From Conexibacter arvalis (GTDB lineage: Bacteria; Actinomycetota; Thermoleophilia; Solirubrobacterales; Solirubrobacteraceae), in NCBI RefSeq assembly GCF_014199525.1, contig NZ_JACHNU010000006.1:124001-188000 (forward strand): a DNA stretch of 64,000 bases. Reading direction: 5' to 3'. A program made the translations under genes and the position numbers. Position 1 is the first letter of the stretch, and each line of letters begins with the position of its first letter. Below, piece after piece: positions 1-64,000 of the stretch. The notes under the pieces are model-generated. The model had not been told where the DNA came from, searched no databases, and saw nothing but the letters and a program-made list of their open reading frames with translations.

Positions 1-88
1 GCAGCGGGGTCGTGGCGAGCGCGACGGCACCGGCGGCGAGCACGGCGGCGAGAGCACGCGCGGCGGCCCGGAGCGGGCAGCCGGCGGG
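1..88 (-). CDS. possible 5' end of a divergent secreted or membrane protein
   Basis: Read on the minus strand, the first ~73 bases encode an uninterrupted hydrophobic Ala/Leu/Val segment preceded by Arg residues (reading LRAAARALAAVLAAGAVALA), as in a signal peptide or first transmembrane helix. It leaves the window at base 1. No ATG or GTG is visible in this frame between the segment and the divergent TetR start, so the true start is unclear. A TetR regulator divergent from a membrane or secreted protein is a common layout, but this is only suggestive. Confidence 0.25.
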
Positions 89-691
89 GTGAGGGGTCGG
101 CGGCGAGCGGCCGACGCCAGACGCGATCCCGAGCGCACGCGGCAGGCGCTGCTTGACGCCGCGCTGGCCGAGTTCGCCGAGAAGGGGCGCGCCGGCGCGC
201 GGGTCAGCGAGATCGCCGCCCGCGCCGGCGTCAACAAGCAGCTGATCTCGTACCACTTCGACGGCAAGGACGGGCTCTACCAGGCGCTCGCCGACCGCTG
301 GCTGGAGCGCGAGCGGGAGTTCGCCGATCCCGACATCCCGCTCGGCGAGCTGGCCGCCCGCTATGCGCGCGAGACGGTCGAGCAGCGCGAGCTGACGCGG
401 CTGTTCGTGCGCGAGTGCATCGAGGACGCGCCGGAGCCCGACTGGGGCCAGGATCCGGACGCTGAGCCCGAGGAGCTCGCCGACCTGCGCCGCCGCCAGC
501 GAGCCGGCGAGATCGCCGAGCAGCTCGACCCGGCGTTCGTGCTGCTGGCGCTGCAGGGCGCGGCCGCCGCATCGGTCGTCTTCCCCGCCGACGTGCGCCG
601 CTGGACGGGGCTCGAGCCCGACTCGCCGGAGTTCGCCGAGCGCTACGCCGAGCAGCTGCGGCGGCTCGCGGAGCTGCTGGCAGGCCGCTGA
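89..691 (+). CDS. TetR-family transcriptional regulator
   Basis: A 200-residue one-component repressor. The N-terminal TetR DNA-binding domain spans about residues 15-63, with the helix-turn-helix SEIAARAGVNKQLISYHF and the typical following DGKDGLYQALADRW. The C-terminal ~130 residues form the ligand-binding/dimerisation half, with no recognisable ligand signature. GTG start at 89; no later start would keep helix 1. It is followed by a perfect hairpin at 759-785 shared with the convergent pckG, so it is probably monocistronic. The target is unknown; the gene lying left of the window is the first candidate. Confidence 0.88.
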   Translation: MRGRRRAADARRDPERTRQALLDAALAEFAEKGRAGARVSEIAARAGVNKQLISYHFDGKDGLYQALADRWLEREREFADPDIPLGELAARYARETVEQRELTRLFVRECIEDAPEPDWGQDPDAEPEELADLRRRQRAGEIAEQLDPAFVLLALQGAAAASVVFPADVRRWTGLEPDSPEFAERYAEQLRRLAELLAGR

Positions 692-758
692 CGCGGCCGC
701 GCGACGCGCTCGGCCGCCCTCGTGCCCGCCGGAACCGCTCGACAGGGCCAGCGAAGGG

Positions 759-785
759 CCCGCCCCGGCCGTGTGCCGGGGCGGG
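759..785. terminator. bidirectional hairpin terminator between tetR and pckG
   Basis: Perfect 11-bp arms CCCGCCCCGGC / GCCGGGGCGGG separated by CGTGT, lying between two converging stop codons (691 and 792). There is no U-tract on either side, as usual for terminators in very GC-rich actinobacteria. Confidence 0.6.
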
Positions 786-791
786 TGCGTG

Positions 792-2609
792 TCAGGAGGC
801 GGCGTTCAGGCGCGCTTCGAGCGCGTCGACCTGCGCGGCGACGGCGGCCGGGAGGCGGTCGCCGAACTTGGCGAGGAACTCGCGCACGTCGGGCAGCTCG
901 GCCTTCCACTCCTCGACGTCGACCTTCAGCAGCTCGCCGAGGTCGGCGTCGCTGATCTCGAGGCCGGCCGTGTCGAGCGACGCGGGCGTCGGCAGGATGC
1001 CGATCGGCGTCTCGACGCCCTCGCCGGTGCCGGCGCAGCGCTCGAAGACCCACTTCAGCACGCGGCTGTTCTCGCCGAAGCCTGGCCACAGCCAGCGGCC
1101 GTCGGCGTCCTTGCGGAACCAGTTGACGTAGAAGATCTTCGGCAGCTTGGCGCCCTCGCGCTCGCCGATCTTCAGCCAATGGCCCATGTAGTCGCCCATG
1201 TGGTAGCCGGCGAACGGCAGCTGCGCGAACGGGTCGCGGCGCAGTCTGCCGACGGCGCCGGTCGCGGCGGCGGTCGTCTCCGACGCCATCGTCGCGCCGA
1301 GGTAGACGCCGTGCTCCCAGCTGAAGGCCTCGTGGACCAGCGGGACGACGCTGGAGCGGCGGCCGCCGAACAGGAAGGCGTCGATCGGCACGCCGGCCGG
1401 GTCCTCCCACTCGGGCGCGATCGCCGGGTCCTGCGCGGCGGGAACGGTGAAGCGGGCGTTCGGATGGGCGGCCGGCGTGCCCGACTCCGGCGTCCAGTCT
1501 CTGCCGTGCCAGTCGATCAGATGCGCCGGCGGCTCGTCGGTCATCTCCTCCCACCAGATGTCGCCGTCGTCGGTTCTGGCGACGTTGGTGAAGATGGCGT
1601 TCTCGGCGGCGGTGGCGATCGCGTTCGGGTTGGTCTTCTGCGACGTGCCCGGCGCGACGCCGAAGAAGCCGGCCTCGGGGTTGACCGCGTAGAGGCGGCC
1701 GTCGGCGCCGAACTTCATCCACGCGATGTCGTCGCCGATCGTCTCGACCGTCCAGCCCTCGAGCGTCGGGATCAGCATCGCGAGGTTGGTCTTGCCGCAT
1801 GCCGACGGGAAGGCGCCGGTGACGTACTTGACCTCGCCCTCCGGCGACGTGAGCTTGAGGATCAGCATGTGCTCGGCCATCCAGCCCTCGTCGCGGGCCA
1901 TCACCGAGGCGATCCGCAGCGCGAAGCACTTCTTGCCGAGCAGCGCGTTGCCGCCGTACCCGGAGCCGAACGACCAGATCTCGCGCGTCTCGGGGTAGTG
2001 GACGATGTACTTGTTGTCGGCGTTGCACGGCCAGGCGACGTCCTTCTCGCCCTCGGCCAGCGGCGCGCCGACCGAATGGACGCAGGGGACGAACTCGCCG
2101 TCGTCGCCGAGCACCTCCAGCGCGCCGGCGCCCATGCGGGTCATGATCCGCATCGAGACGGCGACGTAGGCCGAATCGGTCAGCTCGACGCCGATGTGGG
2201 CGATGTCGGAGCCGAGCGGCCCCATCGAGAACGGGACGACGTACATGGTCCGACCACGCATGCAGCCGCGGAACAGCGGCTCCAGGGTCGCGCGCATCTC
2301 GGTTGGCGCACGCCAGTTGTTGGTCGGGCCGGCGTCCTCCTCGGACTCCGAGCAGATGAACGTCCGGTCCTCCACGCGGGCGACGTCGCCCGGGTCCGAC
2401 AGCGCGAGGTAAGAGTTCGGACGCTTCGCGTCCGACAGGCGCTCGAAGGTCCCGGCGTCCACCAGCTCCTGGCAGAGGCGGTCGTACTCCTCGGCCGATC
2501 CGTCACACCAGTGGACGCGATCGGGCTGGGTCAATGCGGCGACCTCGTCGACCCAGGCCAGCAGTCTCTCGTGGCGGGTCAGCGGGGCGTCGGTTTCAGT
2601 GATGCTCAC
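792..2609 (-). CDS. pckG: phosphoenolpyruvate carboxykinase (GTP)
   Basis: Interconverts oxaloacetate + GTP and PEP + CO2 + GDP in the cytosol (gluconeogenesis/anaplerosis). About 605 residues, the normal length for the GTP-dependent family. Visible motifs: the active-site loop region [17 protein letters not shown] near residue 217, the family-specific P-loop [14 protein letters not shown] (~265-278) with the reactive Cys, the metal-binding [11 protein letters not shown] (~290-300) and the nucleotide loop FLFGGRR. I chose GTG at 2609 because GAGGGAG lies five bases upstream; the frame stays open to an ATG at 2639, adding ten residues. It stands alone between tetR and the MaoC gene. The nearby malyl-CoA lyase makes a role in C2/C3 assimilation plausible. 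Confidence 0.97.
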
Positions 2610-2722
2610 GTGCACTCCCTCGGTTGGCTCGCGGGGCATCCGCGGCAGTATTCCATCGCAAACGGAAACCTGCTTCCGCGCGACGGCTCCCGCGAGCCTC
2701 CGAAGGCGCCAGATTTTCGGTG

Positions 2723-3253
2723 CTACGAGGCGGTCTGCCCGGGGTTCTTCTTGGGCACGAGCACGAGCCGTCTGAACTCGGCGACCAGCACGCCGTCCTG
2801 GTTGAGCACCCGCGTGTGCACCTTGACGACCCCGCGATCGGGCTTGGAGCGGGACTCTCTCGCTTCCAGCACCTCGGTCTCGGCGAACAGCGTGTCGCCG
2901 TGGAAGACCGGGTTCGGGTGGCTGAGCCCCTCGGTCGCGAGGTTCGCGATCGCCTTGCCGGAGATGTCCGAAACGGACATTCCGAGCGCCAAGGAGTAGA
3001 CGTAGGGACCGACCACGACGTTTCTGCCCTGCTGCGCCTGCGACGCGTAGACGTCGTTGATGTGCAGCGGGTGGTGGTTCATCGTGATGAGGCAGAAGAG
3101 GTGGTCGTCGGCCTCGGTCACCGTCTTGGCGGGCCAGTGCTTGTAGACGGCGCCGACCTCGAACTCCTCGAAGTAGCGGCCGTAGCTGTGGGCGCCGGAG
3201 GCCTCGCGGGTCGCCTGGTCGGTGTCGACGTGGTTGGTGGTCGTCTCGCTCAT
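2723..3253 (-). CDS. MaoC-family (R)-enoyl-CoA hydratase / mesaconyl-CoA hydratase-like
   Basis: A 176-residue single hot-dog hydratase. The MaoC signature is visible around residues 42-75, with the catalytic Asp/His of the hydratase-2 motif in the segment [20 protein letters not shown], followed by the G-P-Y-V stretch. The C-terminal half ([17 protein letters not shown]) is the second strand set of the fold. AGGAG lies six bases before the ATG. It is divergent from malyl-CoA lyase (124 bp apart). In Chloroflexus and in the ethylmalonyl-CoA pathway, MaoC hydratases act on mesaconyl-/methylmalyl-CoA next to that lyase. I infer the same substrate class; generic enoyl-CoA hydration remains possible. 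Confidence 0.85.
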
Positions 3254-3376
3254 CGCTGCTCCTGGTCGTGCGGGTCCGGGGTTGCGGATGGCCGCGAAGG
3301 ATGGCGTATCGGGGTCTGAATGAACGCCGGATGCCTACGATCGGCTTCAGTCCGGCCCCAACAGGAGATCGACCCC

Positions 3377-4423
3377 GTGCGCAATCCCCGTGACTTCCTG
3401 AAGCCCCTCGCCAACGGCGCCCCGCAGCCGCTGCTGGACGTCCCCGCGACGCCGTCGCGGATGATCCACTTCTTCGATCCGAGCAACGAGAAGATGGCGG
3501 CGAAGGTGCCGGACATCGCCCAGCAGGCCGACGTCGTGCTCGGCAACCTGGAGGACGGCGTCCCGGCCGACCGCAAGGAGGCCGCGCGCGCCGGGCTCGT
3601 CGAGATCGCGAAGTCGCTCGCGCCCGAGGCGACGCTGTGGACCCGCGTCAACTCGCTCGAGTCGCCGTGGGTGCTCGACGACATCACCGCCGCGGTGCTC
3701 GAGGCCGGCGACAAGATCGACGTGATCATGCTGCCGAAGGTCGAGGGCCCGTGGGACATCCACTACGCCGACCGCCTGATCGCCCAGCTGGAGGCGAAGG
3801 CCGGCGTCCGGCGCCCGATCCTGATCCACGCGATCCTCGAGACGGCGCTCGGCATGGCCAACGTCGAGGAGATCGCGTCGGCCTCGCCGCGGATGCAGGG
3901 GATCTCGCTCGGCCCGGCCGACCTCGCCGCCTCTCGCCGCATGAAGACGACCCGCGTCGGCGGCGGCCACCCCGGCTACCGCGTGCTCGACGACCCGGAC
4001 CCCGCGAACCCCGAGGCGCCGCGCGCCTCCGCGCAGCAGGATCCGTGGCACTACACGCTCGCGCGCATGGTCGACGCCTGCACGGCGACCGGCATCCTGC
4101 CCTACTACGGCCCCTACGGCGACATCAAGGACGTCGCCGGCTGCGAGGCCCAGTTCCGCGCCGCCTTCCTGCTCGGCTGCGTCGGCACGTGGTCGCTGCA
4201 CCCGGTCCAGATCGGGATCGCGAAGAAGGTCTTCTCGCCCGACCCCGACGAGGTCGCCTTCGCCAAGAAGGTGATCGACGCGATCCCGGACGGCCGCGGC
4301 GTCCACATGATCGACGGCAAGATGCAGGACGACGCGACCTGGAAGCAGGCGCAGGTGATGGTCACGCTCGCCAAGTCGCTGGCCGAGCGCGACCCCGAGC
4401 TGGCCGAGGCGTACGGGCTCTAG
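3377..4423 (+). CDS. mcl: malyl-CoA / methylmalyl-CoA / citramalyl-CoA lyase (Chloroflexus MCL type)
   Basis: HpcH/HpaI-CitE superfamily TIM-barrel lyase that cleaves or forms (S)-malyl-CoA and relatives (glyoxylate + acetyl- or propionyl-CoA; pyruvate + acetyl-CoA). At 348 residues it matches the Chloroflexus enzyme in length and in my memory of its sequence: N-terminal [25 protein letters not shown] with an acidic Mg ligand, [37 protein letters not shown], and C-terminal [15 protein letters not shown] ending EAYGL. I chose GTG at 3377 over the in-frame ATG at 3320 because AGGAG sits nine bases upstream and it reproduces the 348-residue length. Divergent from the MaoC hydratase. No other 3-hydroxypropionate-cycle gene is in the window. 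Confidence 0.9.
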
Positions 4424-4478
4424 CCCGCTCGGCGACGGCCGCGGCGAGCGCCGCGGCCGTCGCTCGGAGGGCCGTGGA

Positions 4479-4519
4479 GGGGCGCGCCGCGCGGCCGTCC
4501 CCGCCGCGCGGCGCGCCCC
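4479..4519. terminator. 41-nt long-stem hairpin, copy 1
   Basis: Sixteen-base arms (4479-4494 GGGGCGCGCCGCGCGG and its exact complement 4504-4519) with a nine-base loop, between the converging mcl and PKD genes. The identical 41-nt sequence recurs at 6592-6632 on the other side of the PKD gene. It is probably a bidirectional terminator and a dispersed intergenic repeat. Confidence 0.6.
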
Positions 4520-4529
4520 GCGTGCGGGA

Positions 4530-6473
4530 TCAGCGCCGCAGCACGCGCAGCGAGCGCGAGACCGTCGCGCGGTTGCCGGCGGCGTCGGTCGCCATGATCC
4601 GGACGGCGAGCCGCAGCGCCCGGCGTCTGCCGAGCAGCCGGCGCGCCGGCTTGAGCGCGAGCGTCCGGGCCCGGTTCGCAGCGATCCGTCGCACGGTCCG
4701 CTCGGCGAGCGTGAGGTCGCCGACGCGCGCGATCGTCGCGCGGCGGGCGCGGGCGACGACGGTCGCGGTGACCGTCGCGCGCTCGTCTGAGCGGACCTTC
4801 AGCCGCAGCCCCTTCTTTGCCAGCGCCGAGAAGGCGATCCGCTTCGGCGCCGTCACGCGCAGCTTCGGCGCGGTGCGGTCGACCGGCACGGCGCCGCCGC
4901 CCCCACCGCCCCCGCCTCTGCCGCCCTCGCCGGCGGGCAGCACGACGCGCACCGTGCGGGCCTCCTGCGCGACGTTGCCGGCGCGGTCGACGGCGGTGAC
5001 GGTCGCGGTGTACGTGCCGGGCGCGGCGTAGGCGTGCTCTGCGGCGCCGCCTGCCGACGACGCGCCGTCGCCGAAGCTCCACGTCACGCTGCGCATGCCC
5101 ATCGCGTCGCTCGCCGTCGCCGCGAAGGCGCCGGGCTCCCCGGCCACCAGCGTCGCGGGCGCGCGGACGCCGGCCAGCCGCGGCGGCGTGCCGCCGTCGA
5201 TCCCGCCGACGAGCACGCGACCGTCCGCTCCGCCCGACGTCGTCCAGGCGACGAGCAGGTCGCGGTCGCCGACGAGCGCCGCGCTGACGTCGTTGACGTC
5301 GGCCCCCGCGAGCGGGATCGGCGCATCGAAGGCGGCCGCGCCCGGCGGGCGGGTGGCGACGCTCATGCCCGTCGCGCTTTCGATCACGGCGTGCTCGGTC
5401 CCGTCCGGCGCGGCGAGCAGGTCGGTGACCCAGCCGGTGCCGGTCGGCACCTGAATCGGGTCGGAGTAGGTGCCGTCGGCGCCGCGGACGACGACGCTGT
5501 CGCGCGAGACCATCGGCGCGATCTCCTCGAAGACCGCGAGATGGAGCGCTCCCGAGGCGTCGGTCCCGGCCGCGAGCGCCTCCGTGCCCGGCAGTCTGCG
5601 CTCGAGCGCGAAGGCCGTCCCGCCGGGGGCGAGCCGGTGGACCTGCGCGCCGTCGCTGCCTCCGACGACCGTCAGCACCGTGCCGTCGCCGAGCACCTTC
5701 GTGCCGCCGTGGTAGAGCCATCTCGGCTCGGTCGCCTGCGCGACGAGCAGCGGGTTGACCGAGCTGCCGTCGGGCCGCCGGACGCCGACCCGCACCGTGG
5801 TCGTCTCGTTGCTCGGCGGCGGGCTGGTCGTCGTCGCCAACATCGCGACGGCGAACGCGACCGTCCCGTCGGCGCCGGCGCTCACCTGCGGCCGGATGAA
5901 CGGGTCGAAGACGTCGGGGAAGAAGTAGCTCGACGGTCTGATCTGTCCGATCCCGTCGCGCAGGCCGGTCGCCGCCGAGTCCGGCTGGCTCCCGCTTCTC
6001 GAGACCGAGCAGGCGAGCGCCAGTCTGCCGGTCACGGTGTAGGCGACGTCGACGAACCGCCCGCAATCCCCGGCATCGACGATCGCCCCGAAGCGGCCGC
6101 CGGCCGGCCGGATGCTCGCCTGCGCCCGCGCGCCGGTGGTCGCGACGCCCCAGATCGCGTACGCCGCGCCGTCGGGCGCGAACGCGATCGCCGGCATCTC
6201 CGCGTTCGCCGTCCGCGACAGCTCCTCGACCGGGCCGAACCCCTCGCCCGGCGCGCGGACGCGGACGCGCAGCGCGCGGTCCGAGCCGCCGCCGCCGCGG
6301 TAGACGACGTACTGCTCGCCGGTCGGCGAGACGTGGGCGCCGACCTGCAGGCCGCCGTCGGCCCGCGCCAGCTCCTCGACGTCGACCGGTCCCGGCGCTC
6401 CGTGCGCCGTCGCAGCCGCTGCGAGCGCCCCGACCACCGCGGTCCCCGCGACCGCGCCCATCCTCCATCCCAT
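4530..6473 (-). CDS. secreted PKD-domain protein
   Basis: About 647 residues. A signal peptide (AVAGTAVVGALAAAATAHGA) ends near residue 26. A long repetitive beta-rich region (roughly 30-430) follows, resembling a propeller of repeats with FAPDGAAYAIWG/APDGTEHAVIE-like units. A PKD domain lies at ~435-510 (VTWSFGDGASSAGG ... HAYAAPGTYTATVTAVDRAGN), then a Gly run (GGRGGGGGGGG) and a C-terminal beta-sandwich-like domain that is Lys/Arg-rich and again ends in TDAAGNRATVSRSLRVLRR. ATG at 6473 is preceded by GGAGG; a TTG four codons earlier is less likely. It is exported, probably surface-associated; PKD domains commonly mediate protein or carbohydrate contacts. No catalytic motif recognised. Confidence 0.8.
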   Translation of the reverse strand: MGWRMGAVAGTAVVGALAAAATAHGAPGPVDVEELARADGGLQVGAHVSPTGEQYVVYRGGGGSDRALRVRVRAPGEGFGPVEELSRTANAEMPAIAFAPDGAAYAIWGVATTGARAQASIRPAGGRFGAIVDAGDCGRFVDVAYTVTGRLALACSVSRSGSQPDSAATGLRDGIGQIRPSSYFFPDVFDPFIRPQVSAGADGTVAFAVAMLATTTSPPPSNETTTVRVGVRRPDGSSVNPLLVAQATEPRWLYHGGTKVLGDGTVLTVVGGSDGAQVHRLAPGGTAFALERRLPGTEALAAGTDASGALHLAVFEEIAPMVSRDSVVVRGADGTYSDPIQVPTGTGWVTDLLAAPDGTEHAVIESATGMSVATRPPGAAAFDAPIPLAGADVNDVSAALVGDRDLLVAWTTSGGADGRVLVGGIDGGTPPRLAGVRAPATLVAGEPGAFAATASDAMGMRSVTWSFGDGASSAGGAAEHAYAAPGTYTATVTAVDRAGNVAQEARTVRVVLPAGEGGRGGGGGGGGAVPVDRTAPKLRVTAPKRIAFSALAKKGLRLKVRSDERATVTATVVARARRATIARVGDLTLAERTVRRIAANRARTLALKPARRLLGRRRALRLAVRIMATDAAGNRATVSRSLRVLRR

Positions 6474-6591
6474 CGTTGCCTCCAAGCTCCGGTGAGTGAA
6501 CGACGCACTACTTTCGCCGATCGCGCGGCGGAACGCGGCGCCTGGCCCGCTTCGACCGGCCGGGGCGTCGCGTCACCGCGCGGCCGGTGGA

Positions 6592-6632
6592 GGGGCGCGC
6601 CGCGCGGCCGTCCCCGCCGCGCGGCGCGCCCC
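6592..6632. terminator. 41-nt long-stem hairpin, copy 2
   Basis: Base-for-base the same hairpin as 4479-4519. Here it lies 16 bases beyond the stop codon of the CitE-like lyase, where it would terminate the minus-strand agmatine deiminase/lyase unit. The flanking GTGGAGG or GGTGGAGG is also shared with copy 1. Confidence 0.6.
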
Positions 6633-6647
6633 GTCGGGCGGCGGCGC

Positions 6648-7571
6648 TCAGGCGGCGTAGCCTGCGGCGCGTCCGGCCTCGACGATGCGCTCTGCCATCT
6701 TGCGGTTCGCCTCGTCGATCATCTCGCCGTCGAACATCGCCGCGCCGCGGCCGCCCTCGTCGGCCGCCTCGCGGTAGGCGGCGAGCATCTGCTCGGCCCG
6801 CTCCCACTCCTCGCGCGAGGGGCTGAAGACGCCGTTGACGATCTCGATCTGGCCCGGGTGGATCGTCCACTTGCCGTCGAGGCCGAGCGCGCGGGCGATG
6901 CGGGCGCGCTCGCGCAGGCCCTCCTCGTCCTTGACGTTGCCGTACGGGCCGTCGATCGCCTGGATGCCGGCGGCGCGGGCGGCGACGACGAGCTTCGAGT
7001 AGAGGTAGTTGAGGTGGTCGCCCGGGTAGCCGTCGGGGGTGCCGCCGATCGTCGTGATCGGGATGCCGATCGCGGCCGAGTAGTCGCCCGGGCCGAAGAT
7101 CAGCGTCTCCATCCGCGGCGAGGCGGTCGCGATCGCCTCGCAGGCGATCAGGCCCTTCGCGTCCTCGATCTGCGCCTCGATGCCGATGCGGCCGACCTCG
7201 AACCCCTTCGCCAGCTCGATCTGCGTGATGAGCTTGTCGGTCATCTCGACGTCGCCGGGGGTCTGGACCTTCGGCAGCATGATCGCGTCGAGCTTGTCGC
7301 CGGCCTGCTCGACGACGTCGATCAGGTCGCGGTAGTAGTGCGGCGTGTCGGTCCCGTTGACGCGCACGACGACCGTCTTCTCGCCGAAGTCGAGGTCGTG
7401 CAGGGCGGCGATCACCTGCCCGCGCGCTCTCGCCTTCTCGCTCTGCGCGACGGCGTCCTCGAGGTCGAGGAAGACCTCGTCGGCGTCGAGGCCGGTGGCC
7501 TTCTGGAGGAAGCGTTCGTTGGAGCCGGGAACGGCGTGGCAGCTGCGTCGGGATCGATTCATGCGCCGCAT
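6648..7571 (-). CDS. HpcH/HpaI (CitE-like) CoA-ester lyase
   Basis: A 307-residue member of the malyl-CoA/citrate lyase beta superfamily, distinct from mcl at 3377. Visible: PGSNERFLQKA near residue 15, DEVFLDLEDAV with the Mg-binding acid (~31-41), KLDAIMLPKVQTPGDV, IEAQIEDAKGLIACEAIA, FGPGDYSAAIG, DGPYGNVKDEEGL and GLDGKWTIHPGQIEIVNGVFSPS. The last segments resemble the proteobacterial malyl-CoA lyase (Mcl1) branch. Either ATG at 7571 or three codons later could start it; neither has a good Shine-Dalgarno. It follows agmatine deiminase by 54 bases on the same strand. Substrate not determinable: malyl-, methylmalyl- or citramalyl-CoA. Confidence 0.85.
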   Translation of the reverse strand: MRRMNRSRRSCHAVPGSNERFLQKATGLDADEVFLDLEDAVAQSEKARARGQVIAALHDLDFGEKTVVVRVNGTDTPHYYRDLIDVVEQAGDKLDAIMLPKVQTPGDVEMTDKLITQIELAKGFEVGRIGIEAQIEDAKGLIACEAIATASPRMETLIFGPGDYSAAIGIPITTIGGTPDGYPGDHLNYLYSKLVVAARAAGIQAIDGPYGNVKDEEGLRERARIARALGLDGKWTIHPGQIEIVNGVFSPSREEWERAEQMLAAYREAADEGGRGAAMFDGEMIDEANRKMAERIVEAGRAAGYAA

Positions 7572-7625
7572 GCTGGCAGAGCGAATCGCGCGCTGGCCCC
7601 GTTTGACGGGCGGCGCGGCGGGGCC

Positions 7626-8663
7626 TCAGAGCGGCGCCGCCGGGACCTGCTGCGTGATGCAGTGGACGCCGCCGCCGCCGAGCGCCAGCACGCGGCCGGG
7701 GACGCCGACGACCTGCCGTCCCGGCAGCAGCTCGCCGAGGCGGCGCAGCGCCTCCTCGTCCATGTCGGGGTCGAGCTGAGCGAGCGGCACGATCGCGGCG
7801 CCGTTGCAGAGGTAGAAGTTCGTGTACGGGATCGCGATCGGCGTCCCGTCGGCGCGCGTGGTGCGCGGCAGCAGGTCGAACTCGACGACGTCGATCCCGG
7901 CCGCGCGCAGGCGCGCGGCGTTGTCGCACGCGGCGGCGTGGTTGGGGTCGTCGGAGCCGGGGACGGTCTGCAGCAGCGCGCGGCCCTCGCCGAGGAAGGC
8001 GCAGATGTTGTCGACGTGGCCGTCGGTGTCGGCGTCCTCGACGAGGCCGTCGCCGAGCCAGACGACCTGCCCGACGCCGAGCGCCTCGCGCACCCGCGCC
8101 TCGATCTGCTCGCGCGACATGTCGGGGTTGCGGTTGGGGTTGAGCAGGCACTGCTCGGTCGTGATCAGCCGGCCCACGCCGTCGACGGCGATCGAGCCGC
8201 CCTCCAGCACCATGTCGACCGCGACGCGCGGGATCTCCAGCAGCTCCAGCAGCCGCGCCGCGACGGCGGCGTCGCGGTCGTAGGGAGTGAACGCCTCGCC
8301 CCAGGCGTTGAAGCGGAAGTCGACGCCGCGGCGGATCGGCGCGCCGCCGGCGTCGCGACCGGCGACGACGATCGGGCCGTTGTCGCGCAGCCACGAGTCG
8401 TCGATCGGCAGCGCGACGACCTCGACGTCCCTCGCCGGCACCCGCCGCCGCGCGTCGTCGGCGTCGGCCGGGTCGGCGACCAGCAGCACCGGCTCGAACG
8501 CGGCGATCGCCGCGACGACCTCGGCGTGGACCTCGCGCGCCGCCTCGATCGACGTGTCGCGCCACGTCTCGCGCCGCGCCGGCCACGCGACCAGCGTCCG
8601 CTCGTGCGGCGCCCACTCCGGCGGCATCGTCAGCGCCGCCCGCTGCTCCGTCCCTCGCTTCAT
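7626..8663 (-). CDS. aguA: agmatine deiminase (porphyromonas-type peptidylarginine deiminase family)
   Basis: Hydrolyses agmatine to N-carbamoylputrescine + NH3 (arginine/polyamine catabolism), cytosolic. About 345 residues, near the usual 340-370. Key residues of the guanidino-modifying fold are present: DDSWLRDNGP (substrate Asp/Arg, ~83), VLEGGSI, DTDGHVDN with the catalytic His, and GGGGVHCITQQVPA with the nucleophilic Cys near the C terminus. I chose ATG at 8663 (AAGGTGGGG upstream); the open frame to 8723 lacks homology. First gene of a two-gene unit with the CitE-like lyase. No N-carbamoylputrescine amidase is seen nearby. Confidence 0.92.
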   Translation of the reverse strand: MKRGTEQRAALTMPPEWAPHERTLVAWPARRETWRDTSIEAAREVHAEVVAAIAAFEPVLLVADPADADDARRRVPARDVEVVALPIDDSWLRDNGPIVVAGRDAGGAPIRRGVDFRFNAWGEAFTPYDRDAAVAARLLELLEIPRVAVDMVLEGGSIAVDGVGRLITTEQCLLNPNRNPDMSREQIEARVREALGVGQVVWLGDGLVEDADTDGHVDNICAFLGEGRALLQTVPGSDDPNHAAACDNAARLRAAGIDVVEFDLLPRTTRADGTPIAIPYTNFYLCNGAAIVPLAQLDPDMDEEALRRLGELLPGRQVVGVPGRVLALGGGGVHCITQQVPAAPL

Positions 8664-8746
8664 GCGCCCCACCTTAGCCGCGGCTGCGCACGATCGGCGG
8701 GATCGGCGTCCCACGTGCCGCAAGCCGGCCCGTACCGTCCCGAGCT

Positions 8747-9220
8747 GTGCCGCCGTCGCCGCTCACCGACCTCTACGCCCTCTCGCTGCGCACGTTGGAC
8801 GCGCACGAACGCCGTGCGAGCGAGCTGCGCGGCCGCGTCGCCCCGATTCTCGCGGCGGGCGGACTGGGGCTGACCCTGCTCTCCGGGCCGTCGTTCGTCG
8901 CCGCTGCAGCTCATCCGCTCTCCCGCCTGGCAATCGTCTGCGCGATGACAGGACTGTGCGCTGCGCTCTCCGGCGCGATGGCACTGCTGCTTCGGCGGAC
9001 GCCAGTGGTCGATGTCGAGGCCCGGGCGATCGCACGCCGTCTCGAAGCCATCGACGAGAACGATGACGATGCCTACGCGAAGGAGATGATTGACATGTTC
9101 GCCATGCGCGCAAGTCAGCTGGAAGCTGAGTTCGAGCTGCTCCACCGGATCTTCACAGTGATCGTGTGCGGAACGCTCGCGATGCTGTGTGGACTTGCCC
9201 TCGCCGCGCTCGTAGGGTGA
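8747..9220 (+). CDS. small integral membrane protein of unknown function
   Basis: 157 residues. Three likely membrane helices: ~32-50 (VAPILAAGGLGLTLLSG), ~58-82 (LAIVCAMTGLCAALSGAMALLL) and the C terminus ~135-156 (IFTVIVCGTLAMLCGLALAAL), with an acidic cytosolic loop containing EAIDENDDDAY. GTG start, with TACCGT eight bases upstream and no Shine-Dalgarno, so leaderless initiation is likely. The next gene starts six bases after its stop. The topology (two N-terminal helices, soluble helical linker, one C-terminal helix) resembles small membrane effectors of defence systems, but I recognise no family and assign no function. Confidence 0.65.
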   Translation: MPPSPLTDLYALSLRTLDAHERRASELRGRVAPILAAGGLGLTLLSGPSFVAAAAHPLSRLAIVCAMTGLCAALSGAMALLLRRTPVVDVEARAIARRLEAIDENDDDAYAKEMIDMFAMRASQLEAEFELLHRIFTVIVCGTLAMLCGLALAALVG

Positions 9221-9225
9221 CGTCG

Positions 9226-9483
9226 ATGCCGTTCAGAGATCCGGAGGACTGGACCGACGATGAGATCGCGCGACAGCGCGATCTCATCGCAGCGCTGTAC
9301 TGGCGCGACGATCGCCGGCCGTACATCCCTCGTGTCGAGTGGGAGCAGTTCAGCCGCTGGAGACGTTGGCATGACCGCATCATCGGCCGCATGCCAGTCG
9401 AGCAGCCCTACGACCGTGCCGTGCGTGCACAGCGGGCGCGGCGGGCGGCCGAACGTACGAGCGCGTCGGCGACGGGCGGCTGA
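9226..9483 (+). CDS. small hypothetical protein
   Basis: 85 residues, hydrophilic and rich in Arg, Trp and Tyr (ALYWRDDRRPYIPRVEWEQF), with a basic Ala/Arg tail. ATG at 9226 is six bases after the upstream membrane-protein stop, so the two are co-transcribed. The open frame extends upstream to 9166, but that part is out-of-frame membrane-protein sequence. I recognise no domain. Base composition of this pair is slightly less GC-rich than its neighbours. Confidence 0.5.
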   Translation: MPFRDPEDWTDDEIARQRDLIAALYWRDDRRPYIPRVEWEQFSRWRRWHDRIIGRMPVEQPYDRAVRAQRARRAAERTSASATGG

Positions 9484-9495
9484 AGGGAACCGCGC

Positions 9496-9873
9496 TCAGG
9501 CCGAGCGGGCTCTGCGGGTGCGGGTGCGCTCTTCCTGCTTGGCGACGACGTTGGCGATCAGTCTGATGATCTGCTCGACGCCGGTGATCTTGACGTCGCC
9601 GTGGGCGATCGCCTCGCGCCAGGCTCTGATCGTCCCGGCGGCGACCAGCTCGTTGAAGCGGGCGCGCGGGACCTCGATCCGGACTCTCGCGTCGCTGGCG
9701 ATGTCTCTGACGATCACCGGGCCGGGGACCTCGACGCGGTACATCTGGATGTCGCCGCGGCCGCGCAGCTCGAGGCCGGCGACCAGCTTCAGCGGCGCGA
9801 GCGCGGGGACCTGCGCGAGGAACTCTCTCACCGCCTGGTCGATCAGCGCTCTCGTGTCCTTCGCCGAGCTCAC
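9496..9873 (-). CDS. SCP2-like small protein (putative)
   Basis: 125 residues from GTG at 9873. The pattern of a long amphipathic N-terminal helix, then strands VAGLELRGRGDIQMYRVEVP and ARVRIEVPRARFNELVAAG, and then EAIAHGDVKITGVEQIIRLI resembles the SCP2 lipid-carrier fold (the typical 'G.vki.G' turn before the last helix), but the match is weak. No Shine-Dalgarno; TAGACT lies eight bases upstream, consistent with a leaderless transcript. Arg codons here are often AGA. It lies downstream of the chemoreceptor gene but behind a hairpin (9966-9993), so probably has its own promoter. Confidence 0.55.
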   Translation of the reverse strand: MSSAKDTRALIDQAVREFLAQVPALAPLKLVAGLELRGRGDIQMYRVEVPGPVIVRDIASDARVRIEVPRARFNELVAAGTIRAWREAIAHGDVKITGVEQIIRLIANVVAKQEERTRTRRARSA

Positions 9874-9965
9874 GAGCGGGGAGTCTATTGCGCGGGCGCC
9901 AGCGGCGCGATGCGGAGCGCGCGGGGCCGGACCGGAGGGGGATCGGCCGGCCCCGCGCGCGGCTC

Positions 9966-9993
9966 GGCGCGCGCCGCGCGGACGGCGCGCGCC
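9966..9993. terminator. hairpin downstream of chemoreceptor 1
   Basis: Two copies of the self-complementary decamer GGCGCGCGCC eight bases apart pair with each other. The hairpin starts 21 bases past the receptor stop on the minus strand. Confidence 0.5.
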
Positions 9994-10013
9994 AAGGTGG
10001 TGCCCGGCCGGGG

Positions 10014-12098
10014 TCAGGCCGAGGTCAGCGTGAACTGGCCGACGAGCCGCTCCAGCTCCTCGGCGGTCTTCGCCAGCTCCTGGGCGGAGGCGGCGATCTC
10101 CTGCGTCGAGGCGGAGGTCTGCTGCGTCGAGGCCGAGACCTGCTCGGTCGACGCCGACGACTGCTCCGCGACCGAGACGACCTCGGCCATGTTCTCCTCG
10201 ACGCGCAGCGCGCGCTCGGAGATCTCGCCGACCGCGGCGGCGATCTGCTCGACGCGGCCGCTCATGTCCTCGACCGAGGCCCCGATCTGCAGGAACGAGG
10301 TGCGCGCCTGCTCGACCGTCGCGACGCCGTCCTGCGTCCGCTGGGCGCCGCTTTCGACGACCTCGACGGCGCGGCCGGTCTCGCGCTGGATCTCGGAGAT
10401 CAGGCCGGCGATCGAGGAGGCGGCCTCCTGCGACTCCTCCGCGAGCTTGCGCACCTCCTCGGCGACGACGGCGAAGCCCCGCCCCTGCTCGCCGGCCCGC
10501 GCCGCCTCGATCGCCGCGTTCAACGCCAACAGATTCGTCTGCTCCGCGATCCCCGTGATCGTGTCGACGATCCCGCCGATCTGCCCCGACTTCTCGCCGA
10601 GCGAGCGGATCGTGCCCGTGACGTCGGCCGACGACGCCTGAACGGCCTCCATCGCGTCGGTCGCCAGCGAGATCGCGTTCGCGCCCTGCTCGGCGACAGA
10701 GCGCGCCTCCTCGGCCGCACGCGCCGTCTGCTCGGCGTCGGCGGTCGAGGTGCGGGTCGTGGCGACGACCTCCTCGGTCAGCTGCCGCGCCTCGGTGACG
10801 GTGCGGACCTGACGCTCGGCGCCGGCGGCCACCTCCCCGACCGCGCTCGCGATCTCCCCGACCGCCCGCCCCGACTCCTCCGAGGTCGTCGCCATCTGCT
10901 GGGAGGCGGCGGCGACCGCCTGCGTCTCGCTCGCGATCTGCCGCAGCATCGCGGCGACCTTCTCGCGCATCGCGTCGTAGCCGACGATCGACGCCGCGAT
11001 CTGGCCGTGCATCAGGTTGAAGATCTCCGCGAGGCGGCCGATCGCGCGGCCCTGCTCGGCCTCCAGCGGGGCGGTCGTCGTCGGGGCGTCGACGGTCAGG
11101 TCGCCGGCCGCGACCGCCTCCAGCGCGGCCTCCAGCGCCGTCAGGTCGTTGGCGCTGAGCGACTCCATCCGCGCCACCAGCGCCTCCAGGCACGATCTGT
11201 CGCCGAGCGCCTCGCGCAGCTGCGCGCTCATCTCCGCGAAGGCGTGCCCGAGCGCGTCGGCGTCGGACTTCGGCGCGACCTCGACGTCGAGGTCGCCGGC
11301 GGCGATCGAGCGGGCCGCGGCCGCCGTCTCCTCCAGGTAGGCGATCATCGTCCTGAACGCCTCGGCCGCCTCGCCGAGCTCGTCGCGCGAGCGGATCGCG
11401 ACCTCCTGCCTGACGTCGCCGACCGCGATGCCGCGCGCCGCGCGGACCATCTGGCCGAGGCCGTTGGCGAGCTGGCGCGACAGCAGCAGCGCGATCGCGA
11501 CCGCGACGATCACGGCGACGACGAGCAGCGCGACGATCAGTGAGCGGGCCGACGAGACGGTCTCGTCGCTCTGGCGGCCCTGCGTCGCGGCGAGCTCGCT
11601 CTGGAATCTCGCGACGCCTTCGAGCGCCGCCTCGGCCGCGTCGAACGGCTCCTTGCCGGCGCCCGTGACCACGCCGACGCCCTCGGCCGGCGGCGTCGAG
11701 GCGTCGATCGACGCGGTCGCGTCGACGTAGCTCTGCCACGCTCGCGCGAACGACGCGGTGAGCGCCCTGTCCTCCTCGGAGTCCGCCAGGGCGGTCAGCC
11801 GTCTCGCCTCCCGGTCGATCACGCGCGCGCCCGCGGCGATGTCGTCGAGGAACGCGCGCCGCTCCGCCTGTCTCTCGACCGCCGTCAGTACCAGCCGCAG
11901 CTGATCCTTGCGGTAGGCGTTGATTCTGCCGTTGATCTCGCCGACGGCCTCGAGGCTCGGGACGCCGTTGCCGGTCAGCTCGTCGGTGACCGCGTTGATC
12001 GAGCCGAGCTTGCCGATTGCCACGACGCCGACGACCACCAGCAGCGCCACGACGGCGAGGAAGCCGCCGAGCAGCTTCGTCCTCACAGTGAACTTCAT
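10014..12098 (-). CDS. methyl-accepting chemotaxis protein 1
   Basis: 694 residues. Membrane helix 1 (~10-30), an extracytoplasmic four-helix-bundle-type sensor (~31-185) with the Arg/Lys-rich NAYRKDQLR helix, membrane helix 2 (~186-207), and then tandem HAMP-like segments ([19 protein letters not shown] ... [21 protein letters not shown] ... [12 protein letters not shown]). The signalling domain has the conserved hairpin tip [20 protein letters not shown] and the VRKLAEES run. It ends in a Ser/Thr/Gln-rich stretch typical of methylation-helix remnants. GGAGG precedes the ATG. It would relay ligand state to CheA/CheW, but no che genes are in the window. First of three paralogues. Confidence 0.95.
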
Positions 12099-12290
12099 TG
12101 CTTGCCTCCAAGCGCAGGGGCCGTCCGCCCCTTCGCGACCGCGAGGCGGCAGACCGCTGCCTCCCGCGGGCGTGCCACACGCGGGGGTCGAGCTGTCGCT
12201 CAGGTGATCGGTCGCACGCGGAGCGTCCGCACGCCATGAACGCGCGCGTGTGTCAGCGCGCCTTCGCGGCGAGCGGCCGCTCCCGTCCGC

Positions 12291-14390
12291 TCACGCGAGC
12301 GTGAACTGCCCGACCAGCCGGTCGAGCTGCTCGGCCGTGCGCGCCAGCTCCTGGGCGGAGGCGCTGATCTCCTGCGTCGAGGCGGAGGTCTGCTGGGTCG
12401 ACGCCGAGACCTGCTCGGTCGACGCCGACGACTGCTCCGCGACCGAGACCACCTCGGCCATGTTGCGCTCGACCTGCGCGGCGCGCTGCGCGATCTCGCC
12501 GACCGACGCCGCGATCTGCGCGACGCGGCCGTTGACGTCCTCGACCGAGCTGCCGATCCGCTGGAACGACGCGCGCGCCTGCTCGACCGTCGCGACGCCG
12601 TCCCGCGTCCGCTCGGCGCCGCTCTCGACGACCTCGACGGCCTGGCCGGTCTCGCGCTGGATCTGCTCGATCAGCGCCGCGATCGAGCGGGCCGCCTCCT
12701 GCGACTCCTCGGCCAGCTTGCGCACCTCCTCGGCGACGACGGCGAAGCCCCGCCCCTGCTCGCCCGCCCGCGCCGCCTCGATCGCCGCGTTCAACGCCAG
12801 CAGATTCGTCTGCTCCGCGATCCCCGTGATCGTGTCGACGATCCCGCCGATCTGCCCCGACTTCTCGCCCAGCGACCGGATCGCGCCGGTGACCTCCGCC
12901 GAGGAGGAGCGCACCGCCTCCATCGCCTCGCTCGCGCGCGAGATCGCGCTGGCCCCCTGCTCGGCGATCACGCGCGCCTCCTCGGCGGCGCGCGCGGTCT
13001 CGTCGGCGTTGTCGCTGGAGGTGCGCGTGACCGCGACGACCTCCTCGGTCAGGCCGCGCGCGACGGCGACGGTGCGGACCTGGCGCTCGGCGCCCGCGGC
13101 CACCTCCCCGACCGCGCTCGCGATCTCCCCGACCGCCCGCCCCGACTCCTCCGAGGTCGTCGCCATCAGCTGCGACGCGGTCGCGACCGTCTGCGACTCC
13201 GCCGCGATCTCGCGCAGCATCGCGGCGAGCCTGTCGCGCATCGCGTTGTAGCTGACGACCGACGCCTGCGTTCTCGCCAGCGTCGCGTTGAAGTAGTCGG
13301 CGAGGCGGCCGGCCGCCTCCCCGTCGCCCGCCGCGATCGGGCTCGTGACCGGCGTCACCTCGACGGTCAGGTCGCCGGCCGCGACGGCCGTCAGTCCCGC
13401 CTCCAGCCCGGCGATGCAGTTGGCGCCGAGCGAGTCCATCCGCTGCGTCAGCGCCTCCAGGCACGATCTGTCGCCGAGCGCCTCGCGCAGCTCGTCGCTC
13501 ATCGCGGCGAAGGCGATCCCGAGCGCGTCTCTGTCGGACTTCGGCTCGACGCGGACCGTCAGGTCGCCGTCGGCGATCGCCGACGCCGCCTCCGCCATCT
13601 CCTCGAGGTAGGCGACCATCGCGCCGAAGGCGGCGCCGGTCGCCCCGATCTCGTCGCGCGAGGCGATCTCGACACGCTGCTGGACGTCGCCGCGTGCGAT
13701 CCCCCGCGCCGCGCGCAGCAGCTGCGAGACGCCCCCGACGATCCCGCGCGACAGCAGCAGCGCCAGGCCGATCGCCGCGACCGTCGCGGCGGCGAGCAGC
13801 GCGATCGTCGTCGTGCGGGCGGAGGTGACGACGTCGTCGGCACGGCGCTCCTGGCGCTCGGCGTCGGCCGTCTGCCGCGCGGCGAGCGTCTCGAGCCCCG
13901 CCTTCACCTCGTCGTAGGCGCGGTCGGCGCGGCCCTCGGTCAGCGTTCTCAGCGCCGGCTCGTACCGTCTCTGCCGCGCCAGCGCGCCCGCCGGGGTCGA
14001 CGCCCCGACGTAGTCGTCCCACGCCCGCTGCAGCCGCTCGACGGCTGCGCGGTCGGCCGGCGCGACCGCCAGCCTGCGGGCGCGCTCGAGCCCCGCTCCG
14101 ACCTGGGCGAGCCCGTCGTCGACCGCGCCGGACGCGTCGGCGACGACGGCGTCGTCGTCGGGATGGAGCGCGGCCGTCGTGACGTGCCGCAGCTGGTCCT
14201 TGCGGACGCGGTTGATCGCCGCGTCGACCTCGCCGGCGGTGCGCACGCTCGGGATCGTGTCGCTGCCGAACGTCTGCGTCACGCCGTGGATCTCCGAGAT
14301 GCGGTCGATCGCGACGCCGCCGACGGCCAGCATCAGCGCGACGACGACGAGGAAGCTGCCCAAGAGCTTCGTGCGTACGTTGAGCTTCAC
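12291..14390 (-). CDS. methyl-accepting chemotaxis protein 2
   Basis: 699 residues, same architecture as receptor 1: helix 1 (~10-30), helical sensor domain (31-190) containing [10 protein letters not shown] and WDDYVGA, helix 2 (~193-213), tandem HAMPs ([54 protein letters not shown]) and the signalling domain with the conserved hairpin tip. GTG start with AAGGAG upstream. The signalling halves of receptors 1 and 2 are nearly identical even at the nucleotide level over the tip, while the sensor domains are strongly diverged. This implies recent duplication or gene conversion with sensor diversification. Confidence 0.95.
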
Positions 14391-14522
14391 GACGGTTCTC
14401 CTTGGGTCTCACGCGCGCGCCGGGCCACGCGCGCGTCGCGCCGATGCCTGGTGCACCGCCGCGGTTGGGGGTCAACCGCCGTCATCGGCAGACGAACGGA
14501 CGTGTTTAACCCCACAACGACG

Positions 14523-14546
14523 CGGGACCGCCGATCGGCGGTCCCG
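14523..14546. terminator. 24-bp perfect palindrome downstream of acyl-CoA dehydrogenase
   Basis: CGGGACCGCCGA followed immediately by its reverse complement, 28 bases past the acyl-CoA dehydrogenase stop on the minus strand and before the receptor 2 gene. As RNA it forms a long GC stem with a minimal loop; terminator-like. Confidence 0.5.
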
Positions 14547-14573
14547 TTGCGATCGAGGCGGCGCTCGCCGCGC

Positions 14574-15776
14574 TCAGATCTTGTGGCGCTCGAGCAGCTT
14601 CTTGCCGATCACCATCCGCTGGATCTCGGAGGTGCCCTCGCCGATCAGCAGCAGCGGCGCGTCGCGGTAGAGGCGCTCGATCTCATACTCTCTGGAGTAG
14701 CCGTAGCCGCCGTGGATGCGGAACGACTCCTCGACGCAGAAGCGGCCGGCCTCGGAGGCGAACAGCTTCGCCATGCCGGCCTCGATGTCGGAGCGCTCGC
14801 CGGCGTCCTTCATGCGCGCGGCGCGGTTGGTCAGCAGGCGCGCGGCGTCGACCTGGGTCGCCATGTCGGCGAGCTTGAACTGGATCGCCTGGTGGAAGGC
14901 GATCGGCTTGCCGAAGGTCTTGCGCTCCTGCGAGTAGCGCAGCGCCAGCTCCAGCGCCCGCTGCGCGATGCCGACGCCGCGCGCGGCGACGTTGACGCGG
15001 CCGAGCTCGAGCGCGTCCATCATCTGCGGGAAGCCCTTGTTGAGGCCGGCAGCCTCGCCGCCAAGGATGTTCTCGGCCGGGCAGCGGTAGCCGTCGAAGA
15101 CCAGCTCGGTCGACTCGACGCCCTTGTAGCCCATCTTTCTCAGCTGCGGCGGCACGTTCAGACCCTTGTACGCGCCGGTGTTCTCGGCGACCCCGGCCTC
15201 CTTCTCGGCGATGAAGCAGGTCATGCCGCGGTGGGCCTTCTCGGCGTTCGGGTCGGTCTTGACGAGCACGAAGACGAGATCGGAGCGCAGGCCGTTGGTG
15301 ACCCACATCTTCTGGCCGTTGATCTCGTACGCGCCGTCGTCGAGCTTCTTGGCGGCCGTCTTGATCGCGGCGACGTCGGAGCCGAGCTCGGGCTCCGACA
15401 GCGAGAAGGCGGCCCGGATCTCGCCGGTCGCCATCCGCGGCAGGTACTTCCGTCTCTGCTCCTCGTTGCCGAACTTCATCAGCAGGTAGGAGCCGATGAA
15501 GTGCGTGTTGATGACCCCGGAGATCGAGATCCACCCGCGCGACAGCTCCTCGACGATCATCGCGTAGGTCGTCAGGTCGAGCCCCATGCCCCCGTACTCC
15601 TCGGGGATCGTGACGCCGAAGAGGCCGAGCTCCTTCATCTGCTCGACGATCGGCTCCGGGAACTCGTCGGCGTGGTCGTAGCGCTCGGCGTTGGGGATGA
15701 TCTGCTCGTCGGCGAACTGCCGCACCATCTCGCAGATCGCCTTCTGCTCGTCGGTCTTGTCGATCACTGCGGCCAT
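14574..15776 (-). CDS. acyl-CoA dehydrogenase
   Basis: 400-residue FAD flavoenzyme oxidising acyl-CoA to trans-2-enoyl-CoA and passing electrons to ETF. The ACAD fold is complete: N-terminal helical domain (LGLFGVTIPEEYGGMGLD), FAD/substrate strand AAFSLSEPELGSDVAA, WVTNG, ERKTFGKPIAFHQAIQF, RIHGGYGYSREYEIERLYRD, and the catalytic base in IGEGTSEIQR near the end. The length and GEGTSEIQ position place it with short/branched-chain or glutaryl-like members. ATG at 15776 preferred over TTG at 15785. It sits alone between two chemoreceptors, with no partner beta-oxidation genes adjacent; an acyl-CoA synthetase lies 2 kb away on the other strand. Confidence 0.95.
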   Translation of the reverse strand: MAAVIDKTDEQKAICEMVRQFADEQIIPNAERYDHADEFPEPIVEQMKELGLFGVTIPEEYGGMGLDLTTYAMIVEELSRGWISISGVINTHFIGSYLLMKFGNEEQRRKYLPRMATGEIRAAFSLSEPELGSDVAAIKTAAKKLDDGAYEINGQKMWVTNGLRSDLVFVLVKTDPNAEKAHRGMTCFIAEKEAGVAENTGAYKGLNVPPQLRKMGYKGVESTELVFDGYRCPAENILGGEAAGLNKGFPQMMDALELGRVNVAARGVGIAQRALELALRYSQERKTFGKPIAFHQAIQFKLADMATQVDAARLLTNRAARMKDAGERSDIEAGMAKLFASEAGRFCVEESFRIHGGYGYSREYEIERLYRDAPLLLIGEGTSEIQRMVIGKKLLERHKI

Positions 15777-15868
15777 TCGTCTCAACGCTCCGGGTCCGGG
15801 GAAATCTCAGCTCGGCGAGGATAGCTCCGGGCACGCGCCGGAACCCCCACATCGGAAAGCGGAGCGAC

Positions 15869-15898
15869 GCCGGCGCGCCGGGCGACCGGCGCGCCGGC
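15869..15898. terminator. hairpin downstream of chemoreceptor 3
   Basis: Perfect arms GCCGGCGCGCC / GGCGCGCCGGC around an eight-base loop, beginning 17 bases past the receptor stop codon (minus strand). Confidence 0.5.
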
Positions 15899-15914
15899 GC
15901 GCCGCGTCGCCGGC

Positions 15915-17609
15915 TCAGGCGGCGGCGAGCGTGAACTGCCCGACCAGCCGCTCCAGCTCGACGGCGGTCCGGGCGAGCTGCTGAGCGGAGGCGGCGACCT
16001 CCTGGGTCGCCGCCGAGGACTGCTGGGTCGAGGCCGAGACCTGCTCGGTCGACGCCGACGACTGCTCGGCGACCGCGACGACCTCGGCCATGTTGCCCTC
16101 CATCCCCTCCGTCCGCCGCGCGATCTGGGCGATCGCGGCGGCGATCCGCTCGACGCGCTCGTTCATCCCCTCGACCGAGGCGCCGATCAGCTCGAACGAG
16201 CCGCGCGCCGCCGCGACCGTCTCCACGCCGTGCTCGATCTCCGCTCCGCCGCGCTCGACCCGCTCGACCGCGGCGCTCGTCTCGCGCTGGATCTCGGCGA
16301 CCAGGCCCGCGATGCTCGCCGCCGCCTCCTGCGACTCCTCGGCCAGCTTGCGCACCTCCTCGGCGACGACCGCGAAGCCGCGGCCCTGCTCGCCGGCGCG
16401 GGCGGCCTCGATCGCAGCGTTGAGCGCCAGCAGGTTGGTCTGCTCGGAGATGCCGGTGATCGTCTCGACGATCCCGCCGATGCGGTCGGACTTCTCCCCG
16501 AGCGCCCGCATCGCCGCGGTCACGCCCTCCGACATCCGCTCGAGCGCCCGCATCCCCTCGGTCGCGCGCGCGATCGCCGCGGCGCCGTCGGCCGCGACCG
16601 CGCGCGCGTCGGCCGCGGCGCGCGCGGTCTCGCCGGCGTCGTCGCTGGAGGCGCGGGTCGCGAAGACGACCTCCTCGCTGAGCGCGCGCGCCGCGCCGAC
16701 CGTGCGGACCTGCCGCTCGGCGCCGGCCGCCACCTCGCCGACGGCGTTGGCGATCTCGCCGACGGCGCGGCCCGACTCCTCGGCGGTCGTCGCCATCTGC
16801 TGCGAGGCGGCCGCGACCGCCTGCGTCTCCTGCGAGATCCGGCTCAGCAGCTCGGCGACTCTCGCGCGCATCGCGTTGTAGGCGTCGATCGAGCCCTGCG
16901 CCCGCGCGAGCATCTCGTTGAAGATCCCGCCGAGGCGGCCGAGCGCGCGCCCCTCCTCGGCCGCGATCGGCGACGTGACCGGGGTGACTGCGACCGTCAG
17001 GTCCCCGTGGGCGGACGCCTCCAGCGCGCCCTGCAGGTCGATCATGCAATGGCTGCTCATCGACTCCATCCGCCGCACGAGCGCCTCCAGGCAGGAGCGG
17101 TCGCCGAGCGCCTCGCGCAGCTCCGCGCCCATCGCCGCGAACGCGGTGCCGAGCGCGTCGCGCTCGGACCGCGGCGCGACGCGGACGTCGAGCTCGCCGG
17201 CGGCGATCGAGCGCGCGGCGGCGGCCATCTCGTCGAGGTAGGCGATCATCGCGCGGAAGGCCTCGGCCGTCTGTCCGAGCTCGTCGGCCGAGCGCAGCTC
17301 GACCCGCTGCCTGACGTCGCCCTCGGCGATCCCGCGCGCCGCCGCGAGCAGCTGCCTGGCACCGCCCGCGATCGAGCGGCCGAGCAGGAGCGCGACCGCC
17401 ACCGCGACGGTGACGCCGACGACGAGCAGCACGAACGTCCACGTGCGACCGCTGGCGATCGCGTCGTGGACGGCGGCGTCCGAGCCGCTGCCGCGCGCGG
17501 CCTGCTCCACGGCGCCGAGCCGCTCGAGCGCGACGACGCCGAGCGCGACCATCAGCGCGGCGACGGACAGGAAGCCGGCGAGCAGCTTCAGACGGATGCT
17601 GGATTTCAC
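15915..17609 (-). CDS. methyl-accepting chemotaxis protein 3, without a sensor domain
   Basis: 564 residues. Two membrane helices ([20 protein letters not shown], ~10-29, and [20 protein letters not shown], ~58-77) are joined by only about 28 residues, so the extracytoplasmic four-helix sensor of its paralogues is absent. HAMP segments ([56 protein letters not shown]) and the signalling domain with [20 protein letters not shown] are intact. GTG start at 17609 with GGGGAGG upstream; the frame is open far beyond, but only antisense to other genes. It may sense a membrane or cytoplasmic cue, or respond through mixed trimers with the other receptors. Confidence 0.93.
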
Positions 17610-17789
17610 AACGCCTCCCCACCTCGTGGTGTGCCGATGACGCCATACGGGCGGCCTCCCCTGCCGAGGCCGCGACGTCGCCCCGGTAGATCGGCAGCTC
17701 GGCGAGTGCCCACGCGCCAGAGATGCTGAACGATCAGGAAATGTCGATCGGAGTGCTTCGGAGCGCGTCGCTGTCAGACTCCCGCCCCG

Positions 17790-19298
17790 ATGAACTTCGC
17801 GCGCGACGTGGTCGATGCGGCGCCGCCGGAGCGGCCCGCCCTGGTCGAGCTGCGCCGCGACGGCGGCCGGCGCGAATGGACGATGGGAGCGGTCGCCGAC
17901 GGCGCCGCGCGCCTCGCCGGCACGCTCGTGCGCTGCGGCGTCGGCCGCGGCGACGTCGTCATGACGATCGTCGGCAACCGCCCCGAGTGGGTGCTGACGA
18001 TGGTCGCCTGCTTCCGCATCGGCGCCGTCGTGCTGCCGTGCACCGAGCAGCTGCGCGCGAAGGACCTGCGGCTGCGGCTCGACCACGCACGCCCGCGGCT
18101 GATCGTCTGCGACGAGCGCAACGCGGCCGAGCTGGCCGCGGCGAGACCGGACTGCGCCGTCCTGACGATCCCCGACCCCTCGCTCTTCTCCGGACCGCCG
18201 GTCGACGCCGTCGAGCTGAGCCCCGCCGACCCCTGCCTGATCACCTTCACCTCCGGCACCGCGGGCGAGCCGAAGGGCGTCCTGCACGGCCAGCGCTACC
18301 TCGCCGGCCAGGCGCTCCAGGCCGAGCGGTGGCTCGACGCGCGCCCCGGCGACCTCGTCTGGTGCACGGCCGCGAGCGGCTGGTCGAAGTCGGCCCGCAA
18401 CGTCTTCATCGCGCCGTGGCTGCGCGGCGCCGCCGCGCTGCTCCACGACGGCCGCTTCGACCCGCACGAGCGGCTCGAGCTGCTCGCGCGCGAGCGCGCG
18501 AACGTGCTCTGCATGGCGCCGACCGAGTACCGCGTGATCGCCAAGCGGGCGACGCTCTCCGCGCTGCCGGCGCTGCGCGGCCTCGTCGCCGCCGGCGAGG
18601 CGCTCAACCCCGAGGTCCTGCGCGTCTGGGAGGAGGCGACCGGGGTGACGATCCGCGACGGCTACGGCCAGACCGAGACCGGCCAGCTGACCGGCGCGCC
18701 GCTCGGCGAGCCGCCGCGCCCCGGCTCGATGGGCCGCCCGCTGCCGGGCGTCGACCTGCGGATCGACGACGGCGAGCTGGTCGCCGACCCGGCGACGGTG
18801 CCGACCTTCTTCCTCGGCTACCTCGGCGACGCCGACGTCGGCGCGACCGCCGCGCGCTCGCCGCTGGTGCCGCCGCGGTCGGTCGCGCTCGACGTTCCTG
18901 ACCGGCGGTCGGCAGGCGCGCCGTGGCGGACCGGCGACCGCGTCCGCCAGGACGACGACGGCTGGCTGTACTTCGAGGGCCGCACCGACGACGTGATCAT
19001 CTCGGCCGGCTACCGGATCGGCCCGTTCGAGGTCGAGTCGGCGCTCGTCGCCCATCCGGCGGTCGCCGAGGCCGCCGTCGTCGCGGCGCCTGACGAGGAG
19101 CGCGGCGCGATCGTCCGCGCCGTGATCGTCCTGCGCGACGAGGCGACGGCCTCGGAGGCGCTCGCGCGCGAGCTGCAGGAGCACGTCAAGCGCGAGACCG
19201 CGCCGTACAAGTACCCGCGCCGCGTCGACTTCGCCGACGAGCTGCCGAAGACCTCCAGCGGCAAGATCCGCCGCGCCCTGCTGCGCGAGCGCGGCTGA
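17790..19298 (+). CDS. AMP-forming acyl-CoA synthetase
   Basis: 502 residues, ANL superfamily: acid + ATP + CoA gives acyl-CoA + AMP + PPi. Visible: P-loop-like A3 motif [18 protein letters not shown] (~150-167), adenylate-binding [10 protein letters not shown], hinge region [34 protein letters not shown] and the catalytic Lys in [11 protein letters not shown] at the C terminus. The segment [20 protein letters not shown] is typical of medium-chain acyl-CoA synthetases. ATG start without Shine-Dalgarno. Monocistronic, convergent with the GMC oxidoreductase. Chain length of the substrate cannot be read from the sequence. Confidence 0.93.
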
Positions 19299-19321
19299 CC
19301 GCGCCGGGCCGCGCCGGCCGG

Positions 19322-20971
19322 CTACGCCGCGCCGGCGAGCGGCTCGGCCGCCTCCGGCGACGCCGCGGCCGGCGCCCCGGCCGGCGGGATCTGGCTCATC
19401 GCGTGCTCGGTCATCGCCGTGATCGTCAGGCTCGGGTTGACGCCGACGTTGGCCGGGACCGCGGCGCCGTCGCAGACGAGCAGGTTGTCGTAGCCGAAGA
19501 CCCGCTGGCGGGCGTCGATCACGCCCCGCGTCGCGTCGCCGCCGATCACCGCGCCGCCAAGGATGTGGGCGGTCGAGGGGATGTCGATCGCCTCCAGCAC
19601 CGAGCTCTGCGCGATCCCGCCGGTCCGTCGCTCCAGCCATTCGGCCGTCTCGTTGGCGATCGGGATGAAGGTCGGGTTCGGTCTGTTCGGGTCCTGCTCG
19701 GTCTGGAGCCGCACGCCGCCGCCCGGCAGCCGGTGCGGGCGGAGCGAGATCGCGTTGTCGAGCGTCTGCATCACCAGCACTATGATCGTCCGCCGCGCCC
19801 AGCCGTTCGGCCACATGATCTTCAGGAACCTGCCCGGGTGGCGGGCGATCCGGCCCAGCAGCTTGAGCGGCCGCGTGAGGCGCGTCCCGTTGCCGGCCAG
19901 CAGCGTGAACATCGCGTTCATCGCGTCGCCGGCGTCGCCGTAGGTGACCGTCTCTATGTGCGTGTTCGGGTCGGGGTAGATCGAGCCGGTGATCGCGACC
20001 CGTCTCGTCAGCTCGTCTCCGTAGCGCTTCGGCACGGTGACGGCGAGGATCGCCTCGGAGTTGGTGCGCACCAGCTCGCCGAGGCGGGCGGAGAGGCGCG
20101 GCAGCGAGCCGTTGAGGCGGCAGCGCTGCAGCAGTCTGTTGGTCCCCAGCGCGCCGGCGGCGACGACCACGCCGCGCGCCGTCGTCGTGCGGCGGTCCTT
20201 GCGGCCCCACGCGCCGGAGCGCTCGTGGGTGACCGCGTATCCGTCGGAGCCGTCGGCCGCGCCCAGCGGCCGGATGTCGATCACGGTCCGGTCGGGGGTG
20301 ACCTCCGCGCCCTTGCGCTCGGCGAACCAGAGGTAGTTCTTGACGAGCGTGTTCTTCGCGCCGACCGGGCAGCCGACCATGCAGCGGCCGCAGTGGGTGC
20401 AGCCGGTCCGCTCCGGCCCCTCGCCGCCGAAGTACGGGTCGGCGACGGTCCTCCCCGGCTCGCCGAAGTAGACGCCGACGGGGGTCTTTCTGTAGGTGTG
20501 GCCGACGCCCAGCTCCTCCCCCAGCTCGCGCAGCAGCGTGTCGGCCGGGTCGTCGGTCTCGGTCATCGCGACGCCGAGCATCCGCTGCGCCTCGGCGTAG
20601 TGCGGCGCGAGCGCCCGCTCCCAGTCGTTCAGCCCGCTCCATTGCGGGTCGTCGAAGAACGGCTTCGGCGGGACGTAGAGGGTGTTCGCGTAGCCAAGGC
20701 TGCCGCCGCCGACGCCGGAGCCGCTCAGGACCGTCACGTCCTTGAACGTCGAGATGCGGAAGAAGCCCTTCATCCCCAGCCGCGGCATCCAGAAGTAGCG
20801 CCGCAGGTTCCAGTTGGTCTTCGGGAAGTCGCCGTCGAGGAAGCGGCGGCCGCATTCGAGCACGCCGACGCGGTAGCCCTTCTCGCTCAGGCGCAGCGCC
20901 GACACGCTGCCGCCGAAGCCCGATCCGACGACCAGCCAGTCGTAGTCGAACGCGCGACCGTTCTCCTCCAT
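19322..20971 (-). CDS. GMC-type FAD oxidoreductase, cholesterol-oxidase-like, with a ferredoxin-like Cys cluster
   Basis: 549 residues. N-terminal FAD-binding Rossmann motif [20 protein letters not shown] (~11-30), [13 protein letters not shown] (the second GMC signature) and the C-terminal FAD/active-site segment [17 protein letters not shown]. It resembles the cholesterol oxidase/ChoD branch of GMC enzymes. A tight Cys motif, C191-x2-C194-x2-C197-x3-C201-P ([12 protein letters not shown]), looks exactly like a [4Fe-4S] ferredoxin ligand set inserted before the substrate domain. No signal peptide. Substrate unknown: a sterol, hopanoid or other alcohol. Convergent with the acyl-CoA synthetase. 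Confidence 0.88.
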
Positions 20972-21107
20972 CAGCGATTCCCTCCGGGTGGGATGGTGCT
21001 CCGGCGCTCCACCGTAGCGGAAGATGACGCCTGCGTCACCTTTGAACCGTCGCCCGCGGCGGATGGCGATCGGCGCCGCCCGGACGCGATCCGCGGCGGC
21101 GTGCGGC

Positions 21108-21113
21108 TAGGCT
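21108..21113 (+). promoter_or_regulatory. leaderless -10 element TAGGCT
   Basis: TAGGCT ends seven bases before the ATG of the amidotransferase, with no Shine-Dalgarno between. The same hexamer, or a TAGNNT variant, sits 6 bases before the starts at 23631, 27722 and 29296. Confidence 0.55.
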
Positions 21114-21120
21114 GGTTCCC

Positions 21121-21864
21121 ATGGCCTCGCGACCCGTCATCGGCATCCTCACCGCCCTCGAGAGAGCCCGCTGGAGCGTCTGGGACCAGCAGGCGGCGCT
21201 GCTGCCGACCAACTACCTCGACGAGATCCGCCGCGCCGGCGGGATGGCGCTGATGCTCGCGCCCGACCCGGCGCTGACCGCCGATCCCGACGAGGCGCTC
21301 GACCTCGTCGACGGGCTGATGCTCGCCGGCGGCGCCGACATCGACCCGGCAACCTACGGTGCCGAGCGCCACGCCGAGACGGTCGAGACGGTCCCCGAGC
21401 GCGACGCCTTCGAGCTGGCGATGACCCGTCGCGCCGTCGAGCGCGACATCCCGCTGCTCGGCATCTGCCGCGGGATGCAGCTGCTCAACGTCGCCTGCGG
21501 CGGCACGCTGCGCCAGCACCTGCCGGAGGAGTTCGGCCATCACGAGCACCGCAAGGCGATCGGCACCTTCGACGGCGCCGACCACGACGTCCGCCTCGCC
21601 GCCGGCTCCGTAGCGGCGCGCGCCGCGGGCGAGACCGTCCACGCGACCAAGTCCCACCACCACCAGGGCGTCGGCCGCATCGGCGACGGGCTGACTGTCA
21701 GCGGCTGGGCGACGATCGACGAGCTGCCGGAGGCGATCGAGGCCCCCGACCGCGAGTTCGTGCTCGGCGTCCAGTGGCATCCCGAGGCCGACGAGACCAG
21801 CCGCCTGATCGCGACCCTCGTCGACCACGCCCGCGCCCGCCGCGCCGCGCGCGCGGCCGCCTGA
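21121..21864 (+). CDS. class I glutamine amidotransferase-like / gamma-glutamyl-gamma-aminobutyrate hydrolase
   Basis: 247 residues, peptidase C26 (PuuD-like) family: hydrolyses gamma-glutamyl amides such as gamma-Glu-GABA or folate polyglutamates. The nucleophile elbow IPLLGICRGMQLLNVACGGT (~113-132) carries the catalytic Cys, and GVQWHPEAD carries the His-Glu of the triad; DGLMLAGGADIDPATYG forms the oxyanion side. Apparent leaderless start. Together with agmatine deiminase upstream it could take part in polyamine breakdown, but the genes are 12 kb apart and no other puu gene is present. Confidence 0.88.
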   Translation: MASRPVIGILTALERARWSVWDQQAALLPTNYLDEIRRAGGMALMLAPDPALTADPDEALDLVDGLMLAGGADIDPATYGAERHAETVETVPERDAFELAMTRRAVERDIPLLGICRGMQLLNVACGGTLRQHLPEEFGHHEHRKAIGTFDGADHDVRLAAGSVAARAAGETVHATKSHHHQGVGRIGDGLTVSGWATIDELPEAIEAPDREFVLGVQWHPEADETSRLIATLVDHARARRAARAAA

Positions 21865-21877
21865 TCGCCGCCCGGCC

Positions 21878-21899
21878 GAGCGGGCGCGAGCCCTCGCCC
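21878..21899. terminator. hairpin between converging amidotransferase and ilvA
   Basis: GCGGGCG / CGCCCGC arms with an eight-base loop between stop codons at 21864 and 21923. Confidence 0.4.
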
Positions 21900-21922
21900 G
21901 CGCCTGCGCCCGGCCGCGCTCG

Positions 21923-23152
21923 CTACGCGAGCGTTCGCGTCTCGTAGCCGGCGTCGCCGATCGCCGCCAGCACCTCGGCGGCATGCGCCGGGCCGCGCGT
22001 CTCCAACACGAGCTGGACGGCCGATTCGCGCACGTGCAGGTCGATCCCCTCGCGCACGTGGGTGATGTCGAGCAGGTTGGCCGACTGCTCGCCGATCAGC
22101 GCGAGCAGCGCCGCGAGCGCGCCGGGGCGATCGGGCAGCCGCGTCAGCACGACCAGCCGCCGGCCGGCCTGCGACTCGTGGCGGCGCGCGACGAGCGACA
22201 GCACGCCCGGGTCGACGTTGCCGCCCGACAGCACGACCGCGGTCGTCCCGGTCGGCGCCGGTCTGACCTGCCCGCCGAGCAGCGCCGCGACGCCGACCGC
22301 GCCGGCCCCCTCGACGACCAGCTTCGCCCGCTCCAGCAGCAGCACCATCGCCTCCGCGACCGTGTCCTCCGGCACGACGACGACCTCGTCGACCCATTCG
22401 CGCATCAGCTCGAGCGTCAGCGCCCCGGGGCGCTTGACGGCGATGCCGTCGGCGATCGTCGGGCCGCCGCCCGCGAACTCGACCGGCCGGCCGTGCGCCA
22501 GCGAGTCCGGGACCGGCGCGCAGCGGTCGACCTGGACGCCGACGACGCGGATCCCCGGCCGCATCGACTTGGCCGCGATCGCGACGCCGCTGACGAGCCC
22601 GCCGCCGCCGACCGGGACGACGATCAGCGACAGGTCGCCCACCTGCCGCGCCAGCTCGAGCCCCACCCCGCCCTGGCCGGCGACCACGTCGCGGTCGTCG
22701 AACGGGTGGACGAAGGTCATCCCCGCCTCCCGCGCGCGGGCCTGCGCGGCCGTCAGCGTCTCGTCGACGTTCGCGCCGACGAGGCGGACGGTCGCGCCGA
22801 ACTCCGCGCAGGCGTCGATCTTCTGGTTCGGCGCGCTCAGCGGCATGAAGACCTCGCACGCGATCCCGCGCGCTCGCGCCGCGTACGCGACCGCCTGCCC
22901 GTGGTTGCCGGCGCTGCCGGCGACGACGCCGGCGGCCGCGGAGCGCGCGTCGAGCGCCGAGATCTTCGCGAGCGCGCCGCGCAGCTTGAAGGAGCCGGTG
23001 CGCTGGAGGTTCTCCGCCTTCAGCGCGACCGTCGCGCCGACCCGCTCGCTGATCGTGCGCGAGCTGAGCACCGGCGTCTCGCGCACGACGTCGTCGTCGG
23101 CGACCGCGGCGCGCCGGATCCGCTCGAGGTCGACGGCGCGCGTGCTGGCCAT
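21923..23152 (-). CDS. ilvA: threonine ammonia-lyase (threonine dehydratase)
   Basis: PLP enzyme deaminating threonine to 2-oxobutanoate (via aminocrotonate), first step towards isoleucine. 409 residues: catalytic domain with the PLP lysine in TGSFKLRGA (K56), VVAGSAGNHGQAVAYA and the phosphate loop VVPVGGGGLVSG; a C-terminal ACT-like regulatory domain (~325-409, VVLTRLPDRPGALAALLALI ... THVREGIDLHVRESAVQLVLETRG). A single ACT domain at this length matches the TdcB-like/actinobacterial form. ATG at 23152, ten bases after the ridA stop, with GGGGAG directly upstream; it is translated from the ridA message. Confidence 0.95.
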   Translation of the reverse strand: MASTRAVDLERIRRAAVADDDVVRETPVLSSRTISERVGATVALKAENLQRTGSFKLRGALAKISALDARSAAAGVVAGSAGNHGQAVAYAARARGIACEVFMPLSAPNQKIDACAEFGATVRLVGANVDETLTAAQARAREAGMTFVHPFDDRDVVAGQGGVGLELARQVGDLSLIVVPVGGGGLVSGVAIAAKSMRPGIRVVGVQVDRCAPVPDSLAHGRPVEFAGGGPTIADGIAVKRPGALTLELMREWVDEVVVVPEDTVAEAMVLLLERAKLVVEGAGAVGVAALLGGQVRPAPTGTTAVVLSGGNVDPGVLSLVARRHESQAGRRLVVLTRLPDRPGALAALLALIGEQSANLLDITHVREGIDLHVRESAVQLVLETRGPAHAAEVLAAIGDAGYETRTLA

Positions 23153-23162
23153 CTCCCCGTCC

Positions 23163-23555
23163 TCAGGCCGGCAGGGCGACGACGGCGTCGATCTCGACGC
23201 GCGCGCCGCGCGGCAGTCTCGCGACCGCCACGGCGACACGCGCCGGGGGGTCCTGCTCGAAGAAGGAGGCGTAGACGTCGTTGACGGCCGCGAAGTCGTC
23301 CATCTCGACGAGGTAGACGGTGATCTTGACGGCGTCGGCGAGCGTCGCGCCGGCGGCCGCGCAGACGGCCTGCAGGTTCTCCAGGCAGCGGCCGGCCTGC
23401 TCGGCCGCCGTCTCGCCGACCAGCTCGCCGGTCTCCGGGTGGAGCGGGATCTGCCCCGAGCACCACAGCATCCCGTTCGCCTTGACGGCGTGGACGTAGG
23501 GGCCGACGGCGGCCGGGGCGCCGATCGCGGTGACGGGCTCGCGCTGGTTGGACAA
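23163..23555 (-). CDS. ridA: RidA family 2-iminobutanoate/2-iminopropanoate deaminase
   Basis: 130-residue YjgF/YER057c/UK114 trimeric deaminase that hydrolyses the reactive enamine/imine released by PLP dehydratases. Family landmarks: AIGPYVHAVKANGMLWCSGQIPLHPETGELV near the N terminus (read in pieces), ENLQAVCAAAGATLADAVKITVYL, the Asn in AAVNDVYASFF, and the catalytic Arg in PPARVAVAVARLPRGARVEID. TTG start chosen from AGGAG seven bases upstream. Directly followed by ilvA, whose toxic intermediate it removes, so the operon is functionally coherent. Confidence 0.95.
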   Translation of the reverse strand: MSNQREPVTAIGAPAAVGPYVHAVKANGMLWCSGQIPLHPETGELVGETAAEQAGRCLENLQAVCAAAGATLADAVKITVYLVEMDDFAAVNDVYASFFEQDPPARVAVAVARLPRGARVEIDAVVALPA

Positions 23556-23618
23556 GGTTCGCTCCTGGTGGTCGGGTCCTGCAACGCACGGTACCCGCGT
23601 CGGCGCGCGGACGACGGG

Positions 23619-23624
23619 TAGCCT
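23619..23624 (+). promoter_or_regulatory. leaderless -10 element TAGCCT
   Basis: TAGCCT, then six bases, then the ATG of the DUF255 gene; no Shine-Dalgarno is present. Confidence 0.5.
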
Positions 23625-23630
23625 CGCGGC

Positions 23631-25631
<2,001 letters not shown>

Positions 25632-25637
25632 GCGCAC

Positions 25638-26009
25638 GTGTGGCTGTGGTGGGCGTCGACGCCGGAGCGGCTGTCGCCGGCGGCCGCCGAGGCGATCTCC
25701 TCGGCGGTCGACCTCGCCGTCAGCACGCTCAGCTGCTGGGAGGTCGCGATGCTCGCGGAGCGCGGCCGGATCGCGCTCGACCGACCGGCCGCCCAGTGGG
25801 TCCGCGCCGCGCTCGCGGCCGACGACCGTCTGCGCGCGCTCGCCCCGGACGCCGACGTCGCCGTGCGAGCGGCGCAGCTCGGCCGCGACGGCTTCCACGG
25901 CGATCCGGCCGATCGCTTCATCTACGCGACCGCCCGCGCCCGCGCCGGGACGCTCGTGACACGCGACGAGGCGCTGCGGCGCTTCGACCCGGAGCGCACG
26001 GTCTGGTGA
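25638..26009 (+). pseudogene. VapC-type PIN-domain protein lacking its first strand
   Basis: The 123-residue frame matches VapC toxins from the first helix on: HVWLWW.STPERLSP (HVWLWW read from the codons at 25635), STLSCWEVAMLAERGRI with the second acidic residue, and GDPADRFIYATARARAGTLVTRDEAL with the third and fourth. Intact VapCs begin LLLDTHVWLWW, whose Asp is catalytic. Here the same frame reads L-L-R-stop-A-H-V-W, the stop being that of the upstream DUF255 gene. Translation can only begin at GTG 25638, after the missing Asp. No antitoxin gene precedes it. Probably a remnant, or possibly an inactive decoy. Confidence 0.7.
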
Positions 26010-26084
26010 GCGAGGGCGGGCGCCGGCTCAGCGACGCTGCGCCGGCGGCCGGCAGCCCCACCGGCCTCGGGAGGCGAGCGCCGC

Positions 26085-26525
26085 TCAGCCGGGCCGCTGC
26101 GCCGCGACCCGGCGGCCGACGGCGCGGAGCAGGTGGCGCGTCGCGACGACATGGCCGCGGGTGCCGATCACCAGCGCCTTGTAGACGCGCCCCCTCAACC
26201 CCGGGAAGTCGGCGTGGGTGAGCGCGCGCAGGCGGCCGTCGTCGTCGAGCAGGAAGGTCAGCTGGTAGTCGGCGAAGCGGTGGCGGCCGCGGAGCGCGAG
26301 GCGGCGGCCCGGCTCCGCCTCCGCAACGCGGAAGCCTGGGATCGTCTGCCCCGGCTCGCCTTCGAACGGCCGCGAGCCGGCGGTCTGCTCGCAGCCGAGC
26401 AGGCGGGCGAGCGGCTCGCCGCCGGCGGTCTCGCGCCGCACCGTGTCGACCAGCGCGCGCCACACCTGCTCGCGCGAGCCGCCGACGATCCTGGCATGCT
26501 CATCGATGTAGGGCAATCGCTCCAT
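26085..26525 (-). CDS. SRPBCC-fold protein (DUF2867-like)
   Basis: About 146 residues. The arrangement LPYIDEHARIVGGSREQVWRAL (read in pieces), a long helix, strands (RLALRGRHRFADYQLTFLLDD) and a C-terminal helix fits the START/SRPBCC ligand-pocket fold; no catalytic residue is identifiable. ATG at 26525 is chosen as the homology start; another ATG at 26543 adds MERSFY. Divergent from a TetR gene whose start is 2 bases from the outer ATG, so the two genes share a control region and the TetR probably regulates this gene. Confidence 0.7.
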   Translation of the reverse strand: MERLPYIDEHARIVGGSREQVWRALVDTVRRETAGGEPLARLLGCEQTAGSRPFEGEPGQTIPGFRVAEAEPGRRLALRGRHRFADYQLTFLLDDDGRLRALTHADFPGLRGRVYKALVIGTRGHVVATRHLLRAVGRRVAAQRPG

Positions 26526-26539
26526 ATAGAAGGATCGTT

Positions 26540-26549
26540 CCATTAATGG
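26540..26549. promoter_or_regulatory. 10-bp palindrome CCATTAATGG over divergent start codons
   Basis: Perfect palindrome containing the TetR ATG (26546, +) and the outer SRPBCC ATG (26543, -), which are separated by two bases. It is preceded by GGATCGTTCC, and GATCGTT plus ATT/AAT elements recur in the palindrome at 27613-27657. Likely autoregulatory operator. Confidence 0.5.
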
Positions 26550-27211
26550 CGCCGCCACGCAAGCACTCGACCGACGACATCCTCGATGCGGCCCGCGCGC
26601 TCGTGCTCCGCGAGGGCCCGCGGGCCGCCTCGGTCGCGGCGATCTCGCACGCGAGCGGCGCCCCGGTCGGGACGCTCTACCACCGCTTCGGCAGCCGCGA
26701 CGGCCTCCTCGCGGCGGCGTGGTTCCGTGCGCTGGAGCGCTATCAGGCGGTCGCGCTGGCCGCCGTGGCGGCCCACTCCGACGATCCCGTCGAGGCCGGC
26801 GTCGCGCTCGCCGAGACCGTGCTCGCCTTCGCCGCCGACCAGCCCGAAGACGCTCGCCTCCTGCTCGCCGTCCGCCGCAGCGACCTGCTCGACGGCGACG
26901 ACGGCGCGCTGCGCGAACGCCTCTATCGCGGCAACGAGCCGCTGGAGGCGGCGCTGCGGCAGATCGCCCGCGACCGCTACGGCCGCGCCGACGCCCGCGC
27001 ACTGGAGCGCGTGACGCGCGCCGTCGTCGACCTCCCGGCCGCCGCCGTCCGCCGCCACGTCCGCGGCGACGGCGCGCCGCTCCCGCGCTGGCTCGCCGGC
27101 GACGTCGCCGCGGCGGCGCGGGCGCTGCTGCGCGACGGCCCCTCGGCGGGGCGGCGAGAGAGCCTCGCCACCCCGTCCCGCCGGTCTACCAGTAGCAGGA
27201 GCTCTGGTTGA
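26546..27211 (+). CDS. TetR-family transcriptional regulator
   Basis: 221 residues. DNA-binding domain at residues 5-52: KHSTDDILDAARALVLREG, then the helix-turn-helix VAAISHASGAPVGTLYHRFG followed by SRDGLLAAAWF. The C-terminal domain is helical with no known ligand motif. The start at 26546 is required to keep the complete first helix. Its last 26 bases overlap the converging secreted-protein gene. Expected to repress itself and the divergent SRPBCC gene through the palindromic region covering both starts; a similar site lies upstream of the secreted peptide gene and fprA. Confidence 0.92.
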   Translation: MAPPRKHSTDDILDAARALVLREGPRAASVAAISHASGAPVGTLYHRFGSRDGLLAAAWFRALERYQAVALAAVAAHSDDPVEAGVALAETVLAFAADQPEDARLLLAVRRSDLLDGDDGALRERLYRGNEPLEAALRQIARDRYGRADARALERVTRAVVDLPAAAVRRHVRGDGAPLPRWLAGDVAAAARALLRDGPSAGRRESLATPSRRSTSSRSSG

Positions 27212-27479
27212 TGTTGAGCCGCGGGAAGTACCCCTCCGGTAGCGCGTTGCCACGACCGTAGTAGAAGTCGCCGCTGTAGCCCAGGACGCGGAAACCGGCG
27301 CCGGTTCCCAGGATGTACATCGAATATCTCACGTCGTACGACGGTATCGACGACACCCAATACGCCGTGCCGACGTGGCAGATCTGGCCGATCTGAGCCG
27401 CCTGGGCACCGGTCGCCGGGATGGCGAAGGCGCACGCGGCCGCGACGCCGGCGAGCAGCGCCTTCCAACGATTCCTCAT
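27186..27479 (-). CDS. small secreted protein of unknown function
   Basis: 97 residues with a clear signal peptide (MRNRWKALLAGVAAACAFAI ... ATGAQA, cleavage near residue 28), leaving a ~69-residue mature domain rich in Tyr, Gly and Ser with two Cys (QICHVGTAYW and the C-terminal SSCYW) that could form a disulfide. No family recognised. GGGG lies a few bases before the ATG. The 3' end overlaps the converging TetR gene by 26 bases. The 240-bp upstream region holds nested inverted repeats (27613-27657). Confidence 0.75.
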   Translation of the reverse strand: MRNRWKALLAGVAAACAFAIPATGAQAAQIGQICHVGTAYWVSSIPSYDVRYSMYILGTGAGFRVLGYSGDFYYGRGNALPEGYFPRLNINQSSCYW

Positions 27480-27612
27480 CGGAACCCCCTGATGATTGAT
27501 GTGTAGAAACGTCCCGTGCGGTCGCGAAACGCACGGGGGCGAACCCGCTCAAAGACCCCCGAACAGCATCATTTCTGTCACATCGACACTCCTCAGTCAA
27601 GTTCAGTGTGGA

Positions 27613-27657
27613 CGATCGTTCATTCGTCAATGAAGAACCGCGCGGGTTGAACGATCG
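27613..27657. promoter_or_regulatory. nested inverted repeats between secreted peptide and fprA
   Basis: Outer perfect arms CGATCGTTCA (27613-27622) and TGAACGATCG (27648-27657), plus an inner perfect palindrome TTCATT-CGTC-AATGAA (27619-27634) sharing the left arm. It lies in the divergent promoter region. The GATCGTTC...ATT elements match the site at the TetR/SRPBCC start, suggesting binding by the same TetR. Confidence 0.55.
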
Positions 27658-27709
27658 CCTCCGGCTCGCTTGCGGCGAGGAGATCTCCCAGCCGGTCTGC
27701 CGCGTGGAC

Positions 27710-27715
27710 TAGGCT
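27710..27715 (+). promoter_or_regulatory. leaderless -10 element TAGGCT
   Basis: CTAGGCTGG with TAGGCT ending six bases before the fprA ATG. It is the same nonamer as before the amidotransferase gene at 21121. Confidence 0.55.
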
Positions 27716-27721
27716 GGACGC

Positions 27722-29116
27722 ATGCCCTCAGCTCAGCGCATCGCGATCGTCGGGGCCGGCCCGGCCGGGTTCTACACGAGCGACTTCCTGTTGAGAGCTG
27801 GGTTCGAGGTCGACCTCTACGATTTGCTGCCGACGCCGTTCGGGCTCGTCCGCTTCGGCGTCGCGCCCGATCACCCGAAGATCAAGAGCGTCACGCGCGC
27901 CTACGAGCGGACGGCGAGACACCCGTCGTTCCGCTTCTTCGGCGGCGTCGAGCTCGGCGCCGACGTCCGCCGCGCAGAGCTGCTCGAGCGCTACCACGCG
28001 GTCGTCTACGCGACCGGCACGCCGACCGACAACCGGCTCGGGATCCCCGGCGAGGAGCGCGTCGGCTCGCACGCCGCGACCGAGTTCGTCGCTTGGTACA
28101 ACGGCCATCCCGACCATGCCGAGCGCGAGTTCGACCTCAGCGCCGAGCGGGCGGTCGTGGTCGGCAACGGCAACGTCGCGCTCGACGTCGCGCGGATGCT
28201 CGTGCTCGACCCCGACGAGCTGGCGCCGACCGACACCGCCGACCACGCGATCGAGGCGCTCGCGCAGGCGCGGGTGCGGGAGGTCGTCGTGCTCGGTCGC
28301 CGCGGCCCGGCGCAGGCGGCCTTCACGAACCCCGAGCTGCTGGAGCTGGGCGAGCTGAGACGGGCCGACGTGATCGTCGACCCGGCCGACGTCGAGCTCG
28401 ACGAGCACAGCGCCGCCTGGATCGCCTCCGACGCCGCCGACGCGATCCACCGCAGAAACGTCGAGATCCTGTGGGAGTACGCCGGCCGCAGACCGACCGG
28501 CAAGAGCCACCGGGTCGTCCTCAGATTCCTGCGCTCCCCGCTGGAGATCCTTGGCGACGCCGACGACGCGGTCGCCGGCCTGCGCGTGGTGCGCAACGCG
28601 CTGGAGCCCGACGGCCGCGGCGGCCTGCGCGCCGTCGCCACCGGCGAGACCGAGGAGATCCCCTGCGGGCTCGTGCTGCGCTCGATCGGCTACCGCGGGG
28701 TGCCGATCCCCGAGGTGCCGTTCGACGAGCGGCGCGGCCTGATCCGCAACGACGGCGGCCGCGTCGTCGAGGCGGACGGCAGCCCCGCGCGCGGCGAGTA
28801 CGCCGTCGGCTGGATCAAGCGCGGGCCCAGCGGCGTGATCGGCACCAACAAGAAGGACGCCCACGAGACGGTCGACCTGCTGCTCGCCGACCGCGACGCC
28901 GGCCGCCTCGGCGAGCCCGACCCCGAGCTGGCCGACGGCGAGGCGGTCGCCGCGTGGTTGGAGGAGCGGATCCCCCACCTCGTCACGTGGGAGGGGTGGA
29001 AGACGATCGACGCCCACGAGCGCGCGCTCGGCGAGCCCCACAGCCGGCCGCGCGTCAAGCTCGTGCGCGTGCCGGAGATGCTCGACGTCGCGCACGGCGC
29101 CTCGGCGCCCAGGTAG
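27722..29116 (+). CDS. fprA: ferredoxin/flavodoxin-NADP+ reductase, FprA type
   Basis: 464-residue FAD protein of the adrenodoxin-reductase-like family moving electrons between NADPH and ferredoxin. FAD motif IAIVGAGPAGFYTSDFLLRA (8-27), LPTPFGLVRFGVAPDHPKIK (the family signature), NADP-binding VVVGNGNVALDVARML (~141-156), GRRGPAQAAFTNPELLEL and the second FAD segment YAVGWIKRGPSGVIGTNKKD. Leaderless ATG. It may supply reduced ferredoxin to P450s or reductive enzymes. A 13-copy heptamer repeat begins 10 bases past its stop. Many Arg residues are coded AGA, unusual at this GC content. Confidence 0.96.
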   Translation: MPSAQRIAIVGAGPAGFYTSDFLLRAGFEVDLYDLLPTPFGLVRFGVAPDHPKIKSVTRAYERTARHPSFRFFGGVELGADVRRAELLERYHAVVYATGTPTDNRLGIPGEERVGSHAATEFVAWYNGHPDHAEREFDLSAERAVVVGNGNVALDVARMLVLDPDELAPTDTADHAIEALAQARVREVVVLGRRGPAQAAFTNPELLELGELRRADVIVDPADVELDEHSAAWIASDAADAIHRRNVEILWEYAGRRPTGKSHRVVLRFLRSPLEILGDADDAVAGLRVVRNALEPDGRGGLRAVATGETEEIPCGLVLRSIGYRGVPIPEVPFDERRGLIRNDGGRVVEADGSPARGEYAVGWIKRGPSGVIGTNKKDAHETVDLLLADRDAGRLGEPDPELADGEAVAAWLEERIPHLVTWEGWKTIDAHERALGEPHSRPRVKLVRVPEMLDVAHGASAPR

Positions 29117-29126
29117 CCGCGCGCCG

Positions 29127-29220
29127 GCGCCCCGCGCCCCGCGCCCCGCGCCCCGCGCCCCGCGCCCCGCGCCCCGCGCCCCGCGCCCCGCGCCCCGCGC
29201 CCCGCGCCCCGCGCCCCGCG
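29127..29220. repeat. 13.4 copies of heptanucleotide GCGCCCC
   Basis: Uninterrupted perfect array of 13 GCGCCCC units plus GCG (94 bp), between the fprA stop and the MmpL promoter. The unit length is not a multiple of three and the array is non-coding, so slippage would change promoter spacing rather than a reading frame. Confidence 0.97.
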
Positions 29221-29227
29221 TACGATG

Positions 29228-29246
29228 ATGCGCCAACTGGGCGCAT
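29228..29246. promoter_or_regulatory. inverted repeat ATGCGCC-N5-GGCGCAT
   Basis: Perfect seven-base arms with AACTG between, 50 bases before the MmpL start and just after the heptamer array. Candidate operator in the MmpL promoter region. Confidence 0.45.
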
Positions 29247-29283
29247 GGCACAGAAATCGCGCATCTCGTCCGACCGGCGCAGG

Positions 29284-29289
29284 TAGCAT
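29284..29289 (+). promoter_or_regulatory. leaderless -10 element TAGCAT before the MmpL gene
   Basis: TAGCAT followed by six bases and then ATC at 29296, matching the spacing seen for fprA and DUF255. Its TAG is also the in-frame stop that closes the MmpL frame upstream. Confidence 0.5.
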
Positions 29290-29295
29290 CGCGCC

Positions 29296-31476
29296 ATCTC
29301 GACCGCCCGCTCCCTGCTGACGCTCGCCGCCGGTCACCGCGCGAAGTTCGCGGTCGTCGCGGTCTGGGTCGCGCTCGTCGCGGCCTTCGGCTCGTTCGCC
29401 GGCAAGCTGACCGACGTCGAGGAGAACGATCCCGTCTCGTTCCTGCCGGGCTCGGCCGAGTCGGTCCAGGCACTCGAGGCGGTCGACCGCTTCCCCTCCG
29501 GCGACCGGGCGCAGGCGGTGATCGTCTACCACCGCGACGGCGGGCTGACCGCCGCCGACCGTGCGGCGATCGCCCGCGACCGCGCCTCGCTCAACGCCGA
29601 TCCGCCGCCGGCGACGGCGCCGATCCCGCCGGCGATCCCCTCCAGAGACGGCCGCGCCGCCCTGCTGATCGCCTCGATCGACACGAGCGACCGCGTCGAC
29701 GAGGACCTGCTGATAGGCGCGACCGACGAGCTGCGCGACCGTGTCGCGGAGGGCGTGCCGGCCGGCCTGGTCGTGAAGGTCAGCGGCCCGGCCGGCTTCT
29801 CGACCGACGCCGTCAAGGTCTTCGAGCAGATCAACGGCACGCTGCTGCTGGCGACCGCGTCGCTCGTCTTCGTGCTGCTGATCCTGATCTACCGCAGCCC
29901 GATCTTCTGGGCGATCCCGCTCGTCACCGTGCTGTTCGCCGAGGTGCTGTCGCGCGGGATCGGCTATTGGCTGGCGAAGGCCGGCGTGACGATCAACGGC
30001 CAGACCTCGGGCGTCCTGTCGGTGCTCGTCTTCGGCGTCGGGACCGACTACGCGCTGCTGCTGGTCGCCCGCTATCGCGAGGAGCTGCGCCGCCACGAGG
30101 ACAAGCACGAGGCGGCCGCGATCGCGCTGCGCCGCGCCGGCCCCGCCGTCTTCGCCTCCGGCATGACGGTGATCGCCGCGCTGCTGTGCCTGTCGCTCGC
30201 CGAGGTCAACGGGACCGCGGGCCTCGGCCCGGTCGGCGCCTTCGGCGTCGCGCTCGCGATGCTCGCGATGCTGACGCTGCTGCCGGCGCTGCTGGCGATC
30301 ACCGGCCGGCGCGCCTTCTGGCCGTTCGTCCCCCACTTCGGCGACGCCGGCACCGACGAGACGCATGGCCTCTGGCGCAGGCTCGGCGAGCGGATCCGGC
30401 CGCGCCCGCGACGGGTCTGGATCGGCACGACCGTCGCGCTGCTCGTGCTCTGCCTGGGCCTGACGCAGATGAACTCCGACCTCACGAGCGGCAACGCCTT
30501 CCGCGGCGACGTCGAGTCGGTCGAGGGCCAGGAGCTGATCGCGCAGTCGTTCCCGGCCGGCGCCAACGCGCCGACCAACGTGATCGTGCCGCCCGGAGGC
30601 GGCGGCCCGGCGGCCGGCGCGGCGCGGGTCGCGGCGGTCGGAAGAGCGGCCGCCGGCGTCGACGGGGTCGCCGCCGTGCTGCCGGTCGAGCGCGACCCCG
30701 ACGAGGGGACGCTGCTGCACGTGACGCTGGAGGCCGAGCCCTACAGCGAGCGGGCGTTCGACGTGATCGAGCCGCTGCGCGGCGCCGTCAAGGCCGCCGG
30801 CGGCGACGCGGTGCTCGTCGGCGGGCCCACGGCCGAGGAGCGCGACCTGCGCGTGTCGACCGCGCGCGACAACCGCCTGATCGTCCCGATCGTGCTCGTC
30901 GTCGTCTTCCTGATCCTCGCCGCCGTGCTGCGCGCGCTGCTGCTGCCGCTGCTCCTGATGGCGACGGTGATCCTCTCCTACGCCGCCGCGCTGGGGATCG
31001 GCGCCTTCTTCTTCATGGAGGTGTTCGGCTTCGACGGGATCGACCCGGCGCTGCCGCTGTTCGCGTTCATCTTCCTGGTCGCGCTCGGGGTCGACTACAA
31101 CATCTTCCTGATGGCGCGGGTGCGCGAGGAGGCGCACGCCCACGGGACGCGGCTCGGCGTCGTGCGCGGGCTGGCGGTCACCGGCGCGGTCATCACCTCG
31201 GCCGGGATCGTGCTCGCCGGCACCTTCTCGACGCTGGCGGTGCTGCCGCTCGTCGTGCTGACCGAGATCGGCTTCACGATCGCGATCGGCGTCCTGCTCG
31301 ACACCTTCGTCGTGCGCTCGATCCTCGTGCCGGCGCTGGCGCTCGACGTCGGCGACCGCGTCTGGTGGCCGTCGGCGCTCGCTCACCGCGCCGCGCGGCC
31401 CGACGACGAGCGCGAGGAGGGTCCGGAGCCGGCCGCGGCCGAGACGGCCGGCTCAGGCTCCGGCGGCGCGGCCTAG
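29296..31476 (+). CDS. MmpL-family RND transporter
   Basis: About 726 residues with 12 predicted membrane helices. Helix 1 is KFAVVAVWVALVAAFGSF (~16-33), then an extracytoplasmic domain, helices 2-6 (LLLATASLVFVLLILIYRSP, FGVGTDYALLLVARYREEL, GMTVIAALLCLSL), a second external domain and helices 8-12 (FIFLVALGVDYNIFLMARV). The paired D-Y motifs (GTDYALL, GVDYNIF) are the MmpL proton relay. The first ATG/GTG in frame is GTG 29518, which would remove helix 1. Homology and the leaderless TAGCAT point to an ATC start at 29296; CTG 29311 is the alternative. Likely exports lipids or hydrophobic compounds. It ends in a CTAG overlap with glnA. Confidence 0.9.
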   Translation: MSTARSLLTLAAGHRAKFAVVAVWVALVAAFGSFAGKLTDVEENDPVSFLPGSAESVQALEAVDRFPSGDRAQAVIVYHRDGGLTAADRAAIARDRASLNADPPPATAPIPPAIPSRDGRAALLIASIDTSDRVDEDLLIGATDELRDRVAEGVPAGLVVKVSGPAGFSTDAVKVFEQINGTLLLATASLVFVLLILIYRSPIFWAIPLVTVLFAEVLSRGIGYWLAKAGVTINGQTSGVLSVLVFGVGTDYALLLVARYREELRRHEDKHEAAAIALRRAGPAVFASGMTVIAALLCLSLAEVNGTAGLGPVGAFGVALAMLAMLTLLPALLAITGRRAFWPFVPHFGDAGTDETHGLWRRLGERIRPRPRRVWIGTTVALLVLCLGLTQMNSDLTSGNAFRGDVESVEGQELIAQSFPAGANAPTNVIVPPGGGGPAAGAARVAAVGRAAAGVDGVAAVLPVERDPDEGTLLHVTLEAEPYSERAFDVIEPLRGAVKAAGGDAVLVGGPTAEERDLRVSTARDNRLIVPIVLVVVFLILAAVLRALLLPLLLMATVILSYAAALGIGAFFFMEVFGFDGIDPALPLFAFIFLVALGVDYNIFLMARVREEAHAHGTRLGVVRGLAVTGAVITSAGIVLAGTFSTLAVLPLVVLTEIGFTIAIGVLLDTFVVRSILVPALALDVGDRVWWPSALAHRAARPDDEREEGPEPAAAETAGSGSGGAA

Positions 31477-32816
31477 AGGATCGGCAGGTAGCGGTCGAGC
31501 TCCCACTGCGTGACCTGCACGCGGTAGTCGTCCCACTCCTGCCGCTTGATCTCGACGAAGCGGTTGAACATGTGCTCGCCGAGCGTGCGCAGCACCAGCT
31601 CGGAGTCGGCCGTCAGCTCGATCGCCTCGCCGAGCGTCTCGGGCAGCTGCTCGATGCCGAGCCGGCGCCGCTCGTCGGGCGCGAGGTGGTAGAGGTTCTT
31701 CTCCATCGGCTCCGGCAGCTCGTAGCCGTGCTCGATCCCCTCCAGGCCGGCCTGCAGCAGCACCGCGAAGGTCAGGTACGGATTGCAGGCGGGGTCGGGG
31801 CAGCGCAGCTCCATCCGCGTCGTCTGCTCCTTGCCGGGGTGGTACATCGGCACGCGCACGAGCGCCGAGCGGTTGCGGCGCGACCAGGCGAGGTAGGTCG
31901 GCGCCTCGTAGCCGGGGACGAGCCGCTTGTAGGAGTTGACCCACTGGGCGAAGATCGCGCTCATCTCGCGCGAGTGGCGCAGCTGGCCGGCGATGAACGC
32001 CTTGCCGACGTCGGACAGGTAGTACTGGTCGTTGGCGTCGTAGAAGGCGTTCTTGCCGTCCTTGAAGAGCGACAGGTGGGTGTGCATGCCCGAGCCGTTC
32101 TCGCCGAACAGCGGCTTCGGCATGAAGCTCGCGTGGAGGCCGTACTTGCGCGCGTACTCCTTGACCGTGATGCGGTAGGTCATGCAGTCGTCGGCCATCT
32201 TCAGCGCCGAGGCGTAGCGCATGTCGATCTCGTGCTGGGAGGGGCCGACCTCGTGGTGGGTGTACTCGACGTGGATGCCGAGCTGCTCGAGCGCGAGAAC
32301 CGTCTCGCGGCGCAGGTCGGAGCCGGCGTCGAGCGTCGTCAGGTCGAAGTAGCCGCCCTCGTCGAGCGGCGTCGGGTCCTTCGTGTCCTTGAAGTAGAAG
32401 AACTCCAGCTCGGGGCCGACCATGAAGTCGTCGAAGCCGAGCGCCTTCGCGCGCTCGAGCGCGCGCCGCAGGACGTGGCGGGGATCGCCCTCGTACGGGG
32501 TCTGCTCCGGGGTCTGGATGTCGCAGAACATGCGCGCGACGCCCTGCTCCTCCGGCCGCCACGGAAGCACGGCGAAGGTGCTCGCGTCGGGCATCGCGAT
32601 CATGTCCGACTCCTCGACCGCATTGAAGCCGGTGATCGAGGAGCCGTCGAAGCCCATCCCGCCCTCGAAGGCGTCCGGCAGCTCGCTGGAGTTGATCGAG
32701 AACGCCTTCAGCTGTCCCAGGATGTCGGTGAACCAGAGCCGGATGAAGCGGATGTCGCGTTCTTGGACGAGACGCAGCACGTCGTCGGGCGTCAGCGGCG
32801 TGGCGGCGTCGGTCAT
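31473..32816 (-). CDS. glnA: glutamine synthetase type I
   Basis: 447 residues: glutamate + NH3 + ATP gives glutamine. Landmarks: GFDGSSITGF (beta-grasp latch), MVGPELEFFYF and GPSQHEIDMRY (metal-ligand Glu/His), NGSGMHTHLSLF (glutamate/ATP site), RVPMYHPGKEQTTRMELRCPDPACNPYL (read in pieces, active-site Arg), and C-terminal MEKNLYHLAPDERRRLGI. A Tyr occurs at the adenylylation-loop position, but the surrounding NLYHL differs from the classic NLYDLPP; length and loop fit the GSI-alpha branch. ATG chosen at 32816 with AGGAG eight bases upstream. The stop shares CTAG with the MmpL stop. Confidence 0.96.
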   Translation of the reverse strand: MTDAATPLTPDDVLRLVQERDIRFIRLWFTDILGQLKAFSINSSELPDAFEGGMGFDGSSITGFNAVEESDMIAMPDASTFAVLPWRPEEQGVARMFCDIQTPEQTPYEGDPRHVLRRALERAKALGFDDFMVGPELEFFYFKDTKDPTPLDEGGYFDLTTLDAGSDLRRETVLALEQLGIHVEYTHHEVGPSQHEIDMRYASALKMADDCMTYRITVKEYARKYGLHASFMPKPLFGENGSGMHTHLSLFKDGKNAFYDANDQYYLSDVGKAFIAGQLRHSREMSAIFAQWVNSYKRLVPGYEAPTYLAWSRRNRSALVRVPMYHPGKEQTTRMELRCPDPACNPYLTFAVLLQAGLEGIEHGYELPEPMEKNLYHLAPDERRRLGIEQLPETLGEAIELTADSELVLRTLGEHMFNRFVEIKRQEWDDYRVQVTQWELDRYLPIL

Positions 32817-32863
32817 GGTCGGGGCTCCTGGTGCGGGATCGGCGTTGCGACGGGCCACGGAGC

Positions 32864-33277
32864 TTACTCCGCGCGCTCGTCGCCACAGGGGGGCAGCCAG
32901 CGCTGCGCCCACGCCTCCAGCGCGCCGAGCGCCGGCTCCAGCTCGCGGCCCATCGGGGTCAGCGCGTACTCGACCCGCGGCGGGCGCCCCGGCAGCTCCG
33001 TGCGCACGACGACGCCGCGCGCCTCCAGCTCCTTCATCCGCTCCGACAGCAGCCGGTCCGACAGCTGCGGGACGGCGTGGGCGATCTCGGTGAAGCGCAG
33101 CGGCGAGCGGTGCATCAGCACCCGCACGATCGCGCCGGTCCAGCGCTTGCCGAGGAACTCGATCGCCTCGTGGTACTGAGGGCAGCAGGCGGCCGCGGGC
33201 ACGGCGGCCGCCGGCTCGGCAGCCGCCGCGCTCGGCGCACGGCGCGCCGCGGATCGCTGCTCGTGCTCGACCGCCAT
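32864..33277 (-). CDS. HxlR-family transcriptional regulator
   Basis: 137 residues. Ala-rich N-terminal extension (~30 residues), then the winged helix-turn-helix: CCPQYHEAIEFLGKRWTGAI, MHRSPLRFTEIAHAVPQLSD, RLLSERMKELEARGVV, and the wing RVEYALTPMGREL. The Cys pair at the domain start is a common place for redox sensing in this family. It lies 32 bases downstream of the AhpD-like gene on the same strand, a typical pairing of HxlR with redox/electrophile genes. An inverted repeat (33996-34014) upstream of the pair could be its operator. Confidence 0.93.
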   Translation of the reverse strand: MAVEHEQRSAARRAPSAAAAEPAAAVPAAACCPQYHEAIEFLGKRWTGAIVRVLMHRSPLRFTEIAHAVPQLSDRLLSERMKELEARGVVVRTELPGRPPRVEYALTPMGRELEPALGALEAWAQRWLPPCGDERAE

Positions 33278-33309
33278 GCGATCGATGGTACGGCGTTTCG
33301 GGCGCTGCG

Positions 33310-33870
33310 TCAGGCGGCGGCGAGCGTGCGCGTGCCCTCGACCGAGCCGTCGACCGGCACCTCGCCGGCGACGTTCACCATCGCCGCCAGCGACTCCAGC
33401 GCGACGACGGCGATCGCCTCGAGGATCTCCTCGTCTCCCCAGCCGGCCTCGCGAGCCGCCTCGTGCAGGTGCATCGGCGGCCTGCCCTCGACGACGAGCG
33501 CCCGCAGGTACTGGAGCAGCGCCTCCTCGCGCGGGTCTGCGGAGGAGAACTCGCGTGCGAGCGCGACCTCGTCGAGGCCCAGCCCGGCGGCGCGGGCGGT
33601 GCGCGCATGCATCGCGACGCCCGGCTCCGAGCCGTGGTGCTCGGCGACCGCGAGCGCGATCCGCTCCTGTGTCGCCGGGTCGAGATGGCCGTGGCGCAGC
33701 TCTGAGCGGAAGCGGGCGTAGCCGCGCAGGGCGGCCGGCGAGCCGGCCAGCGCGCCGACGAAGTTGGGCAGCTGCCCGCCGGTGGCGAGCGCGCCCTTGA
33801 GGATCGGGACCGAGGCTTCCGGGGCGGTCAGCTCGTCGTGGATCTGGAACCGGCTCATCGGCGTCTTCAT
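33310..33870 (-). CDS. carboxymuconolactone decarboxylase/AhpD-like protein without CxxC
   Basis: 186 residues, all-helical CMD fold: GQLPNFVGALAGSPAALRGYARFRSEL, then ERIALAVAEHHGSEPGVAMHARTARAAGLGLDEVALAREFSS (read in pieces). AhpD-like members normally have GC-x2-C-x3-H at this point; here it is GSEPGVAMH, so both redox Cys are absent while the His remains. It therefore should not act as a classic peroxidase. ATG at 33870 or four codons later. First gene of a two-gene unit with hxlR. Confidence 0.85.
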   Translation of the reverse strand: MKTPMSRFQIHDELTAPEASVPILKGALATGGQLPNFVGALAGSPAALRGYARFRSELRHGHLDPATQERIALAVAEHHGSEPGVAMHARTARAAGLGLDEVALAREFSSADPREEALLQYLRALVVEGRPPMHLHEAAREAGWGDEEILEAIAVVALESLAAMVNVAGEVPVDGSVEGTRTLAAA

Positions 33871-33995
33871 GGCATCACCAGGGGCGTCCGGAGGGCGCGC
33901 CGGGCGGTGCTTGGAGAGGCACCCGGCGCGACACTGTGAGGGGGAGCGTGCTCGGTTGGAGCGATCGGGTGCAGCTCCTTATACGGTCGCCACCT

Positions 33996-34014
33996 AAACC
34001 GCGGATCACGGTTT
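33996..34014. promoter_or_regulatory. inverted repeat AAACCG-N7-CGGTTT
   Basis: Perfect six-base arms in the ~180-bp AT-richer spacer upstream of the AhpD-like/HxlR unit. Candidate HxlR operator; it lies 126 bases before the first ATG, so a promoter further upstream or binding at a distance would be needed. Confidence 0.35.
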
Positions 34015-34050
34015 GATGTGCGCCAGGTATGCGCTCTCGGTGCGCGGCCG

Positions 34051-34314
34051 TCAGGCGCCCGAGGCGGTGATGATCGCGACGGCGATCAGGAAGACGCCCA
34101 TCAGCACCGCCCACATCGCGGCGCGGTCGGGGCGGCTGCCGACGAGGCGGTCGCTCGCGCTGCGGGGGCGATGACGCCGGGCGCGGGTCTCGTACTCGTA
34201 GTCGTGGCGGCGCGTCGGGGGCGGCGCGACCTGGCCCCTGATGACGATCGTACGGCGCTCGCCCTGCTGTGAGTCGGCTTGGCCGCGTCGCGGCGGAGCC
34301 TGTGCGGTTGGCAT
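34051..34314 (-). CDS. 87-residue membrane protein controlled by a c-di-AMP riboswitch
   Basis: A hydrophilic, strongly basic N-terminal part (~1-65, with RRTIVIRGQVAPPPTRR and ETRARRHRPRSASDR) precedes one C-terminal helix, AAMWAVLMGVFLIAVAIITA (~65-84). This looks like a tail-anchored or single-span cytoplasm-facing protein. No signal peptide and no known domain. GAGGA lies about 10 bases before the ATG, immediately downstream of a ydaO-type aptamer (34337-34465). Known targets of this riboswitch are cell-wall hydrolases, K+/osmolyte transport and related genes, so a role in envelope or turgor control is inferred only from the switch. Confidence 0.75.
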   Translation of the reverse strand: MPTAQAPPRRGQADSQQGERRTIVIRGQVAPPPTRRHDYEYETRARRHRPRSASDRLVGSRPDRAAMWAVLMGVFLIAVAIITASGA

Positions 34315-34336
34315 CTGGTTCGATCCTCTTTCTCGG

Positions 34337-34465
34337 GCTTACGGGGTTAGCTGACGGGCTCGCGCCGAAAGAGCGGCGCTACGCGCACCTCGCGCGATTC
34401 GCCCCGATGTCGTGGGTCCCCCGCTTCCCGCGCGGCAGACGGGAATTCAGCGGCGTGACGTGGCG
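34337..34465 (-). ncRNA. cyclic di-AMP riboswitch (ydaO/yuaA class)
   Basis: On the minus strand the leader contains, in order, the conserved blocks of the ydaO aptamer: CGCCGCTGAATTCCCG near the 5' side, GGGACCCA (34420-34413), TCGGGGCGAATCG (around 34396-34407), a variable stem (GCGCCGCTCTTTCGGCGC), and the 3' block CAGCTAACCCCGTAAGC (34353-34337). Order and spacing match actinobacterial members. It ends 22 bases before the ATG of the 87-residue membrane protein, on whose mRNA it must lie. No separate terminator hairpin with U-run follows, so control of the ribosome site or of a GC-only terminator is possible. Confidence 0.85.
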
Positions 34466-34509
34466 ATCCTACCAACGGGCTGCGGCTTTTTGCCGGCATT
34501 CAGTCGATC

Positions 34510-35973
34510 TTATGGAGAGCGGCGGTCGGAAGGCCGTGCCGGGTAGTGCCCGAGCTTCTTCGCGGGCGGCAGCAGGTCGGTGAACGACGGCGGGAAGCTG
34601 CCGCCCGGCTCCATGTGCCAGACGGAGCTGATCGCGTCGCCGCGGGGCGCTCCGACGACGGTCCCGTCGGCGAAGAGCGCGAGCACGTAGTCGCTGTCGC
34701 GGCGGTATGCCCGCTGCGGGAGGCCGGCCTGCTCGCAGAGCTCGCGCAGCGTCACCGCGCCGATGCCTATCCGCGGTCTGCCGCTCGGTCTCGCCGGCAG
34801 CTCGGCGCCGCGGCAGACCGCTGCGGGCGCGACGGGGCCGCGGCCGCGGACGACCGGGACGGCCCGGTCGACGACCTCGCCCGCGCCGTCGCGCAGGACC
34901 GCCTCCCCCGGGTAGCGGCTCGCGAGCGATCCGCGCAGCACCGTGGCGGCGGCGTTGCCCGTGACGGTGACCCGCACGGTGCGCTCCGGCGAGCGGCTCG
35001 GACCGTACCGCTCCGCCGGGTAGCGGTATGCGACGGAGGCGACCCCGTCCGGGACCAGCTGCACCTGGAGCGAGCGCATCCGGCCGCCGTCGTCGCGGTC
35101 GTCGCGGTCGTCGTGGTCGCCGGGCCCGGCGCGCAGGCCCCACGCGACGTACCAGGCGCGCCCGTCGCCCAGAGCCGTCCGGGTCACGCCGTACGGGTAC
35201 TGGACCGGCCGGTCGCGGGCGTCGGTGAGGATCACGAGCGCGGCCGTCGGGGACGCAGCCGACCGGTCGGCTGCTGCCGTCGCGCCGGCCGCCTCGCCGT
35301 CGTCGGAGGCGGAATCGCCGCCGGTGCCCGCCGTGCCCGCCGCCGGCTGCACAGGCGCGAGGTACACGCGGTGGCCGCCGGCCGCGGGGATCGCGGCGAC
35401 GCGGCGGACGGCGGCCGCCTCGACGGTGCCCCGATATGGCGGGTCCGCCCTCCGCGCCGCCGCTCGCGCCGCAGCGACCACGCGCGGCGGGGCGTCGCCG
35501 GCGCGCTGGTCGCGTCGCAGCACGCCGAGCAGCGCGGGCAGCGTGCCCGGCCGGTCGCGCGCGGCGTGCTCCTCCGGCGGAGCGCCGCCGCCCCACAGCG
35601 CGGCGACCGCCGCGATCGCGACGAGCGCGACGAGGCCGGTCGCGGTCGCGACCCGCGTGCGGGCCGGGCGGCCGGTCGCGCGGGCGCGAGCGGGGCGGGC
35701 GCGGGTGGCGCGCGCGGCGGCGGTGCGGGCGGCGCGGGCGGCGGCGGTGCGAGCGCGGGTGGCACGCGCGGCGGCGGTGCGGGCGGCGCGGGCGGCGGCG
35801 GTGCGAGCGCGGGTGGCACGCGCGGTCGCGCGGACGCCGGCGGTGCCGGAGTCGGAGGCCGTGGGTTCGTGCGTCGCGTGACCGCAGGGAGCGTGGAGCC
35901 GCTCGCGCGTGGCGGCGGGGCGCTCGACCGCGTCCAGCAGGTGGTGCTCGATACGCTCGAAGTAGCCGCTCAT
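34510..35973 (-). CDS. membrane protein co-encoded with ECF sigma factor (putative anti-sigma / CU044_5270-like)
   Basis: 487 residues. Cytosolic N terminus (MSGYFERIEHHLLDAVERP) with a H-x2-C-x-H-x2-H cluster at ~28-35, which could bind metal as in zinc anti-sigma domains. An Arg/Ala repeat region (~50-110, built on an 18-residue repeat) follows, then a membrane helix VATATGLVALVAIAAVAALW (~114-133) and a ~350-residue extracytoplasmic part with no recognised enzyme motif. The ATG overlaps the sigma factor stop (ATGA), so the two are translationally coupled. By position it is the sigma factor's regulator; direct homology to RskA/ZAS is not visible. Confidence 0.7.
   Translation of the reverse strand: MSGYFERIEHHLLDAVERPAATRERLHAPCGHATHEPTASDSGTAGVRATARATRARTAAARAARTAAARATRARTAAARAARTAAARATRARPARARATGRPARTRVATATGLVALVAIAAVAALWGGGAPPEEHAARDRPGTLPALLGVLRRDQRAGDAPPRVVAAARAAARRADPPYRGTVEAAAVRRVAAIPAAGGHRVYLAPVQPAAGTAGTGGDSASDDGEAAGATAAADRSAASPTAALVILTDARDRPVQYPYGVTRTALGDGRAWYVAWGLRAGPGDHDDRDDRDDGGRMRSLQVQLVPDGVASVAYRYPAERYGPSRSPERTVRVTVTGNAAATVLRGSLASRYPGEAVLRDGAGEVVDRAVPVVRGRGPVAPAAVCRGAELPARPSGRPRIGIGAVTLRELCEQAGLPQRAYRRDSDYVLALFADGTVVGAPRGDAISSVWHMEPGGSFPPSFTDLLPPAKKLGHYPARPSDRRSP
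35701..35827. repeat. 54-bp in-frame tandem repeat (2.3 copies)
   Basis: Units 35701-35754 and 35755-35808 differ by one base, followed by a partial third. They encode 18-residue Ala/Arg units (ARTAAARAARTAAARATR) just on the cytosolic side of the membrane helix of the sigma partner. Confidence 0.9.
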
Positions 35974-36545
35974 CGTCGCTCCGTGGTCGTCTGGGTGCGC
36001 AGCCACGCGAGAGCGCGGCTGACGCGCTGGCGCACCGCGGCCTCGGAGCTGCCCTGCTCGCGCGCGATCTCCGCGTAGTCGCGCTCGTCGATCACGCGGG
36101 CTCGCAGTGCCGCCCGCTGCTGCTCGGGCAGCTCGTCGAGCAGCGCGAGCAGCCGTCCGTCGTGGGCGGCGAGCTCGTCGACGCGGTCGAGGTCGTCCTC
36201 CGCGATCGCCTCGCGCGGGATGCCGAGCCGCCGCCGGGCCCGGTCCTGCGCGCGCCCGCGGCGGCGCGACTCGCGCGCCTTGTTGCGCGCGATCCCGCAC
36301 AGCCACGGCAATGCGGTCGGATGCTCGGGGCGGTAGGCGTCGGCGGCCAGCAGCACCGTCGCGAAGACCTCCGCCGCGAGGTCGGCAGCGAGCTCGCGGT
36401 CGCGCGTCTCGCGCAGCAGTGCGGCGAGGACCGCGCCGAGGTGGCGACGGTAGAAGGCCGAGAAGGCGGCGCGGTCTCCCCCGGCCGCCGCCGCCAGCAG
36501 CTGCGCGTCGTCGCGTCGGTCGTTCGTCCCCATCACCACATACAT
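35970..36545 (-). CDS. ECF RNA polymerase sigma factor
   Basis: 191 residues with both ECF regions. Sigma-2 lies at ~15-85 (AFSAFYRRHLGAVLAALLRE, DLAAEVFATVLLAADAYRPE, ALPWLCGIARNKARESRRR with the -10-recognition helix). Sigma-4 lies at ~125-180 (LALLDELPEQQRAALRARVI, DERDYAEIAREQGSSEAAVRQRVSRAL). ATG at 36545; an internal ATG four codons later is an alternative. The promoter side carries a 40-bp perfect palindrome (36578-36617), an unusual control element for an ECF gene. It overlaps the membrane-protein gene by four bases, the standard sigma/anti-sigma order. Confidence 0.93.
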   Translation of the reverse strand: MYVVMGTNDRRDDAQLLAAAAGGDRAAFSAFYRRHLGAVLAALLRETRDRELAADLAAEVFATVLLAADAYRPEHPTALPWLCGIARNKARESRRRGRAQDRARRRLGIPREAIAEDDLDRVDELAAHDGRLLALLDELPEQQRAALRARVIDERDYAEIAREQGSSEAAVRQRVSRALAWLRTQTTTERR

Positions 36546-36577
36546 GGCGCGAGCGGCGGTCGCTGTGACGGCGACGA

Positions 36578-36617
36578 CGTCATGTCATGACACGGCCGGC
36601 CGTGTCATGACATGACG
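36578..36617. promoter_or_regulatory. 40-bp perfect palindrome made of three 10-bp palindromes
   Basis: Centre at 36597/36598, with no mismatch over 20-base arms. It is built as TGTCATGACA (36583-36592), CGGCCGGCCG (36593-36602) and TGTCATGACA (36603-36612), each self-complementary, with matching flanks. The two outer sites are exactly 20 bp apart, about two helical turns, as expected for cooperative dimer binding. It lies 33 bp upstream of the sigma factor ATG. Confidence 0.85.
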
Positions 36618-36634
36618 CGGTGGTCGAGGTCCCT

Positions 36635-36900
36635 GGCGCGGCAGTCGAGATGCGCGGGCGCAGTGGCTGCGCGTGCGGCGCGGCGGCGACATGCGGGGCA
36701 CGCGGTGGTGAGATGCGCGGCGCGCGGTGGATGAGTGCGCGCGGCGCGGCGGCGACATGCGCGGCACGCGGTGGTGAGATGCGCGACCCGCGGTGGATGA
36801 GTGCGCGCGGCGCGGCGGCGAAAAGTGCGGCACGCGGTGGTGAGATGCGCGACCCGCGGTGGATGAGTGCACGCGGCGCGGCGGAGACATGCGCGGCTGA
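36635..36900. repeat. 66-bp tandem repeat array (about four copies)
   Basis: Repeat phases at 36635 (diverged), 36701, 36767 and 36833, each opening with CGCGGTGGTGAGATGCGCG in the clear copies, with a few substitutions. It fills the gap between the palindrome and the DksA-like gene. The 66-bp unit stays open in several frames on both strands (22-residue repeats), but I see no ribosome site or conserved product, so I treat it as non-coding. Confidence 0.85.
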
Positions 36901-36947
36901 GTGCGCGGTGAGTGGGTGCGGAGGCTCGGCTGGGGCGCGTCGGGCGG

Positions 36948-37295
36948 TCAGCCGCGGCGGTCGCGGGCGGCCTGCTCCTCGACGGTGCGCTCGGCCCACG
37001 GGATCGCTTCGAGGCGGGCGTCGGGGATCGGCGCGCCGCTCTCGATCGAGCGGCCGTAGCTGCCGTCCTCGATCCGCCGCTCGGCGCGCTCGATCGCGGC
37101 CAGCTCCGCGCGCAGCCGCTCGGCGATCCCCTCGTCACGCTCGCGCTCGAAGGTCTCGGTGCCGACGTCGCCCAGGTGCTGGTCGTAGTGCGCCAGCTCT
37201 TCGGCTTGGCCGTCGCCTTCCGCGAGAGCGGCGAGATCGCGCTCGACGCGGGCGCGCTCGCGCGCCAGCAGCTCACGGGCATGCGCGGTGTCCAT
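36948..37295 (-). CDS. DksA/TraR-like protein lacking the zinc-finger cysteines
   Basis: 115 residues: coiled-coil N-terminal half (LLARERARVERDLAALAEGD ... ERLRAELAAIERAERRIEDG) and the DksA C-terminal block GSYGRSIESGAPIPDARLEAIPWAERTVEEQ (read in pieces). In zinc-containing homologues this reads YGxCExCGxPI...PxAxxCVxCQ; here all four Cys positions are Ser, Ser or other residues. The glycine and the PIPxARLEAxPWA core are kept, so the fold is recognisable. Some bacteria carry Cys-less DksA paralogues that act when zinc is scarce. Might bind the RNA polymerase secondary channel; function otherwise unknown. Confidence 0.85.
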   Translation of the reverse strand: MDTAHARELLARERARVERDLAALAEGDGQAEELAHYDQHLGDVGTETFERERDEGIAERLRAELAAIERAERRIEDGSYGRSIESGAPIPDARLEAIPWAERTVEEQAARDRRG

Positions 37296-37310
37296 GGCCT
37301 GGTGCTACCC

Positions 37311-37434
37311 GCGCGGACGCGCCCGCTACCGGAGGCCGCGGCCGGCGGTCGCGGCGACGAGCTGCTCGCGCGGACGGCCCGCTACCGGAAGGGCTGCGGC
37401 GACGGGCTGTTCGCGCGGACGCGCCCGCTACCGG
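37311..37434. repeat. three spaced copies of GCGCGGACGCGCCCGCTACCGG
   Basis: Near-identical ~22-bp elements start at 37311, 37368 (one base shorter) and 37413 between the cytochrome and DksA-like genes, with related GGTCGCGGCGACG spacers. Downstream of the DksA-like promoter region; role unknown. Confidence 0.6.
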
Positions 37435-37435
37435 G

Positions 37436-37933
37436 TCAGCGGCCGGCGGTCGCGGCGACGAAGGCGGCGACGGCTTCGGCCTGGGAGCCTTCGAGCAGGC
37501 GGGCGGGCATCGTGCCGCCGCCGCGCTGGCGCCCTCTGACGATCGCGTCGTAGGTCAGCTCGGCCGGCGGTCTGAGCACGTCGAGGCTCGGGCCGACCTG
37601 GCCGGAGGCTCTGGCGGCCGCGAGCGTGTGGCAGTTGGCGCAGTTCGCGCCGAACAGCTCGCGGCCCTCTCTCTCCTGCTGGGTGAGCTGGACCGTCTGG
37701 CCGTTTATGTGGGCGTCCGCGCTGTCGCTGTTGCCGATGCCGAGCAGCACCGGGACCGCGACCCCGACCGCGATGTAGAAGACCGAGAAGCCGATCAGCG
37801 CGGTGCGGTTCCCGGCGCGGCTCTGCGACTGCAGCGTCGCGCGCATGCCGCGCGGTCCGCCTCGCAGCGCGAGCAGGAAAAGCACCAGTCCGACGATGAC
37901 CCAGAATGCGATGAACGCCGCCGTTGCGAGCAT
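37436..37933 (-). CDS. membrane-anchored c-type cytochrome
   Basis: 165 residues. Two membrane helices (AAFIAFWVIVGLVLFLLAL, ~5-23, and GFSVFYIAVGVAVPVLLGI, ~49-67) precede a class I cytochrome c domain: haem motif CANCHTL (~98-104) and likely distal Met in GGTMPARLLEGSQ. Helices plus haem domain outside the membrane fit an electron carrier of the bc/oxidase chain. A paralogous haem domain with the same FGxNCANCHTLA core is at 43841. No oxidase or bc1 genes are in the window. AGA is used for several Arg residues. Confidence 0.9.
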   Translation of the reverse strand: MLATAAFIAFWVIVGLVLFLLALRGGPRGMRATLQSQSRAGNRTALIGFSVFYIAVGVAVPVLLGIGNSDSADAHINGQTVQLTQQEREGRELFGANCANCHTLAAARASGQVGPSLDVLRPPAELTYDAIVRGRQRGGGTMPARLLEGSQAEAVAAFVAATAGR

Positions 37934-38022
37934 GGAAAGCGACCCTATCCGCTCCGCACCACGGAATGGAAGGGTGAACTGTCACGTCGGCGACCACCGG
38001 CACGGCGGCCGGCGGCGGCCGG

Positions 38023-41991
<3,969 letters not shown>

Positions 41992-42071
41992 ATGTTCGCA
42001 TATGGGGCGGATCGAATGACGGGCGGGGCTCGGGGAGCGCGACTCCGACGCCTCGTCCGACAGACGCGCGC

Positions 42072-42467
42072 TCACCGCTGGCGGAACCAGCCGCCCTCGC
42101 GCAGATCGTGGAAGACGACGACGTTGCGGCCGCAGGTGGTGACGACCTCCCAGTAGCGGCGGCGCAGCGGGCGCTCGCTCCACCAGCGGTCCTCGACCAG
42201 CCACGATTCGCGCACGGCGTCGACCTCGCGGCCGTCGACCAGCAGCGGTCGGCCGTCGCGCTCGTCGGCGCGCACACGCGCGCGGCGCGGCGCGGCGAGC
42301 CGGTGGCGGCGGACGGCGGCGGAGGTCAGGCCAGCGCCCCCGCCCGCCGAGCGGCCCCTCACCGCGCCCGCACCGCCGCCCGCTCTCGCCGAGCGACCAC
42401 TCGCGCCTCCGCCCGTGGACCTGCCGGCGCCGCCTCCGGCGCGGCCGTGAAGACGCGGGACGCTCAT
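42072..42467 (-). CDS. DUF6504 protein of the ImuB/DnaE2 cassette
   Basis: 131 residues. The first ~65 are low-complexity Gly/Ala/Arg. The conserved part is C-terminal: DGRPLLVDGREVDAVRESWL, DRWWSERPLRRRYWEVVTTC and NVVVFHDLREGGWFRQR. Small proteins of this type are commonly encoded between imuB and dnaE2 in actinobacteria; their biochemical role is not known to me. The ATG overlaps the imuB stop (ATGA), so it is translationally coupled. Confidence 0.8.
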   Translation of the reverse strand: MSVPRLHGRAGGGAGRSTGGGASGRSARAGGGAGAVRGRSAGGGAGLTSAAVRRHRLAAPRRARVRADERDGRPLLVDGREVDAVRESWLVEDRWWSERPLRRRYWEVVTTCGRNVVVFHDLREGGWFRQR

Positions 42468-43651
42468 TCGAACGGCGTCAGCACCGCGCGCCGCTCGGGC
42501 ACGCGCGAGTCGGGATCGACGGCGAGGACCCGCAGCGCCGCGTCGGGCCCCGCGGCGGCGCGCGCCTGGCGCACGCCCTCGCGCAGCCGCTCACGGCGCT
42601 CGGCCGCCGCCTCGTCGAGCAGCGAGCGCTGGTCGCTGGCCGCCGGGCCGAAGCGGACCACGGCGAGCCGCAGCCGCTCGGCCGGCGCCGGCAGCAGCGC
42701 CAGGCGCGGCGCCAGCGCGAGCCGCATCCGCGTCGGGTCCGACAGCGCCTCGCGGAAGGGGACCTGCTCGCGCCAGGTCCCGCCCTCGACGAGCGTCGCC
42801 GCCAGCACGACCGCCCGCAGCGTCCGCCCGCGCCGCTCGTGCCGGGCCAGCAGCCGGTCGACCAGCAGGCCGAGCGCCCGGTCGAGCTGGGCGCCCGAGA
42901 GCGCCTCCGGCAGCTCCAGCTCCTCCTCCAGCCGCTCCGGCGCCTCCCGCGGCCGCAGCGACCCGTCGCGCCCCTGCGCCAGCTCCCGGGCGAGCAGCCC
43001 GGGCGCGCCGAAGCGGTCGGCGACGTCGGACCGCGGCAGCGCCGCCAGCTCCCCGAGCGTCTCGACCCCCAGCCGGGCGAGCGCCTCCGGCAGCGCGGCC
43101 GTCTCGTCGCGCCCGCGCAGCAGCGCGACCGGCAGCGGCGCGAGGTAGTCGCGCGCTGCACGCTCGTCCCCGAGCACGATCTGCGGCCTGCGCGCCCGCG
43201 CGCGCGTCGCCGCGGCCAGCGCGCAGAAGCGCGACGGCCCGGCGCCGATCCGGGCCGGATGGCGCAGCGCCGTCCGCGCCGCCGCCAGCACCCGCTCCAG
43301 CGTCCCGCCGTGCAGCCGCACGAGCCCCTGCGCGGCGAAGCTCGCCAGCCCCGGCCGCTCCGGCGCGACCGCCGCGCCGATCGACTCCAGCCGCACCAGC
43401 AGCCGCTCCCAGGCGTCGGCGACGCCGGCCGGGTCGGGCGGCACGAGCGTCAGCTGGGGACAGCGCGAGAGCGCCTCCCCCAGCGGCATCCCGGCGCGCA
43501 CGCCGAACGCCTCGGCGGCGAGCGAGACCTCCCCGATCCGCGCCTCCCGCCCGGGCTCGGGCGCGAGCGCGGCCGGGGAGCCGAGCAGCTCCTCGCGGTC
43601 ACCGACCGCGACGGTCAGCTGGAAGCGGGGGATCAGGACGCAGACGACCAT
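42464..43651 (-). CDS. imuB: ImuB-like Y-family polymerase homologue
   Basis: 395 residues, DinB/UmuC superfamily protein of the DnaE2 mutasome. N-terminal palm/finger region from MVVCVLIPRFQLTVAV (standard Y polymerases have a catalytic DxD here; it is absent), RAGMPLGEALSRCPQLTLVPPD, thumb-like GVETLGELAALPRSDVADRFG, and C-terminal little-finger region RALGLLVDRLLARHERRGR. Loss of acidic residues fits the known non-catalytic adaptor role linking DnaE2 to the beta clamp. ATG at 43651 lies five bases downstream of a LexA box; the frame extends upstream without homology. No imuA is adjacent. Confidence 0.88.
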   Translation of the reverse strand: MVVCVLIPRFQLTVAVGDREELLGSPAALAPEPGREARIGEVSLAAEAFGVRAGMPLGEALSRCPQLTLVPPDPAGVADAWERLLVRLESIGAAVAPERPGLASFAAQGLVRLHGGTLERVLAAARTALRHPARIGAGPSRFCALAAATRARARRPQIVLGDERAARDYLAPLPVALLRGRDETAALPEALARLGVETLGELAALPRSDVADRFGAPGLLARELAQGRDGSLRPREAPERLEEELELPEALSGAQLDRALGLLVDRLLARHERRGRTLRAVVLAATLVEGGTWREQVPFREALSDPTRMRLALAPRLALLPAPAERLRLAVVRFGPAASDQRSLLDEAAAERRERLREGVRQARAAAGPDAALRVLAVDPDSRVPERRAVLTPFE

Positions 43652-43656
43652 CGACA

Positions 43657-43670
43657 CGAACGCATGTTCG
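43657..43670. promoter_or_regulatory. LexA (SOS) box upstream of imuB
   Basis: CGAACGCATGTTCG, a consensus CGAAC-N4-GTTCG operator ending five bases before the imuB ATG on the minus strand. Confidence 0.9.
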
Positions 43671-43777
43671 CATCGAGGGCAGACAGATGCAAGCCCCGCG
43701 AGCGGGCGAGCGGACACGCGCCGGGGCGGCCGGGCCGGGGACGCCGGCCGGCCGCCGGACGGCCCCGAGAACGACGA

Positions 43778-43807
43778 CGGGCGGCGCACCCGCAGGTGCG
43801 CCGCCCG
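43778..43807. terminator. hairpin terminator of the second cytochrome c gene
   Basis: Perfect 13-base arms CGGGCGGCGCACC / GGTGCGCCGCCCG with a CGCA loop, 33 bases past the cytochrome stop on the minus strand, followed there by TCGTCGTTCTC. Confidence 0.65.
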
Positions 43808-43840
43808 TTCGCGAAAGGACGTCCGCCGTGCGGCGGAGCG

Positions 43841-44323
43841 CTAGGAGGCGCCGTGGCCGCCGGCGGCGGCGACGTAGGCGGCGACCTCCTCGAGCTCGAC
43901 GCCCGAGAGCAGCCTGCCGGGCATCTCGCCGCGGCCGTTGGAGCGGCCGAACTCGACGGCATGTCTGACGAGCGCCGCGTCGGGCTTGAGCTCGTCGAGA
44001 TTCGGCCCGATCTGGCCCACGGCGTTCGCCGACGCGAGCGTGTGGCAGTTGGCGCAGTTCTCGCCGAACACCTCGCGACCGCGCGCCTCGGCCTTCGTCA
44101 GCGTGACGGTGCCTCTCGCGCTCTTGATCTCGTGGGCCTCGCTGTCGGCGTTGCCCACGATCACGAACGCGATGACCGCGGCGCAGACGATCGTGAGCAG
44201 GCTGACGCCGGCGATCACGAGAGCCGTCGTCCCGCGGTCCGCGCTCGGCGGTCCGGCACTCCCTGAAGCTTCCTTCTTCGCGTCCAAGTCGTCTCCCAGC
44301 GTTGCGACCTCAAAGTGAGACAC
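43841..44323 (-). CDS. membrane-anchored c-type cytochrome (second copy)
   Basis: 160 residues: hydrophilic N terminus, one membrane helix (ALVIAGVSLLTIVCAAVIAFVIV, read in pieces, ~34-56), then a class I cytochrome domain with CANCHTL (~91-97), GQIGPNLDELKP and the probable axial Met in RGEMPGRLLSG. GTG start without Shine-Dalgarno. Similar haem domain to the protein at 37436 but with one helix instead of two. The two flank the SOS cassette. Probable respiratory electron carrier. Confidence 0.9.
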   Translation of the reverse strand: MSHFEVATLGDDLDAKKEASGSAGPPSADRGTTALVIAGVSLLTIVCAAVIAFVIVGNADSEAHEIKSARGTVTLTKAEARGREVFGENCANCHTLASANAVGQIGPNLDELKPDAALVRHAVEFGRSNGRGEMPGRLLSGVELEEVAAYVAAAGGHGAS

Positions 44324-44414
44324 GGTGTCCCGATTTTGTGACCGATCGTACCATCGCCGCGCAACGGCGCACTTCGAGGTGCGACGGCGATCCGTCGCCG
44401 GGACAGGGCGCCGG

Positions 44415-45860
44415 TCAGACGACGAGCGCCGACGCGCCGTCGTTCTCCACGCGCGCGTGCGCGGAGGGCGGGAAGGCCCTCCCCTCGCCCCCGCACAGCA
44501 CCGACTCGGCCGACAGGTCGGCCCGTCGCGCGAGGTCGACCGCCTGCGCGCGGGCCTCGACCGCGATCTCGCGCAGCTCGTGCCCGACCAGCCTGCCGTC
44601 GGCGACGCGCGCGGCGCCGTCGACCCAGACGTGGCTGACGCAGCGCGACGTGGCGCAGTAGACGACCTGCTGCCACGGGTCGTGGATCGCCGCCAGCTCG
44701 GGCGTGTTGCCGTCGAGCAGCACGACGTCGGCGCGCTTGCCCGCCTCCAGCGAGCCGACGCGGTCGTCGAGCCGCAGCGCCCTCGCGCCCTCCAACGTCG
44801 CCATCCGGAGCACGTCGACCGCCGTGATCGCGTCGGCGCGCAGGTGATGGACCTTCTGCAGCAGCGCCGCCGCCTTGATCGCGCCGAACATGTCCTGGTT
44901 GTCGTTGGAGGCGGCGCCGTCGGTGCCGATCCCGACCCGGACCCCCTCCCGCCGCAGCCGCGGCACCGGGCAGACGCCGGAGGCGAGGATCATGTTCGCG
45001 ACCGGGCTGTGGGCGACCGCCACGTCCCGCGCGGCCAGCAGCGACAGGTCGCGCTCGCCGCACCAGATGCAGTGGCCGGCGATCAGCTCGTGGTCGAGCA
45101 GGCCGACGTGGGCGGCGTGCTCGACGGTCGTGCGGCCGGCGTGCCGGCTGCGCGACTCGGTCACCTCCTCGCGCACCTCGGCGAGGTGGGTGTGGACCGC
45201 CCAGCCGTGCCGCGCGCACGCCGCGACGCTGCGCGCCATCAGCTCGTCGCTGACGCCGAGGATCGTCCCGATCCCGAGCCGGAAGCCGAGCAGCGGCTCG
45301 GCGGCGAGGCGGTCGGCGAGCGCCTCGTGCTCGGCGACGAACGCATCCTCCGGCGGCGCACCCTCGTAGAGGTTCTCGGCGCCGAAGGAGACGATCCCGC
45401 GCAGGCCCATCTCGGCGAGGCCGTCGGCGGCGCCGAGCGAGGCGAGCGAGCCGAGGTTGCGGTGGCAGGACATGTCGTTGACGGTCGTGATGCCGGACAG
45501 CAGCATCTCGGCGCCCTTCAGCTTCGTCCCGATCCGCACGTCCTCGCGCGTCGTGACGCGGCCGGCCGGCTCGACCACCCGCTCGAACCACTCCCACAGG
45601 GACGCGGTCTCCCCCATCCCCGTCACGAGGCCTTCGGTCAGGTGGGTGTGGCAGTTGACGAAGCCCGGCAGGACGATCCCATGGCCGTCGCCGACGACCT
45701 CCGCCTCCGGGAAGCGCTCCCGCAGCTCCGCCCACGGGCCGACGGCGGCGATCGCCCCGTCGGCGGCGAAGGCGACGGCGCCGTCGCGGATCAGCTCGCG
45801 GGCCGGGTCCATCGCCAGCACCCACGCCCCGCGGACGACGGTCGACGGCGCTCCGTTCAC
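44415..45860 (-). CDS. amidohydrolase / deaminase (TRZ-ATZ family)
   Basis: 481 residues, metal-dependent hydrolase of the guanine/5'-deoxyadenosine deaminase and chlorohydrolase group. Metal ligands: LPGFVNCHTHLTEGL (HxH, ~70), AVHTHLAEVREEV, AGHCIWCGERD with the third His, and the catalytic Asp in VGIGTDGAASNDNQDMFG; C-terminal SLEAGKRADVVLLDG closes the composite domain. Starts at GTG 45860 overlapping the permease stop (GTGA), with AAGGAGGAG upstream. Its place after an ABC importer suggests it deaminates or hydrolyses the imported heterocycle. Exact substrate not readable. Confidence 0.9.
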   Translation of the reverse strand: MNGAPSTVVRGAWVLAMDPARELIRDGAVAFAADGAIAAVGPWAELRERFPEAEVVGDGHGIVLPGFVNCHTHLTEGLVTGMGETASLWEWFERVVEPAGRVTTREDVRIGTKLKGAEMLLSGITTVNDMSCHRNLGSLASLGAADGLAEMGLRGIVSFGAENLYEGAPPEDAFVAEHEALADRLAAEPLLGFRLGIGTILGVSDELMARSVAACARHGWAVHTHLAEVREEVTESRSRHAGRTTVEHAAHVGLLDHELIAGHCIWCGERDLSLLAARDVAVAHSPVANMILASGVCPVPRLRREGVRVGIGTDGAASNDNQDMFGAIKAAALLQKVHHLRADAITAVDVLRMATLEGARALRLDDRVGSLEAGKRADVVLLDGNTPELAAIHDPWQQVVYCATSRCVSHVWVDGAARVADGRLVGHELREIAVEARAQAVDLARRADLSAESVLCGGEGRAFPPSAHARVENDGASALVV

Positions 45861-46699
45861 GCCCGCTCCTCCTTGCGGCCCGCGTGGTACCACGGCAGCA
45901 TCAACCGCTCGGCGAGCCGGACCAGCCCGAACAGCGCGATGCCGATGACGGCGAGGACGATGATCGTCGCGAACATCTCCGCCGTCGCGACCTGGTTGTT
46001 GAGCGTCAGGATCAGGTAGCCGAGCCCGGCGTCGGCCCCGACCCACTCGGCGAAGACGGCGCCGATCACCGACAGCGCCGCGCCGATCTTCAGGCCCGAG
46101 AAGAGGAACGGCAGCGCGCTCGGCAGCTGCGCGGTCCGAAACCGCTTCCAGCGCCCGGCGCCGAGCGTCTTCAGCAGGTTGAGCAGCTCCGGCTCGGTCG
46201 ACTTCAGCCCGTCGAGCGTGTTGACGGCGATCGGGAAGAAGCTGACGAGGGCGATCACGATCACCTTCGGGCGCAGGTCGAACCCGGTCCAGATCACGAG
46301 GATCGGCGCGATCGCCGGGATCGGGACCATCTGCGAGACGACCAGCCACGGGTACATCGCCCGCTCGGCCAGCAGCGAGCTGGCGAGCACGACGGCGAGG
46401 CCGACGCCCAGCACGATCGCGGCCGTGTAGCCGATCAGGATCTCCTGGATCGTCACCCACGCGTTGTCGGCCAGCAGCGTGCGGTTCTCCCACATCGCGC
46501 TGAAGACGTCGGTCGGCGCCGGCAGCGTCGACTCCTCGGTGCCGCTGATCCGCACGCCGGCCTGCCACAGCACGAGCACGAGCGCCAGGAACAGCAGCGG
46601 CGGCAGGACGTGCCCGGCGGCGCGGCGCAGCCGGGCGCCGGAGCCGCGGCGGCTCTCGGCCTCGCCGCGCGCGGAGGCCGCGGTCTGCACCGCCGACAT
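45857..46699 (-). CDS. ABC transporter permease (NitT/TauT/ThiX type)
   Basis: 280 residues, BPD_transp_1 family. About six membrane helices, starting with LPPLLFLALVLVLWQAGV (~30-47). The cytoplasmic EAA-like loop is ELLNLLKTLGAGRWKRFRTA (~180-199). The start ATG overlaps the ATPase stop as TGATG. It partners the adjacent ATPase and binding lipoprotein to import an aromatic, sulfonate or pyrimidine-type solute. Confidence 0.93.
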   Translation of the reverse strand: MSAVQTAASARGEAESRRGSGARLRRAAGHVLPPLLFLALVLVLWQAGVRISGTEESTLPAPTDVFSAMWENRTLLADNAWVTIQEILIGYTAAIVLGVGLAVVLASSLLAERAMYPWLVVSQMVPIPAIAPILVIWTGFDLRPKVIVIALVSFFPIAVNTLDGLKSTEPELLNLLKTLGAGRWKRFRTAQLPSALPFLFSGLKIGAALSVIGAVFAEWVGADAGLGYLILTLNNQVATAEMFATIIVLAVIGIALFGLVRLAERLMLPWYHAGRKEERA

Positions 46700-47508
46700 C
46701 AGGCGACGACCTCCTCGAGCTGCCGGCGCGACGCCTCGTGCAGCGGCGCCAGCAGCCGCTGCTTGAGCGCGACGAACGCGGGCGAGCCGTGGATCTCGAA
46801 CCTGCGCGGCCGCGGCAGGTCGATCTCGACGCACAGCTGCACGCGGCCGGGCCGGCCCGACATCACGTAGACCCGGTCGGAGAGGTAGACGGCCTCCTCG
46901 ACGTCGTGGGTGATGAAGAGGATCGTCTTGCGGTCGGCCGCCCAGACGTCGAGCAGCCACTCCTGCATCGTCTGGCGCGTGAGCGCGTCGAGCGCGCCGA
47001 ACGGCTCGTCGAGCAGCATCAGCTCGCGGCCGGCGAGGAAGGTGCGCAGCAGCGCGGCGCGCTGCCGCATGCCGCCCGAGAGGTCGCGCGGCCACCGTCG
47101 CTCGAAGCCGCGCAGCCCGAAACGGCCCAGCTCGGCGCGCGCCAGCTCGCGCGCGTCGCGGCGCGAGACGCCGCCCATCTCCAGCCCGAGCGTGACGTTG
47201 TCGAGCACCGAGCGCCACGGCATCAGCAGATCCTTCTGCGGCATGTAGCCGACGCGCCCCAGCAGCGAGGCGTGCTCCTCGCCGTCGAGCAGGACGCGCC
47301 CCCGGGTGGGCCGCGTCAGGCCGGCGACGATGTTGAAGAGCGTCGACTTGCCGCAGCCGCTGGGGCCGACGATCGAGACGAACTCGCCCGGCGCGATCCG
47401 CAGATCGGCCCCCTCCAGCGCGACGACCGTCTCGCCGCCGTCGCCGGCGAAGCGCTTGCCGACGTCCTCGACGACGAGCTTGGCGGGGGCCTCCTGCGGC
47501 GCGGTCAT
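46699..47508 (-). CDS. ABC transporter ATP-binding protein (NitT/TauT/ThiZ type)
   Basis: 269 residues. Walker A GPSGCGKST (~47-55), Q-loop GYMPQKDLLMPW, signature LSGGMRQRAALLRTFL, Walker B ELMLLDEPFGALD and the H-loop FITHDVEEA. C-terminal tail of ~50 residues beyond the core. Start overlaps the stop of the binding-protein gene (ATGA). Energises import through the downstream permease. Confidence 0.95.
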   Translation of the reverse strand: MTAPQEAPAKLVVEDVGKRFAGDGGETVVALEGADLRIAPGEFVSIVGPSGCGKSTLFNIVAGLTRPTRGRVLLDGEEHASLLGRVGYMPQKDLLMPWRSVLDNVTLGLEMGGVSRRDARELARAELGRFGLRGFERRWPRDLSGGMRQRAALLRTFLAGRELMLLDEPFGALDALTRQTMQEWLLDVWAADRKTILFITHDVEEAVYLSDRVYVMSGRPGRVQLCVEIDLPRPRRFEIHGSPAFVALKQRLLAPLHEASRRQLEEVVA

Positions 47509-48557
47509 GAGCCGCTCGCCGCCGGCAGGTGGTCGTTGCCGCCGTAGCGCTCCGGTGTGAACGGCTCGCTCGCGAGTCTGTTCTCGACCATCCACTCCGA
47601 CAGCGCCTCGACGTTGGCGGCGTCGATCTCGCCGAAGCGGGCGGCGTCGCCCTGGAACAGCGGGCCGTAGGCGTCGAGCTGCGCTCTCGTCAGTCTCTCT
47701 CTCAGCGACTTGTTCTGGGCGAGCAGGTCGGCGAGCGCCTGCGCGGGATCGCTGATCGCGTCCTCGTAGCCCTCGACCGTCGCCTCCGCGAACGCTCTGA
47801 TCAGCGCCGGGTCCTGGTCGATGTGCTCGGTCGTCGAGAAGGCGACGAGGCCCGGGTAGACCGGCCCGCCGTTCTCGTCGAGCTTGAAGCTGTGGGTTCT
47901 GTGGCCGTCGACGTCGAGCTGGACGCCGTCGGCCGGCCAGAAGCCGGTGAAGCCGGCGATCTTGCCGCTCTGGAGGTTCTGGACGCCGTTGAAGCCGATC
48001 GTCACGACCTTGACCTTCGACGGGTCGCCGCCGTCGTTTCTGACGACCGTGTCGAGGATCGCGTTGTCGGACGGGACGCCGGTGACGCCGACCGTCTTGC
48101 CCTCCAGCTGTCTGCCGGAGGCGATCCCCTCGCTCTCCAGCGTGATGACGCCGCCGAGCGGGCGCTGGACGATCGCCATGAACGCCTCGATGTCGAGGCC
48201 CTCGCCGATCTGGTTGGCGACGTCGAGCCCGTCGGCGAGGCCGAAGTCGGCCTTGTCCGCGTTGATGAGCCGCAGCGTGTCGGCCGTCGAGGTCGGCTGG
48301 ATCACCTCGAGGTCGATGTTGCGGTCTCTGTAGTAGCCGGCCGCGATCGCGCGGTAGATGCCGGCGTGGACGGCGTTGGGGACGAAGTCGAGCACGAGCG
48401 TCGCCTTCGTCATCTCCGCCAGCTCGCCGCCGCTCGTCGTTCTGACGGTGTCGGCGGTCCCCCCGGAGTCGCTGCTGCCACAGGCCGCCACGGTCACGCC
48501 GAGCACGACGAAGGCGATCGCGACGGTCAAAAGGCGCCACATCTTCCTCTGTGTCAT
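47505..48557 (-). CDS. NMT1/THI5-like ABC substrate-binding lipoprotein
   Basis: 350 residues. Lipoprotein signal MWRLLTVAIAFVVLGVTVAA-C with the lipobox VAAC followed by GSSDSGG. The mature part fits the NMT1 family: LVLDFVPNAVHAGIYRAIAAGYYRDRNIDLEVIQP (read in pieces), ADFGLADGLDVANQ, LEGKTVGVTGVPSDNAILDT and GFTGFWPADG. Homologues bind pyrimidine thiamin precursors (ThiY), riboflavin or aromatic solutes. ATG at 48557 has GGAGAAG upstream; the frame to 48617 is spurious. First gene of a four-gene overlapping operon with ATPase, permease and amidohydrolase. A YlmB-like salvage scheme is possible but unproven. No TPP riboswitch seen upstream. Confidence 0.92.
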   Translation of the reverse strand: MTQRKMWRLLTVAIAFVVLGVTVAACGSSDSGGTADTVRTTSGGELAEMTKATLVLDFVPNAVHAGIYRAIAAGYYRDRNIDLEVIQPTSTADTLRLINADKADFGLADGLDVANQIGEGLDIEAFMAIVQRPLGGVITLESEGIASGRQLEGKTVGVTGVPSDNAILDTVVRNDGGDPSKVKVVTIGFNGVQNLQSGKIAGFTGFWPADGVQLDVDGHRTHSFKLDENGGPVYPGLVAFSTTEHIDQDPALIRAFAEATVEGYEDAISDPAQALADLLAQNKSLRERLTRAQLDAYGPLFQGDAARFGEIDAANVEALSEWMVENRLASEPFTPERYGGNDHLPAASGS

Positions 48558-48568
48558 CTCTTCTCCGG

Positions 48569-48606
48569 GTTCAGTTGACTGAACTACGATCAGTTGGCTG
48601 GACCAA
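48569..48606. promoter_or_regulatory. inverted and direct CAGTTG repeats upstream of the ABC operon
   Basis: GTTCAG-TTGA-CTGAAC (48569-48584) is a perfect six-base inverted repeat. CAGTTG-a-CTG-a-AC recurs as CAGTTG-g-CTG-g-AC 19 bases further on (48591). It lies just upstream of the lipoprotein ribosome site, so a substrate-responsive repressor is likely. Confidence 0.55.
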
Positions 48607-48760
48607 GATTGTCCCATGGCCCGTCAAGCGTCATTGGCCGGATGGCGAAAGATCATCTCCGCTCGCCGGCCCCCCTGCTGCACGTGAGCGTATACGTGCC
48701 CGTTTACGAGATGGGGCGGTTCCGGCGGCCGCGCCGCCGAGACCGTCGCGCTCGCGGCGC

Positions 48761-49357
48761 TCAGCCGCCGCGCTTCAGCAGCTGCGGCAGCATCGCCACG
48801 CCTCTGACGATGTCGCTGCGCGCGTGGTGGAGGGCGACCTCGAGCGCGGCGGAGGCGGCCCTGTGGAGGCTCGGGCCGTGGCCGACGAGGATGCTGTCGG
48901 GGTCGTAGGCGCGGAGGCTGTAGGGCGGCGTCAGCCGCAGCATCGGGTGGACGCCGAGCGGGCGGCCGAGCGCGAAGGAGCCCGCGGTCCCGACCGCCTC
49001 GGGCACGACGAGCAGCTTCTGCCCCGGCCACCACAGCACGACCTCGCGCCACCACGGCCGGTCGATCAGCCGGTGCGGCTGGAACGGCGCGCCGACGAGC
49101 GCCTCCGGCAGCCGCGTCAGCGGCACCCCGAGGCGTCTGGCGAGCGCAGCGCTGTCGCGGTTGTGGCGGTCGAGCAGCTGGATGACGCCGGCCGGCTCGC
49201 CGAGCGCGGCGGCGCGCTCCAGCGCAGGCTCCCACGCGACCGGGTCGATCAGCCAGACGCGGCCCTGGTCGACGAGCGCGTGCGACGCGCGCTCCATCCG
49301 CTCCTCGACGACCCAGGTGAAGCCCTGGGCGAACTCGTTCGAGATCCTCGCCTCCAT
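48761..49357 (-). CDS. metallo-beta-lactamase-fold-like protein (DUF4336-like)
   Basis: 198 residues. WVVEERMERASHALVDQGRVWLIDPV, then VIQLLDRHNRDSAALARRLGVPL, and later PDSILVGHGPSLHRAA (read in pieces) follow the MBL-fold order. The metal motif HxHxDH is reduced to DRHNRDS, and GHG marks the later His. It probably keeps the fold with an altered or lost metal site. ATG at 49357 with weak AAGCGG upstream. Monocistronic; no functional partner evident. Confidence 0.6.
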   Translation of the reverse strand: MEARISNEFAQGFTWVVEERMERASHALVDQGRVWLIDPVAWEPALERAAALGEPAGVIQLLDRHNRDSAALARRLGVPLTRLPEALVGAPFQPHRLIDRPWWREVVLWWPGQKLLVVPEAVGTAGSFALGRPLGVHPMLRLTPPYSLRAYDPDSILVGHGPSLHRAASAALEVALHHARSDIVRGVAMLPQLLKRGG

Positions 49358-49475
49358 CCGCTTGAAGCTTGCCAGGTCGGAGGCGGCGAGCCGAATCGGG
49401 GTCCCGACAGCCGCTGCGCCGCTCCCGCTGCGGACCGCTTCGGCCGCGTCAGACGGGGTGAGGCGCGCGCCGGCG

Positions 49476-50453
49476 CTATGCGCCGTCGGCCGCGATCACG
49501 CCGGCGCCCGCGCCGTACTCGTGCGCGAAGCGCCATTGGCCGCGCCTGTCGCCGCGCAGCCAGACGACGACGCGGCACTCGGGATCGCCGAGCGCGATCC
49601 GCTCCTCCAACACGACCGTCGCGCCGCCGGTGTTGCGGGCCGCGATGCCGCCGAAGACGCTCGAGGTCATGCGGCAGAGCCCCGGCGCGCGCCGCACGAC
49701 GTCGCCGAACGGGCAGGCGCGGTTGCCGAGCACGATCCGGTCCTCGTCGACGTCGACGACGTAGAAGTCGCCGTCGATCGCCGCCTTCAGCCGCACGTAG
49801 AGGTCGGCGATCTGCGTCGGCGGCAGCTCGCCGACGATCCCGCGCGCGCGACGGTACTCCTCCTCGATCCGCCCGCCGACGTCGGCGCCGACCTGGGCGA
49901 CCGCCGCCTCGGCCGCGTCGGGCCCCTCGTTGCGCTCGACCGCCGCCGCCAGCTGGACGACGAGCGCGAGCAGGAACGCCTCCTTGCCGAACGAGCCGTC
50001 GGCCTCCGCCTGCCCGGGCGAGGGCAGCGCCCCGGCGCGCTGGCGCGGCGGGTCGAGGTCGCGCTCGGGCACGCGCGCGACGGGCAGCTCGACGGTGACG
50101 CGGGAGCCGCCGGCCCGCTTCGCGGCGACCGTCATCCAGCCGGAGACGTTGGAGGCGACGAACAGCCCGCGGCCGCCGCCGGGCTGGAGCAGGTCCTCCG
50201 GCAGCTCGGCGACGGGGTCGAAGCCGCGGCCGAGGTCGTGGACGGCGAGCACCGCCCGCTCGCCCGACCAGTCGATCTGCGCCCACGCCGGGCCCGGCGC
50301 ATGCTGGACGACGTTCGACAGCAGCTCCGAGACGGCCAGCTCGGCGCCGGGCAGATCGCTTCCCGGATCGGCGTGACGGCGCAGGTAGCCGACGATCTCG
50401 TGCCGGAGATCCGTGACCGCCTCCGGCGTGCTGCCATCGAGGTACCAGTCCAC
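49476..50453 (-). CDS. GHKL ATPase (anti-sigma/RsbW-like) fused to a Cys-containing output domain
   Basis: 325 residues from GTG 50453 (the open frame to 50708 is Arg-rich and non-homologous). N-terminal HATPase: AELAVSELLSNVVQHAPGP (N box), VLAVHDLGRGFDPVAE (G1) and GGGRGLFVASNVSG (G2). C-terminal ~130 residues: IADLYVRLKAAIDGDFYVVD, GNRACPFGDVVRRAPGLCRM and IALGDPECRVVVWLRG, a pattern with three conserved Cys resembling output domains linked to PAS/histidine kinase proteins. No H-box or membrane helix, so it is a soluble switch-type ATPase. Confidence 0.75.
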   Translation of the reverse strand: MDWYLDGSTPEAVTDLRHEIVGYLRRHADPGSDLPGAELAVSELLSNVVQHAPGPAWAQIDWSGERAVLAVHDLGRGFDPVAELPEDLLQPGGGRGLFVASNVSGWMTVAAKRAGGSRVTVELPVARVPERDLDPPRQRAGALPSPGQAEADGSFGKEAFLLALVVQLAAAVERNEGPDAAEAAVAQVGADVGGRIEEEYRRARGIVGELPPTQIADLYVRLKAAIDGDFYVVDVDEDRIVLGNRACPFGDVVRRAPGLCRMTSSVFGGIAARNTGGATVVLEERIALGDPECRVVVWLRGDRRGQWRFAHEYGAGAGVIAADGA

Positions 50454-50776
50454 CCGCTCGTCCGTTCGTCGCCTGCGATGCAGCGCCGACGCACCCCCGT
50501 GGAACGCCCGTGCGCTCCGAGCAGTGTAGGGATCGAGACGGCAGCGGTCAGCGCGCCAGGTCAGCCGACGGGCGCGGCGCCGCGCACCCGCCGGTCGCGC
50601 GGCACACCGCGCGCGCCGGTCGTCGCACACGCCGTCGGCGCGATGCATACCGGACTCATCCCGCGATGCGCCGCTTCCTGGCGCACCGCCGGGCCGGCAG
50701 GCTTGCATCCCACCGCGAGCCGCCTCTACCGTGTCGGGCCAGCCGCTCTCTTAATCGATCGGAAGGGAGAGCCGTG
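50454..50776. other. 323-bp divergent intergenic region
   Basis: Between the GHKL ATPase (-) and the BBE oxidase (+). I see no convincing gene. It contains the GGAAGGGAG ribosome site for the oxidase at its right edge and a long GC-rich stretch open in several frames without codon bias. No strong palindrome found. Confidence 0.5.
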
Positions 50777-52183
50777 ATGACCGGCACGGTCGGCGACAGC
50801 GCGCTGCGCGAGTTGCGCGGCGCCATCGCGGGACGGGTCCTGCTGCCCGGCAACGCGGGCTACGACGACGCCCGCACCCTCTTCAACGCGATGATCACGG
50901 CGCGGCCGGCCGCGATCGTCCAGTGCGCGGGCGTCGACGACGTCCGCGCGGCGATCGCCTACGGGCGCGAGTCGGGGCTGCCGACGGCGGTCCGCAGCGG
51001 CGGCCATTCGGTCGCCGGCTCCTCGACGGTCGACGGCGGGCTCGTGATCGACGTGCGCGCGATGAAGGGCGTCGCGGTCGACCCAGACGCGCGGACCGCG
51101 CGCTGCGGCGCCGGCGCGACCTGGGCCGAGTTCGACCGCGCGACGCAGGAGCACGGACTGGCGACGACCGGCGGGCGCGTCTCGACCACCGGCGTCGCGG
51201 GGCTGACGCTCGGCGGCGGCTCGGGCTGGCTGGAGCGCAAGCACGGGCTCACCTGCGACAACCTGCGCGCGGTCGAGCTCGTCACCGCCGACGGCGAGCA
51301 CGTGCGCGCGAGCGCCGAGGAGCGCGCCGATCTCTTCTGGGCGCTTCACGGCGGCGGCGGCAACTTCGGCGTCGCGACCGCCTTCGAGTTCGACCTCCAC
51401 CCGCTCGGGCCGAACGTCCTCGCCGGGCTGATGCTGTGGGCCGGCGAGCGCGGCCGGGACGTGATCGAGCTGATGCGCGCGACGATCGAGGGCGGCGCGC
51501 CCGAGGACCTCGCGCTCGGCGCGGTCTACCTGACCGGTCCGCCCGAGGAGTTCGTGCCGGCCGAGTTGCAGGGGCGCCTCTGCTGCGGGCTGGCGTTCAT
51601 GTGGGCCGGCTCCGACCGGCGCGAGGGCGAGGCCTACGCCGAGGCGTTCCGCATGCTCGGGCCCGACGTCGACCTCGTCGGCGAGATGCCCTACGTCGAG
51701 TTCCAGCAGCTGATCGACGATCCGCCGGGCCTGCGGAACTGGTGGACGGCCGACTACCTCGACGCGCTCCCCGACGAGGCGGTGTCGGCGTTCGTCGCCG
51801 GCTCCGAGCGCATGCCGGTGCCGTCGGCGACGCAGTCGATCCTCTTCCCGTGGGGCGGCGCGATCGCCCGCGCCGGCGGCGCGCAGACGCCGATGGCCCA
51901 GCGTCAGGCGACGTGGGTGACCCATCCCTTCGCGCTGTGGGAGGAGGCCGGCGACGACGCGACCGTGATCGGCTGGGCGCGCGGGATGTCGGCGCAGATG
52001 AAGCCGTTCTCCAGCGGCGGCGTCTACCTCAACTTCATCGGCGACGAGGGCCGCGACCGCGTCCGCGCGGCCTTCGGCGACAGCTACGCGAGACTGGCGC
52101 GGATCAAGGGCGCCTACGACCCCGACAACTTCTTCCGCTTCAACCAGAACGTGAAGCCGGCGACGGCGACCGGCGTCGGCTGA
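50777..52183 (+). CDS. FAD-linked oxidase, berberine-bridge-enzyme (BBE) family
   Basis: 468 residues, PCMH-type FAD domain plus C-terminal BBE segment. TAVRSGGHSVAGSS holds the His that bonds FAD covalently. The Cys used by bicovalent members is replaced in the stretch LATTGGRVSTTGVAGLTLGG, so attachment is probably single. C-terminal KGAYDPDNFFRFNQNV is the BBE signature. GGAAGGGAG lies upstream; ATG 50777 chosen (GTG 50774 adjacent). It resembles aclacinomycin/6-hydroxynicotine-type oxidases acting on alcohols or sugars. No signal peptide. Monocistronic. Confidence 0.92.
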   Translation: MTGTVGDSALRELRGAIAGRVLLPGNAGYDDARTLFNAMITARPAAIVQCAGVDDVRAAIAYGRESGLPTAVRSGGHSVAGSSTVDGGLVIDVRAMKGVAVDPDARTARCGAGATWAEFDRATQEHGLATTGGRVSTTGVAGLTLGGGSGWLERKHGLTCDNLRAVELVTADGEHVRASAEERADLFWALHGGGGNFGVATAFEFDLHPLGPNVLAGLMLWAGERGRDVIELMRATIEGGAPEDLALGAVYLTGPPEEFVPAELQGRLCCGLAFMWAGSDRREGEAYAEAFRMLGPDVDLVGEMPYVEFQQLIDDPPGLRNWWTADYLDALPDEAVSAFVAGSERMPVPSATQSILFPWGGAIARAGGAQTPMAQRQATWVTHPFALWEEAGDDATVIGWARGMSAQMKPFSSGGVYLNFIGDEGRDRVRAAFGDSYARLARIKGAYDPDNFFRFNQNVKPATATGVG

Positions 52184-52292
52184 TCGGGCGAGCTTGCGGA
52201 GAGCCGGTCCCGGCCGCTCGCGGCCGGGGTTCCGGCAGGGCGACCCCGGCGCCGGTCGAGCGGGCGGCTCGGCCGGCGCGCGGGGAGCGGCC

Positions 52293-52928
52293 TCAGGCCG
52301 AGCTGCGGCGGCGGAAGCCGCGCCGCGGGCCGCGGCCGCGCGCGCGTGCCGCCGGCGGGCCGGCGGTCGTGCCGGCCGGCGCCGTCGCGCCGGCGGCGGG
52401 CGCGCCGGTGGCGGAGGCGCCGGTCGCGGGCGCGCCGGCGGTGGTCGTCTCGGCGGCGGTCGCCTCCTCGGCCAGCTCGACGTCGCGGACGCTGCGGACC
52501 GAGAGCCGGCCCAGCGCCGCGGCGGCGAAGTAGAGGATCAGCGCGCCGAGCGCGAGGAACCACCCCAGCTCGGCGAGGATCTGCGTGGTCGTCGAGCCGT
52601 GCGGCGCGCCGGCCTGGCTGACGCCGTCGTTCCACCAGCGGCTGACGGTCGGGCCGACGATGAACCAGGCGCCTGCGGCGACGCCCATCATCGCGCCGAG
52701 CGAGGCGGTCGGGCGGCGGGCGCTCGTCATCAGCAGCAGGCCGCCGACGATCGCGACGATCCCCGGCAGGACCGACAGCCAGAAGCGGCCGGCGCTCCAG
52801 TCCCATGCGTCGGTCGAGCCGATCGCGTAGTCGAACGACGGGCCGATGAACGGGATCAGCGCGCCCCACAGGCCCAGCAGGGCGATCACCATCCCGCTGA
52901 CTGCGCCCCGTGTGCGTGGTACTCGCAT
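52293..52928 (-). CDS. four-helix membrane protein with Ala/Thr/Gly/Arg tail
   Basis: 211 residues. Helices at ~10-30 (SGMVIALLGLWGALIPFIG), ~50-67 (FWLSVLPGIVAIVGGLLLM), ~74-92 and ~120-140 (ELGWFLALGALILYFAAAAL), with the family-like spacing of actinobacterial 'SPW'-type or DUF4383-like small membrane proteins. The C-terminal ~65 residues are low complexity (TAGAPATGASATGAPAAGAT) ending in a basic RGRGPRRGFRRR tail. No function assignable. Confidence 0.65.
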   Translation of the reverse strand: MRVPRTRGAVSGMVIALLGLWGALIPFIGPSFDYAIGSTDAWDWSAGRFWLSVLPGIVAIVGGLLLMTSARRPTASLGAMMGVAAGAWFIVGPTVSRWWNDGVSQAGAPHGSTTTQILAELGWFLALGALILYFAAAALGRLSVRSVRDVELAEEATAAETTTAGAPATGASATGAPAAGATAPAGTTAGPPAARARGRGPRRGFRRRSSA

Positions 52929-53048
52929 GCGCTCGTCTCCTTGCGGTCGCGACTGTGCGGATGCAGCCGGCAGCTACCCGGCGCCCGCGGGGCCATTCGC
53001 GCGCCGACGAGGCGCGTCAGCGCGCCGGGCGCCGGTCGCGAGGGCGCG

Positions 53049-53573
53049 TCAGCGCGCCGGGGCGGCGCCGTCGCCGCCGCCGGTCAGGTCGACCTGCTCG
53101 CGGTCGCCGCAGGCCGCCTGCACGAGCCCGAGCAGGGCGATCAGCCGCTCCTGGTCGTCGCGGGCGACCTCGCGCAGCAGCTCGACCTCGGCCGGCACGA
53201 CGGCCGCGACCGCCTGCAGCAGCAGCGTTCTCCCCGGCTCGGCGAGCGCGACGAGCACGCTGCGGCGGTCGCGCGGGTTCGGCGCGCGGACGACGAGGCC
53301 GCGCCGCTCGAGGCCGTCGATCACGCTCGTCAGCGTCTGCGCGGGGACGCGCATCCGGCGGCCGATCTCCTTCGGCGACAGCGGCGCGGTCTGGTCGAAG
53401 AGGACGAGCAGCGCGGCGAAGGTCGACGGCGTCAGCCCGTGCGAGCGGAGGGTCGGATCGAGCCGCTCGGTCAGGAGCCTCGCGGTGCGCAGGACGTTGA
53501 GGACGACCTCGGCCGGGAGCGCGTGCTCGGCCGGAGCGACGGCGGCGAAACCAGGTCCCAGGCGCACCGACAT
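53049..53573 (-). CDS. MarR-family transcriptional regulator
   Basis: 174 residues. The winged helix lies at ~45-115: LTPSTFAALLVLFDQTAPLS, PKEIGRRMRVPAQTLTSVIDGLERRGLVVRA (read in pieces), then the wing NPRDRRSVLVALAEPGRTLL. N- and C-terminal helices form the dimer. It is divergent from an MFS exporter, with a near-perfect 22-bp palindrome (53578-53599) five bases upstream of its start; it should repress itself and probably the exporter, in the usual MarR/MFS scheme. Confidence 0.93.
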   Translation of the reverse strand: MSVRLGPGFAAVAPAEHALPAEVVLNVLRTARLLTERLDPTLRSHGLTPSTFAALLVLFDQTAPLSPKEIGRRMRVPAQTLTSVIDGLERRGLVVRAPNPRDRRSVLVALAEPGRTLLLQAVAAVVPAEVELLREVARDDQERLIALLGLVQAACGDREQVDLTGGGDGAAPAR

Positions 53574-53577
53574 AATT

Positions 53578-53599
53578 GATACTCCGATCTCGGATTATC
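53578..53599. promoter_or_regulatory. 22-bp MarR operator palindrome
   Basis: GATANTCCGA (53578-53587), two centre bases, then TCGGANTATC, with only one mismatched pair in the ten-base arms. It sits directly upstream of marR, in an AT-rich patch that also contains candidate -10 sequences such as TAGGAT. Confidence 0.7.
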
Positions 53600-53783
53600 C
53601 TTGTTAGGATTGACGCCGATCGTACCAGTCGGCATGCCGACCGGCGGCCCGTGATCGCAACCGCGACGCCGCCGATCGCCGGGCGTGCCGGTTGCGCGCG
53701 GCCTTCCGTCGCGCGCCTCGTCCGACCCGCCGAAGCACCCGCGCCCGAACCAGACGGGCGTTCTCGAACCACAAGGAACACCG

Positions 53784-55088
53784 TTGCTCCCCTCGCTGCC
53801 GAGCCGTGCCGTCGCGGCTCGCCCCGCCGTGCGCCGGCTCGCCGCCGCGCGCCTCCTGTCGATGACCGGGACCGACGCCAGCGGCGTCGCGATCGGCTTC
53901 GCCCTCTACGCCCAGACCCGCTCGACGACGTGGCTGTCGCTGTCGCTGCTGCTGACGATCGGCGCCGGCAGCGTGCTGGCGCCGATCGGCGGCTGGCTCG
54001 GCGACCGTCTGCCGCGGCGCCCGCTGATGATCGCCTGCGAGCTCGGCTCCGGCGCCCTGTTCGCCACGCTCGCGATCGTCCACGCGCCGATCGCGATCCT
54101 CGCGATCGGCCTGCTCGCCTCGGCGCTCGGCTCGGCCTTCGGGCCCGCCGCCGGCGCCTCGATCGCCCACGTCGCCGGCCCCGAGCGGCTGTCGTGGGCC
54201 AACGGCCTGATCGCCTCCAGCGCCAACCTCGGGAAGATGGCCGGCCGCATCGGCGGCGGCGCGCTGATAGCGGTCGCGGGGCCTGGCGCCGTCTTCCTCT
54301 TCGACGCGCTCACCTCGATCGCCTCGGCGCTGCTGATCGCCTCGATCGCGCTGCCGTTCGGCGGGCGCGAGCGACGTGCGGGCGCGGTGTCGGCCGCGGC
54401 ACCCGCACGCGGGCGGGCGCGCGGCGCGCTCGGGGCGGCGGAGGCCGCCGCGCCGGCCGCGCGCGCGTCGACGGGCGGCGGGATGCTGCTGGTGCTGCGC
54501 GATCCGGGCATCCGGCCGGTCCTGCTCGCCGCCTGCGTCGGGACCTTCGCGACCGCCTTCTCGATGACCGCCGAGGTGCCGCTCGTCTTCGAGCTCGGCG
54601 GCGGCGCGCTCGCGCTCGGCGCGCTGACCGCCTGCTGGGCGCTCGGGATGGTCGCCGGCTCGTGGCATGCCGGCCGCGTGCTGCACGCCGGCAACGAGGC
54701 GACCGGCGTGCTCGCCGGCCGCTCCCTGATGGCGCTCGGGATCGGCTCGGTCGCGCTTGCCGGGACGCTCGCGCCGACGCTCCTCGCCTACCTCGGCGGC
54801 GGCTTCATGGGCGTCGCGGCGCAGTCGCTCGTGATGCGCCGCACGCCCGACGACCAGCGCGCCCGCGTGATCGGCGCGATGGACGCCTGCCGCAACGTCG
54901 CGTTCGGCGGCGGCGTGGTCCTCGCCGGCTTCGTCGTCGCGCCGCTCGGCCCGTCGGCGACGTACGCGTTCGTCGGCGCCGGGATGCTGCTCGGCTGCCT
55001 GCCGCTGCTCGCGCTCGTCCGCCGCCTCGGCGGCGTTCGGCCGCTGCGCGCTCCGCGGCCGGCCGTCGCGGCGACCGAGGCGGCGTAG
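53784..55088 (+). CDS. MFS transporter, EntS/MFS_3-like exporter
   Basis: 434 residues from TTG 53784 (AAGGA seven bases upstream). The frame is open from 53685 but non-homologous there. About 12 helices. Typical motif between helices 2 and 3: GGWLGDRLPRRPLM (the G-x3-D-R-x2-R-R signature). A central Ala/Arg/Gly cytosolic loop (RERRAGAVSAAAPARGRARG) joins the halves. The N- and C-terminal halves resemble the enterobactin-exporter branch. Probably controlled by the divergent MarR; exports a drug-like or siderophore-like compound. Confidence 0.88.
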   Translation: MLPSLPSRAVAARPAVRRLAAARLLSMTGTDASGVAIGFALYAQTRSTTWLSLSLLLTIGAGSVLAPIGGWLGDRLPRRPLMIACELGSGALFATLAIVHAPIAILAIGLLASALGSAFGPAAGASIAHVAGPERLSWANGLIASSANLGKMAGRIGGGALIAVAGPGAVFLFDALTSIASALLIASIALPFGGRERRAGAVSAAAPARGRARGALGAAEAAAPAARASTGGGMLLVLRDPGIRPVLLAACVGTFATAFSMTAEVPLVFELGGGALALGALTACWALGMVAGSWHAGRVLHAGNEATGVLAGRSLMALGIGSVALAGTLAPTLLAYLGGGFMGVAAQSLVMRRTPDDQRARVIGAMDACRNVAFGGGVVLAGFVVAPLGPSATYAFVGAGMLLGCLPLLALVRRLGGVRPLRAPRPAVAATEAA

Positions 55089-55184
55089 GCTGCCGGACGC
55101 GCGGCCGTGCCCGTTGCGGCGGGCGCGGCCGGCTGCCGGGCGCGCGGCCGTGCCCGTTGCGGCGGGCGCGACCGGCTGCCGGGC
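55088..55184. repeat. 43-bp tandem repeat (2.3 copies) between MFS genes
   Basis: Units 55088-55130 and 55131-55173, beginning GGCTGCCGG, differ at two positions, with a partial third to 55184. It lies between two converging exporter stop codons, possibly a terminator duplication. Confidence 0.85.
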
Positions 55185-55192
55185 GCCGCGCG

Positions 55193-56776
55193 TCAGGCCC
55201 GCGCCGGCTCCGCGGCCCTCGCGGGCGGGGCGACCTCGCCGGCCTCCTCGGCCAGCTCGATGCCCGACCGCTCGCCGAGCGGTCTCTCTCTCATCAGCGC
55301 GATGACGAGCAGTGCCAGCAGGCCGAACGGCGCGGCGACGAGGAAGATCTCGGCGACGCCGACGCCGTAGGCGTGCTCGACGATCCCCTGGATCGGCGGC
55401 GGCAGCTCGCTGATCCGCGGCAGCGCGCCGCCCGAGTCGATCGCGCTCGGGTCGACGCCGGCGGCGGACAGGCCCGAGGCGATCTCCGACGAGGTGCGGG
55501 AGGCGAGCACGGCGCCAAGGGCGGCGACGCCGGTCGCGCCGGCGAGGCTGCGGAAGAAGGCGACGAGCGCGGTCGCCGCGCCGGTCACCGTGACGGCGAC
55601 CGAGTTCTGCACGACCAGCACGAGGTTCTGCATCATCATGCCGACGCCCGCGCCGAGGACCGCCATGAAGGCGCCGAGCTCGACGAACGACGTCTTCTCG
55701 TCGATCGTCCCCATCAGCGCCATGCCGGCGGTGAGCAGCACCGAGCCGGTCAGCATCCACTTCTTGTAGCGGCCGGTCTTCGCGACGAGCTGGCCGATCA
55801 GCGTCGAGGAGATCATCACGCCGAGCACCATCGGCAGCGTCAGCAGGCCGGACGCGGTCGGGCTCTCGCCGCGCGCGATCTGGAGGTACTGGCTGAGGAA
55901 GACCGAGGTGCCGAACATCGCCACGCCGACGGCGACCGAGCCGAGCACGGCGAGCACGACGGTGCGGTCGCGGAAGAGGCTCAGCGGCACGAGCGGCTCC
56001 GGCGCCCGGCTCTCGACCCAGATCGCGAGCGCGACCAGGATCAGCGCGCCCGGGACCATCAGCGCCGTCTGCGTCGAGAGCCAGTCGTACTGCTGGCCTG
56101 CGAGCGAGACCCAGATCAGCAGCAGCGAGACGCCGGCCGAGAGCAGCACGGCGCCCGGCACGTCGATGTGGACCTTGCGCTTCGAGCGCGCCGGCAGGTG
56201 GAGCGTCCGCTGCAGCACGACCAGCGCCGCGAGCGCGACAGGAACGCCGACGAAGAAATTCCAGCGCCATCCCACGCTGTCGGTGAGGAGGCCGCCGACG
56301 AGCGGTCCGCCGACGGTCCCGACCGCCATCACGGCGCCGAGGTAGCCCATGTATCTGCCGCGCTCGCGGGGCGAGATCAGGTCGCTCAGCACGACCTGGA
56401 CGAGCGCGGTGAGGCCGCCGGCGCCGATGCCCTGCAGGACGCGGCAGCCGATCAGCCAGCCGGTCGACTGCGACAGGCCGGCGAGCATCGAGCCGATCGT
56501 GAAGATCGCCAGCGACGTCTGGACCAGCAGCTTGCGGTCGAAGAGGTCGGCGAGCTTGCCCCAGATCGGGGTCGTGACGGTCATCGCCAGGAGCGTCGCG
56601 GTCACGACCCACGTGAACGACGACTGGCCGCCGCCGAGGTCGCTGATGATCCGCGGCAGCGACGTCGAGACGACGGTGCTCGACAGGATCGCGACGAGCA
56701 TCCCGAGCATCAGGCCCGACAGCGCCTCGAGCACCTCGCGGTGGGTCATCGGGGCCGGGCCTTCGTGTGCGCTCAT
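55193..56776 (-). CDS. MFS drug exporter, DHA2 family (14 helices)
   Basis: 527 residues. N-terminal EALSGLMLGMLVAILSSTVV, motif A-like WGKLADLFDRKLLVQ, motif C region GAVMAVGTVGGPLVGGLLTDSVGWRWNFFVGVP (read in pieces), and a long external stretch before the last helix (ALPRISELPPPIQGIVEHAY) typical of DHA2/EmrB-QacA proteins. The cytosolic tail is acidic (ELAEEAGEVAPP). ATG overlaps the uspA stop (ATGA), so the two are co-translated. Likely proton-driven efflux of hydrophobic or cationic compounds. Confidence 0.93.
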   Translation of the reverse strand: MSAHEGPAPMTHREVLEALSGLMLGMLVAILSSTVVSTSLPRIISDLGGGQSSFTWVVTATLLAMTVTTPIWGKLADLFDRKLLVQTSLAIFTIGSMLAGLSQSTGWLIGCRVLQGIGAGGLTALVQVVLSDLISPRERGRYMGYLGAVMAVGTVGGPLVGGLLTDSVGWRWNFFVGVPVALAALVVLQRTLHLPARSKRKVHIDVPGAVLLSAGVSLLLIWVSLAGQQYDWLSTQTALMVPGALILVALAIWVESRAPEPLVPLSLFRDRTVVLAVLGSVAVGVAMFGTSVFLSQYLQIARGESPTASGLLTLPMVLGVMISSTLIGQLVAKTGRYKKWMLTGSVLLTAGMALMGTIDEKTSFVELGAFMAVLGAGVGMMMQNLVLVVQNSVAVTVTGAATALVAFFRSLAGATGVAALGAVLASRTSSEIASGLSAAGVDPSAIDSGGALPRISELPPPIQGIVEHAYGVGVAEIFLVAAPFGLLALLVIALMRERPLGERSGIELAEEAGEVAPPARAAEPARA

Positions 56777-57282
56777 GCGTACAGCTCCCCTGGCCGGGCG
56801 ACCCCGGCCGTTCGTCGCGAGGGCGAGCGGTCGCGCACGCCGGTCGGCCGCTCCGCATGGACGACCAGCACCGGCACGTCGCAGTGCTGCACGAGATGGC
56901 GGCTGACGCTGCCGGCGAAGAGGCCGCGCAGGCCGGTGAGCCCGCGGGTGCCGACGACGAGCAGGTCGTGACAGCCGGTCGCGACGCGGCGCAGCAGCGC
57001 CTCGCGGACCGGCTGGAAGGAGACGAGCTTCGTGACGGGGATCTCGGCGGGGACGCCGGCGACCGCCTCGTCGAGGCGCTCGAGCGCCTCGCTGCGCAGG
57101 TCGTTCGTGAGCTGGGCGACGAGCGTGGCGTCGCCCGACGCGGCCGAGAACGCCGGCAGACGGCCGACCGCCGTGAGGATCGTCAGGCGGGCGCGGGCGT
57201 CGAGCGCGATCTCGACCGCACGCCGCAGCGCGCATTCGCTCGCGGGAGTGCCGTCGATGCCGACGAGGATGTTGTGGAACAC
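56773..57282 (-). CDS. universal stress protein (UspA family)
   Basis: 169 residues. HNILVGIDGTPASECALRRA at the N terminus and the ATP-binding motif VVGTRGLTGLRGLFAGSVS (G-x2-G-x9-G-S type), followed by HCDVPVLVVHAE. It should bind ATP. A basic C-terminal tail runs into the overlap with the exporter gene. The fusion of stress protein and DHA2 exporter in one unit suggests a stress-linked efflux response; the upstream region has a stem-loop (57328-57367). Confidence 0.92.
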   Translation of the reverse strand: MFHNILVGIDGTPASECALRRAVEIALDARARLTILTAVGRLPAFSAASGDATLVAQLTNDLRSEALERLDEAVAGVPAEIPVTKLVSFQPVREALLRRVATGCHDLLVVGTRGLTGLRGLFAGSVSRHLVQHCDVPVLVVHAERPTGVRDRSPSRRTAGVARPGELYA

Positions 57283-57327
57283 CGCTTTCGCCTCGCAGAT
57301 TTGTTCTGACTCTGTAACGGAGGGATT

Positions 57328-57367
57328 CCTCCGCTTCTACTCCTACACGGTAGCAGCGAAGCGGAGG
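57328..57367. terminator. stem-loop between the toxin gene and uspA
   Basis: CCTCCGCTTC / GAAGCGGAGG ten-base arms around a 20-base loop. Read leftward it lies past the toxin gene and before uspA, so it could be a terminator of the TA pair or part of the uspA leader. A second small stem GGCC-TTCG-GGCC lies at about 57390-57405. Confidence 0.4.
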
Positions 57368-57418
57368 GGGTCCTTCGTTTGGATCCGCGGGCCTTCGGGC
57401 CTTGACGACGCGCCGCTG

Positions 57419-57682
57419 TCAGTCCAGCTTCGCCGAGACGAGATGGACCGTTGTGTCTCGCACGATGTAGAAGAGACTTATGTCTCGGCGCCGGCCCGCA
57501 GCGTCCGGCAGGACTATCGGCGCGACGCGAATCTCAGGCGAGAATGTCGTCATGCCCACCGTGGCATCACGAGCGAGCAGTTCGTAGACGTACCGAAGCG
57601 CGTCGTCGCTCCGACGCACGTCCGGCTCGATCGCCGCCAGTTCCTCACGGAACCGCGCCTCCTCGACGATGGTTCGATGCAC
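57419..57682 (-). CDS. putative toxin of a Panacea-type toxin-antitoxin pair
   Basis: 87 residues: helix EEARFREELAAIEPDVRRSD, a second helix, then strands EIRVAPIVLP, RDISLFYIVRDTTVHLVSAK. The FYIVRD..VHLVS ending resembles RelE/ParE-type toxins, but the N-terminal half does not obviously match. ATG six bases after the Panacea antitoxin stop. Region is less GC-rich than its surroundings, fitting acquisition. Toxin assignment rests on the partner and on size. Confidence 0.6.
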   Translation of the reverse strand: MHRTIVEEARFREELAAIEPDVRRSDDALRYVYELLARDATVGMTTFSPEIRVAPIVLPDAAGRRRDISLFYIVRDTTVHLVSAKLD

Positions 57683-57688
57683 GCCGCG

Positions 57689-58240
57689 CTACAGCAGGTG
57701 CGCGAACTCGTCGGCCAACCGCCGGGCGTGCCGCAGCTCAGCTGCGGTCGGCTCAGTTCGTCTGTCCCAAAAGACCGACTCGTACGGGATCTCGACACCA
57801 CGCCCCTGGCCATCCCGCCAGGCATGAACCCAGCCGGGAAACAAGTGCGCATCTTCGACCATCTGCGCAGCGTTCTCGTTCCGGTGACGCTCGATCACGT
57901 CATCGATGAGCGCCCGCTCCTCGACCGTGAACATCTCCATCCGCGGCTCGTCACGCGCGATCGGCGCTCTACGTCGCGCCCAGTCGTTCTCCCACTCGAA
58001 ACGCCCCGCGGCTTCGAGATCGCGCGTAGCCATCATCTCCTGCGCTGGCACGGGCCCGAGTCTGTCCGCCGTGTAGGTCGCCTCGGAGACAGGGCGACCG
58101 AGCTTCCAGTACGCCGTGAAGTCGATCCGCCACAGCAGCTTGGCAAGCTTGATCCGGCCGGCGCCCACATGGCGATCGGCAGCCATCCGTCTGCTGACAT
58201 AGAGAATCAACTCCTCCAGGCGGACGGGTGGGGCAGACAT
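57689..58240 (-). CDS. Panacea-domain (DUF4065/SocA-like) antitoxin
   Basis: 183 residues. The Panacea core is clear at ~29-65: KLAKLLWRIDFTAYWKLGRP followed by VSEATYTADRLGPVPAQE, and a C-terminal helical part including EMFTVEERALIDDVIERHR and HAWRDGQGRGVEIPYESVFW. Panacea domains act as antitoxins for many unrelated toxins, usually encoded upstream of or next to them. The downstream 87-residue protein six bases away is the expected partner. ATG at 58240. Confidence 0.8.
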   Translation of the reverse strand: MSAPPVRLEELILYVSRRMAADRHVGAGRIKLAKLLWRIDFTAYWKLGRPVSEATYTADRLGPVPAQEMMATRDLEAAGRFEWENDWARRRAPIARDEPRMEMFTVEERALIDDVIERHRNENAAQMVEDAHLFPGWVHAWRDGQGRGVEIPYESVFWDRRTEPTAAELRHARRLADEFAHLL

Positions 58241-58647
58241 GAGTCGGATGGTAGTGCGTCAGGAGGTCGTACGACCACCCGCAACTACGTAAGAGTCCGT
58301 ATGCCAGAGGAACGCGGTAGGACGTCCTCTGCCTGATACGCGAGCGCGTCCCGTCGGCTGATCTGCCACGGCTGTTGCCCGACGCGAACGCGGGACGTGC
58401 GCGAGCGCCGGAGCGAGTGCGCAGCGGTGGCGAGGGTGGGGTGCGCAGAGCGGCGGCGCGGCACGATGGGAGTGCTCGCGCGTCGTGATGCCGAGCGGCT
58501 GCGCGACGAGGCGCGGCGGGTCGTCAGACGGGGCTTGAAGCGGTGCGTTCCGAGGGTCCCCGGCGCCCTCCGCCGACGCGCATGAAGCGGGTGCGGGCGA
58601 GGGTACGTGTCAATCAGGAAAGCACTGCACCGACCGGACGCCATCGA
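58241..58647. other. 407-bp region without a supported gene
   Basis: After the Panacea gene the GC content rises back. Short open frames exist on both strands (for example 58397-58585), but they are Arg-rich shadows without ribosome sites. I see no palindrome or RNA gene. Confidence 0.45.
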
Positions 58648-58821
58648 ATGCCGAGCACACACAATCGAGTCCTCACCGAGCTGGAGCGCCTCGCGGTCGA
58701 GCGGCGCGCTCGCGTCGCCACCAAGACCGGCACGCGTCGCCGCGGCGACACCGTCGACTACGTCCGCCGCGCGATCGCGCGCCACCGTGCGCAGGGTCGC
58801 TCGACGGTGACGCGCAGATAG
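58648..58821 (+). CDS. small basic hypothetical protein
   Basis: 57 residues if started at ATG 58648: RVLTELERLAVERRARVATK then RRGDTVDYVRRAIARHRAQG, strongly basic, two helices, no membrane segment. In-frame alternatives start upstream at 58582 (MKRVRARV). No known domain; it could be a nucleic-acid-binding peptide, or a chance frame in Arg-rich DNA. Confidence 0.35.
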   Translation: MPSTHNRVLTELERLAVERRARVATKTGTRRRGDTVDYVRRAIARHRAQGRSTVTRR

Positions 58822-58935
58822 CCGCGCCGCCAGCGCTCAGGCGCGGTCGGCGGCCGACGGGCAGACAGCCGGGGCCGCCGGCGCGCATGCGCGTCCGCCG
58901 GCGCGCGTGTCCCGCCGGCGGCGCCGCCGGCGCGT

Positions 58936-59415
58936 TCAGGCGCGGTCGACGGCGGCGCGGTAGCCGGCCTGGAGGAAGTCGGAGATCGTCTCGGCGGCGT
59001 AGACGGTCGCGACGGCGCGCGTCTGGCGCGGCGCGGCGACGTAGCCGGCGACGAGGCCGGCCGCGATCCACTGCGCGAGGCAGTACGGACAGACGAGCAG
59101 CTCCCCGATCGCAAGCCGCAGGCCGCTGCCGCGCGGCTGCTCCTCGACCTCGCCGTGACCTGCGGGCTCCTGGAAGCGGGTGAACGGCGCACGCGCGAAG
59201 CTCGTCACCTTGTCGCGCGCGATCAGGCGCGACAGCTTGTGGGTCGCGACGCCGAGCAGCAGCAGGTCGCCGACCCCGATCCGCTCCGGCAGGCTGCGGC
59301 CGGCGCGGCGGTTGGCGAGGGCGGCGGCGCCGACGCTCGCGCCGAAGGCGCCGGTCAGCGTCGCGTACGCGACGAGCGGGCGCTTGTCGCCGGGCGGGTG
59401 GTAGGCGTTGGGCAT
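58936..59415 (-). CDS. DUF1360 membrane protein
   Basis: 159 residues. Helix 1 YATLTGAFGASVGAAALA (~16-33), GVGDLLLLGVATHKLSRLIARDKVTSFARAPFTRFQEP (read in pieces; the 'HKLSR.I..D.V..F.R.PF' block is the family hallmark), a second hydrophobic stretch LLVCPYCLAQWIAAGLVAGY with a Cys-Pro-x-Cys, and C-terminal VYAAETISDFLQAGYRA. Role unknown. ATG at 59415. Lies after the Rieske oxidoreductase on the same strand. Confidence 0.85.
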   Translation of the reverse strand: MPNAYHPPGDKRPLVAYATLTGAFGASVGAAALANRRAGRSLPERIGVGDLLLLGVATHKLSRLIARDKVTSFARAPFTRFQEPAGHGEVEEQPRGSGLRLAIGELLVCPYCLAQWIAAGLVAGYVAAPRQTRAVATVYAAETISDFLQAGYRAAVDRA

Positions 59416-59558
59416 GCGCGCCAGCTTCCCCGCGCGACGGCTTCGCAATCGGGCGCTCCGAGCGGCGGCCGCGGCCGGAGTGCGCGGACGCGTCGTGCCG
59501 GCGGCCGGCGGCGCGCGCGGTGGGCGGGGCGTGCGCGGGCGGCCGGGCGGCGCCCCGC

Positions 59559-61071
59559 CTACCGCGGCGGCTCGCGTCGCTCCAGCGGTCTCGTCGCCGG
59601 GCCGGCGAGCACGTCGCCGTCGATGCCGAAGCGGGAGCCGTGGCAGGGGCAGTCCCAGCTGCGCTCGGCGCCGTTCCAGTGGACGAGGCAGCCAAGGTGG
59701 GTGCAGCGCAGCGAGACGGCGTGGAGCGCGCCGGCGTCGTCGCGGTGGACGCCCACCTTCGCGAGCCCGTCGCGGACGACGCGCGCCTCGCCGGCCGGCA
59801 CCTCCTCCGCCGAGGCGGCGTCGGCCGAGGTCAGCCGGTCGCCGATCAGGTGGGCACCGACCCACAGCTGCGCTCTGGCGACCTGCGGCGCCGACCGCAC
59901 GCTGACGCGGTTGGGGTCGAGCAGCTCCGCGTACGGGTTGTCGCGCCCGGCGAGCAGGTCGGCGACGACGCGCGCGCCGATCGTCGCGTTCGTCATCCCC
60001 CACTTCTGATGGCCGCAGTTCACGTACAGCCGTCTCGCGCGGGGGTGGTAGCGGCCGGCGTACGGGAGGTTGTCGAGCGGCATCCCGTCCTGCGTCGACC
60101 AGCGATGGGGGACGTCGATCACGTCGAGGTGCTCGCGCGCGAACCGCTCGAGCGCCTCGTAGCGCGCCGGGGCGGCGTCGTCGGAGCCGACCAGGTGGCC
60201 CTCGCCGCCGACCAGCACCCACGGGTCGCCGGCCGGGTCGCGGTACGGCCGCACCGAGCGGGTCGGCTCGCCGGCGCTGATCGCGGTCACCTTGGGCAGC
60301 TCGCCGCGCACGCGCGCGGCGACGAGGTAGGAGCGGACCGCCTCCATCCGCGCGAAGAAGAGGCCGCGGTCGAGCAGCGGGTAGTTGGTGCAGACGACGA
60401 CCGCGCCGGCCGTGATCGTGCGGCCGTCGTCGGTCGTGACGACGCACGGCGGCCCCTCCTCGACCCCAGCGACGGCGGTGCGCTCGAAGACGTGGCAGTC
60501 GTCGCCCGGGATCAATGCCGCCAGCCCGCGCACGTAGCGGACCGGATCGAACTGCCCCTGTCCCTCCAGCGTGACGGCGGCCTCGACCGCGAACGGCAGC
60601 GGCAGGTCGGTGGTCGCGCGTGCGGGCAGGCCGGCCGCGCGCGCCGCCTCCTCCACGCTCGCGACCTGCTCCGCCTGCGCCCCGTCGAAGGCGTACGTCG
60701 CGTCGGCGATCCGCCGCCAGGCGCAGTCGATCGCGCAGTCGCGCACGGTCGCCTCGATCCAGTCGAGCGCCTCCAGCGAGGCGCGCGCGTAGCCGGCGAC
60801 CGCGTCGCCGCCGTGGACTCTCTTGACGTCGGGTGAGCTTCGTCCCCTGCAGCGCGGTCGCCTTCGCGGTCGTGAAGCCGGTCGCGCCGCCGGCGACGGT
60901 CCCGCGCTCCAACACCGCGACGCGGGCGCCGTCGCGCTTGCACAGCAGCGCCGTCGTGACGCCTGAGATGCCGCCGCCGATCACGGCGACGTCGACGCTC
61001 AGGTCGCCCGCGAGCGGCCGATGGACGGTCGGCTCGCCGGTCGCGAGCCAGAGCGACTCGTGGTCGCTCAC
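59559..61071 (-). pseudogene. FAD-dependent oxidoreductase with C-terminal Rieske domain, frameshifted
   Basis: Intended product about 503 residues. From GTG 61071 the N terminus carries the FAD fold VDVAVIGGGISGVTTALLCK and GGATGFTTAKATALQGTKLT. After about 80 codons the frame is lost at GGG 60831-60833 (CCC on the coding strand). One base fewer there restores LT-DVKRVHGGDAVAGYARAS and the frame that continues to the stop at 59559. The C terminus has a Rieske centre: RCTHLGC and CPCHGSRFG. Start overlaps the cupin stop (GTGA). Either a sequencing/assembly error or a genuinely broken gene; no slippery site or stimulatory structure is obvious. Confidence 0.85.
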
Positions 61072-61559
61072 CCGGCCGACGGCGGGTCGAGCGGGGCGGT
61101 CGGGGGAGCGCCCGGGGCGCGGTCGCGCAGCTCCGGCTCGGCCTGGCCGACCGGGATCGCGGGGTCTCCGTCGCCCTCCCCGGCGGTGACGGCGCTGTCG
61201 CGGAACGGCCCGGCGCTCGTCGCGCCGCCCGCGCGCAGGTTGGGGTGGCCGGGACCGGGCCACGGCGCGAGCAGCAGCACCAGCAGCGCGTCGTCGACCG
61301 CGCGCACGGCATGGCGCTCGCCCGGCCGCCAGTGGACCAGCGCGCCGGCACCGGCGCGGCGGCTGCTCCCGTCCTCGGCGTCGACCTCGACCGCGCCGCG
61401 ATGGACGTGCAGCCACGCGTGCTCGTGCACCTCGTGGTCCTGCAACTCCTCGCCGGCCGGCAGCGAGATCGCGACGACGCGCGCCGCGCCGTCGTCGGAA
61501 TGCAGCACGACCGGCTGGTGCGGTTGCACGTCCACCGTTGTGAGATCCCAGAAGTCCAT
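61068..61559 (-). CDS. cupin-domain protein
   Basis: 163 residues. Beta-barrel cupin with the metal motif in LQDHEVHEHAWLHVHRGAVEVDAEDG (read in pieces; H-x3-H-x-H pattern) and the second motif HWRPGERHAVRA. A disordered Pro/Gly/Asp-rich tail (~110-163). Translationally coupled (GTGA) to the Rieske FAD oxidoreductase, so they probably act on the same or consecutive substrates; no substrate identified. Confidence 0.8.
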   Translation of the reverse strand: MDFWDLTTVDVQPHQPVVLHSDDGAARVVAISLPAGEELQDHEVHEHAWLHVHRGAVEVDAEDGSSRRAGAGALVHWRPGERHAVRAVDDALLVLLLAPWPGPGHPNLRAGGATSAGPFRDSAVTAGEGDGDPAIPVGQAEPELRDRAPGAPPTAPLDPPSAG

Positions 61560-61641
61560 ACGCGAGGGGTACCCGGTCGCGCGGGACGCAACCGCCGCGG
61601 TGCGGCCGGCCGCGCGTGCGGCGCGTGCGCCGGTCGCCGGG

Positions 61642-62064
61642 TCAGCCCGTGCGCGGCTCGCCGTGGCGGACGTCGCGCGTGACGACGGCGCCGGCGCCGC
61701 GCGTCTGCTGCGTCAGCAGGCCCGCGGCGAGCAAGCCGAGGCCGGCGAGCAGGTACGGCAGCCACGCGCCGAGGCCCTCGTCGGCGAAGCCGAACAGCCA
61801 CGGCGAGGCCGCCAGCACGACGCCCCCGACGACGTCGGCGGCGAGGTGGGCCGGCAGCGGCAGCGCGTTCTCGACGCTGTACTCGTAGTCGGTGATCGTG
61901 CTCTGGAGCAGGATCAGCGCGCCGATCACGACCGGGACGGCGACGGCGGCGCCACCGGCGTCGCTCGCCCCGAACAGGAACGGCGCGACGACCAGGAGCG
62001 CCCCGGCCGGATAGTCGAGCAGCGCGTGGACACGGCTTGGGATCGGTCGTCGCATCCCGCCCAT
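61642..62064 (-). CDS. SPW-repeat membrane protein
   Basis: 140 residues, four membrane helices in two repeats: LLDYPAGALLVVAPFLFGA and the matching VVGGVVLAASPWLFGFADEG, the latter with the S-P-W family signature, each followed by a second helix (VVIGALILLQSTITDY; LPYLLAGLGLLAAGLL). ATG 62064 or three codons later. Function of the family is unknown. Adjacent to a DUF2243 gene on the same strand. Confidence 0.8.
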   Translation of the reverse strand: MGGMRRPIPSRVHALLDYPAGALLVVAPFLFGASDAGGAAVAVPVVIGALILLQSTITDYEYSVENALPLPAHLAADVVGGVVLAASPWLFGFADEGLGAWLPYLLAGLGLLAAGLLTQQTRGAGAVVTRDVRHGEPRTG

Positions 62065-62083
62065 CTGCCCGCGTCGCGGACGC

Positions 62084-62452
62084 TCAATCGCCGACCGAGC
62101 CCGGCGCGGGCCGACCGGCGGGCGCAGCGCCGCCGCGCGCGAGCGCGAGCCCGCCGGCGAGCAGGACGACGCCGGAGGCGAGGAAGGCGAGATCCCAGCC
62201 GAGCGGGCCGCCGAGGTCGTCGCGGACGTGGTGGATGCCGAGCAGCTGGTGGTCGATCAGGCCCTCGACGAGGTTGAAGGCGCCCCAGCCGGCCAGCAGC
62301 AGGCCGACGTGCACGCGCCACGGCGGTGCGAGCCGGCCCTGCTGCCAGGCGCGCACCGCGAGCGTCGTGCCGGCAACGACGAGCAGCCATGTCGCGACGT
62401 GGAAGAAGCCGTCGACGAGCGTGTTCGTCTCCAGGCCCGCGACGGTCGTCAT
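62084..62452 (-). CDS. DUF2243-like membrane protein lacking its N-terminal half
   Basis: 122 residues: VAGLETNTLVDGFFHVATWL, then helices VAGTTLAVRAWQQG, VGLLLAGWGAFNLVEGLIDHQLLGIHHVRDD (read in pieces) and LAFLASGVVLLAGGLALA. Complete DUF2243 proteins start with a further helix containing a DGI.xHqiLqWHH motif; I find no such sequence in any frame upstream before the divergent start at 62557. Truncated or a short variant. Confidence 0.7.
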   Translation of the reverse strand: MTTVAGLETNTLVDGFFHVATWLLVVAGTTLAVRAWQQGRLAPPWRVHVGLLLAGWGAFNLVEGLIDHQLLGIHHVRDDLGGPLGWDLAFLASGVVLLAGGLALARGGAAPAGRPAPGSVGD

Positions 62453-62556
62453 CGGGTGCGCGTCGCCGAGACGCGGGCGGTCGGCGTCCGGACCTGCGCG
62501 GTCTCCTCGGTGACGCGGCGTGGGGCGCTCGCCGCCGACGGGGGCAGGTGAGCGCC

Positions 62557-63057
62557 ATGGCCGACCTGCTCGCGATCTATCTCGACGACCAGCTCGCCGC
62601 CGGCGTGCTGTGGCGGGAGCTGGCCCGCCGGGCCGCGGGCGCCGAGCGCGGCACGCCGGCCGGTGCGGCGCTCGCGCAGGTCGCGACCGAGATCGCCGAG
62701 GACGTCGAGACGTTCGAGCGGATCATGCGGAGGCTCGGGCTGCGACCGGGGCGCGTCAAGCCCGCGCTGGCGATCGCGGCGGAGCGGGTCGGGCGGCTGA
62801 AGCTCAACGGCCGCCTGCGCTCGCGCTCCCCGCTGAGCCGCTTCGTCGAGCTCGACGTGCTCGTGATGGGCATCGAGGGCAAGAAGGTCCTCTGGGAGAA
62901 CCTCCGCGACGCCGCCGGGCTGGGCCAGCGGCTGCCCGACGTCGACTTCGCGGGGCTCGTCGCGCGCGCCGGCAGACAGCGCGACGCGCTGGAGCCCCAT
63001 CGCCTCGCCGCCGGGCGCGACGCCTTCCAGGCGGACGGGAGCGGCCGCCGCCGTTGA
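62557..63057 (+). CDS. ferritin-like helical protein
   Basis: 166 residues. Long helices DLLAIYLDDQLAAGVLWREL, ALAQVATEIAEDVETFERIM and VELDVLVMGIEGKKVLWENL give a four-helix-bundle pattern like actinobacterial ferritin-like proteins annotated as hypothetical; metal ligands are not complete (E/E pairs visible, no clear ExxH). AGGTGA precedes ATG 62557. Divergent from the DUF2243 gene. A role in iron or stress response is only a guess. Confidence 0.65.
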   Translation: MADLLAIYLDDQLAAGVLWRELARRAAGAERGTPAGAALAQVATEIAEDVETFERIMRRLGLRPGRVKPALAIAAERVGRLKLNGRLRSRSPLSRFVELDVLVMGIEGKKVLWENLRDAAGLGQRLPDVDFAGLVARAGRQRDALEPHRLAAGRDAFQADGSGRRR

Positions 63058-63071
63058 AGCGGGGCCGCCCG

Positions 63072-63986
63072 TCAGCGCGCCGCGTGCGCCTCGGCCAGCG
63101 CCGCGCGGACCTCCCGGCGCCGGCGACGGCGCTGGAGGGCGCGGGCGAGCAGGCCGTACTTCGGCGACAGCACGAGCGCGAGCACGAAGCAGCAGGCGGC
63201 GACGAGGCCCATCGAGCCGGCGATCGAGGCGTCGGCGCGCAGCGCGACCGTGTGGCCGAGGACGGCGCTCAGCCAGCCGATCCCGAGCGTGACGGCGATC
63301 ATCGCCAGCAGGCGGTCACACAGCAGGTAGGCGGCCGCCGCCGGGACGATCAGCATCGTCACGACGAGGATCGCGCCGACCGACTCGAACGCCGTCACCG
63401 CCGTCACCGCGACCGCGATCAGCAGCAGCCGCGACAGCAGCGTCGGGGAGATCCCGATCGTGCGCGAGAACTCCGGGTCGAAGGTCGTCGCCTTCAGCTC
63501 CTTCCACAGCAGCGCCACGAGCGTCGCGTTGGCGAGCACGACCGCGCCGAGCAGCACGATCGAGCGCGCCACCTCGACCGACCCGAACGCCCACACGTCG
63601 AACGGCGCGAAGGCGATCTCGCCGTAGATCGTCGCGTCGAGGTCGAGATGGGCGCCGGAGGCGAACTCGGTCACGCCCAGCACGCCGAGCGCGAACAGCG
63701 CCGGGAAGACGAGCGCGATCGCCGCGTCGCTGGCGACCAGGCGCGTCGATCTGAGCAGGTCGATCCCGATCACGCAGACGACGGCGAAGACGGCCGCGCC
63801 GACGATCACCGGCAGCGGCGCGCGCGTCTCGAACAGCAGGTAGACCGCGACGATGCCGGGCAGCACCGCGTGGCTGACGGCGTCGCTCATCAGCGCGACG
63901 CGGCGCAGCACCAGGAACGGGCCCAGCAGCCCGGCCGCGGTCGCGACGAGGCCGGCGGTGAGGATGATCGTGAGGTCGTCGCTCAT
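63072..63986 (-). CDS. metal (Mn/Zn/Fe) ABC transporter permease, ZnuB/MntB/SitD family
   Basis: 304 residues, ABC-3 family, about eight helices. Family block FLVLRRVALMSDAVSHAVLPGIV (read in pieces, ~25-47), KATTFDPEFSRTIGISP and the C-terminal VGAILVVTMLIVPAAAAYLL. Basic C-terminal tail. ATG overlaps the stop of an upstream gene (ATGA) that runs off the window, as in operons with a second permease or the ATPase. Imports divalent metal ions. Confidence 0.93.
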   Translation of the reverse strand: MSDDLTIILTAGLVATAAGLLGPFLVLRRVALMSDAVSHAVLPGIVAVYLLFETRAPLPVIVGAAVFAVVCVIGIDLLRSTRLVASDAAIALVFPALFALGVLGVTEFASGAHLDLDATIYGEIAFAPFDVWAFGSVEVARSIVLLGAVVLANATLVALLWKELKATTFDPEFSRTIGISPTLLSRLLLIAVAVTAVTAFESVGAILVVTMLIVPAAAAYLLCDRLLAMIAVTLGIGWLSAVLGHTVALRADASIAGSMGLVAACCFVLALVLSPKYGLLARALQRRRRRREVRAALAEAHAAR

Positions 63987-64000
63987 CGCGCCCCCTGCCC
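63983..64000 (-). CDS. 3' end of the upstream gene in the metal-transport operon
   Basis: The last codons read G-Q-G-A-R-stop, and the TGA overlaps the permease ATG as ATGA. Only five residues are visible; by position it is most likely another component of the metal ABC transporter. Confidence 0.4.
   Translation of the reverse strand, partial: GQGAR

What the first reader, a model, noticed from the sequence alone, without database searches (positions are those of the whole stretch)
34051..34465. c-di-AMP riboswitch controlling an undescribed 87-residue basic membrane protein
The ydaO-class aptamer is recognisable block by block (GGGACCCA, GGGGCGAATC, CAGCTAACCCCGTAAGC) on the minus strand, and the only gene downstream within 22 bases is a small protein with a basic N terminus and a single C-terminal helix. 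Known targets of this switch are wall hydrolases and K+/osmolyte systems. A dedicated small membrane protein under c-di-AMP control would be a new class of effector, perhaps tethering to RNA, DNA or an envelope enzyme.
Basis: partly seen in the sequence, partly recalled or inferred. Interest (0 to 1): 0.75.

Follow-up and report, generated by a model that had tools for sequence, protein, structure and literature searches.

The report
Riboswitch-controlled anchor missing its enzyme
A known type of RNA switch that senses the signal molecule c-di-AMP sits in front of a gene for a small membrane protein; relatives show that this protein is the leftover membrane anchor of a cell-wall-cutting enzyme, kept under the same switch in dozens of related bacteria after the enzyme part was lost.

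Summary
The minus strand carries a full c-di-AMP riboswitch (RF00379, window 34321-34462, 83.8 bits against a gathering score of 38). An 87-codon ORF (34051-34314) starts 22 nt after its core. The ORF is a real gene: all seven same-genus genomes have it (dN/dS 0.2-0.6), and relatives occur in 32 genera of the order. The riboswitch lies directly upstream in 67 of 76 complete cases. No Pfam, NCBIfam, PHROG or PDB relative was found.

The interpretation needs correcting. The gene sits at a conserved site (dnaE2 - cytochrome - switch+gene - AhpD - HxlR - GlnA). At that same site, seven family-f1 relatives and most of family f3 carry riboswitch + membrane anchor + RlpA-type lytic-transglycosylase domain. 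The window protein is the same cytoplasmic tail and membrane helix without the enzyme. It is therefore an enzyme-less offshoot of a known target class, not an unrelated new effector. All nine other riboswitches found in this genome precede wall-hydrolase-type genes.

The aptamer's pseudoknot strand is also the Shine-Dalgarno sequence, so c-di-AMP most likely represses translation (inferred). What the bare anchor does is unknown; I favour docking or competing in wall-hydrolase complexes.

The parts
34321..34462 (-). c-di-AMP (ydaO/yuaA) riboswitch aptamer, RF00379
   Evidence: cmscan 83.8 bits, full length
34367..34373 (-). CUCUUUC in the hairpin loop: 5' strand of the pseudoknot, i.e. anti-Shine-Dalgarno
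   Evidence: complementary to 34326-34332; 64/93 riboswitches of the order have 7 or more such pairs against 8.8 expected from shuffled tails
34326..34332 (-). GAAAGAG: 3' strand of the pseudoknot, overlapping the Shine-Dalgarno sequence AAAGAGG (34325-34331)
   Evidence: sequence
34051..34314 (-). 87-codon gene for an enzyme-less membrane anchor protein
   Evidence: ORF; homologs in 32 genera; purifying selection
34234..34257 (-). conserved cytoplasmic motif RRTxxIxG (residues 20-27)
   Evidence: alignment A1, T22 invariant, R20/I25/G27 90% or more
34123..34134 (-). RPDR motif (residues 61-64) at the start of the membrane helix
   Evidence: D63 invariant, P62/R64 90% or more; also present in enzyme-bearing f3 proteins of G019 and G011
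34057..34131 (-). single transmembrane helix (residues 62-86), inferred N-in/C-out
   Evidence: hydropathy, AlphaFold2; orientation from fusion of secreted wall domains after the same helix
31473..33870 (-). conserved downstream neighbours: AhpD-like (33310-33870), HxlR-like regulator (32864-33277), glutamine-synthetase-like (31473-32816); names read from sequence
   Evidence: synteny by tblastn in nearly all homologous loci
36948..42000 (-). conserved upstream neighbours: DksA/TraR-like (36948-37295), cytochrome-c-like (37436-37933), dnaE2-like polymerase (38023 to about 42000); names read from sequence
   Evidence: synteny by tblastn

Best explanation
A c-di-AMP OFF-riboswitch controls translation of a small N-in/C-out membrane protein that is the reduced descendant of a membrane-anchored, RlpA-type peptidoglycan lytic transglycosylase. 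The enzyme and peptidoglycan-binding domains were lost, while the cytoplasmic tail, the membrane helix and the riboswitch were kept. Shown by computation: aptamer identity, the conserved riboswitch-gene pairing, positional orthology with enzyme-bearing forms, selection on the short gene, and the pairing between aptamer loop and Shine-Dalgarno sequence. Inferred: with c-di-AMP bound, the pseudoknot holds the Shine-Dalgarno sequence and translation falls, together with the wall hydrolases under the same switch. Inferred, weaker: the retained tail and helix still dock to the partner that once placed the enzyme, so the bare anchor recruits, competes with or tunes the remaining wall hydrolases.
For: Aptamer. 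Conserved pairing: 67/76 complete homologs, in 30 genera, have the riboswitch, usually 12-31 nt before the start. Same locus with and without enzyme: dnaE2-cytochrome-[gene]-AhpD-HxlR-GlnA. Enzyme-bearing forms in G150, G009, G109, G129, G141, G192 and G157; Pfam confirms PG_binding_1 + DPBB_1 'Lytic transglycolase' in the two submitted, G150 and G009. In family f3, 14 of 18 GlnA loci examined are riboswitch + RlpA-type enzyme, and in G019 and G011 it carries the same RPDRxALWAV anchor. In the domain tree, non-syntenic paralogs separate from all syntenic copies (85/86 support), and the G150/G157 copies group with G011/G019 (85/86), favouring an ancestral enzyme with repeated loss. Own-genome regulon: seven strong riboswitches precede M23, NlpC/P60-like, PG-binding or transglycosylase-like proteins; both DPBB genes also have riboswitch cores upstream. 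A DisA-type cyclase gene (PF02457) is present. Selection: dN/dS 0.2-0.6. Switch: loop/SD complementarity, no terminator-like site, and a C. glutamicum ydaO-type switch reported to repress translation, with the same RBS-pseudoknot idea proposed there (PMC9960051).
Against: Parsimony alone does not fix the direction: on the GlnA tree the two states need five changes and many branches are weak, so repeated gain of the enzyme is not excluded. Permuting tails among sequences does not show covariation, because both strands are nearly invariant; support rests on the shuffled-tail null and a few alternative pairings. Nine relatives keep the gene without a detectable riboswitch, so c-di-AMP control is not obligatory. 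No evidence bears directly on what the bare anchor does.
Confidence: 0.68

Rival explanations
1. The short anchor protein is the ancestral form and wall-enzyme domains were fused onto it several times.
For: Enzyme-bearing forms in family f1 are scattered (genera g3, g4, g10, g22) among anchor-only ones, and five changes are needed on the GlnA tree. Many riboswitch-controlled DPBB paralogs exist as possible donors.
Against: The same domain order after the same helix at the same locus would have to arise repeatedly. DPBB domains of the locus separate from paralogs (85/86) and join family f1 and f3 copies (85/86).
Confidence: 0.22
2. A decaying relic: the enzyme was lost and riboswitch and anchor persist only because they have not yet been deleted.
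For: The protein is a truncated version of a larger one; the N-terminal part before RRTxxIxG is variable in length and sequence.
Against: Conserved start, Shine-Dalgarno, motif and helix across 30 genera with riboswitch; dN/dS 0.2-0.6 in genus; open frames in all complete copies.
Confidence: 0.07
3. The riboswitch really serves the downstream genes (AhpD, HxlR, GlnA) and the small ORF is only a leader peptide.
For: Those genes lie downstream on the same strand in families f1, f2 and the window.
Against: In family f3 the AhpD-like gene is on the opposite strand while the riboswitch and its gene persist. The small gene is conserved as protein. A switch acting on this Shine-Dalgarno would affect the first gene only, as reported for C. 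glutamicum (PMC9960051).
Confidence: 0.06
4. One reading: an independently evolved class of small c-di-AMP effector that tethers to RNA, DNA or an envelope enzyme.
For: Basic tail and no known family.
Against: Anchor homology and positional orthology with RlpA-type enzymes; basic residues before a membrane helix are ordinary for N-in topology. The envelope-enzyme part of the idea remains open.
Confidence: 0.1

Closest known systems
ydaO/yuaA c-di-AMP riboswitch, RF00379
   Same: Scores 83.8 bits over the whole model. Conserved blocks and the loop/3' tail complementarity match the crystal-structure construct printed in PMC5393176 (CUCCUUCG with CGAAGGAG there, CUCUUUC with GAAAGAG here).
   Different: The 3' pseudoknot strand coincides with the Shine-Dalgarno sequence and no terminator is seen, suggesting translational rather than the B. 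subtilis transcriptional control.
C. glutamicum nlpC c-di-AMP riboswitch (PMC9960051)
   Same: Actinobacterial, terminator-less, reported to lower translation; the authors propose sequestration of the RBS by a pseudoknot; wall-related target.
   Different: Its target is an NlpC/P60 peptidase; here the target has no enzymatic domain.
Riboswitch-controlled RlpA-type (PG_binding_1 + DPBB_1) proteins at the same locus in relatives (e.g. G009, G150, G019, G011)
   Same: Same locus and riboswitch, and the same kind of membrane anchor (RPDRxAxWAV in most).
   Different: The window protein stops right after the helix and has no peptidoglycan-binding or DPBB domain.

Membership tests
c-di-AMP riboswitch (RF00379) | covariance-model score above gathering threshold, full length | tested here: met
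   83.8 vs 38 bits, positions 1-134
c-di-AMP riboswitch (RF00379) | loop/3'-tail pseudoknot | tested here: met
   7-bp CUCUUUC/GAAAGAG; 64/93 in the order vs 8.8 expected
c-di-AMP riboswitch (RF00379) | binds c-di-AMP and changes expression | not testable with these tools
   needs in-line probing and reporters; a DisA-domain cyclase gene is present
RlpA-type lytic transglycosylase | double-psi beta-barrel catalytic domain (DPBB_1) | tested here: not met
   87-aa protein has no Pfam hit and no DPBB remnant was found in its flanks; positional orthologs do have it
Solirubrobacterales RRTVxIxG-RPDR anchor family (defined here) | RRTVxIxG motif, RPDRxAxWAV helix, and locus dnaE2-cytochrome-...-AhpD-HxlR-GlnA | tested here: met
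Solirubrobacterales RRTVxIxG-RPDR anchor family (defined here) | restricted to the order | tested here: met
   Class and phylum scans give nothing below E 1e-4 outside the order; very divergent members could be missed

The most novel reading that the evidence does not exclude
Loss of the enzyme turned a wall hydrolase into a small regulatory membrane protein: under c-di-AMP control the bare anchor competes for, or recruits, the partner that positions riboswitch-controlled hydrolases, giving a protein-level tuner of the c-di-AMP wall regulon.
Probability: 0.35. Interest if true: 0.72.

Novelty: new variant of a known kind. Interest (0 to 1): 0.52.

Why it matters
Actinobacterial c-di-AMP riboswitches have been described almost only in front of wall-lytic enzymes and related wall genes. 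A conserved gene under the same switch that has shed its enzyme but kept anchor and switch in dozens of genera suggests that the non-catalytic part of such a protein is itself worth regulating. It gives a natural comparison (same locus, with and without enzyme) for asking what positions wall hydrolases and why c-di-AMP controls them. The overlap of aptamer pseudoknot and Shine-Dalgarno sequence across the order is comparative support for the translational mechanism proposed in C. glutamicum.

Tried and rejected
MAFFT columns for the pseudoknot tail were out of register (pairing 54-91%), so a register-free test was used. Permuting tails between sequences was not significant. Energy folding was not above shuffles. 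No promoter-like or terminator-like site was found. Considered and dropped: a K+/osmolyte target (no such gene adjacent), RNA/DNA tether (no support), Pfam or NCBIfam weak hits such as CbtB, DUF131 and CrgA (one to three members, E above 0.01). AlphaFold2 gives only a helix and a disordered tail, so no fold search was made. Literature: no held paper combines the terms c-di-AMP, riboswitch and Thermoleophilia, or c-di-AMP riboswitch and RlpA, or Conexibacter and riboswitch.

Full report
Observation. The window holds exactly one Rfam match at gathering threshold: RF00379, 34462-34321 on the minus strand, 83.8 bits, complete model. The ORF 34314-34051 (-) starts 22 nt after the last conserved core base, with an AAAGAGG Shine-Dalgarno sequence at 34331-34325.

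Is the small gene real? All seven genomes of the genus that were searched (the window's own included) encode it, at 81-87 aa; the six others are 65-83% identical to it, with the start 17-23 nt after the riboswitch core. Pairwise dN/dS is 0.2-0.6, and variable columns concentrate at third positions (59, against 37 and 26). Named genus members found by a separate scan are Conexibacter sp. CPCC 206217 and CPCC 205762. A profile of 42 relatives matches strongly only inside the order, in families f1, f2 and f4, more weakly in f3, and nothing below E 1e-4 outside it. No Pfam, NCBIfam, PHROG or PDB relative was found.

What is conserved. The family has a variable N-terminal part, often with a WWADVEHLRE-like start in other genera, then RRTVxIxG, a basic proline-rich stretch, RPDRxAxWAVLLG and one membrane helix. 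AlphaFold2 sees only the helix 62-86 with high confidence. Of 76 homologs with a complete 5' end, 67 have the riboswitch directly upstream, in 30 genera; nine do not.

The key finding is positional orthology with wall enzymes. tblastn of the window's neighbours shows dnaE2-like, cytochrome-like, (DksA-like), gene, AhpD-like, HxlR-like and GlnA-like genes in this order around nearly all homologs (gene names are my reading of the sequences, not profile-tested). At that same place G150, G009, G109, G129, G141, G192 and G157 have the riboswitch and the same anchor followed by further extracellular domains. Pfam calls these PG_binding_1 plus DPBB_1 'Lytic transglycolase' in the two I submitted. In family f3, 14 of 18 GlnA loci examined have riboswitch + RlpA-type enzyme, in G019 and G011 with the RPDRxALWAV anchor. 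Secreted wall domains after the helix also imply an N-in/C-out topology.

Direction of change. On a GlnA tree the enzyme-bearing and enzyme-less states need at least five changes. A DPBB-domain tree separates 19 non-syntenic paralogs from all copies at this locus (85/86), and groups the f1 copies G150/G157 with the f3 copies G011/G019 (85/86). I therefore prefer an ancestral enzyme with repeated loss, but support is moderate.

Regulon. The genome has eight RF00379 hits above threshold and one weak hit. The seven other strong switches precede M23 peptidases, NlpC/P60 or PG-binding proteins (the L005 protein was assigned by eye, having no Pfam hit) and a transglycosylase-like protein. Both DPBB_1 genes of the genome also lie behind riboswitch cores, one of them the weak hit and the other not listed by the search. 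So nine of ten riboswitches precede wall-hydrolase-type genes and the tenth precedes the bare anchor. A DisA-domain cyclase gene is present.

Mechanism of the switch. The hairpin-loop sequence CUCUUUC (34373-34367) pairs with GAAAGAG (34332-34326), which overlaps the Shine-Dalgarno sequence. In 93 riboswitches of the order, 64 have 7 or more consecutive pairs between loop and tail, against 8.8 on average (maximum 16) with shuffled tails. Alternative pairings such as GCUUCUC/GAGAAGC and GCCCUUU/AAGGGGC occur. The crystallised ydaO RNA has the equivalent CUCCUUCG/CGAAGGAG by its printed sequence (PMC5393176). No terminator-like site lies between aptamer and gene. In C. glutamicum a terminator-less switch of this class is reported to repress translation, and the authors propose the same kind of RBS pseudoknot (PMC9960051). 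I infer a translational OFF switch here.

Function of the anchor. This is not shown. Conservation of the cytoplasmic RRTVxIxG motif and of helix residues, together with the loss of the catalytic part, suggests that the retained part carries a docking function. Whether it recruits, blocks or replaces hydrolases is open.

Verdict. Real, conserved and, as far as these libraries and papers show, undescribed as a gene family, under a textbook riboswitch class; a new variant of a known kind rather than a new class of effector.

Noticed in passing
window 34510-36545 (-): A sigma-factor-like gene (35970-36545) and a following, probably anti-sigma-like, gene lie between the DksA-like gene and the riboswitch here; in G087, G202 and G182 the DksA-like gene ends within about 240-375 bp of the riboswitch gene, so this looks like an insertion specific to this genome.
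   Followed up: partly
G000 C4 (L174) and C7 (L175): Two RlpA/DPBB_1 genes of this genome lie behind c-di-AMP riboswitch cores; the L174 switch was not listed by the covariance-model search (it has a long insert in one arm) and the L175 switch scored below threshold.
   Followed up: yes
window 36671-36897 and 38951-39134: Tandem arrays inside or beside coding frames: a 66-bp unit x 3.4 (92% matches) and a 45-bp unit x 4.2 (93%), the latter inside the dnaE2-like frame.
   Followed up: no
window 29117-29220: A 7-bp unit CCGCGCC repeated 14.7 times (96% matches) just past the 3' end of a ferredoxin-NADP-reductase-like frame.
   Followed up: no
whole order (201 genomes): Every genome of the order that was searched has at least one c-di-AMP riboswitch, often 5-10, a heavy use of this class.
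   Followed up: no
L120, L121, L125 (genus g17): Riboswitches of this genus have lost both the CUCUUUC loop and the GAAAGAG tail while keeping the core, suggesting a different expression platform.
   Followed up: no
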